Shown here: positions 1 through 37,469 of the stretch, piece after piece
Layout of the letters: the number at the start of each line of letters is the position of its first letter
Position numbering within the stretch: position 1 is the stretch's first letter
Assembly: GCA_014238055.1 (NCBI GenBank)
Contig: JABABV010000001.1
Coordinates: forward strand, 248,938 to 286,406
Direction of reading: 5' to 3'
DNA from: Mycoplasmatales bacterium
GTDB taxonomy: Bacteria > Bacillota_I > Bacilli_A > Mycoplasmatales > JABABV01
Length of the DNA: 37,469 nucleotides
The notes under the pieces: model-generated
Told to the model about the DNA's origin: nothing
What the model saw: only the letters and a program-made list of their open reading frames with translations
The model's database searches: none
Translations under genes and position numbers: made by a program

Positions 1-618
1 AATACCTGATAATACTCCAGATATAAATACAGCTACATATCTAACTAAATTAACATTAACTCCGGCAGCACCTAAGGCGTGAGGATTTTCTCCACATGCT
101 CTTAATTTTAATCCGAAAGGTGTTTTATGTAATGTAAATCAACCAATAGCCACTACTAATATTATGGCAAATAATGGTAGACTTATTAAATGAGCAAAAC
201 TATCTAAATGTTTACTAAAACTCAATGTATTATAATTTACAAATACTCGAGTATTTTTTTGAATTGCAGCTATTCAAAATATCGCTATTCCTGGTGCTAG
301 CAAATTAATTGCTGTCCCAGATATAATTTGATTAGCTTTAAATTTGATAGAAGCTAAAGCGTGTAATAAAGCGAACATTCCTGCCATTAAACCGGCAACT
401 AACATAATTCAAATTTGATTATAACTAGAACCTTTAACATGATAACTGATAACAGCGTAACTTAATCCACCTATTACCATCATACCGTTAATAGCAATAT
501 TAAATACTCCGGCTCGTTCTGAAAATAATCCTGCAATAGCACCGATCCCTACAACAGCTATCAAAGTTATGATAGTCCCTGTAACGCTCACGCCAGTTAA
601 ATTCATATTTAAAAACAT
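1..618 (-). CDS. nupQ: Nucleoside ABC transporter permease, NupQ/YufQ-like (C-terminus cut by window edge)
   Basis: This is the second membrane subunit of a BmpA-type nucleoside importer. From ATG at 618 the frame stays open to base 1 if TGA is read as Trp (for example at 409-411), giving 206 residues without the C-terminus. Hydrophobic segments start at once (GTIITLIAVVGIGAIAGLF), followed by the family's ERAGVFNIAINGMM element, the usual loop of YufQ-type permeases. AAAGGAG lies just upstream of the ATG. The gene begins 25 nt after the stop of the first permease and is the last visible gene of the bmpA-nupO-nupP-nupQ run. The family assignment is firm; whether purine or pyrimidine nucleosides are the substrate cannot be told from sequence. 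Confidence 0.88.
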
Positions 619-643
619 TGTTATTACGACTCCTTTTCTTTAA

Positions 644-2122
644 TTATTTTTTACGACTTTGAAATTTATTTTCTTTTAATGTTTTAAAATCTTCTTTAAT
701 ACTTTTTATGTGATTTTTATAAGCAATTTGAGCTTCTTTATAAGCTGAAAAGCCTAGTTCTTTTAATTTACCTTTTAAATTAAAGGTTATATCTCTGATT
801 TCTAACTCTTGTTTTTCAAAATCATCTGTTCGATAATCAATATTATTTTTAATATCATTAATTTCTTTGAATGAATTTTTCATTAAAATCTTAGATTCAT
901 TCTTAGATTCTAAATATTTTATTTTTGCTTCATTGATAACTTTAATATGAGACTCTTTAGTAGATTTTAATTTAGATGTAAAAGATTTATATTCTTCTTT
1001 AAAACTAGAATTAAAGCGTTTAAATCATCACATTCTAAAGTTTTTAATTGGGTTGAAATGTATGAATACTAATGATATAGCTGCGAAATAAATTACTACT
1101 CCGATGATTAATCCAAGAACATCTTGATCTACACCAGTAGTTGCTTGAGCATAAGACGCTCCATTATCTAGAACTGAATAGAACGTTGCTGCAAATAATA
1201 TTCCTATAGGATTATTAAATCCTAATAGGGCAATGGCAATGGCAATGAATCCATAATTAGGCAAGCCATTAATATCTGGAAAAGATACATTTTGACCTAA
1301 ATATAATACTGCTCCTGCTAAACCTGCTAAGAATCCAGAAATTGTCATAGTTAAAATAATATTAAGTTTAACTTTTATTCCAGAATAACTAGCTGCGTTT
1401 AAATTTGAACCGATAACTTTGATATTGAATCCTAATTTTGATTTTTGTACAATCACAAATAGAATTGCTACTGCAATTATCGCTATTATAATAGCAACGA
1501 TTCATGCATCATGTCCGCCACCTGATTTATTTCTAAATCAAATTCTTCAATAATCTGATATTCTATCTGAATTAACTTTATTATTAACATGTACTTTTAA
1601 ATTATTAAATCTAAATAAATATTTAATAATATAATAAAATATTCAATTAAATAAAATCGTCGATACAACTTCATGGACTTTAAAGAAAGCTTTCAAAGCT
1701 CCAGCGACTGCTGCCGCGCTTGCTCCGATTACTGAAGCTAATATCAATGGTGTAAATAAACCTAAAACATTATGTGTAGAATTGTGATTAAATGCTAAAA
1801 CTCCTAAATAAGCACTAATCCCACCACCTAAAAGCATTTGGCCCGATACTCCAATGTTGAATAAACCAGCTTTAAAAGAAATCGCAACAGCTATTCCAGC
1901 TAAAGTGTATATACCAATACTAATTAAAGTTTGTTTATAGTATAGTTTATTAAAAGAACCGGCAACTAAGCTATAAAACACTGCTAAAGGGTTTGTTTTA
2001 GAGACAGCGATTAATATTCCAGCTGCAACAAGTCCTAATAATATAGCTATTAAAGATGCTTTTATTTTACAAAAATCAATAGATAAAGCTTCTTTAATAG
2101 ATCTTAATTTATTATTTTTCAT
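644..2122 (-). CDS. nupP: Nucleoside ABC transporter permease, NupP/YufP-like, with long charged C-terminal tail
   Basis: The first permease of the nucleoside importer is 492 residues long. Three stop-to-stop fragments lie in one frame and join through TGA (Trp) codons at 1643 and 1028. ATG at 2122 has AAAAGGAG upstream, 24 nt after the ATPase gene. Roughly residues 15-355 are membrane helices, with the family motif FKAGLFNIGVSGQM in the first third. After the last helix (about residue 355) comes a tail of about 130 residues rich in Lys, Glu, Asp and Asn, predicted helical and cytoplasmic, running to KFQSRKK. Typical YufP proteins end soon after the last helix, so this tail is an addition. 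It may contact the ATPase or another partner; that is inference. Confidence 0.88.
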
Positions 2123-2146
2123 TTTAATTCTCCTTTTACTAAATTA

Positions 2147-3703
2147 TTATCCACGTTTATTCATCATTAATATACCGATTTTTTCTCTATTAATATCTCC
2201 AATATTTTGTATTTGAGAAATAGATCCAGAATTAATTACTGCTACTCTATCTGCTAAAGATAAAACTTCATCTAATTCATAAGAAATTAGTAATACAGCA
2301 TTCCCTTTTTCTTTTTCTGATAAAATTTCATCATGAATATATTCTATTGAACCTACATCTAATCCTCGAGTTGGTTGTGCAAATATAATTAATTTATGTT
2401 TACGTTCTATTTCGCGTCCAATAATTAATTTTTGTTGATTTCCACCAGATAATTCACGGATTTCTTGAATTTCATCTTGAACTCCACGAACATCATATTT
2501 TTTAATTATATTATTTGCATGTTTACTGATGTATCTATAATTCATTATTCCTAGTTTATTACTGAATGGTTCTTTATAAAAATCTTGTAATACTGTATTT
2601 TCTCTTATATTAAAATTCAATATTAAACCAAATTTATGACGATCTTCGGGAACATAAGAAATTCCTGATTCATATCTGTTTCTAGTAGAAGTACGAGTAA
2701 TATCTTTATTATTCAATGTGATTTTACCTTTAACTACTTTTCTCATACCCATGATCGCTTCAGCTAAAGCTACTTGACCATTACCTTCAACTCCGGCAAT
2801 CGCTAAAATTTCACCGCTTTTAATATCTAAAGTAAGATTGCTTAAAGCTGCTTTTCTACTATTTTCTTTACGAACTAATAGATTTTTAATTTCTAGCATT
2901 TTTTGACCAGGTTTTATTTTTGAATTATTTTTAACATGAGTTACTTGACGACCTACCATTAAAGCAGAAACTTCTTTAATTGAAAGACTCTTATTTCTAA
3001 AAGTTTTAATTGCTTTACCGTGTCGTAAAACAGTTACATAGTCAGCAACTTCTTCAATTTCTTTTAATTTATGAGTAATTAATATTATTGTTTTTCCTTG
3101 TTTTTTAAAGTTTTTAATTACTTCTAAAAATCCTTTAATTTCTTCCGGATTTAATACTGCTGTCGGTTCATCAAAAATTAAAATATCAGCATTTTTATAA
3201 AGCATTTTTAAAATTTCTATTTTTTGATGAGTCGATACGTTTGAATCTTCAACTTTAGTTTTTAAATTAATATTTAATTTATATTTTTCCATTAATTTTT
3301 CAACTTTATATTTAGCTCTTTTAAGATCCATTAAAAAAGATAAATTATTGCTTACAACAGGAATATCTCCTAAGACAATATTTTCTAAAGCTGTATAATT
3401 TCCAACTAATTTGAAATGTTGGTGAACCATACCAATTCCCATTTCATGGGCTTGACTAGGATTTTTAATATATGATTCTTCACCATGGATTTTTATATAT
3501 CCAGAATCCGGATTATAAATACCAAATAAAACTGACATTAAAGTTGATTTACCTGCTCCATTTTCACCAACTAATGCGTGAACTTCTCCTTCAGCAACTT
3601 TTAAGTTAATTTTATTATTTGCAGTTATTTTTCCAAATTTTTTAGTGATATCATTCATTTCGATTGCATATTTAATTTGATTGGAATTTTTTGCATTATT
3701 CAT
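2147..3703 (-). CDS. nupO: Nucleoside ABC transporter ATP-binding protein (two ABC domains), NupO/YufO-like
   Basis: This 518-residue double ABC ATPase powers the BmpA-NupPQ importer at the inner face of the membrane. The first domain has a full Walker A (GENGAGKST, about residue 47) and Walker B (ILIFDEPTAVLNPEE), but its signature is degenerate (VSTHQKIEI). The second domain has a weak Walker A (GVEGNGQVAL) and an intact signature (LSGGNQQKL). This complementary pattern is typical of RbsA/YufO-type ATPases, so one composite site probably does most of the work. The gene ends in TAA with no in-frame TGA. ATG at 3703 is preceded by AAAAGGAGACC. It lies 80 nt downstream of bmpA and 24 nt before nupP. 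Confidence 0.93.
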   Translation of the reverse strand: MNNAKNSNQIKYAIEMNDITKKFGKITANNKINLKVAEGEVHALVGENGAGKSTLMSVLFGIYNPDSGYIKIHGEESYIKNPSQAHEMGIGMVHQHFKLVGNYTALENIVLGDIPVVSNNLSFLMDLKRAKYKVEKLMEKYKLNINLKTKVEDSNVSTHQKIEILKMLYKNADILIFDEPTAVLNPEEIKGFLEVIKNFKKQGKTIILITHKLKEIEEVADYVTVLRHGKAIKTFRNKSLSIKEVSALMVGRQVTHVKNNSKIKPGQKMLEIKNLLVRKENSRKAALSNLTLDIKSGEILAIAGVEGNGQVALAEAIMGMRKVVKGKITLNNKDITRTSTRNRYESGISYVPEDRHKFGLILNFNIRENTVLQDFYKEPFSNKLGIMNYRYISKHANNIIKKYDVRGVQDEIQEIRELSGGNQQKLIIGREIERKHKLIIFAQPTRGLDVGSIEYIHDEILSEKEKGNAVLLISYELDEVLSLADRVAVINSGSISQIQNIGDINREKIGILMMNKRG

Positions 3704-3783
3704 TTTGAAGGTCTCCTTTTATTATTAACTTATTATTATTATTAGTGTTTAGTATAATTTATATTATTAATTTTTATTTTTAA

Positions 3784-5154
3784 TTAAACTTTTCAATTAG
3801 CAACTGTAGTCGCTAAGAAATTATCTCAAGTTAATCCCGGATTTTTTAGATCAGAATGAGATGTTAATCAGTCTTTTTCTCATTGAGTAAGAGTGCTTCC
3901 TGAAGCAGGATTTAAATAATTATTAACAGTTGCTAAATATTTTTGTGCTGCTGTATCAAATAATTTTTTAGTTCCTGGTTTTCAAGTATTTGAAGTTGTA
4001 ACACCAGCAAAATGATTTGCTGCATTACCAGCTGTTACAGAACCAAAATTATTTATTCCAGAATCAGATAGATCAATTGTTCCTTTTGTTGAAAAATTCT
4101 CATCTTGACCAAATCTTTTATAAAATCCTTCGATTGAATCACGTTTTTTTTGTTCTTTAAAATTGTTAACTGTATTAACGTCTATTTTAGAAGTAGCTAA
4201 GACATTTTTAACATAAATAGCTTCCATAGCATAAGTAATGTTTTTTAACACAGAATCAAAGAATAAAGATTTAAATTGAGGATATGTTTTTGACATATCA
4301 GTATCTACTCCGATAACGAAAGGTTTTTTGTCAGCAGATACAGTTTGTTCGTTAATTGCTGATATCGTTCCAGCAACTTCACTACCTGCAACTGGTAAAA
4401 TTGCGTTGGCACCTTCATTAATTAATAGCGTTGATTTGTCTTTAGCCATTTTAACATCAACAAATCCACTTTCAGTATAAGCAGTATCTGCTTGAAATTT
4501 CGCTATACTTACGTGTTTTCAAGCTGAATTTTTAGCAACGGTTTCATTATATTTATTAGCTGCGTTAACTCCTGCTAGTCAACCAACCATATAATCAGTT
4601 ACTCCTGGGAAATTTCCTCCTCCAAAAGTAGCTACTTTAGGTTTTGCGTAATATTGAGTATTGTAAGCTGTTTTAAATCCACCAATAAATGCTGTAGACA
4701 TCATATCGAACTTAACTGAAGCAACACGGTTTTTAATAATCGGCAACATTTCTTTAGTTTCTAAACTACCATTACCATCAATTAAAATTCAATGAAGTTT
4801 TGAATCTTTTACCTCTGATAAATATTGTGAAATTGCTCCGATATGGTAAAAACCGGGCGCCATGATATATTTGGCCCCGGTTGCTTCGGCGGCACGATAT
4901 CCGGCCGCAATAGTAGATCCATTAGGATTTTTAGGTCTAAAGTAATGTTTTTCATTTAATGAATTTTTATTAGCTAAATCGCAAATCGCTACATAGCCAG
5001 ATTCGTTAAATGATCTATCAGTAATTAAACCACTATCAGTAATCAAACGAATTTCACTCCCTTCTGCTCAAGAACAAGAAGTAAGCTTTGCAGTAATAGA
5101 GAAAACTACCCCAGTAGCTGCAATTAACGTAAATAAAGATTTTTTCTTTCTCAT
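3784..5154 (-). CDS. bmpA: BmpA/Med-family substrate-binding lipoprotein
   Basis: This is the 456-residue extracellular nucleoside-binding lipoprotein of the importer encoded downstream. The N-terminus is a lipoprotein signal: MRKKK, a hydrophobic stretch, then the lipobox LTSC with Cys27 as the lipidation site. Lgt in this same window would modify it. The mature part has the Med/BmpA element LITDSGLITDRSFNESGY and later GANAILPVAGSE. The gene is read through several TGA codons (including 5068, 4789 and 3982) and ends in TAA at 3784-3786. The ATG at 5154 was chosen because AAAAGGGGAT precedes it and the signal peptide starts there; a longer upstream reading would run into the promoter. It is the first gene of the transporter operon. 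Mollicute BmpA proteins are often this long. Confidence 0.92.
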
Positions 5155-5223
5155 TTCAATAATCCCCTTTTCGCATTTCATTTTAAAATTAATTTTCCAT
5201 ATAAAAATTTTTATACAATTTCC

Positions 5224-5253
5224 ATTATAGCATAAAGAAATTGGAATTAGCAA
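5224..5253 (-). promoter_or_regulatory. Promoter of the bmpA-nupOPQ operon
   Basis: On the minus strand a perfect -10, TATAAT (5224-5229), is preceded by TG one base away (extended -10), and TTGCTA (5248-5253) sits 18 bases upstream as a -35. Transcription would start near 5217, leaving a leader of about 60 nt before the bmpA ATG. No riboswitch-like fold was recognised in that leader. Confidence 0.75.
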
Positions 5254-5347
5254 TATAAAAATAATAATTTTGTTATTTGTTTAGTAATTAGTAATAATTT
5301 TTAACTTTTACACTATTTTTCATTAACTATGTAAGATTTTAGTAAAT

Positions 5348-5373
5348 AAAAAAACACCAAAAAGGTGTTTTTT
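5348..5373 (-). terminator. Intrinsic terminator after the ABC ATPase gene
   Basis: AAAACACC (5351-5358) pairs perfectly with GGTGTTTT (5364-5371) around a 5-base loop, with T runs on both sides, so it could work in both directions. On the minus strand it lies 15 nt beyond the stop of the ATPase gene at 5388 and separates that operon from bmpA. The rest of the interval 5155-5387 holds the bmpA promoter and leader and nothing else that I can see. Confidence 0.85.
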
Positions 5374-5387
5374 ATAGTTTATTATTC

Positions 5388-6329
5388 TCAATTAACTTTT
5401 TCGACTGTTAAAGGAGTTTTATTTTTGATCAATTTTTCAATTTTTCCGTCTTTCATTTTAATTACTAAATGTGCAAGTTTTGCAATCTTTACATTATGAG
5501 TAACTAAAATAACTGTCATTCCAAAATCTTTATTAATACTTTGTAATGTTTTTAAAACATCGATTCCTACTTTACGATCTAACGCTCCTGTAGGTTCATC
5601 AGCAAATAAAATTTTGGGATTTTTAGTTAAAGCTCTAGCGATTGAAACACGTTGTTGTTGCCCTCCAGATAATTGAGAAGGCATTTTTTTACTGTGCTCA
5701 GTCATGCCAATTTTTTCAAATATAGAATCTGCAGAAATAATTTTTTTCTTATCTTTTTGTAAATAAGAACCCATCTCAACATTTTCTCTTGCTGTTAAAT
5801 TTGGCAGCAAATAATATTCTTGAAAAATAAAGCCAACATTATATCGACGATATTCAGTTAACTGACGATCATTCATATAAGAGAGATTATGATTAATTGC
5901 AATAATGTCCCCATCTGTTGAACGGTCTAGACCAGAAATAACATTTAATAATGTTGTTTTACCCGAACCAGATGGTCCAAGAATAACAATAAGTTTTCCT
6001 TCTGGAATTTCTAAATTAATGTCTTTTAAGATATGTGAAATAATTTGACCATTAGTGTAATATTTATTAACTTTTTTCAATTCCATTACATTTCCTGGTT
6101 TATTTATCCCGGTAATAACACCTCTACGTTTAGCGTTATTTTTCTTAATTTTTTTAATTTGAACTTTAATTTGTTTCTTAGTATCGTTTTCTGTAATTAA
6201 TATTTTATCTTTTTTAATATTTTCTTTAAGTTCTTTACGAATTACAACACTATCTTTTTTTAAATTATTTTTTAGATACTTTTTATCGTAATTCTTTTTT
6301 CATTTATTATTTGAGTCTGATTTTTGCAT
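5388..6329 (-). CDS. ABC transporter ATP-binding protein, MacB/LolD type, with Lys-rich N-terminal extension
   Basis: This 313-residue ATPase is the partner of the giant permease encoded just upstream. Walker A GPSGSGKTT is at about 118-126, the signature LSGGQ at 220-224 and Walker B ILFADEPTGALD from about 240, followed by the H-loop in VTHN. The first 80 or so residues form a Lys/Asn/Ile-rich, probably helical extension that normal LolD/MacB ATPases (about 230 residues) lack. The start at 6329 was preferred over the internal Met at 6086 because the frame is open through a TGA, AAGGGGGT precedes the ATG and it follows the permease TAA by 2 nt. M. genitalium MG467/MG468 is a similar ATPase-giant permease pair (from memory). 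Substrate unknown; extrusion of lipids, lipoproteins or peptides is typical of the family. Confidence 0.88.
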
Positions 6330-6331
6330 AA

Positions 6332-9300
6332 TTAATTACCCCCTTCTTTTAACGTATCGATAGCTTTTTTATGAGCTAAAGATTTTCAAGAAACTAAATA
6401 CGTAAGTCCAAATATTATTAATACTGCTCCTAATGAAATTGCAAAGAATCATCAGTGGAGTGGTGAAATAATATAAATCGAGGTGTTTTTAAATATCGCA
6501 AAATTAAAGATTTTAATTAGTCATGAAACTAACGGCATCGATAAGAGGATCCCGAATAATATTGCTGGTGTATAAATTGATAAAAATATATTTGAAATTT
6601 CACGATTACGAAATCCTAAAATTTTTAAATTAGAAATTAAATGTTTATGATCAGAAATAATCATATTAGAAGCTGTCATCGTAACCATTCCAGAAATGAT
6701 AAACATCGTTCAAAAAATAATCTTTTCAATTTTATTTTCAATGCTAGTGAAGTTATTGAACATAAAATCAGAGGCATTTTTATCGTTAACTGTTTTAATA
6801 GCTGATAAATAAATTGAATTTCCATAAATATTATTAAAGTTATTAATCATATCAGGTGTAGAAAATTGACCATCTCTTAAAGTTGCGTTATTACTCATAA
6901 TGTTTAAACCTTTAAAAGCATTTTGAGTTTTTTGGCTACTTAATAAATCGTTAACAGTGCTATCACCACTAATAAAGCGGTCTAGTCCTGGGTATAGTCC
7001 TGAAGCAGAATAAACTGACATTGATTTTTGTAAATAATTATCAGTATTATTTTCAGAAAATATTCCATTGAAATGAACTTGATTGTTTGTTTCATTTTTA
7101 TCGTCGGCGATAAAAGTGTTCATACTAGAAAAATCTCCTGATTTATGATTATATAAATCACTGCTAGGATCATCTATCGGAAATTCTTGATTACGTTCTT
7201 GTGGTATTCCATTTATCATCGACATACCTTTAAATCCTAAATCTTCATTCGCTAATTTTTGATTAGTGAAAAATTCAGGACCTTGATAGCTATCAGAAAT
7301 TCCAGCAACAGTAAATCTAGCTGTTGGCATTCCTTTAAAAGAACTTGCAAAAGAACTTTTATCTCATAAACTATTATTTTTTATTTTTCTTTGGTAACGG
7401 TAAATATCGTTATCAACATTAAAAGTAATAGTTGAACCTATTTTTAAACCGTATTGCTTTTTAGCAAATTGATTTATGATTAAAGGATGAGTAAAACTAT
7501 TATTAAACAATTTGTAATTTATATTACTATTATTGTTTAATAAATTTATAAATTTTGATGATTGTTGAATTCCAGTAATTTTTTGACTAGATAATTGCTT
7601 ACCATCTTTTCTAGACGGACTATTACCATCGATCAACTTGATCATTCCTTTAACAGATGTATAAGTTTCATCATTTTTAGCTAAAGGTATATAACCATAA
7701 CCTAATTTATAAGTATCGTAATGTTTTAAACCATAATTCATTAAAGCTAAGAACGGAATTGTGGGTCCCATATTCTCTACATCTCAACCAGGCCTAACAG
7801 TAGTAGTTTTAGTTTTGGCAAAGAAATATTTAGCTACTTCTGATACTTCAATAGATATATTTTTATTGTTAGAAGGATCTTTAAAAGTAATTTTTGTATT
7901 ATCATTTTCTAAAGATTTTACAAAAGTTGTACTTTGTTTATCCATTGCAGCTTGTTGATTTGGCGGCATTTTATCGACAGCTAAATCTCAAGGAGAAGGA
8001 TTTATTGTAGATTGTGCAAATATTGTTTTCATTTGAATATGTTGCTCTAAATAATAAGGATCATTTTTAACCATCATTGCATCTAACATTGATGGAAAAT
8101 GAACATTTCCTAAATCTCCGTTTTTAGATTGTGCTAATTTGTAAATCCCTGGCAACACACCTTGCATGTCAGAAGTATTTATTTGAGGTATCTGACCATA
8201 AACAGAACTAGTTTTAATCCCTAAAGCATTATCAATATATTTAATTGATAAAGAATCATCAGTAAATCCTCATTGTCTTAAAGCTTGCGCTCGATAATCG
8301 CCACCTTCAATCGTTGGCGTTTCTAAATCAACTGAAAATTTATAAGAAGATTCTGCAGCAGTGGCTTTTTGAGCATTACTAAAAGCATTATGATTCGCTA
8401 AATAAAAAGTTGCTGTCGTAATCGTTCCACCAATAATAGTTGATAAAGTAAGTAATTTACCAATTGAAGAAAAAGCTAAAGAATATTTAAATTTCGTCGT
8501 CGCTTTAAATCCATAAAATATTTTTGTTAAATATTTAGCAATTGGATTAATTTTAAATCCTGATGATGGATTCATTAAATAAGTTGGTCTTTTAGATAAT
8601 TTTCAATAAGAAACGATGTAAGTTAATATTCCTAGACCAATAATTGGCGCTACGAAAGTAATTACAAATGAAACTCAAGAGAAACTAATTGTTTGTGTTG
8701 GTATAGTCCAGTAACTGACAAATAAATTAATCATTTGATTTTGCAGTGAAAGCCCTATTAAATAACCAACTCCGCCTCCTAAAACAGAAGCGATAATTGG
8801 AAATATCAATAGCGATGATGTTATTTGGAAGTTTTTATAACCTAAAGATTTTAACAATCCTAAAGTTGTTCGACGTGAACTAATGTATTTAGAAGTAATA
8901 ATAATACTAATAAACCCTGTTAACATTAACAAGAATAAAATAGTTGCTAATGATATATGTTTAATAGTTTCTACTAGTTTACCAATAAATCCAACTCTGA
9001 AAGCAGATAAATTGTTAGCACCATTATCGTTATAATTAGTTGCTATTTTTACATTACTTGGAAAACTCATAATTTTATGAGCTTCACCATTAATTCAACT
9101 TAAAATATTTTTTCTAGTTGTTGGATTAGATCCGCTAGGATATTTACCAACTAAAAATGATTCAAGTGGATTATTACGGAAAGCACTATGAATTCCTTCG
9201 TAACCTCTTCAATCAGTATAAACTAAAGCTTCATTTTTAGGATTAGGTGTTAAATGATCGCTATCCATGACAGGATACATAAAATCAGGTGTTAAACTAA

Positions 9301-10699
9301 TTCCACTAATTAAAAATGTTGTATTATCAACGTGAAGTTTATATTTATCTGGTAGTTGTTTCATTCAAGTCACATAAGCTGCATAATCATAATTAGAATT
9401 AATATTTTGACCTTCAGCTAAATAATTATGTAACGTGTTTAAATAATTTCCTGATAGCGCTTTTTTATGATGCGCATCTGCAAAACCAGGAGAAACATTA
9501 GCAATCGTAGCTGAAATTGATTTAATCTGAACAGCACTAGGGACTAGTCCACCATTTCATCCAGCAGTAACATAATTACCATTATCAGTTCAAGTTACAC
9601 CTACTTGGTTTTTAGGCATATCTTTTGAATTTTTAATAATTGTATTTTTTAAAACACTAAATTTATCTGGTTTAGGTAATCCTTCTCCAGAAAATATATA
9701 TGATTTATCAATTGTCTTTTGTGAAAAGTTATCTGGATTCGTAAAAGGTGAATTATTATTGTCAATTTTAAAATTACTATTTACATCATAATGATTCTGC
9801 GTTGAAACAACTTTATAATAATTATTATCAGCAGAACTATTAATATTAATAGCATTAAATTGGTTTATATCAATTCCTTTATACGTATCTGAATTTTTCA
9901 ATTCATTTATAAAGCTATATTGTTCTTCAGTTTGAATTAAATTTCGTAAAGTATTTTTCTCATCTTTATAAGAAGAGTTAATAGTTGCCCCTAAATGATT
10001 GCTTGCATTAATCGTAAATGGCGTTCCTTTAGGTTCTTGTCCTCCGTTATTGTTTATTAAAGTATTGAAATACTGTGCATAAGAACCAGTAGTATTACTT
10101 TTAATTCAACTCATGTTTATTGAAACTGAAATTGAATTAGAAAAATTAGTTGATATATAATCAATTAATTGTGAAAAAGTAGTTCCGTCTGATAAAGCAT
10201 TTTTTGGCGTTACTATTTCTTCAGTTCCTATACCGGCATTTATATTAGTAAAATTATTTTTATTTTTGACAACATCTATTGCCCCAATACTAGGATCGAT
10301 TTTAATTGTCGGATCAGATTGATTATTTGTTTTGATAGTTTTTAAAAATTTTAAATTTGTATTTTGATTAGATAATTTAATTGTGTATGTCGGACTTTCT
10401 TTCGGATAACTAATATCACTTTGATTACTTTTTAGAGTAATTGCATAATGATCATTATCATTAGCTGCTAAGTTAGGTTTATAATCGACATCTCCAGTTA
10501 CAGAATAATTTTCGTTGATTGTAAAATCATGCAAATTACCAGCTTTTACAAACTGATCATAAGAATGTTGAAAATTATTTGAAGTATCGTTTAATAAAGT
10601 AAAAACTGCAGACGTAAAGAAAATCATAATCGTCAAGCTAATCATTGAGATTTTATTAAATCCCAGAGCTCTAAACGATGATTTTAGTAAATTTATCAA
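6332..10699 (-). CDS. Giant FtsX/MacB-type ABC transporter permease (1455 aa)
   Basis: Eight open fragments, all in one frame and separated only by TGA codons, form one gene of 1455 codons ending in TAA at 6332-6334. Near the N-terminus there is one helix (ISMISLTIMIFFTSAVFTLL). Then comes a large Asn/Ser/Asp-rich domain of about 500 residues, an FtsX block of three helices (about 9000-8600) with SSRRTTLGLLKSLGYKN, another helix near 8440, a second large outer domain, and a final FtsX block (6720-6380) with HLISNLKILGFRNREI. This is the TM1-ectodomain-TM2-4 layout of MacB/FtsX permeases, duplicated and enlarged. The start is TTG at 10699, seven nt after a strong GGAGGT; no ATG fits as well. 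The ATPase follows 2 nt after the stop. Substrate unknown. Confidence 0.88.
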
Positions 10700-10706
10700 G
10701 TTTTAT

Positions 10707-10741
10707 ACCTCCATTGATATTTTTAAAACAAAAATCAATGG
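10707..10741 (-). promoter_or_regulatory. Hairpin overlapping the Shine-Dalgarno site of the giant permease
   Basis: CCATTGAT (10711-10718) is perfectly complementary to ATCAATGG (10734-10741), with further A-T pairing possible inside. In the minus-strand mRNA the 3' arm ends in the GG that begins the Shine-Dalgarno sequence GGAGGT (10707-10712), seven nt before the TTG start. The stem has no following U-tract, so it does not look like a terminator. It could partly hide the ribosome site or protect the mRNA 5' region; that role is inference. Confidence 0.5.
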
Positions 10742-10746
10742 AAATT

Positions 10747-11169
10747 TTATTCTATTCAAAGACAAAAAAGTTTATTTATATTATTAACGATAGTAATTTG
10801 ATTATAAGCATAATCAAAATCATTAATTTCATTGATGATAATATTAACTTCATTAATGAAATCAAATAATTCTTCAAATTCTTTTAGTTTTAATTTCATT
10901 ACTATTAACGTTTTATGGAATTTAATTAATTTTTGATGAATTTTTCGCAATGATTTTTTATTTAAATCATCCGCAAAAACTCATTCATTAATTTTGATGA
11001 TTTCATCAAGATTAATTTTAGAAATTATTTTAACTAATTTACGTTTTTTAAAAAAACCTAAATTATTGAAATGTTTTGTTAAAAATAAATTAGCATCAAC
11101 ATTATAAAAGATACTAATGATAGTATTAGTATAATTTAATATAATTTTTTGCAAGTTATTTTTAATCAT
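10747..11169 (-). CDS. Hypothetical protein (140 aa), Ile/Asn/Lys-rich
   Basis: I do not recognise this protein. Two open fragments in one frame join through TGA (Trp), and a second TGA at 10756 is followed by I-E-stop (TAA at 10747). ATG at 11169 is preceded by AAAAGGAATT. The protein is probably mostly helical and soluble, with two rather hydrophobic stretches near the N-terminus (KIILNYTNTIISIFYN) and a Lys/Leu/Glu-rich middle (about 75-105) that could be a short coiled coil. No cysteine or metal motif or signal peptide is evident. It lies 28 nt downstream of the glycosyltransferase gene and just before the giant permease, so it may be co-transcribed with either. The base composition is even more AT-rich than in the housekeeping genes upstream. 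Confidence 0.6.
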
Positions 11170-11197
11170 ATTTTAATTCCTTTTGTTTATTTAAATA

Positions 11198-13614
<2,417 letters not shown>

Positions 13615-13628
<14 letters not shown>

Positions 13629-14610
13629 TAGTATAATTCTCCTCTTTTTTAAAATAATCATTACAAATATTTATTAATTCTTCTAAGCTATTAATTTTAT
13701 ATAATTGATTTTTTATTCTTTTACTATTAGGCATCTTTCGTATGTAATTAACTAAATGACCACGCATTTCTAAAATAGCAGTTTTTTCACCTTTTATTTT
13801 AATTAAATTATTAGCATGTTCAATTATCGTTGCTAAAATAATTTTATTCGTTGGTCTTGGTAAATGTTTTTTATTTTTAATAAAATAATTTATTTCCTCA
13901 AAAATAAAAGGATTCCCTTGAGCGGCGCGACCGATCATAACGCCATCACAACCAGTTTCTTTCATACGACGAATTGCATCTTCAGCAGTTTGAATATCAC
14001 CGTTTCCAATAACTGGAATATTAACTGTTTCTTTAACTTTTTTAATTAAATTTCAATCAGCAAAACCTTTATAAAATTGTGATCGAGTACGGCCATGAAT
14101 TATTATTGCGCTAGCGCCAGCTCGTTCAGCTACTTTAGCAATTTCTACTGCATTAATACTTTCTTCATCTCAACCAGCACGAATTTTAACTGTAACTGGT
14201 TTAGATACAGCTTCTACTACTGATGTGATAATATCTTCAACTTTATCAATATCTCTCAATAAGGCTGATCCAGCTTGAGAACGCAAAGCGATTTTCGGCA
14301 CTGGACAACCCATATTAATATCAATAATATCAGCATTACTATTTTCGTCAACAATTTTAGCGGCTTGTAAAATAGTTTTTTTATCAGATCCAAAAATTTG
14401 CATCGATACTGGATGTTCACCTGGATCGACTTCGATCATTTTTCAAGTTTTTGCGTTACCAGCAATTAATCCCATATCTGAAACCATCTCGGCACAAACT
14501 AACCCAGCTCCGTAGCGTCTTGCTAAAACACGAAAGGCTACGTTAGTAACTCCTGCCATCGGAGCTAAGATGATCGGTGATTCAATTTTTACATTTCCAA
14601 TTTTAAACAT
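13615..14610 (-). CDS. dusB: tRNA-dihydrouridine synthase (DusB family)
   Basis: This flavoenzyme reduces uridines in the tRNA D-loop. It has 331 residues, normal for the family. The TIM barrel opens with PIILAPMAGVTNVAFR, carries the catalytic Cys in INMGCPVPK and has the substrate/FMN elements IIIHGRTRSQFYKG and VIGNGDI with GVMIGRAAQGNPF. TGA codons around 14440 and 14170 encode Trp. ATG at 14610 follows AAAAAAGGAG. The gene ends in TAG at 13615, inside the start of lysS. It is preceded closely by rsmG (16 nt). The tRNA position modified is inferred from the DusB subgroup, not shown by sequence. Confidence 0.93.
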
Positions 14611-14625
14611 AGAGTTACTCCTTTT

Positions 14626-15327
14626 TTAAAGTGGGCTTTTTTTGATTTGTCCAAAATTACGCGGATAGTCATCGTTAGATAATTTAGTTTTTTTTATTAA
14701 TAAATTAGCACGGTAGTCATTATTGCTTCATAAATTTAATTTTTGAATATTATCTACTGTTAAATTTAAAACTATAAAAGCATTACGTGCTTCTGTGATT
14801 TCAGATTCATAGTTTTTACCTTTTAAGGCAATCAATGTTCCTGACAGTTTAATTAAGAAACTAGTTATTTCTAACAAAATAGATAACCTAGCAACTGCTC
14901 TAGAAGTTACAAAATCAAAACTATTCTTTAATTCTTTTAAATCTTCAGCACGTTTATTTAATATCACTACATCTTTTAAATTTAGTTGCTTAACTAATTC
15001 TATTAAAAATTTACAACGCTTATTCATAGGTTCTATTAAAGTTAATTTTAAAGTTGGATTCATAATTTTTAAAGGTATTCCAGGGAACCCTGCCCCAGTA
15101 CCAACATCTGCTAAATTTTTATTAGCAAAATTAATTTTTTCCATAATAATTATACTGTCAAAAAAATGCTTTTCAAACACAGCTTCTTTTTCAATGATTG
15201 CTGTTAAGTTCATTTTTTGATTTCATTCAAATAATAGTTGATAATACGTCTCAAACTGAGAAAGTTGTTGATCGCTAACTATTATCCCTGCTTCAGTTAG
15301 TTTATTTTTAAAATTATTAATAATCAT
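14626..15327 (-). CDS. rsmG: 16S rRNA (guanine-N7)-methyltransferase RsmG (GidB)
   Basis: This SAM-dependent enzyme methylates G527 (E. coli numbering) of 16S rRNA. Its 233 residues are typical. The SAM-binding motif is LADVGTGAGFPGIPLKI, and the family elements FEWNQKMNLTAI and FVTSRAVARL are present; TGA gives the Trp of the first. ATG at 15327 has AGAGG upstream and MIINNFKNKLTEAG as N-terminus. In many bacteria this gene sits beside mnmG/mnmE; here it lies between ftsH and dusB, a local rearrangement. A large inverted repeat occupies the space between ftsH and this gene. Confidence 0.93.
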
Positions 15328-15348
15328 TTCTAAAACCTCTTTACAGAC

Positions 15349-15390
15349 TTAAAGCAGTAAGTCAATAAAATCATTGAATTACTACTTTAA
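15349..15390. repeat. 42-bp imperfect inverted repeat between ftsH and rsmG
   Basis: An 18-base arm (15349-15366) pairs with 15373-15390 around a 6-base loop. Sixteen positions are Watson-Crick; in the minus-strand RNA one further position is a G-U pair and one a mismatch. On the plus strand the hairpin is followed by TTTTTT and resembles a terminator, but no plus-strand gene runs into it. On the minus strand it has no U-tract and falls in the ftsH-rsmG spacer, about 20 nt ahead of the rsmG ATG. It could be an mRNA processing or stability element; function not established. Confidence 0.7.
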
Positions 15391-15418
15391 TTTTTTAATT
15401 AAATATCGATATTGTTAT

Positions 15419-17530
15419 TTATTTTTTATCTTTTGTTTCATCTTTTTTAACTTTTGGAGTTGTTGATTTAGGAGTTGGTTTTGCTGCTACTGGTTTTTTA
15501 ACAGGGGCAGATTCTTCTTTACTTAATCAATTAGTTTCATTAGTAGTTTTTTTATCACTTGAAACTGTTTCTCCATTTACTACTTTAGCTTTTGAAGAAA
15601 CTGATTTAATAGCATCTTCTAATTTAGCTTTTTGAGCAGTTTTAGCTTTCTTCATTGAATTAGCAAGTGAAGAAGGAGGAAGTTTACCATTTTTTTCAAT
15701 GTATTCTATTTCCTCTTTAACTAAAGTTTCTTGTTTGATTAAAGCTTCCGCAATAACGTGTAACAATTTTTTACGTTTTAAGATTATTTCTTTAGCTTTT
15801 TTATAAGCTTCATCAATAATTGATCTAACTTCTTTATCAATTTCAAAAGCGATTTGACCAGAATATTCACGTATTTTTTGGTCTTTACCTAAGAACATAG
15901 AACCTTCTTCACGTTCATATTGAACTGCTCCTAAGTTTGACATACCGTATTGAGTTACCATACGTCTTGCAATATTAGTAGCTTGTTCGATATCGTTGTG
16001 AGCTCCAGTAGAAATTTGGTCATCACCATACATAATTGCTTCAGAGGCACGTCCACCCATGAAAGAAGCAACTGAAGATAATAATTCTAATTTAGTCTTC
16101 GTATATTTTTCTTTTCTAGGCATCATTAAGTTATAACCACCAGCTTGACCACGAGGAATTATCGTTACTTTATGCACGATATTACCGTCAGGTAAACTTA
16201 ATCCAACAACTGCATGTCCAGCTTCATGGAAAGCGATCATTCTTTTTTCTTCAGGAGTGATTATACGTGATACTTTAGCAGGACCAAAGGCAACACGATC
16301 AATCGCTTCATCAATTTCTTCACGATTAATACGAGGGATGTTATTTCTAACAGTTAAAATAGCTGCTTCATTAATAACATTTTCTAATTGAGCTCCTGAG
16401 AACCCAGGTGTTCTAGCTGCAATATTTGCAAAATCAATTGATTCATCGAATTTTTTATTACGAGCATGAACTTCTAAAATAGCTTTACGTTCTTTAATAT
16501 CTGGTAACGGAATCGTAATTAAACGATCGAATCTACCAGGACGCATTAAAGCAGGGTCTAAAACATCAGGACGGTTAGTTGCTCCGATGATTACAACTCC
16601 TTGAGAAGTTGTAAATCCATCCATTTCAGTAAGTAATTGATTTAATGTTTGTTCATTTACTGAAATTTGTCCAGAATTACGTTTTCTACCAGCAGCATCT
16701 AATTCATCGATAAAAATTATACAAGGAGCGTTTTTCTTAGCTTGAGCGAATAAACTTCTTACTCTCGCCATCCCAACTCCAACAAAAATTTCATCAAATT
16801 CAGAACCTGACATTGAGAAGAAAGGTACGCCAGCTTCACCGGCAACAGCTTTAGCTAATAATGTTTTCCCAGTTCCGGGTGCTCCACCTAGTAATACTCC
16901 TTTTGGAATTCTTGCTCCAACACTGAAATATTTAGCTGGATGTTTTAAGAAGTCGACAATCTCTCGAACTTCTTGTTTAGCTTCTTCATTACCAGCAACA
17001 TCAGAAAATTTAACGTTTGATTTTTCTAAACGAGCTTGACTTTTACCAAGTGAAAATGCTTTGTTTCCTCCACTTGACATACGTGTTAATAATCAGAATA
17101 ATATTCCTGAAATTAAAATAAATGGTAATCAAGTAACAAAGAATGTATGGAAGAAAGTAGGCGCTGAGAATGCTTGATAATTAAAATCAATTTTCAAGTT
17201 ATTTAATTCAGTAATAATACTTTGATAGTTAGCGTCCGCTGCTGGTGGTAAACCAACAATAAAACGATGACTAGTTCCGTTAGCATCAACAAATATACCA
17301 GTAATATTATGATATTTAGAGTCGATTACGAATCTACTAAATTTACCTTTTCCTTCACTTACATCTGTCATTCAAATTTGTAATTGAGCTCAAGATACAG
17401 TTGTATTACGAGTTAGCATATAATAAACTAAAAATGCACCAATAATTAATAACGCAACGATCAATATGATTCAGCGATTATTTTTTTTAGCATTTTTATT
17501 GTTTGAACTATTAGTTTTACTATTATTCAT
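15419..17530 (-). CDS. ftsH: ATP-dependent zinc metalloprotease FtsH
   Basis: This membrane-anchored AAA+ protease degrades membrane and regulatory proteins and probably tmRNA-tagged proteins. It has 703 residues. There are two transmembrane helices (about 19-40 and 133-150) with a short outer domain between. The AAA domain carries Walker A GAPGTGKT (216-223), Walker [10 protein letters not shown] and the second region of homology [19 protein letters not shown]. The zinc site HEAGH is at 435-439. After the protease domain a low-complexity Lys/Pro/Thr/Ala-rich tail of about 60 residues (ending DETKDKK) is longer than in many homologues. TGA codons at 17372, 17129 and 15527 encode Trp. ATG at 17530 follows GAGAGGG. 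It sits 38 nt after hpt, the order known in Bacillus (tilS-hpt-ftsH). Confidence 0.96.
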
Positions 17531-17568
17531 ACTTATATTTCCCTCTCAAGATAATATCTAAATTACCT

Positions 17569-18114
17569 TTATTTATATTCTGATTCGTTTAATACTCCAA
17601 CAAATGGTAAGTTACGAAATTTTTCATCAAAATCTAGACCGAATCCTACTAAAAATTTATGAGGAACGTCGAAACCAACTCAGTCAGCTTTTAATTCTAC
17701 TTCTCTTCCAGCTTTTTTATCTAAGAAAGTAACAATTTTGATACTTCTTGGATTTTTTAAATTTAAATATTCAATTACTTTTTTAATAGTTTTTCCTGAA
17801 TCTACAATATCTTCTAAAATAATAATGTCTCTATTAGTAACATCAGTATTAATATCCATTATGATTTTTGTTGTTCCAGAATTTTTGCTTCCTCCCATAT
17901 AAGAAGAAACTGTCATGAATTCCATACTACAATCGATTTCAACATTTTTGAAAACTTCTTGCATTCAAGGAAAACAACCTTTTAAAATCCCTAACATAAT
18001 CGGTTCTCTATCTTTATAATTTTCTTTAATTCATTGAGCTGCTTCAACCGCTCTTTTTTCAATTTGATCATGTGTGATTAAAACTTCTGATACACGAGCA
18101 TCTTTTTGTAACAT
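17569..18114 (-). CDS. hpt: Hypoxanthine(-guanine) phosphoribosyltransferase
   Basis: This purine-salvage enzyme joins hypoxanthine or guanine to PRPP to make IMP or GMP. The 181 residues fit the family. The PRPP-binding loop is [13 protein letters not shown], with the catalytic acidic pair and Asp in it, and the C-terminal element [17 protein letters not shown] matches the base-binding region (its Trp is a TGA at 17680). ATG at 18114 is preceded by AGGAGAA. Its substrate PRPP is made by Prs, encoded in this window, and bases come from DeoD and the nucleoside importer. Gene order tilS-hpt-ftsH is ancestral in Firmicutes. Confidence 0.95.
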
Positions 18115-18210
18115 TATTGTTATTCTCCTAGTTTTATTTATTTCAAATAGTCTTTTTATATAATATAGTAATTCATTATTTATATTTTATATAATGATTA
18201 ATAAATTATA

Positions 18211-19134
18211 TTATTTTTTTTTAATAAAAGCAAGTGATACATTTTTCTTAGTTAAATATATTTGATTACCAATTCTAAATAATTTAGTATGATCTTTTTT
18301 ATTTAAGAAATTACAAATTGCTTTTAATTTTAAACGATTAATTTTAATATCAAAATCATTATTTGTTAAATATAAAAATATTAATTTTTGACGATTTTCT
18401 CAATTATATTTATTAAACGTATCAATATTAAAATTAGTCTTTTTTCATTCTTCATAAATTTCTTTAATTTGATTTTCTAAAATAGTTAATTTTTGATTTT
18501 TGATTAAGTATTTTTCTACTAATTGATCTTTTTCCAAACTAGATAATTTTTCTAATGATTGTCTAATTTTATTACGATCATAAATCGGTAAATAATTACT
18601 ATCATCAATTCCATAACTTATTGCATTTTTTTCTAAATATTTAATAATATCGTTTTTATAAATATTTAATAATGGACGATAAATATGTAAATTAAAATTA
18701 ATCAACTTTTCTCTAATACCATAAAACGAAACTTTACTATTACGAATTTCATCTTGTCAAATAGCAGTTTCTAAAAAATCATCACGATGATGACCAAGAC
18801 ATAAATTATCTATTTTTAACTCTTGACTGATTTTTTGAAAAAAATCATATCTCATACGACGAGCTTTATTTTGAAAATTTTTGAATTGTTCATATTTTTG
18901 ATAACATTTTTGATCAGCATCTAATATAAAAATAGGAATTTTACGTTCCTTACAAAAATCAGTAATTATTTCTTGGTCTCTATTTGATTCTTGGCGTTTA
19001 CGATAATTAACGTGCGCCACTACAAAATCAAATTTATTTTCAAACATAATATCAACTAAAGCCATACTATCAGGCCCGCCTGAACAAGCAACTATATATT
19101 TTTTGCAAATATCTAAATTAGAAAGTTTTAACAT
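18211..19134 (-). CDS. tilS: tRNA(Ile)-lysidine synthase
   Basis: The enzyme modifies C34 of tRNA-Ile (CAU) to lysidine so that AUA is read as Ile, important in such an AT-rich genome. It has 307 residues. The PP-loop is ACSGGPDSMAL (about residue 16), with HVNYRKR and the downstream GHHRDDFLET motif. It is short because the C-terminal domains of E. coli TilS are mostly missing, as in other mollicutes. TGA (Trp) codons occur at about 18757 and 18445. The ATG at 19134 overlaps the pth stop as TAATG, so translation is probably coupled. The 96-nt gap to hpt is AT-rich and may hold an hpt promoter, but no clear -35/-10 pair stands out. Confidence 0.93.
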
Positions 19135-19700
19135 TAGTTAAATTTATTCGATAACTTTACAAAATCACTATCTTTTATAAAGTTATCGATAATATCACAA
19201 GCTATCGTAATAGTTTGATCAACAACTTTAATTTGCTCTTTATTAAATTTTTGCAATACATAGTTAGCAGTGTTTGAAATTCTTTCTTGACCAATACCGA
19301 TTTTTAAACGTTTAATATCTTTAGTGCTTAGATTGTTAATGATATTTTTCATCCCATTTTGGCCGCCGCTAGAACCAGTTTTTCGTAATCTAAATTTACC
19401 GCATAGTAAATCTTTATCATCATAAATTATTAAAATGTTTTCTAATTCAACATCAAAAAACTTTTTAATCTTAACAACAAAGTCACCCGATAAATTCATA
19501 TAAGTTTCTGGTTTAGCTAAAATAACATCGTTATTTAAAATTTTAGTTTTAATAAATTGACCATTGAATTTATTTTTATTTAAAGCTAATGAGTTTTGAT
19601 TTAAATATTTATCAATTGTTCTAAATCCAACATTATGACGTGTGTTTAAAAATTCTTTACCAGGATTACCAAGACCAACTATTAATTTAAGATTATTCAT
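19134..19700 (-). CDS. pth: Peptidyl-tRNA hydrolase
   Basis: Pth recycles peptidyl-tRNA released from stalled ribosomes, a task linked to the tmRNA system also present here. The 188 residues match the family. The N-terminus KLIVGLGNPGKEFLNTRHNVGF contains the tRNA-contacting Asn and the catalytic His of HNVG, and YDDKDL plus GSSGGQNGMKNI follow as expected. The frame is open further upstream, but MNNLKLIVGLGNPG at 19700 is the standard Pth start. It overlaps the end of the HAD gene by 8 nt, and its own stop shares a base with the tilS ATG (TAATG). No in-frame TGA is needed. Confidence 0.95.
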   Translation of the reverse strand: MNNLKLIVGLGNPGKEFLNTRHNVGFRTIDKYLNQNSLALNKNKFNGQFIKTKILNNDVILAKPETYMNLSGDFVVKIKKFFDVELENILIIYDDKDLLCGKFRLRKTGSSGGQNGMKNIINNLSTKDIKRLKIGIGQERISNTANYVLQKFNKEQIKVVDQTITIACDIIDNFIKDSDFVKLSNKFN

Positions 19701-20541
19701 TTTCTTTTTTGGTAGAAAAAACATATTTATTAATAGCGTGTTCGATACCGTGGTCATTATTATTTTTAGTAATCTCATCAGATATCGCTTTAACTTCAGG
19801 TAAAGCATTTCCCATGGCGATTCCTAAATTAGCTAATTTTAACATTTCAATATCATTTTCAGAATCACCAATAGCAACTAAGTTATCAGGTGATAATTTC
19901 ATAGATTCAAGAATTTTTAATATTCCAGTACTTTTATTAATACCTTTAATGCAAAATTCAACAGCACGATCACTACCACGAACAACATAAACAACGTCAG
20001 CAAAACGTGTTTTCATCATTTTAGAAATTTTAGCAGCTCTCTTAACATCGTCAAAATAAATAATTACTTTAACTATATTGTTGTTTTCAATAAAATCTTC
20101 AACATTGTCATCGCTAAGATGAGTTTTGAACTCACCGTAAAATCCTTCAAATAATTGACGTGATTCTTTATCATTTTTATTATCATAAAGATAAGTTTCG
20201 TGTTCACCGTATAAAACAGCAGAAACACTAATTTCACTTAACGCTTTTAAAATTAATTTTGTAATTTTAACATCGTGAGATTGAGAATAAATTAATTTTT
20301 TATTAACAACATCATAAATTTGAGCACCGTTACAACTAACGATATAATCGATTTTACCAATTGCTTCAGCTACGTGAACTGAATTACAATATGATCGTCC
20401 AGTACAAATAACAGTTTTAACACCGTGTTTTTGTAATTCTTGGACACTTTTAATTGTCGAATCTAAAATTTTACGATTATCTGTAATTAAAGTTCCATCA
20501 ACATCAAAAGCCATAATTTTATGTTCTTTATTTTTAACCAT
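19693..20541 (-). CDS. Cof-type HAD-superfamily phosphatase (HAD-IIB)
   Basis: The 282-residue hydrolase has the HAD nucleophile motif I in MAFDVDGTLI (about residue 10), motif II in VICTGRS, and motifs III/IV as the C-terminal Lys and GDSENDIEML with IAMGNA. The large alpha/beta cap between motifs II and III (about residues 85-195) marks the Cof/IIB group. Such enzymes dephosphorylate sugar phosphates, FMN-like compounds or nucleotides; the substrate cannot be named here. The start overlaps prs by 8 nt and the end overlaps pth by 8 nt. In Bacillus the interval between prs and pth is occupied by ctc; here the HAD gene takes that place. Confidence 0.9.
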   Translation of the reverse strand: MVKNKEHKIMAFDVDGTLITDNRKILDSTIKSVQELQKHGVKTVICTGRSYCNSVHVAEAIGKIDYIVSCNGAQIYDVVNKKLIYSQSHDVKITKLILKALSEISVSAVLYGEHETYLYDNKNDKESRQLFEGFYGEFKTHLSDDNVEDFIENNNIVKVIIYFDDVKRAAKISKMMKTRFADVVYVVRGSDRAVEFCIKGINKSTGILKILESMKLSPDNLVAIGDSENDIEMLKLANLGIAMGNALPEVKAISDEITKNNNDHGIEHAINKYVFSTKKENE

Positions 20542-21526
20542 GTTTTTTAATGCTTTCTTTAATTTCTTCGATAATTAATTCGTATTCTTTTGAAATTGAT
20601 TTATTTTCCATCGTTACTTTAATCGTTTTAGCTAGAAAAGGCGCTACTGAAACTATGTTTAATTTATCAAATTTTTGTTCTTTTGAAACTGCTATCGTAT
20701 CAGTAATAACAACTTCCGTTGCTGGAGAATTAGATAATCTTTCTTTAGCAGGCCCTGAAAGTACTCCATGAACTGCTGCGATATAAATATCTTCTGCACC
20801 GATTTCTTTAATTTTTTCAGCTGCCTTAACAATAGTTCCGGCAGTGTCAATCATATCATCAATAATAATACAATTGTAACCTTTAACCTCACCTAAAATT
20901 CCCATTATTTCTGATTGATTTGGTCCGTTACGACGTTTATCAATAACAGCAACTTTAGCATCAAAAATATCAGCTAAAATACGTGCTCGTGATACTCCAC
21001 CTTGATCAGGGGCAACGATCACTAAATTTTTAATACTTTTTTTAGCAAAATATTCCATTAAAACGAATAGACCTTTTAAATCATCTACTGGCATATTAAA
21101 AAATCCTTGAATTTGAGGAGAATGAAAATCGAATGTTATTAATCTAGTCGCACCAGCTGTTTCTAATAAATTAGCAACTAGTCTTGCGGTAATCGGTTGA
21201 CGACCATGAACTTTACGATCTTGACGGGCATATCCATAATAAGGATTAATAACATTTATCGATGATGCTCCTGCTCTTTTTAAAGCATCCATAAAAATTA
21301 ATAATTCCATTAAGTTATCATTAACTGGTTTATTTGTTGATTGAAAAACATAAACATCTTTATTTCGAACAGAATCAGCGGCTACAGTTAAAACTTCACC
21401 ATCAGCAAATTTTGTTATTTTAACTTTACTTAAAGGCATTTCAATAATTTTTGCCGTTTTAGAAGCTAATTCTTCCGAGGCCGATAGAGCGAATAAAACA
21501 GATTCTTTTTTACAATGGTTAATCAT
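20534..21526 (-). CDS. prs: Ribose-phosphate pyrophosphokinase (PRPP synthetase)
   Basis: Prs makes PRPP from ribose 5-phosphate and ATP; PRPP feeds Hpt. Its 330 residues are complete, with no in-frame TGA. Recognisable elements are the ATP flap region FADGEV, NPYYGYARQDRK, the catalytic VVAPDQGGVSRA with Lys-Arg in VIDKRR, and the PRPP loop CIIIDDMIDTAGTI. ATG at 21526 follows AAAAGGAG that overlaps the end of the GlmU-like gene. The glmU-prs adjacency is the same as in Bacillus (gcaD-prs). Confidence 0.96.
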   Translation of the reverse strand: MINHCKKESVLFALSASEELASKTAKIIEMPLSKVKITKFADGEVLTVAADSVRNKDVYVFQSTNKPVNDNLMELLIFMDALKRAGASSINVINPYYGYARQDRKVHGRQPITARLVANLLETAGATRLITFDFHSPQIQGFFNMPVDDLKGLFVLMEYFAKKSIKNLVIVAPDQGGVSRARILADIFDAKVAVIDKRRNGPNQSEIMGILGEVKGYNCIIIDDMIDTAGTIVKAAEKIKEIGAEDIYIAAVHGVLSGPAKERLSNSPATEVVITDTIAVSKEQKFDKLNIVSVAPFLAKTIKVTMENKSISKEYELIIEEIKESIKKHG

Positions 21527-21530
21527 TATT

Positions 21531-22139
21531 TTATAACTCCTTTTCAGTTATTTTTTGAACTCTTGCAAATACTTTAGCTGGTTTTTTAATATCTTTTGTA
21601 ATGGTTGATCCGGCTGCTATAATTACGTTATTACAAATATTAATCGGCGCTATTAAAGAAGCATTACTTCCAATTAAAGAATTAGGTCCTACTGTAGTTT
21701 CGTGACAAGCACCTTCATTATAATTAGCAGTAACTACTCCGGCACCAATTGTTGTATTTTGACCAATAATAGCATCTCCAATAAAACTTTTATGACCAAT
21801 TATAACTTTATTATTAATAGTTGAATTTTTAACTTCACAATATGGACCTACTAAAGTGTTATTTAAAATTTTTGTATTTTTTCTTAAAAATGCATAAACA
21901 CCAATTAAGTTTTCATTGCCAATATGAACATCTTCAATAACACTGCCCATTTGAATAGTATTTTTATTACCAATATTAGTGTTACCCATTATATAAACAT
22001 TGGGATAAATAACATTTTCATTACCAATACAAACGCCTTCAGTGATAAAAACTTTTTCAATATCTATAAATTGATCTAATTTATTTTTAAATTTATTTTT
22101 TAATTCTTCTGAACTAAGGAATATCGGTCTTTTAACCAT
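21531..22139 (-). CDS. Stand-alone GlmU-type left-handed beta-helix acetyltransferase domain
   Basis: At 202 residues this is only the C-terminal half of bifunctional GlmU (about 455 residues). The uridyltransferase domain is absent: residues 1-30 do not carry its LAAG-GTRM loop. Hexapeptide repeats (for example IGNENVI, MGNTNIGNKN) fill residues 35-180. Catalytic positions of the acetyltransferase look conserved by eye against E. coli GlmU: Arg in YAFLRK (R333), Lys in CEVKNS (K351), His in IGHKSFIGDA (H363), then TTIGAGVVTANYN and APINI. So it probably still acetylates glucosamine 1-phosphate. It sits directly before prs, exactly where glmU lies in Bacillus, which supports descent from glmU. 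ATG at 22139 follows TTGGAG. A generic serine/other O-acetyltransferase is a less likely alternative. Confidence 0.8.
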   Translation of the reverse strand: MVKRPIFLSSEELKNKFKNKLDQFIDIEKVFITEGVCIGNENVIYPNVYIMGNTNIGNKNTIQMGSVIEDVHIGNENLIGVYAFLRKNTKILNNTLVGPYCEVKNSTINNKVIIGHKSFIGDAIIGQNTTIGAGVVTANYNEGACHETTVGPNSLIGSNASLIAPINICNNVIIAAGSTITKDIKKPAKVFARVQKITEKEL

Positions 22140-22221
22140 ATTGATTGATCTCCAATTCTTTTATATAACGAATAAATTGTAAATAATTATATAAATTTAT
22201 CTAATTATAAACTAAATTAAA

Positions 22222-23031
22222 TTAAAATATAACTTTTATTTTACTTGGATTAAACATTAAATAACTAGATCCGCTACCAGTTAATAAATATTTAAATTTT
22301 TGATTTTTATATTTTAGTGGAGAATATAATTTATTTACCGGCATCTCTAAATCATTAAAGGCTTTTTTCATAAAGAAAGGTGTTTTCTCTTTAAAATCGT
22401 GGAAAAAATCGCCAAAATTTGTTTGTGGTGGTGGCAGTAAATCAAAAACATCATAAATCTTTTTAGTATTGTGATTTTTCTTTGGCCTTAACAAAATATT
22501 TAAGCAATCTATTCCAGCATCACGATGACGATAAATAAATTTAATATTTGGAAAAGATAATTTTATTGGCTCAACAAATTCTCCATACATACCAACATAA
22601 CAACTTCCTCCTTCAACGAAAAAAGGAACATCGCTACCGATTTTAAATAACATTTCTTTTAATACTTCTTTTTCTCAAGGGATACCTAGTAACGTTGTAA
22701 TTATTTTTGTAGTAGTCACCGCATTAGAAGATCCGCCTCCTAAGCCTCCTCCTATCGGAATTTGCTTAGTAAGCTTAACATCAAAATAACACTTTATTTT
22801 ATAATGTTTTCTTAATAGATTTATTGCTTGTGAAATTGTATTTGGAAAACCTATTTTAGATATATTATAAAATCTATCTACATTTAGATTATTAATTTTT
22901 ATATCTAAAATATCATAAATATTTTTTCGTACTTCGATCATAATTGTTTTTAATTTATGCAATTTTTCATTAGCTAATTTCGGCATAACTCCTAGACCAA
23001 GATTAACTTTAGGGTAACTATACATTTCCAA
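22222..23031 (-). CDS. ispE: 4-diphosphocytidyl-2-C-methyl-D-erythritol kinase
   Basis: This GHMP kinase phosphorylates CDP-methylerythritol in the MEP isoprenoid pathway, using ATP. It has 269 residues, slightly short. The N-terminus YPKVNLGLGV matches the family's AKINLGL. The ATP loop is PIGGGLGGGSSNA (about residues 91-103), FFVEGG matches the substrate region and LLTGSGSS is the third GHMP motif. TGA at 22675 encodes Trp. The start is taken as TTG at 23031, nine nt after AAAGGAG; the ATG two codons later would be 15 nt away. It follows ksgA by 1 nt, the order tatD-rnmV-ksgA-ispE known in Bacillus. The other MEP genes are not in the window. Confidence 0.9.
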
Positions 23032-23032
23032 T

Positions 23033-23881
23033 TTAATCTACTCCTTTAAAAATATCAATTAATTGATTAGTCGTTAATTTTTCTGATCTAATATTTAAAC
23101 TAATATTATTTTTTTCTAACACAGTTTTTATTTTTTCAACTTCATAATAATTTTTTAAGTTATTAATTAAGGTTTTCCTTTTTTGAAGAAATGCTTTTTT
23201 AATAAAACTAATTATTTGTTTTTTATCTAAATTTACAAATTTATCAACTAATTTTATTTCGATAATTGCACTATCTACTTGTGGGATAGGTTGAAAATTA
23301 TCTTTATTTACATCAAATAAAATTTTTGTTTCACTATATAAATTCATGATATTAATAAAAGCATTATTTTTTTTAATGTCTCCAGTTAATTTATTGGCAA
23401 CTTCTTTTTGCACCATTAAAATCATTTTAGTAATTTTAATATTTTGGTTAATTAAAAATAATAAAATTGCTTTAGTAATATAATACGGTAAATTAGCAAT
23501 GACAACTATTTTATTATCGTTTTTAAAATTATCAAAATTATTTTTAAAAAGTTCTAAAAGATTAGTTTTCAAAATATCGGCATTAATAATTTTTGAATTA
23601 TCAAAATATTGACTAACTTCTTCTCGCAATGCAGGTATTAAATCATTATCGATTTCAACACTTAAAATTGGAAGTTTAGTTTTTGCTAATTCTCAAGTTA
23701 AAGCTCCAATTCCAGGACCTATTTCTAATACAAAATTATCATCATTTAACTTTGCTTCTGTAACTATATTTTCGATTATATTATTATTAATAATAAAATT
23801 CTGCCCTAATTTTTTACGAGCATGTAAATTATATTTATTTAAAATTAAATTAGTTCTTTCGACTGTAGCAATTGCTTTCAT
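23033..23881 (-). CDS. ksgA: 16S rRNA dimethyladenosine transferase KsgA (RsmA)
   Basis: KsgA dimethylates two adjacent adenines near the 3' end of 16S rRNA late in small-subunit assembly. It has 282 residues. ARKKLGQNFI, the SAM site FVLEIGPGIGALT, VEIDNDL and the catalytic NLPYYIT are all present, as is the C-terminal helical domain with FLQKRKTLINNL. TGA at about 23693 encodes Trp after GALT. ATG at 23881 is preceded by AAAAAAGAGG. The stop at 23033 is 1 nt from the ispE start codon, so the two are surely co-translated. Confidence 0.95.
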
Positions 23882-23920
23882 AAATAACCTCTTTTTTAAT
23901 TTTAAATATTATCTATTAAT

Positions 23921-24472
23921 TTAATCATTAATTTCTAATATCTTCTTAACTTCTTCACAGCGGATTCCCATCATTTGTAAACGTTTAAATAGTTGTTTTC
24001 CATTACAATATAACATTTTGTAATGGTCAGTAATTTTTTTTCTTAATTGAGCTGAGTTATCTCAGCCAACTAATTTTAATTCTAAATATTGATCTCAATT
24101 TATTGAAGGTTTATTATTATGAAAAGAGACAACATTTTTTAAAGCGTTTTTAATAACACTAATTGGAGCGTGTTCAATTCCGATTTTTTTACGATTATTT
24201 GAACGAGCGTGTTCTAGTTTAATAAAAGCGTGCTTGCATTCACTATTTAAAAATCTTTGAATAGTTTGACGGATTTTTTTTCCTTGCTGATCAGGGTCAG
24301 TAAAAATAATAACGCCGTTTTTATCGTTTGCTAATTTAATTAAATTAAGCGTTTTTTGATCTAGTGCTGAACCGTTAGTGATAATTACACTACACTTTAA
24401 AAATGATAAAAGTTTGATTTTATCATTTTTTCCTTCAACAACAATAGTTTCTTTAATATTAATATTAATCAC
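23921..24472 (-). CDS. rnmV: Ribonuclease M5 (5S rRNA maturation)
   Basis: RNase M5 trims the 5S rRNA precursor. The 183-residue protein carries the Toprim domain: VVEGKNDKIKL near the N-terminus and TDPDQQGKKIR (about residue 58), with metal-binding acidic residues, then EHARS and GIEHA as in the family. The start must be GTG at 24472; no ATG is near, and the GTG abuts the tatD TAG stop directly (TAGGTG). Two or more TGA codons (24095, about 24073) encode Trp in the C-terminal part. The gene ends in TAA at 23921, 39 nt before ksgA. Confidence 0.92.
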
Positions 24473-25243
24473 CTATCTAATTTTAAATAAATTTATAGCA
24501 TTTTCAGTCGTTTGTTTTTCGATATCATCGATTAAAAGGTTTTTAATCTTTGCGATTTTTCTAATCGTATAACTAATATATTCCGGTTGATTTATTTTTC
24601 CTCTAAAAGGTACCGGTGTTAAATATGGAGAGTCAGTTTCAACAAGCATTTTACTTAATGGTGTACTTTTAGCTACTTTAACTAGTTCAGTGGCATTTTC
24701 AAAAGTAATAATTCCTGAAAAAGATATATATAAACCAATTTCAATAAATTTTTTAGCTTCCTCAACAGTTCCATTAAAACAATGCATTACTCCTTTTATT
24801 CCAGGAAATTGTTTTAAAATTACTAAAGCATCAGCATAAGCATCACGAACATGAATACTAACTGGTAATTTTAACTCTTTAGCAATTTCTAATTGTTCTT
24901 TAAAAACTTTAGTTTGTCATTGTTTAGTCGGTGCTGTTTTATAATAATAATCTAGACCGATTTCACCAATAGCAACTACTTTATCTTGTTGCGCCATTAA
25001 TTTTATTTGTTCTTTAATTTCATCGTTTCAACTATCGGATTCCAAAGGATGAATTCCAACAGCTGCGAAAATATTTTTATATTTCGTGGCATTTTTTAAA
25101 GCGTTTTTAGATTCGTTAAAAGATGCTCCGATATCAATAATAAATTTCAAACCATTAACATTGGCATTTTTAACGATTAATTCAATATCATTTTCAGTGT
25201 ATTTAGAACTACATAAGTGGGCATGTGAATCGATAATTCTCAT
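24473..25243 (-). CDS. tatD: TatD-family metal-dependent hydrolase
   Basis: TatD/YabD proteins are divalent-metal nucleases of the amidohydrolase fold. The 256 residues are standard. Metal ligands appear in DSHAHL at the N-terminus, GEIGLDYY, SIHVRDA and the final VETDSPYL; HCFNGT is also typical. TGA codons (25028 and others around 24920) encode Trp. ATG at 25243 follows GAGGATC. It is the first gene of the tatD-rnmV-ksgA-ispE run and is preceded by a 91-nt gap carrying a likely promoter. The exact DNA or RNA substrate is not known. Confidence 0.93.
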
Positions 25244-25310
25244 AATTAGATCCTCATTTCAAATTAATAATTTTGTAATTTCCTTTACAATGATACATCT
25301 CTATATATAA

Positions 25311-25316
25311 ATTATA
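25311..25316 (-). promoter_or_regulatory. Likely -10 element of the tatD-rnmV-ksgA-ispE operon
   Basis: A perfect TATAAT on the minus strand lies 19 nt beyond the mnmE stop codon and about 70 nt before the tatD ATG. A -35 is not clear: the sequence 17 bases upstream is AT-rich inside the end of mnmE. This is the only element of note in the interval 25244-25334. Confidence 0.45.
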
Positions 25317-25334
25317 CAATATCCAAAAATTAAA

Positions 25335-26693
25335 TTATTTACCTAAACAAAATTTTTTAAAAATTTCATCTAATAAAGTAGTTTTATGGCTTCTACCTAA
25401 TATTTCTAATAAGTTATTTCAGCTATCTTGTAAATCTGTTAAAACTATGTCCGGTGTCATTTGTTGCTTTAAAGAATTTAAAGCATCTTCAATATTATTC
25501 ATTGATTGAATCAATAAACCTAAATGACGTTGATTAATTAACATGTCTTTATTATTGACGTTGAACTCTGGACTAATAAATTTATCTTTAATAGCTGTTG
25601 TTAAATTATTGATATTTTTATTAATAGCACTAATTTCAATCGCTTTTAAGTTGATATTAGAAAATTTATCACTAAATTTATTTTTTAAATCACTTTTATT
25701 TAAAATTAATAAATGATTATATTTTTTAATTTTTAAATAAAGATTTTTTTCATCTTCACTTAATTTACGATTGATATCACTAACAAATAAAATTAAATCA
25801 GCTTCTTTAATTGCTTGATAGCTTTTATCGATTCCAATAATTTCAATTTTATTATCAGTTTTTCTGATTCCTGCAGTATCGATTAAAGTAATTACTAATC
25901 CATCTAGATTAAAACTTACTTCAACGCGATCACGAGTAGTACCGGCAATATCAGTTACGATAGCATGCTCTTTTTGAATTAAAGCATTTAATAATGAAGA
26001 TTTACCAACATTTGGTAATCCAACAATCGCTAATTTAATTCCTTCATGAATATGAATTGCTTCTTTTGAATTAGCAATAATCGTTTTTAGACGATCATTA
26101 AAAACTGTTAATTTTTTAATCAATTTCGCTGTATCGATATTTTCGATATCATCGTATTCTGGATAATCAATATTAACTTCACAAATAGCGATCGTTTCTA
26201 ATAAACTATCTTGCAAGCCTTTAATTAGATTATGAGTGCTTCCAGTAATATTATTAACTTCAATCGTACTTTGTAAAATTGATTTTGCATTAATTAAATC
26301 ATTGATCGCTTCAGCTTGAGTAAGATCAATTTTATTATTTAAAAAAGCTCTACGGCTGAATTCGCCACGCTTAGCCATGCGAGCGCCTTGCCCAATCGCT
26401 AATTCTAAAATTCTTTTAGTGACCACAACACCACCATGACAATTTATTTCAACAACATCCTCACCTGTAAATGATTGAGGATTTTTATAAAAGTGGACGA
26501 TAACTTCGTCTACTATGTTGTTGTCATAGTCATAAATACGACTATATAAACATCGATTAGGTTCGAATTTATTAAGATCTTTTTTAGTTAATTTACTAAT
26601 AATATTTAAAGATTCTTCTCCGCTTATTCTAATTATACTAATAGCTTGGTTTATTGGCGCTGTTGCAATCGCAACAATTGTATCGTTAATCAT
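25335..26693 (-). CDS. mnmE: tRNA uridine-5-carboxymethylaminomethyl modification GTPase MnmE
   Basis: MnmE, with MnmG (not in this window), modifies the wobble uridine of several tRNAs. It has 452 residues. The N-terminal folate-binding domain (TIVAIATAPINQAISIIRISG, INCHGG) is followed by a helical domain interrupted by a G domain: GLPNVGKSS (G1), TDIAGTTRD (G2), DTAG (G3) and LNKSDL (G4). The C-terminus FCLGK keeps the essential Cys. The single TGA at 25419 encodes Trp. ATG at 26693 follows AAAGGAG. It lies downstream of yidC but a terminator hairpin and a separate -10 box occupy the gap. Confidence 0.96.
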
Positions 26694-26719
26694 AAATAAA
26701 TTCTCCTTTATTGATAAAT

Positions 26720-26725
26720 ATTATA
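26720..26725 (-). promoter_or_regulatory. Possible -10 box for mnmE inside the yidC terminator tail
   Basis: The minus strand has TATAAT directly in the T-rich tail that follows the yidC terminator stem, 27 nt before the mnmE ATG. No good -35 is visible because the upstream side is the hairpin itself. A short leader would result. Confidence 0.35.
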
Positions 26726-26727
26726 AA

Positions 26728-26754
26728 AAAACTAAATCATTGTGACTTAGTTTT
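26728..26754 (-). terminator. Intrinsic terminator after yidC
   Basis: On the minus strand AAAACTAA pairs with TTAGTTTT around an 11-base interior that can add TCA/TGA pairs, and the stem is followed by a run of T. It lies 14 nt after the yidC stop codon and ends the rpmH-rnpA-yidC transcript. Confidence 0.7.
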
Positions 26755-26778
26755 ATTTTCTAAATCATTATGACTTAG
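26732..26778. repeat. Tandem 19-bp semi-palindromic repeat at the yidC 3' end
   Basis: Positions 26732-26750 and 26760-26778 match at 18 of 19 bases (CTAAATCATTGTGACTTAG and its partner with A at the eleventh base). Each copy is itself a near palindrome with CTAA/TTAG and TCAT/ATGA arms. One copy forms the terminator stem and the other spans the yidC stop codon, so a duplication of the terminator arm is the simplest explanation. Confidence 0.75.
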
Positions 26779-28297
26779 ATCTATTTTTTTGTTTTTTAAT
26801 CATAATATGATGACTAATAAATTGTGTTCCGATTGTGAACAATCCAGAAACTATTCAATAGATTCCCATTCCGGCAGGTATAGTGAAAGCCATAAAAATC
26901 ATAACAGCCGCAAAGATATACATATAACGATTCATTTTTTTCATAGATTGTTTAACTTTACTACTTGCATCATTTTGTCTTCGTTTAGACAACCACATCG
27001 GTAAAATTATTTGAATAATTTGTACAATCATTGTCGGCACTAGTAAAATCAAGTAAATAAAATGACCACTAAATATACCAGATGCACCACTAATTGAAAA
27101 ATACAAGTCATGGATGTGAGTCGTTTTAATTATTGGATTGGCTCCAATAATACGTCACATAGAAAGGAATAATGGCATCATAAAGATCATTGGACCAATT
27201 GCTGCTAACGGATTAATATTTTCCCGTTTGTAGAATTCCATAATTTCTTGTTGTTTTTTCTTTTTCATGTAAGGATTATCTTTATATTGATCGTATTTAG
27301 CATTAATAATAGCTATTTTAGCTTGCGATTCTTGCATTTTATACGATTGGTTCATAGTTTTGAAGTTAAGCGAATAAGCAATACTTCTTAGTACGAACAC
27401 TACTATTATTATAGTTAGAACAGCAGCTCAAGCTCCTAAAGCTCCAAATGAAATCAATAGTGAGTTTGAAATAGTAAATAAAGGATAAACTAATAATCCA
27501 TATCAAGGACCATAATGTCAAGCACCTTTAAAACCGATAGTCGGTCTTCAAGTTTTTAAATACTTATTAGTGTTTTTTTTAACAGGTAATAATTTTTTAT
27601 CATTAAGATCGTAAGTATTTAATTTTTTTGAGATATCGTCTGATTCATCACCTTTTGGTGATTTAACATAAACTTTACCATTATCATCAAGTAAAGGACT
27701 GTTAGTTTGTGTTCAAGTATCATTTGCATAAGTGTATCCAGCTACTAAATTAGCAGTGTTCTCGTAATAATGAGAATCTCTTCTAATAGCACCATACACT
27801 TTGTAATTATTGTTTCCTTGATCAGCAATAACAGCAACTACAGGATAATTTTTACCATTATAGTCTGAAGGAAATGCTTTAGCATAGTTTTTATGGATAT
27901 ACGTTAATAATCCATCTTTTGCAATCGTTCCGTCTTGTTCTATAACTTTCATATCATCATTTAATAAATTACGATATGAATCACCACTAGAATTAGAGAT
28001 GAAATCTTTTGTTCCATCAACTTTATCTGTTGATTTATCATAATGAGCAACAATTGAAAATGGTTGAACTTCATTAGAATTATGATAAAACTCTAGTCCG
28101 TCTCCAATATTATTTTTAGTTCTAATACTAAATGATTGACCACAAGCAGTTACTGTTAATAAAACTAAAATAACGTACATAAAAATTTTTGAAAACTTTA
28201 AGGTAATTTTTAAATAATCTTTTAGAGTTGGTTTGTTGGCACCATTATTAGGACCATTAAATCAACTATATGGATTATTGTTATTATTATTAGCCAT
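26768..28297 (-). CDS. yidC: Membrane protein insertase YidC/SpoIIIJ with enlarged extracellular domain
   Basis: YidC inserts proteins into the membrane alone or with Sec. It has 509 residues, far longer than the 250-280 of Bacillus YidC proteins. After an Asn-rich N-terminus (MANNNNNNPY) there is a hydrophobic segment ending in LLTVTAC, a possible lipobox with Cys52. About 170 hydrophilic residues follow that resemble no YidC region I recognise. The conserved insertase core comes last: helix ITIIIVVFVLRSIAYSLNF, a cytoplasmic Lys-rich hairpin (MKKKKQQEIMEFYKRENINPLAAIGPM), LILLVPTMIVQIIQIILPM and a final helix. Three or more TGA codons join the fragments. ATG at 28297 has AAGGAG seven nt upstream. 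It is 14 nt after rnpA. Confidence 0.92.
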
Positions 28298-28311
28298 TGC
28301 ATAGCTCCTTT

Positions 28312-28641
28312 TTATTTAGATAATATAGGTTTAATTAATTTAGCAAAAGAATTAAAGTTAGTTTGATGATCATTACTTAAAAAATTCTTTCTAATAATTA
28401 TTACTATATCAAAAGAGTTTTCAAAAATATGATTGTTTCTAACTATGTTACGAACTTGCCTTCTTAATTTAACACGCATTACCGCATTACCTAATTTTTT
28501 TGAAGCCGAAATCCCAATACGAACATGTTTTAAATTATTTGGTTGAAAATAAATAACATATTCTTTATTAATCACTTGCTGTTTCTTATTTAAAAGTTTC
28601 TGAAAATCTCAGTTCTTTAATAATCTTAAATGTTTTTTCAT
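28312..28641 (-). CDS. rnpA: Ribonuclease P protein component
   Basis: RnpA is the basic protein that helps RNase P RNA cut tRNA precursors. It has 109 residues. The start is ATG at 28641 (MKKHLRLLKNWDFQKLL, Trp from TGA), not the internal Met at 28575. The RNR-like motif GNAVMRVKLRRQVRNIVR (about 50-67) and RIGISASKKLG are the family hallmarks. It lies 37 nt after rpmH and 14 nt before yidC, the classic rpmH-rnpA-yidC order. Confidence 0.94.
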
Positions 28642-28678
28642 ATTTATTATTAAATTCCTTTTAATTTCTTAACAATAA

Positions 28679-28813
28679 TTAAACTGTTAATTCTTTACGA
28701 CCTTTAGCACGACGACGACGTAATACATTTTGTCCACTAGCACTTGCCATACGAGCACGGAATCCATGAGTTTTTTTATGTTTCAGTTTATTCGGTTGGT
28801 ATGTTCTTTTCAT
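28679..28813 (-). CDS. rpmH: 50S ribosomal protein L34
   Basis: The 44-residue protein [18 protein letters not shown]... with [20 protein letters not shown] is an unmistakable L34. ATG at 28813 follows AAGGAG and the gene ends in TAA at 28679. It is too short for most ORF filters. It is the first gene of the leftward block; in many bacteria dnaA and the replication origin lie just upstream, but here the divergent tmRNA gene does. Confidence 0.97.
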
Positions 28814-28859
28814 TATAATTCTCCTTACAAATTAAAATATGTGTTAAAATAAAGTTATT

Positions 28860-28887
28860 CTTATAAAAAATAATAAATTATTAACAA
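28860..28887 (-). promoter_or_regulatory. Likely promoter of rpmH-rnpA-yidC
   Basis: On the minus strand TTGTTA (28882-28887) and TATAAG (28860-28865) are separated by 16 bases, giving a leader of about 40 nt before the rpmH ATG. The rest of the 188-nt divergent region (28814-29001) is AT-rich, and no TTATNCACA DnaA box was found in it. Confidence 0.4.
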
Positions 28888-28986
28888 AATCATATTAATT
28901 ATATGTTTTAAATATATATGCTTAAAAAGTATATAATTAATGTATTTAAAAGTCAATTAATTTTTATTTTATTTTTATAAAGATAG

Positions 28987-28995
28987 TGTTATAAT
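28987..28995 (+). promoter_or_regulatory. Extended -10 promoter of the tmRNA gene
   Basis: TGTTATAAT is a perfect extended -10 (TGnTATAAT). It ends six bases before the first G of the mature tmRNA. No -35 is seen at the usual distance (the region is a T/A tract), which fits an extended -10 promoter. Confidence 0.7.
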
Positions 28996-29001
28996 TTACG
29001 C

Positions 29002-29409
29002 GGGGATGTACTGGATTCGACATGGCCTAACATTAATATTTTATGCAGTGGTTTCGCAAACCTAAATGCTCGAGGTTCATTTTAAATGGAAACTCTAAAA
29101 AAGAAACCGTTCCTACATATATGCTAAATAACGCGTCATCTTCAATGATGATGTCTGCAATGGCGTAATTGGTCTTTAACTAAAGATCGGAACCGTTAAG
29201 TTAAATTTGTCCTAGGTTTTTCTTAATGTTTTAATAGGACTCGTAGTATATTTTTCTCAAAATATATTATTAAATTTTAGAGATAGCTATTTTTAAGTTT
29301 GATTATTTTTCTTAAAAATTAAGCGAACCTTTCAAATAATAATCTAAACTGTAGATGTAATTTATTAAGTAAGTCGTGGACCCGGGTTCAATTCCCGGCA
29401 TCTCCACCA
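29002..29409 (+). ncRNA. ssrA: Transfer-messenger RNA (tmRNA)
   Basis: This 408-nt tmRNA gene rescues stalled ribosomes by trans-translation. The 5' end GGGGATG pairs with CATCTCC before the encoded A-CCA end (one G-U pair). The T-arm GGACCCGGGTTCAATTCCCGG is clear, and the 5' block GGGGATGTACTGGATTCGAC is the conserved tmRNA opening. The tag reading frame most likely starts at the resume codon GGA (29088) and runs 26 codons to TAA (29166-29168). It begins GNSKKETVPT and ends SSSMMMSAMA; a Gly resume codon is also found in B. subtilis. The two other frames close early or lack a hydrophobic end. Long tags are known in mycoplasmas. The tail -MSAMA would have to be recognised by the organism's own proteases; FtsH is encoded in this window. 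Resume codon choice is inference. Confidence 0.95.
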
Positions 29410-29426
29410 TTTTTTTTACTAATTTT

Positions 29427-29458
29427 CTATTATAATTATATTAATAGGGGGGTGATGA
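29427..29458 (+). promoter_or_regulatory. Putative -10 box, small hairpin and very strong Shine-Dalgarno ahead of the GGDEF/EAL-like gene
   Basis: TATAAT is at 29431-29436, only 22 nt after the tmRNA 3' end. CTATTA (29427-29432) and TAATAG (29442-29447) form a small inverted repeat around it. Then AGGGGGGTGATG (29446-29457) closely resembles the anti-SD complement AGGAGGTGAT. No -35 is clear, so read-through from the tmRNA gene is an alternative source of transcripts. Confidence 0.4.
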
Positions 29459-31234
29459 ATTATAGATTTAAAAATATTTAGTAGTTTTATAATTAATTTT
29501 TATTTCGTTATTTTTTGAATTATTTTTTATTTTATTGTTAAAGTTGCTAAAAACAAAACTATCAATAGTAAAATAAAAAATAATATCTTTAATGTTTTCA
29601 TCAGTTTATTAGTAAGTTTATTTTTAATTTTAATGATTAAACTATCAACTCACACTTATAATAATATAAGAATAAATAGTTTAGTAATCAATATTATTTT
29701 AATTTATTTAACTAGTTCTATTACTGCTTATTTCATTAATTGGAAAAACGCTATCATCGTTTTATTTTCGAGTGTAATGTTTGAATTATTAAGCCGTAAT
29801 GAATTTAGTAAATTAATTATCATACCTGTAATCGCAACATTAATTTTTATAATTTTAATTATGCAAAATTTAAAAAGACAATTTTTATTCGTAACTATTA
29901 CAATTAGTTATTTATTAATTATCTTTATATTCTGAGAAGTTTATATTCTTTATTATCACGGTTATTACAATAAAAAAGTTATAACAGAAATAATTGTTGA
30001 AAGTTCCTTTTATTTAACTTTCATTATTATTTGAGCTTCATTAGTAATTATCGATAAAGTTTTCTTAAACTTAGAAGAAATATATGAAAATTCTTTTTAT
30101 ACTCCAGAAGGTTTTTTTCGACCAGCATTAGTAAATGAAGTAATTCATCGATTCATTAATGAAAACCATATTAGATTCGCTTATTTAATCGTTATTAACA
30201 AAGTAAATAAATCTAATATTCATTTACAATATAATATTTCTAAAGATGAACACGAAGATATAAACCATGAATTATCTAAATATATAAGTAATTTATTTAA
30301 AAAAAAGCAACTTATTAAATTTAAAATTGATCAAGATAATTATGGCTTATTTTTTAATATTGATAATTTAGATGATTGAAGAAATAATTTAAATAATAAT
30401 TTTTTATCAACTAATAAAACCCAAAATCCATTAACTATTTTAGATCGTAATTTGAAAAAATTTGCAAAATCAATTCCCGATATTAATTTAAAAATCGGTG
30501 CTTCAATTTATGGACTTAACAGTTATAGTGTCGAAGAATTAATTAGTTATTCTAAGTTTGCTATTTATTGAGGTCAAAATAATAATTTTAATGATCATTT
30601 ACAATTATTTAATCGTAAATATTTTGATATTTGACATCAAGAAAAATCAAAAATAAAGAATATAAAAACAATTATTAATTTAGATATGTCAAATTCAACA
30701 ATTAATGAAGTTATCGTTGGTAAAGAAGTTTTAGGAATTGCTAAATACGAAATTTTTTATAACCACTTATTTAGAAAAAACTATCACAAAAAAAGTCTTG
30801 ACCTAGAAATGACTATAAAAATTAATCGTTATTTTAGTTTTAAAACGTTAAAAAAAATTGCAGATTGAAAAACAACTAAAATTAATCGTATATTATTGCC
30901 TTATAATGCTGAACGTTTTTATGAAAAAGATTTTAATTTAATTATTCTAATTAATAATTTATTAAAAATTTGTCCTCATATAAATAAAGGTTTAATTTTT
31001 AATATCGACGATAGCTTTAATCGTAAAAATGAAAAATTAAACAAGATCTTCCAATATTTTCAAGCAAAAAATATCGCAATAATATTTAAATTAAAAACTA
31101 AGGTTCAAATAAGTAATCTATTAAATTTTTACAACCCTAATTTTTTAATTATAGAAGATAAACAATTTTTAAAAATTAAAAAAATTATTGCTCGAAAGCA
31201 AAATAAACCAAAACTAATATTGTTAAATAAATAA
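29459..31234 (+). CDS. Polytopic membrane protein with degenerate GGDEF-like and EAL-like domains
   Basis: This is a 591-residue protein if it starts at ATT 29459, 6-7 nt after AGGGGGGTGATG; the first in-frame ATG is at 29633, inside the second helix. Residues 1-205 hold about six to seven hydrophobic helices. Residues about 214-375 look like a GGDEF domain: FYTPEGFFRPALVNEV matches the TGL-NR start, FKIDQDNYGLFF sits where GGDEF should be (QDNYG, catalytic residues lost), and KIGASIYGLNSYSVEELISYSKFAIYWGQ-like text matches the SIG...eeLl..Ad.AlY end. Residues about 395-585 resemble an EAL domain in length and pattern but lack the E-A-L and DDFG metal residues. So catalysis is unlikely and sensing or scaffolding more likely. 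It is followed 24 nt later by the c-di-AMP synthase. Domain calls are by eye and need a profile search. Confidence 0.7.
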
Positions 31235-31258
31235 AAATTAAAAAGGATGTGCTAATTT

Positions 31259-31849
31259 ATGGGACAAATATATTTAAACTCTGATTTAACTAATAAAGAT
31301 CTATTATTAATTTTGATTATTTCATTTTTAGCAATTGGTTCACTACCTTATATTGGAAAATATATCACTTGAATATTAAGTACTAATAAATTTAAAAAAA
31401 ATAAAACCGAAATTAAAAAAACTATTTTAAGAAATATTTGCACTGTTTCTGAATCATTAGCTAAATCTAAAACAGGAGCAATAATTACTATTGAAAGAAA
31501 AATTCCTGTCAAAAACTTCGTTAATGCTGGTGAAGAAATTAATGCTGATGTTAGTCCTGCTTTAATCGAATCAATTTTCCAAATTAAATCACCTCTTCAT
31601 GATGGGGCGATTGTAATTTCTGGAAATCGTATTACATTAGCAGGAACTTATTATCGTGTTAGCACTAAAAAAATTGCTAGTTATTACGGGACTAGACATC
31701 GTGCTAGTTTAGGAATTAGTGAAGATACTGATGCTATTACGATCGTAATTTCTGAAGAGCGTGGGAAAATCAGTATTGCTAGAAATAATAATATTAAACC
31801 AATTAATAGAACTGATTTATATGCTTATTTAGAATATATATTCATTTAG
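31259..31849 (+). CDS. cdaA: Diadenylate cyclase (c-di-AMP synthase), CdaA/CdaM type
   Basis: The enzyme condenses two ATP into cyclic di-AMP, which controls potassium and osmolyte balance in Firmicutes and mollicutes. The 196-residue protein has one clear transmembrane helix (about 14-42, LLLILIISFLAIGSLPYIG) and a DAC domain with LHDGAIVI (the DGA motif) and GTRHRASLGIS (the RHR motif). Bacillus CdaA has three helices and about 270 residues; the one-helix form resembles CdaM of M. pneumoniae. TGA in YITWIL encodes Trp. ATG at 31259 follows AAAAAGGATGTG. Upstream is the degenerate GGDEF/EAL-like protein and 18 nt downstream mgtE. The usual partners cdaR and glmM are not adjacent. Confidence 0.93.
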
Positions 31850-31867
31850 AAAGTAGGTTATTCTATT

Positions 31868-33316
31868 ATGCATCAAAAAAATAATCCGAAACATAAAGTA
31901 GATATTGCAAAATTAAAACAAGCTGTTTCTTTACTTGATTTTAATTTCATTAGACAATATTTCCACAATCATAATGTTGTTGATATTGCTCAAGATGTTA
32001 TTGAATGAGAAGAGATTGATGTAGCTACTTTATTTCGTTTATTATCTACTAAAAAATCTGCTGATTTATTTACGCATTTACCACCAATTTATCAAAAAAA
32101 GTTAGTTCATATTTTTACAAGTAAAGATATTGAAAAACTTTTAGGTGATATTTATAGTGATGATATCGTTGATATTTTAGAAGATTTACCTGCTAATTTA
32201 ACGAAAAAAATCTTAACTTTAACAAAAAAAGATGATCGCGAAATTATTAATAAGCTTTTAAATTACAGTGAAGATTCAACTGGTTCAATTATGTCAGTTG
32301 ATATGATTCAATTAAAGAAAACTGATACTGTTTCTAAAGCAGTTAAAAAAATAAAGAATGCTGCTAACGATATTGAAATTACTCATTATTTTTATGTTGT
32401 TGATAAAAAACATCGTTTAATTGGTTATATTAAATCGGAAGATTTAATTATTGCTAAAAACGATACTGTCATATCAAAGATTATGCGTAGAGATATTATT
32501 TCAGTAAATTCTTATGACGATAAAGAAGTTGCGGCTAATGCTTTTAAAGCATATGATGTTTCAGTAATGCCCGTTATCAATCGTGAAAAATGTCTAATTG
32601 GGATGATCACTTCAGATGATATTATTGATGTTCTTGAAGAAGAAGCAACTGAAGATATCCATAAAATGGCCGGAATTAATCCGATCGATAAAACATATAC
32701 TCAGATGACAACTTTAGATATTTTTAAATCAAGATTTTTTTGATTATTATTTTTAATGCTTTCAGCTACTTTATCGCAAGCTACTCTAGACTTTTTCCAA
32801 GGGTGAACTAATCATCTAACTCATGTTGCCGCCACTGGAGCAATCGTTTCAACAGGAATAACTGCTACTTTAGTAGCTATCGTTCCTGATTTAAGTGGTG
32901 CTAGTGGTAACGCCGGCTCTCAATCATCGACGATGGTTATTCGAGCTTTAGCTACTCACGATGTTGTTAAAAAAGATTATCGTAAAGTTTTCTTGAAAGA
33001 ATTAAAAGCTGGATTTTTTATCGGAATGGCTTTGTTCGTTGCTAATTTTGTAAGATTAGTAATTTATTATACTGTCCGTAATAATGGTCTTTCAGACTTA
33101 GATGTTTGAATTTCTTTGTCAGGTTCAATCGCTCTATGATTAGTGATCCTTTTAGCTAAATTAGTTGGGGGAATGTTGCCGTTATTAGCAACAGCAGTTA
33201 ATTTAGATCCTGCTGTAATGGCAGCGCCATTACTAACAACTTTAGTAGATGCCCTGTCAATACTAATGTTTTTCTTAATTACGATCGGGATATTAATGGC
33301 CGCTGGTCAAATATAA
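31868..33316 (+). CDS. mgtE: Magnesium transporter MgtE
   Basis: MgtE is a gated Mg2+ channel/transporter. It has 482 residues. The N-terminal helical domain (about 1-135) is followed by a CBS pair (about 135-260, with YFYVVDKKHRLIGYI and SVMPVINREKCLIGMIT) that senses Mg2+, a connecting helix and five membrane helices. The pore region carries PDLSGASGNAGSQSSTMVIR, the family signature. Several TGA codons encode Trp in the membrane part. ATG at 31868 follows AAAGTAGG with only 18 nt to cdaA, leaving no room for an M-box riboswitch. It is the last gene of the presumed GGDEF/EAL-cdaA-mgtE operon, since deoD has its own promoter. Confidence 0.95.
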
Positions 33317-33320
33317 ATTA

Positions 33321-33329
33321 TGATATAAT
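33321..33329 (+). promoter_or_regulatory. Extended -10 promoter upstream of deoD
   Basis: TGATATAAT (TG-n-TATAAT) lies five nt after the mgtE stop. Transcription would start near 33336 and give a leader of about 65 nt before the deoD ATG, which carries AAGGAAG. No clear -35; same extended -10 design as the tmRNA promoter. Confidence 0.6.
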
Positions 33330-33402
33330 AAATATCTATTAATAAATTAATAGTAATACGTGTTCGAAAAAACTATAAAAATGAAATAAGGAAGTAAAAA
33401 TT

Positions 33403-34125
33403 ATGACACCACACATTCAAGCAAAAAAAGAAGAAATCGCAAAAGTAGTTTTAATGCCTGGAGATCCTTTAAGAGCTAAATTTATCGCCGATACTTATTT
33501 AAAAGACGCTAAATTAGTAAATAAAGTTCGTAATGTTTTTATGTATACTGGAACTTATAAAGGTGTAAGAGTTACAATCGCAGGATCAGGTATGGGAGTT
33601 GCCTCAATGGGAATTTATTCATATGAATTATTTAAATTTTATGATGTTGATGCAATTATGAGAATCGGAAGCGCTGGCGCTTACAGCGATAAATTAAAAA
33701 TTCGTGATATTGTCGTTTCAAGTAGTGCTTATAGTGAGTCTAATTATCCAGAAATTGCTGGAGATATTAAAGATGAATTTATTAAACCAGATCTTGAATT
33801 AACAAACTTAATTAAAGATACAGCTAAAAAACTTAACACTGATATTCATGAAGCAGTTATTCATTCATCAGATGTTTTCTACAACAAAAATCAAAGTTAC
33901 TGAAAACAAATTAGAGATCAAAAAAACTGTGATTGTGTCGAAATGGAATCAACTTCTTTATTTACAAATGCAATCATTTTAAATAAAAAAGCTGCAACTA
34001 TTTTAACTATTTCAGATTGTTTATACGATGGTACTTCTTCAAGTGCTGAAGAAAGACAAAATAGTTTTACTCAAATGATGGAATTAGCTTTAGAAACTGT
34101 TATTAGTTTTCAAGCAAAAAAATAA
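33403..34125 (+). CDS. deoD: Purine-nucleoside phosphorylase (DeoD type)
   Basis: DeoD splits purine (deoxy)ribonucleosides with phosphate into base and (deoxy)ribose 1-phosphate. It has 240 residues, the size of hexameric bacterial PNP. Seen are VVLMPGDPLRAKFIADTYL (phosphate site), TIAGSGMGVASMGIYSYEL, MRIGSAGAY, VEMESTSLF (ribose/base contacts) and TISDCLYDG with the catalytic Asp. TGA at 33901 encodes Trp. ATG at 33403 follows AAGGAAG. Together with the BmpA-Nup importer, Hpt and Prs it completes a purine salvage route in this window. Confidence 0.95.
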
Positions 34126-34152
34126 ATCATTAACTAAAGAGGTGATTTTATT

Positions 34153-34698
34153 ATGTTTAAAAAAAAGATCAGTTTAGACAAAAATAATAAACGATGACTC
34201 GTAATTAAAAATCAAGTCAACAAATATCTTGAAAAGATGTTTCGTGATAATCCTTTATTAAATAGTGAACATTATTGTTATTGAAAAAAGAATAAACTTT
34301 TTTTTAATGTTGCTAGTATAGAATCTTATAATTTTTATAAAGATGAAGTTGATGATAATAGTATTACGATTGATAATAAACCGGCTTTTATACATAAAAA
34401 TGCCATCTTAGTTATCAACTATAAAGATAAAAGAATTTCTCTAAAAACCAAAAATTATAACGTTTATTTAAATCCTACTAATATTAATTTTTTAAAGAAA
34501 AATAAAAATATTATTAATAAAGAGTTTTCAACTTACCGTTCAACAATTCACTTAACAAATATTTTTATTTGCGATACTTATTTTTTTAAATTTCTATCGA
34601 TTGAACCGATAAAATTAGCAATTATTTTAAATATTGTAAATAAAATTTCAAAAACTAGATTTTTATATTTACACCAACTAAAAGGAGTTGTTAGCTAA
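34153..34698 (+). CDS. Hypothetical protein (181 aa) coupled to hprK
   Basis: I do not recognise this family. The frame is open from ATG 34153 (after AAAGAGGTGAT, a strong ribosome site) to TAA 34696-34698 with TGA read as Trp at two places near the start (KRWLVIK, YCYWKK). The protein is Lys/Asn/Ile-rich, has no signal peptide and no convincing membrane helix, and its middle (ITIDNKPAFIHKNAILVINY) suggests beta structure. The stop shares its last base with the hprK ATG (TAATG), so it is translationally coupled to HPr kinase and is likely a real gene. No function is proposed. Confidence 0.7.
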
Positions 34699-35627
34699 TG
34701 CGCAAAAATAAATTAACTGTTGCTGAATTAATTAGAGAATTTAATTTAAAAGCGATTGGCGGATCTGATAACGTTAATAACCCAATTGAAATTATTGGTT
34801 TAAATCGTGGAGGTTTAGAACTTAATGGCTTTAATTATTATAAAGGTGAAAATAAGCGTCGTATTTTAATTTTTGGTTCTAAAGAATCTGCTTATTTAAA
34901 AGTTTTAGATAAAGCAACTCGAATTAAAAATTTTAAAGTTTTAGAAGCCCAAAATATTCCAGCTATTATATTAGCAAAAGATTTTAATGCTTTCGATGAA
35001 ATCAAAGATATGAGCAATGATATTATTCCAATTTTAAAAAGTGATTTAACTGTTACTGGAATATTTTCAAAAATTGGCTATTATATCGATTTTAGATTAG
35101 CTAAATGAGTTAATATGCACGCTACTTTAGTTAGTGTTTATGGCGAAGGTGTTTTAATTATTGGTGATAGTGGAATTGGTAAATCTGAGGTTACATTAGA
35201 ATTAATTCGTAAAAAACATTATTTCGTTAGTGATGATCGCGTTGATATTATCAATATTAATAATCGCTTACTAGGTTATACTAACCCTTTAATAAAAAAT
35301 ATGATTGAAATTCGTGGAATTGGTATTTTTGATATTACTCAAATGTTTGGGATTCAATCTGTGATTGAAGAATCAGAAATTAAATTAATGATTAAGTTAG
35401 AAAAATTTACTAAGAATAGTCAATTTGAACGTTTAGTTGAAAAATTTACTACTCATATGATATTAAATCGTGAAATTCCTATTATAACTATTCCTGTTGC
35501 CCCAGGACGTAATATTGCTGAATTAATTGAAGCTGCTGTTATTAGTTATAAATTAAGAAAAAATAATGTTGATACATTAAAATTATTAAGGCAACGTTTA
35601 AATAAAAAATTAAAGGAGACTAATTAG
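34698..35627 (+). CDS. hprK: HPr kinase/phosphorylase
   Basis: HprK phosphorylates HPr of the sugar phosphotransferase system on Ser46 and can reverse the reaction, linking carbon supply to metabolism. It has 309 residues. The N-terminal domain (LTVAELIREFNLKAIGG) leads to the kinase domain with Walker A IIGDSGIGKSE (about 155-165), the following SDDRVDI, EIRGIGIFDI (family signature) and VAPGRNIAELIEAA near the C-terminus. The TGA at 35106 encodes Trp in LAKWVNMHA. ATG 34698 overlaps the previous stop. It ends in TAG directly before the lgt ATG. The hprK-lgt-trxB order is common in low-GC Gram-positives. Confidence 0.95.
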
Positions 35628-36533
35628 ATGTTTTTAAACTTTTTATCAACTAAAGCTTGACCTGCTCATGATCCAGATAGTTCTAGAGCTGTTTTTCAAC
35701 TCTTTGGCACTACGATTCATTGATATGGTGTGACAATGGCTACTGGTTTTATCATCGCGATAACAATTAGTTATATTATGTGAGTAAAAAATAAACTACC
35801 TACTCATATTTTAGATTGATTAATTTTGTTAGTAGTCCCAACTTCAATATTTGGAGCAAGACTTTGATGATGTTTATCTAATATTAATAATCCGCTCGTA
35901 GACTTCGATGCTTCGAAAATTAGTAATTGGGTCGATGTTGGTCAAGGTGGATTAGCAATTGAAGGTGGTGTTCTTGCTTGTATCATTATGGCGGCTGGTT
36001 ATTTTCATTATTGAAGAGAATCGATCGACTGACATATAGCAATGGATATTATCGTTCCAAATGTATTACTCGGTCAAATTATGGGTCGTTGAGGAAACTT
36101 TCTAAATGGAGAAGTTTATGGTCACATTACTTCTTACCATAGTTTAAGTTGACTACCCGCCTTTATTCGTAATGGTATGTATATTGATGACGGTTCAGTA
36201 ACCGCCTATCGCCAACCATTATTTTTATATGAAGGAATCATTAATTTTATCGGTTATTTATTAATGTATGTTGGATTTAGACAAATCAATATTCGTAAAC
36301 CAAGAATTATGCCTACCGGGGTTTTAGGTTCTTTCTATTTCGTTTGATATGGAACTGTTAGAGCAATTTTAGAACCTTTTCGTGATCGTTCTGATATAAT
36401 GATGTGAAAGTTCGGTACCGTAAATATCTGAACTACCGAAGTTATGTCTGCTATTTGGATTACTTTGGGAGTAGTTTTAATTACCTACTGTTATGTAAAA
36501 GATCGACGAAAACTAAAATTAAACTTAAAGTAA
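35628..36533 (+). CDS. lgt: Prolipoprotein diacylglyceryl transferase
   Basis: Lgt attaches diacylglycerol to the lipobox Cys of prelipoproteins such as BmpA and perhaps YidC here. It has 301 residues and many membrane helices. The signature GQIMGRWGNFLNGEVYG is clear, with HWYGVTMATGF near the N-terminus (the essential His-Trp-Tyr-Gly region), GGLAIEGGV and QPLFLYEG. About fifteen TGA codons are needed as Trp, so under the standard code the gene is shredded and easily missed. The ATG directly follows the hprK TAG; AAAGGAGAC inside the end of hprK is its ribosome site. Confidence 0.95.
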
Positions 36534-36546
36534 GGATTTAGATACG

Positions 36547-37469
36547 ATGAATCAAAAACAAAAAATATGAGATGTTATTATTATTGGTGCTGGTCCAGCT
36601 GGACTAACAGCAGCAGTTTATACGTCTAGAGCTGAAATTTCGACTTTATTATTAGAAAAAGATGCTCCCGGTGGAAAAATGGTAAAAACATACTCAATCG
36701 AAAATTGACCAGGTGAAGAATATATAAACGGTGCTGATTTAGCTATTAAAATGTATAATCATGCTATGAAATTTGGAGCTGTTTATGAATATGGTAACGT
36801 TACTAGTATCGTGCCTGAAAAACCTTATCACCGCGTTATTACTGAAAGCGGAACTAGTTACTTAACAAAATCTGTTTTAATTGCTAGTGGTATGGTAGAA
36901 CGTAAATTAGGCGTTACTGGTGAAGCTGAGTTTGAACATAAAGGTGTTTCTTATTGTGCTGTTTGTGATGGCGCTTTATATAAAGGTCAACCCGTTGCTA
37001 TTATCGGTGGTGGGGATAGTGCTGTTGAAGAAGCTAACTTTGTTGCTGGATTTGCATCACACGTTTATGTCGTTCATCGTCGTCAAGGTTTTCGTGCAAA
37101 ACCACAATACTTAAATAAACTTAAGAAAAAACCAAATGTTTCTTTTGTCCTTGATGCTGTTGTTAAAACGATCAACGGAGATAAAGCAGTTAATAGTCTT
37201 ACGTGAGAAAACGTAAAAAATAAAAAAATCACTAATTTAGTTATCGCTGCTGTCTTTCCTTATATCGGTCTTGATCCAGTAACAGCTTTTACTGGTGATT
37301 TAGGGATTTTAACGGAAGACAAGTTTGTTGATGTTAATAGTAAAATGCAAACAAAAGTACCAGGAATATATAGCGCGGGAGATTGTAATAAAAAAGGTCT
37401 CTATCAAATTACTACCGCTGTAAATGATGGTGCAATCGCTGCTCAAGCGATTGCTAACTATATTGATAC
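36547..37469 (+). CDS. trxB: Thioredoxin reductase (C-terminal end cut by window)
   Basis: TrxB uses NADPH and FAD to reduce thioredoxin. 307 codons are visible; the family has about 310-320 residues, so only the last few are missing. The FAD site [15 protein letters not shown] is at residues 9-23, the redox-active disulfide is CAVCDG, the NADPH site is [14 protein letters not shown] with [10 protein letters not shown], and the second FAD motif is YSAGDC. TGA codons encode Trp in IWDVII, ENWPGEE and TWENVK. ATG at 36547 lies 13 nt after lgt, preceded by AAGGATT. Confidence 0.95.

Follow-up and report, generated by a model that had tools for sequence, protein, structure and literature searches.

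The window, by which we mean the whole stretch of 37,469 nucleotides that was analysed, carries at 21531..22139 on the minus strand a gene for a stand-alone GlmU-type left-handed beta-helix acetyltransferase of 202 aa. The frame opens with ATG, has a GGAGAT ahead of the start and contains no TGA codons. The gene prs (20534..21526, minus strand) begins 4 bases past its stop with an AAGGAG of its own. TGA is read as tryptophan in the flanking genes, which are broken under translation table 11 and intact under table 4. The genome amounts to 845 kb in 164 contigs, is 96.7% complete and belongs to an order of small genomes. The genetic code, the genome size and the placement in that order suggest that the host is wall-less. 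The frame is real, and it is confirmed as a stand-alone half of GlmU.

Identity and chromosomal place

The top NCBIfam model is GlmU itself (TIGR01173, 2e-43), and the match covers model positions 265–441 of 452, which is the C-terminal domain only. The sequence-only reading had described the gene as GlmU with just its beta-helix half left, and this is what is found: the frame begins at the beta-helix, and the N-terminal uridyltransferase domain is missing. No remnant of that domain was found in the three minus-strand frames of the 82-base gap to ispE. The TIGR01173 score (148.9 bits) falls below the curated cut-off of 366.85, as is to be expected of half a GlmU. The hexapeptide repeats are recognised by Pfam Hexapep at 6.4e-25. 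All eleven top NCBIfam models are GlmU, followed by an archaeal GlmU-type model at 6.6e-19 and then a NeuD-type sugar acetyltransferase at 1.7e-18, and the top match among PDB sequences is again GlmU (E 1.5e-29). A best match to maltose or serine O-acetyltransferases had been named beforehand as the result that would speak against GlmU; at the sequence level, the comparison came out for GlmU, since the best NCBIfam and PDB sequence matches are both GlmU.

Other identities were considered and rejected. Serine acetyltransferase appears among the PDB sequences at 1.7e-4 versus 1.5e-29 for GlmU, and the chloramphenicol-type acetyltransferases appear in NCBIfam at 4.4e-7 (CatB) and 2.8e-7 (WcaB) versus 2e-43. 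Membership in the GNAT family of Gna1 and GlmA was set aside on the hexapeptide beta-helix repeats, and no GNAT family is among the Pfam matches up to an E-value of 1. A single-sequence structure model was poor (pLDDT 62.9), and a PDB fold search gave no matches at E ≤ 0.001.

The gene order in the window is rnmV-ksgA-ispE-X-prs-(HAD)-pth, where X is the acetyltransferase gene. Upstream of X on the same strand lie an ispE-like GHMP kinase gene (22222..23031) and ksgA (23033..23881), a member of the conserved block that was named by eye and by its match to relatives; downstream, prs marks the glmU place. A class relative (G323, locus L080) has a fused 459-aa glmU in the order rnmV-ksgA-ispE-(116 aa)-glmU-prs-pth, its neighbour genes being named by eye from their first residues. 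The location between ispE and prs, which had been taken for the ancestral glmU place, matches the position of this fused gene. The ispE-like kinase itself falls well short of the ispE cut-offs, with 119 versus 321 bits and 98 versus 139 bits.

Elsewhere in the order, X adjoins prs in four genomes of family f8 (L028, L031, L032 and L034). Three of these have the block mnmE-tatD-ksgA-X-prs, and the contig of the fourth ends just past ksgA-X-prs. Ten genomes of family f3 have the gene at other loci, where its neighbours are dnaN/gyrB, pheT/ackA, rnmV/prs with a DpnII-type restriction gene set, RNase J or dnaG. The neighbours of the relocated copies gave no hint of a pathway. In genus g42, acetate kinase follows the gene at a distance of 2 bases (L033:7732-9500, L040:1598-3243).

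The mollicute clade and its acceptor pocket

Matches at E ≤ 0.001 occur in 19 of the 320 genomes of the order. Fifteen of them, the window's included, are strong and near full length; the weak partial matches in G153, G156, G200 and G208 were left out of the 15. All 15 homologues are best matched by GlmU profile models, and none is fused to a uridyltransferase, because their open frames are at most 232 aa. They form a single clade with a branch support of 100/97, and all 200 bootstrap trees recover it. The window's protein is on a long branch, and its placement within the clade is unsure. Stand-alone GlmU C-domains also occur outside the order in the same class, in G364 (locus L079, 214 aa), G393 (L049, 206 aa) and G447 (L057, 203 aa), and these branch separately from the mollicute clade. 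The reference set comprised 31 GlmU: 30 class sequences, these three stand-alone proteins among them, and E. coli K-12. The class sequences are the loci of the 29 best matches outside the order together with G364. Duplicate rows (L075–L078 and L080, equal to L049, L057, L052, L045 and L047) were dropped before the tree and the residue counts, and L052 is cut off at a contig end.

Residues were surveyed over E. coli GlmU positions 250–450 in the 15 mollicute homologues and the 31 GlmU. Twenty-five positions are invariant in all 31 GlmU, and nine of the 25 are invariant in all 15 homologues as well. R333, E349, H363 and N386 are kept in 15 of 15. The corresponding minus-strand codons in the window are those of R86 (21882..21884), E102 (21834..21836; the catalytic partner of the His), H116 (21792..21794; the catalytic His) and N139 (21723..21725). 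The catalytic Arg, Lys and His that the sequence-only reading had thought conserved are indeed present in the window's protein as R86, K104 (codon 21828..21830, minus strand; E. coli K351) and H116. Loss of the catalytic His, which would have told against that reading, is seen in none of the 15.

The remaining pocket residues have fared differently. K351 and Y366 are each kept in 4 of 15, Y387 and K392 each in 3 of 15, and N377 in 1 of 15; K351, Y366, N377 and K392 are invariant in 31/31 GlmU. L364 is kept in none of the homologues, being Lys in nine, Arg in five and Gln in one. A Lys or Arg directly after the catalytic His is thus found in 14 of the 15 versus none of the 31 GlmU, although Leu at this position is not universal in GlmU, since the PDB GlmU 5vmk has Phe. 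V348 has become Cys in 10 and Ser in 4 of the 15, and 8 have His at position 347, where GlmU has Phe or Tyr. The window's protein carries L364K (K117, 21789..21791), Y366F (F119, 21783..21785), N377T (T130, 21750..21752) and K392C (C145, 21705..21707), all codons on the minus strand. It keeps K351 and Y387, two of the five pocket residues, and is among the least altered homologues. The stand-alone proteins of G364, G393 and G447 keep K351, Y366, N377, Y387 and K392, so the pocket change is not a mere result of losing the N-terminal domain.

We take R333, K351 and K392 to be phosphate-binding residues of GlmU and N386 and Y387 to have active-site or pocket roles. According to the accessible parts of the papers concerned, E348 and H362, the equivalents of E. 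coli E349 and H363, are described as key to catalysis in the GlmU of S. aureus and S. pneumoniae (PMC11947611), and Y366 and N377 are treated as GlmU active-site residues in a docking study (PMC3146400). The accessible part of PMC6652808 has the M. tuberculosis equivalents of F347, V348, L364 and Y366 lining an inhibitor site, by docking and mutants, and the F347 equivalent changed to Ala giving an inactive enzyme; the numbering offset of 11 between E. coli and M. tuberculosis GlmU is our own assignment. A contact list for GlcN-1-P in GlmU was not found in the literature searched, which included the accessible part of PMC6710349. As judged from the alignment, the predicted catalytic core is intact and the predicted acceptor pocket is remodelled across the 15-member clade. 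The pocket substitutions favour a changed acceptor or binding mode. For the window's protein, descent from GlmU, the ancestral place and the retained catalytic core are supported.

It had been argued that selection must act on the gene, and this holds for the related copies in five comparisons with dN/dS (Nei–Gojobori) of about 0.10–0.26. The values are about 0.12 (g28, L031/L032), 0.18 (L031/L034), 0.10 (g46), 0.26 (g48) and 0.22 (g42), at dS near or above 0.9, and the pairs are of relatives and not of the window's own copy. For comparison, prs and ksgA are at about 0.07–0.08 in L031/L032, and dnaN is at 0.03 in g46. The acetyltransferase gene in the relatives is under purifying selection, somewhat relaxed.

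Amino-sugar enzymes of the holders

The sequence-only reading had proposed either UDP-GlcNAc synthesis with a separate uridyltransferase or acetylation of a new substrate, and had pointed to glmS, glmM and a stand-alone uridyltransferase as the genes to look for. In the window's genome, there is no GlmS match and no SIS-domain match, and neither a GlmM-type mutase nor a GlmU-type uridyltransferase was found among the genome matches. The nucleotidyltransferases present are GalU (369 bits, over the cut-off), a LicC-like protein and a D-ribitol-5-phosphate cytidylyltransferase. In the sole phosphohexomutase, the mutase part scores 202 bits against an archaeal GlmM cut-off of 439 and 108 bits against a bacterial one of 448, and the mutases of eight other holders are also far below the GlmM cut-offs. 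Mutase matches are present in 17 of 18 genomes; those of the eight holders and the window's were profile-scored, leaving out second copies in G093 and G305. Among the nucleotidyltransferases, profile scoring covered three of the window's genome, eight belonging to other holders and two of genomes that lie outside the order. Both nagA and nagB are over the cut-off in the window's genome, and its PTS protein has the GlcNAc type as best model at a score under the cut-off. That sole phosphohexomutase, which is complete, is fused to a lysylphosphatidylglycerol-synthase-like membrane domain in a 966-aa frame (L042:5012-7912, G000:C76) about 42–45 kb before the window. It adjoins GT4, nagB and nagA genes, and the fusion looks unusual.

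Five of the order's 320 genomes contain a full-length glmS over the curated cut-off, and each of them is a holder of the acetyltransferase (G294, G296, G297, G299 and G304). The other 94 genomes with glmS matches are all below the cut-off. A nagA match (E ≤ 1e-20) is found in 168 of 320 genomes, including the other ten holders and none of the five with glmS, so each of the 15 holders has exactly one of the two enzymes. In eight of the ten, nagA is over its cut-off; in G227 and G228 it is under. With kinship left out of account, the chance figure for the five glmS genomes is 1.1e-7, and that for a source in all 15 is 7e-5; taking the seven genera as units raises the latter to about 0.013. The independent co-occurrence events are few because the holders are related. 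Since glmS and nagA both make GlcN-6-P, their co-occurrence with the gene points to a glucosamine phosphate as acceptor rather than an unrelated substrate. The gene nagB was seen only in the window's genome. In G296, genes for an ABC-2 exporter and a UDP-galactopyranose mutase are found no more than about 6 kb from glmS. Outside the order, two of the three genomes G364, G393 and G447 have a full glmS, and a matching uridyltransferase was not identified for them among the nucleotidyltransferase matches scored.

Candidate acceptors and possible surface glycans

The explanation that we favour, at a probability of about 0.4, is that the protein, the C-terminal half of a former GlmU, is an active N-acetyltransferase of hexosamines whose acceptor pocket has been remodelled and whose substrate is probably GlcN-6-P. 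The uridyltransferase half of the ancestral glmU would have disappeared early in the mollicute order, and the acetyltransferase half would then have been passed on vertically and lost many times. The protein would be a trimeric acetyl-CoA-dependent N-acetyltransferase in which, as in GlmU, the amine of a glucosamine phosphate gives up its proton to the His/Glu pair. The phosphate would be held differently, with K351, Y366, N377 and K392 mostly gone and a Lys or Arg beside the catalytic His. The most likely acceptor would be GlcN-6-P, giving GlcNAc-6-P; the one general sugar-phosphate mutase, together with GalU or an enzyme like it, would convert this product to UDP-GlcNAc, to be used in surface glycans or glycolipids. 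NagA, or NagB in reverse, would supply GlcN-6-P in the window's genome. GlcN-6-P is favoured because the anomeric-phosphate residues are eroded, a basic residue stands beside the His and a GlmM-type mutase was not found; going by the residue changes, it is probably the acceptor.

Acetylation of GlcN-6-P to GlcNAc-6-P is the step order of eukaryotic Gna1. Gna1 and bacterial GlmA are GNAT-fold glucosamine-6-phosphate N-acetyltransferases; the proposed reaction with acetyl-CoA would be the same, but the mollicute protein is a hexapeptide beta-helix by its sequence. A bolder form of the proposal, that the mollicute GlmU half was neofunctionalised to take GlcN-6-P and not GlcN-1-P, so that UDP-GlcNAc is made in the eukaryotic order without GlmM and without GlmU, is one we put forward tentatively and would not bet on. 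In those holders that have nagA, acetylation of GlcN-6-P would run counter to NagA, unless it were regulated or NagB working in reverse supplied the substrate.

No such futile cycle with NagA arises if the protein has remained an unchanged GlcN-1-P acetyltransferase, a reading that we consider unlikely though credible. GlcNAc brought in by the PTS would then be deacetylated by NagA to GlcN-6-P, converted by the mutase to GlcN-1-P, acetylated to GlcNAc-1-P and turned into UDP-GlcNAc by GalU or the LicC-like protein. Such a salvage route from GlcNAc to UDP-GlcNAc is known from E. coli. The window's genome contains nagA, a PTS of the GlcNAc type, a single mutase and galU. The catalytic residues are kept, the window's protein retains K351 and Y387, and the C-domain of M. 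tuberculosis GlmU is active in isolation according to the accessible part of PMC4619583. Against this, N377, K392, Y366 and K351, invariant in 31/31 GlmU, are mostly lost in the clade, and neither a GlmM-type mutase nor a GlmU-type uridyltransferase was found among the proteins scored. The GlcN-1-P reading retains some probability, most of all for the window's own protein. Either the GlcN-6-P or the GlcN-1-P route needs an amino-sugar mutase and a uridyltransferase, for which there are candidates only.

It is also conceivable, but distinctly improbable, that the acceptor is another amine: UDP-glucosamine, if GalU makes UDP-GlcN first, the amino sugar of a glycolipid or an unrelated small amine. 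The altered pocket might admit a larger acceptor, galU is in the window's genome, and some other beta-helix enzymes act on UDP-amino sugars. However, the link to glmS or nagA speaks for a simple glucosamine phosphate, and the gain of Lys or Arg at 364 suggests that the protein still binds a phosphate. A non-enzymatic beta-helix scaffold or a decaying remnant would fit the many drifted pocket residues and the presence of the gene in just 15 of 320 genomes, but is very improbable given R333, E349, H363 and N386 in 15/15, a dN/dS of about 0.10–0.26 in relatives and the keeping of the gene after relocation in one family.

Returning to the favoured hexosamine N-acetyltransferase, the mollicute proteins resemble the GlmU C-domain in their hexapeptide repeats, the four core residues, the chromosomal place and the best profile and PDB sequence matches. 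They differ in having no uridyltransferase domain, in the loss of most of K351, Y366, N377, Y387 and K392 and in the Lys or Arg at 364 in 14 of 15. They share the single-domain form with the proteins of G364, G393 and G447, and in G364 also the gene order ksgA-X-prs; those proteins, unlike the mollicute clade, keep all the GlmU acceptor residues, branch apart and in two of three cases come with a full glmS. GlmU itself is known; what appears to be new is a predicted GlmU-descended single-domain acetyltransferase with a remodelled acceptor pocket. No description of such an acetyltransferase in mollicutes was found in the literature searched, most subscription papers lying outside it. Half of a wall enzyme with its core intact and its pocket rebuilt across one clade would represent re-use after wall loss. 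The accessible part of PMC7725333 describes some mollicutes as making no monosaccharides at all, and the acceptor of this enzyme would tell which amino sugar the holder cells still make.

The glycosyltransferase (GT2) at 11198-12157, earlier suggested as a consumer of the nucleotide sugar, is a possible one. A cluster with GT4, LicD and ribitol-phosphate genes lies elsewhere on the contig, its GT4 resembling glycolipid glucosyltransferases, and the LicD-type transferases and the GT4 of that cluster are possible consumers as well. The ribitol set (L042:17141-18863 and L043:3296-6757, G000:C76) encodes a ribitol-phosphate cytidylyltransferase and a likely TarJ-type dehydrogenase, the latter named by eye and matched just weakly in NCBIfam. 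Near it are two confirmed LicD genes, a third LicD-like frame recognised by eye and a LicC-like nucleotidyltransferase. Together, the ribitol, LicD and LicC genes look like a teichoic-acid-like decoration set in a mollicute-like genome. The window also contains a tmRNA at 29002-29409 with a long predicted tag of 26 residues.

Follow-up and report, generated by a model that had tools for sequence, protein, structure and literature searches.

Why a mollicute that was not expected to make c-di-GMP should keep a large membrane protein of c-di-GMP-type architecture next to its diadenylate cyclase gene is the question raised by this locus. The window, the whole stretch of 37,469 nucleotides that was analyzed, belongs to an 845-kb mollicute assembly (Mycoplasmatales, GCA_014238055.1), the sole representative of its family among the genomes compared. 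The gene in question (29459..31234, plus strand) is an open frame encoding 591 aa under translation table 4, with seven TGA codons read as Trp. Its first in-frame ATG lies 58 codons in, with none earlier than 29633, and translation probably begins at an ATT at 29459 (or an ATA) behind GGGGGGTGATGA, a strong ribosome-binding-type stretch; an out-of-frame ATG at 29455, near this start, runs for a few codons only. Hydropathy analysis revealed an N-terminal membrane domain (residues 1-206; 29459..30076, plus strand) with about six to seven hydrophobic segments within residues 4-206 and none in the soluble remainder, in agreement with the six to seven helices that an earlier note on this DNA had read from the sequence.

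The tmRNA gene (ssrA; 29002..29409, plus strand, ARAGORN), absent from the earlier note, lies directly upstream; it holds the same position in the loci of the family-rank groups f6, f8, f9, and f11 and is conserved in most of the order. Its tag, GNSKKETVPTYMLNNASSSMMMSAMA, is long and Met/Ser-rich, with the C-terminal end SAMA as against the common ALAA. Downstream lie a cdaA/cdaM-type diadenylate cyclase gene (31259..31849, plus strand), whose product has one membrane helix and a DAC domain (PF02457, E=1.5e-37; TIGR00159, 4e-45, under its cut-off), and mgtE (31868..33316, plus strand), encoding a magnesium transporter with an N domain, a CBS pair, and a membrane domain (PF03448, PF00571, and PF01769, E=7e-29; TIGR00400, 6e-102, above its cut-off). 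The genes are tightly spaced, with 50 bp between the tmRNA gene and the GGDEF-EAL gene, 25 bp between the latter and cdaA, and 18 bp between cdaA and mgtE.

As a single sequence, the window protein matched no family in Pfam and NCBIfam scans, and a BLAST-type search with it among 148 relatives returned a self-match only. Relatives were gathered by synteny through the gene upstream of cdaA: in 13 genomes, an open frame of 517-647 aa with 5-7 hydrophobic segments lies directly before cdaA. The synteny-based profile detected the family, whose proteins are about 510-690 aa long, in about 90 of 320 Mycoplasmatales genomes, and the window protein matched the family profile at 2.5e-81. Independently, a genome search with Pfam EAL recovered these genes from Spiroplasma-like genomes and from others, with E values down to 1e-23. 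Among the 70 aligned family members, 27 matched Pfam EAL (E<0.1; best 1e-22), with no comparable other family common to them, and none matched Pfam GGDEF. In hhalign, the soluble part of the 70-row alignment was co-linear with five E. coli GGDEF-EAL tandems over 352 columns (Prob 96.7, E=4.4e-10), the EAL part scoring Prob 94.4 (E=9.2e-8) and the GGDEF part, against E. coli GGDEF domains, Prob 85.7 (E=5.5e-6) within the soluble region and 58.9 when cut out alone; 20 unrelated E. coli decoys stayed at Prob <=0.5 with the 70-row profile, and at <=0.7 when both profiles used are counted. This signal emerged only with all 70 rows: the first 14 rows gave Prob <=7%, and a PDB-sequence profile search with those rows yielded chance matches only. 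The 70-row profile also retrieved co-linear GGDEF-EAL proteins from other Bacilli (best E=2e-26), most of them with DDFG and other catalytic motifs intact and none found adjoining ssrA or cdaA.

Structure models were built from two-row alignments (the window protein and Spiroplasma poulsonii L234), with pLDDT values of 43 and 32. All 12 PDB matches of the window soluble-part model (pLDDT 43) at E<=0.001 in Foldseek were GGDEF-EAL structures (DosP, LapD, PA0575, and PA0861), a result that counts as support rather than proof given its low TM-scores (~0.2). The profile, Pfam, and Foldseek evidence combined indicates that the family fold is almost certainly that of a tandem GGDEF-EAL protein, and EAL homology of the window protein itself is seen by way of the family profile and Foldseek only. 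Of the searches proposed in the earlier note to bring out a GGDEF-EAL fold, the profile search was fruitless with the single sequence and succeeded with the 70-member profile, and the structure search lent support through Foldseek of a low-confidence model.

The predicted GGDEF-like domain covers residues ~222-372 (30122..30574, plus strand; from the family's hhalign comparison with E. coli GGDEF domains and from Foldseek of the window model), and the predicted EAL-like domain covers residues ~380-570 (30596..31168, plus strand; hhalign and the Pfam EAL matches of relatives) and lacks catalytic residues. The active sites are as degenerate as had been claimed from the letters. In alignments with PdeR, PdeK, and PdeF of E. 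coli, QDNYG (residues 292-296; 30332..30346, plus strand) replaces the GGDEF active-site hairpin (GDEFLV in PdeR, GYDFAV in PdeK), and LGIAKYEIF and IFKLKT stand at the EAL and DDFG positions. Among relatives, the hairpin is mostly xx(Y/F)G, and in the merged alignment the EAL motif, the DDFG aspartates, and the EGVE glutamate are absent in 70 of 70 members; the VNLS asparagine remains in some, mainly Spiroplasma and Hepatoplasma types. The most conserved motif of the family is SIYG (30503..30514, plus strand; Y in 68 and G in 69 of 70 members), usually with xHSN next, and a family-specific inserted motif, N....R...D.L, is also conserved, being partly lost in the window protein. Judged by these residues, the family is catalytically dead, without those required to make or break c-di-GMP. 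In the f5 genomes and G178, a second, different degenerate EAL-type protein of 530-625 aa with about one membrane helix is encoded away from cdaA (L189:4771-6645, L190:4822-6636, and L191:5923-7509; Pfam EAL, E=3e-9 and 4e-5).

No real GGDEF diguanylate cyclase was detected in the 146 nearest genomes, consistent with the initial expectation that c-di-GMP is not synthesized. Pfam GGDEF gave four weak matches in these genomes, of which three were inspected and proved to be GdpP-type DHH proteins (L230, L231, and the window genome's L232), an identity confirmed by Pfam for L232. This GdpP (652 aa; L232:1054-3012, contig C109) comprises a PAS domain, a dead GGDEF domain (PF24898, E=8.8e-27), DHH, and DHHA1; the window protein carries no DHH and was rightly held to be distinct from GdpP. 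The window genome encodes both c-di-AMP synthase and hydrolase, and GdpP-type genes were also found in G138 and G003. The description of CdaA as the only visible cyclic dinucleotide enzyme accordingly applies to the window and not to the genome.

The old gene order, as read from the loci, runs rnr, a gene of ~150 aa, ssrA, the GGDEF-EAL gene, cdaA, mgtE, (deoD), and tRNA-Ser; the ~150-aa gene between rnr and ssrA is presumably smpB, by size and place rather than by profile. Synteny of the GGDEF-EAL gene spans f1, f3, f6, f8, f9, and f11. All or almost all of this order is found in f11 (G010 and its relatives), in genus-groups g38, g41, and g42 of f8, and in f9 (one inserted gene); the window has part of it, rnr not adjoining the other genes. 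In the f9 loci L052 and L161, an unknown frame of 860-879 aa lies between the GGDEF-EAL gene and cdaA. In five family-rank groups, the GGDEF-EAL gene stands directly before cdaA or one gene away from it wherever the locus is intact. Elsewhere the locus has been pared down: Spiroplasma (f6) retains ssrA, the GGDEF-EAL gene, and mgtE, with cdaA lost; Spiroplasma genus-group g25 has neither cdaA nor mgtE, the GGDEF-EAL gene lying between ssrA and a gene that reads as trmB-like; and within f3, g26 has the GGDEF-EAL gene followed by mgtE, with cdaA lost, and g29 has it followed by cdaA, without mgtE. The adjacency of cdaA and mgtE (31259-33316 in the window) recurs in many genomes of Mycoplasmatales, whether or not they carry the GGDEF-EAL gene, and this synteny hints at MgtE as a target of c-di-AMP in mollicutes.

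Other genes can occupy the place before cdaA. In Ureaplasma-like genomes, the upstream neighbor looks like pgsA, and in two g29-group genomes without the GGDEF-EAL gene (L080, L089), the frame preceding cdaA reads, by its residues, as DHH-type phosphoesterase-like, possibly a c-di-AMP or nanoRNA hydrolase. Where the GGDEF-EAL gene is missing, the short proteins encoded before cdaA were examined as possible remnants of it, an idea that was rejected; the only true truncated copy is that of G122 (L064:6555-7535), a family member without membrane helices that overlaps the start of cdaA.

The best explanation of these data, to which we give about an even chance of being right, is that the GGDEF-EAL protein serves as a membrane regulator without enzymatic activity and belongs to an ion-homeostasis locus, acting, in general terms, on the MgtE/CdaA module. 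We infer that the protein would act by conformation and protein contact and not by catalysis: its 6-7-helix domain may detect the state of the membrane or ionic or osmotic conditions, which the dead GGDEF-EAL module may relay to a membrane partner, the likeliest being its ion-homeostasis neighbors, MgtE and, where present, CdaA. This reading follows from the neighbors cdaA and mgtE and from published ties among MgtE, c-di-AMP, and Mg2+: MgtE of B. subtilis binds c-di-AMP, and Mg2+ and c-di-AMP shift together in osmotic stress/shock (PMC8844918), while a cdaA mutant of B. turicatae carried an mgtE mutation (PMC8316131). In E. coli, degenerate GGDEF domains do engage other proteins through specific contacts (PMC5635695). 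Several groups have kept the gene after losing cdaA, so its function would not depend on CdaA alone, and a direct role with CdaA only is less likely. The same explanation, with its even balance of confidence applying to the whole, places the gene already in the ancestor of much of Mycoplasmatales, within an rnr-smpB-ssrA-X-cdaA-mgtE locus (X, the GGDEF-EAL gene), with descent from active GGDEF-EAL proteins of other Bacilli. A fuller history is rather doubtful: an ancient c-di-GMP effector would have lost its activity and been rewired, without c-di-GMP, into a membrane regulator of CdaA-MgtE (c-di-AMP/Mg2+), which Spiroplasma would have kept for magnesium uptake after the loss of c-di-AMP synthesis.

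The earlier note had proposed a membrane regulator or receptor for c-di-AMP, or a partner controlling CdaA. A membrane regulator is probable; that the protein is a dedicated CdaA partner, taking over from CdaR the membrane control of the cyclase, or a reader of c-di-AMP, we consider unlikely. Such a role would suit the position of the gene, which in about 30 genomes immediately precedes cdaA at a short distance, the helix-less copy of G122 that still overlaps cdaA, and the absence of CdaR (YbbR, PF07949) from all 146 genomes, which extends the earlier observation that CdaR is not adjacent here. However, among these 146 genomes, 24 have both the GGDEF-EAL gene and a DAC domain, 71 have DAC only, 27 have the GGDEF-EAL gene only, and 24 have neither, a count that is no statistical test since the genomes are related; the 27 genomes without DAC and the 71 with DAC alone exclude an obligatory pair. 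The expectation that homologues always sit beside cdaA thus held wherever the locus is intact and broke down in Spiroplasma, g25, and g26, which lack cdaA, and in g12 of f3, G059, and G110, where both genes are present yet apart.

Selection also speaks against a dedicated CdaA partner. Of all copies, those of Spiroplasma that exist without cdaA have departed least from canonical EAL, and they are under purifying selection. In gene pairs compared under code 4 with our own Nei-Gojobori script, dN/dS of the GGDEF-EAL gene was 0.05-0.14 in g25, where cdaA and mgtE are missing, 0.06 in f9, 0.06-0.16 in f3, 0.18 in f8, and 0.35 in f11. The gene is therefore under purifying selection, constrained and not decaying; in the pairs compared, its protein diverged faster than CdaA, MgtE, and RNase R.

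We hold it equally improbable that the gene order was simply inherited from an old locus and that the protein serves some unrelated membrane process. Since cdaA and mgtE also adjoin where the gene is absent, its co-location may be inherited order: the block rnr-smpB-ssrA-(X)-cdaA-mgtE-deoD/tRNA-Ser is conserved even without X (G003, L035), and in f4 (G003) and f7, whose loci lack the GGDEF-EAL gene, cdaA directly follows the tmRNA gene. The true partner may likewise be elsewhere, because g25 retains the gene without cdaA or mgtE. Against this, the gene stays by the surviving cdaA or mgtE in several separate lineages despite rearrangement of the remainder of the locus.

The most often kept neighbor of the GGDEF-EAL gene is ssrA, not cdaA, which raises a CsrD-like role, in which a dead membrane GGDEF-EAL protein would aid RNA turnover, here that of tmRNA, with RNase R/SmpB. 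CsrD, itself a degenerate GGDEF-EAL protein, regulates the decay of CsrB/CsrC (PMC5635695); ssrA is the most constant neighbor in f1, f6, f8, f9, and f11, often together with smpB and rnr, and in f3, G059, G110, and G139 the GGDEF-EAL gene directly follows rnr. The link is one of adjacency, with smpB assigned by size and place, and ssrA does not adjoin the gene in f3, nor was any RNA-binding feature found; a CsrD-like role is accordingly very unlikely. An active c-di-GMP phosphodiesterase or c-di-GMP receptor, with Mycoplasmatales still using c-di-GMP, as suggested by EAL homology and by a coral-mollicute EAL domain taken as a sign of such use (PMC11535214), is almost certainly excluded by the catalytic residues missing in every aligned member and by the lack of a real cyclase in the 146 genomes.

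A regulator in an ion-homeostasis locus thus remains our preferred reading. Although mollicutes have some of the smallest genomes known, this large c-di-GMP-type membrane protein persists in about 90 of the 320 Mycoplasmatales species sampled, including species predicted to make neither c-di-GMP nor c-di-AMP, and so offers a clear example from nature of GGDEF-EAL domains maintained for a non-enzymatic role. The family also points to a partner, so far unreported, in the locus of tmRNA, cdaA, and mgtE. A full-text search of open-licence papers found no published description of the family.

Among known systems, the tandem GGDEF-EAL proteins (E. coli PdeK, DosP, and PdeR, and the intact relatives in Bacilli) share the domain order and fold of the family, whereas the family has lost both active sites, carries a 6-7-helix N-terminal domain, and occupies a fixed ssrA-cdaA-mgtE place in an order without detected c-di-GMP synthesis. 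CsrD and LapD are likewise membrane-bound, non-catalytic tandems serving as regulator or receptor, a likeness of architecture and way of working rather than of membership; by PDB titles, LapD is a binder of c-di-GMP, whose synthase was not detected here, and CsrD acts on Csr RNA decay. GdpP, too, combines membrane anchoring with a dead GGDEF domain in an organism that has c-di-AMP, but differs in its PAS domain and DHH/DHHA1 end, and a true GdpP is encoded separately in the window genome. CdaR is similarly a membrane-anchored neighbor of cdaA, but differs in fold, YbbR repeats having no Pfam match in the window protein. The U1 gene of Ca. Oceanoplasma callogorgiae, likened by description only, encodes a protein, also from a mollicute, in which an EAL-like region accompanies a membrane segment; the gene is highly transcribed, and its authors suggested retained c-di-GMP use (PMC11535214), whereas the present data argue for a different reading of such mollicute EAL genes.
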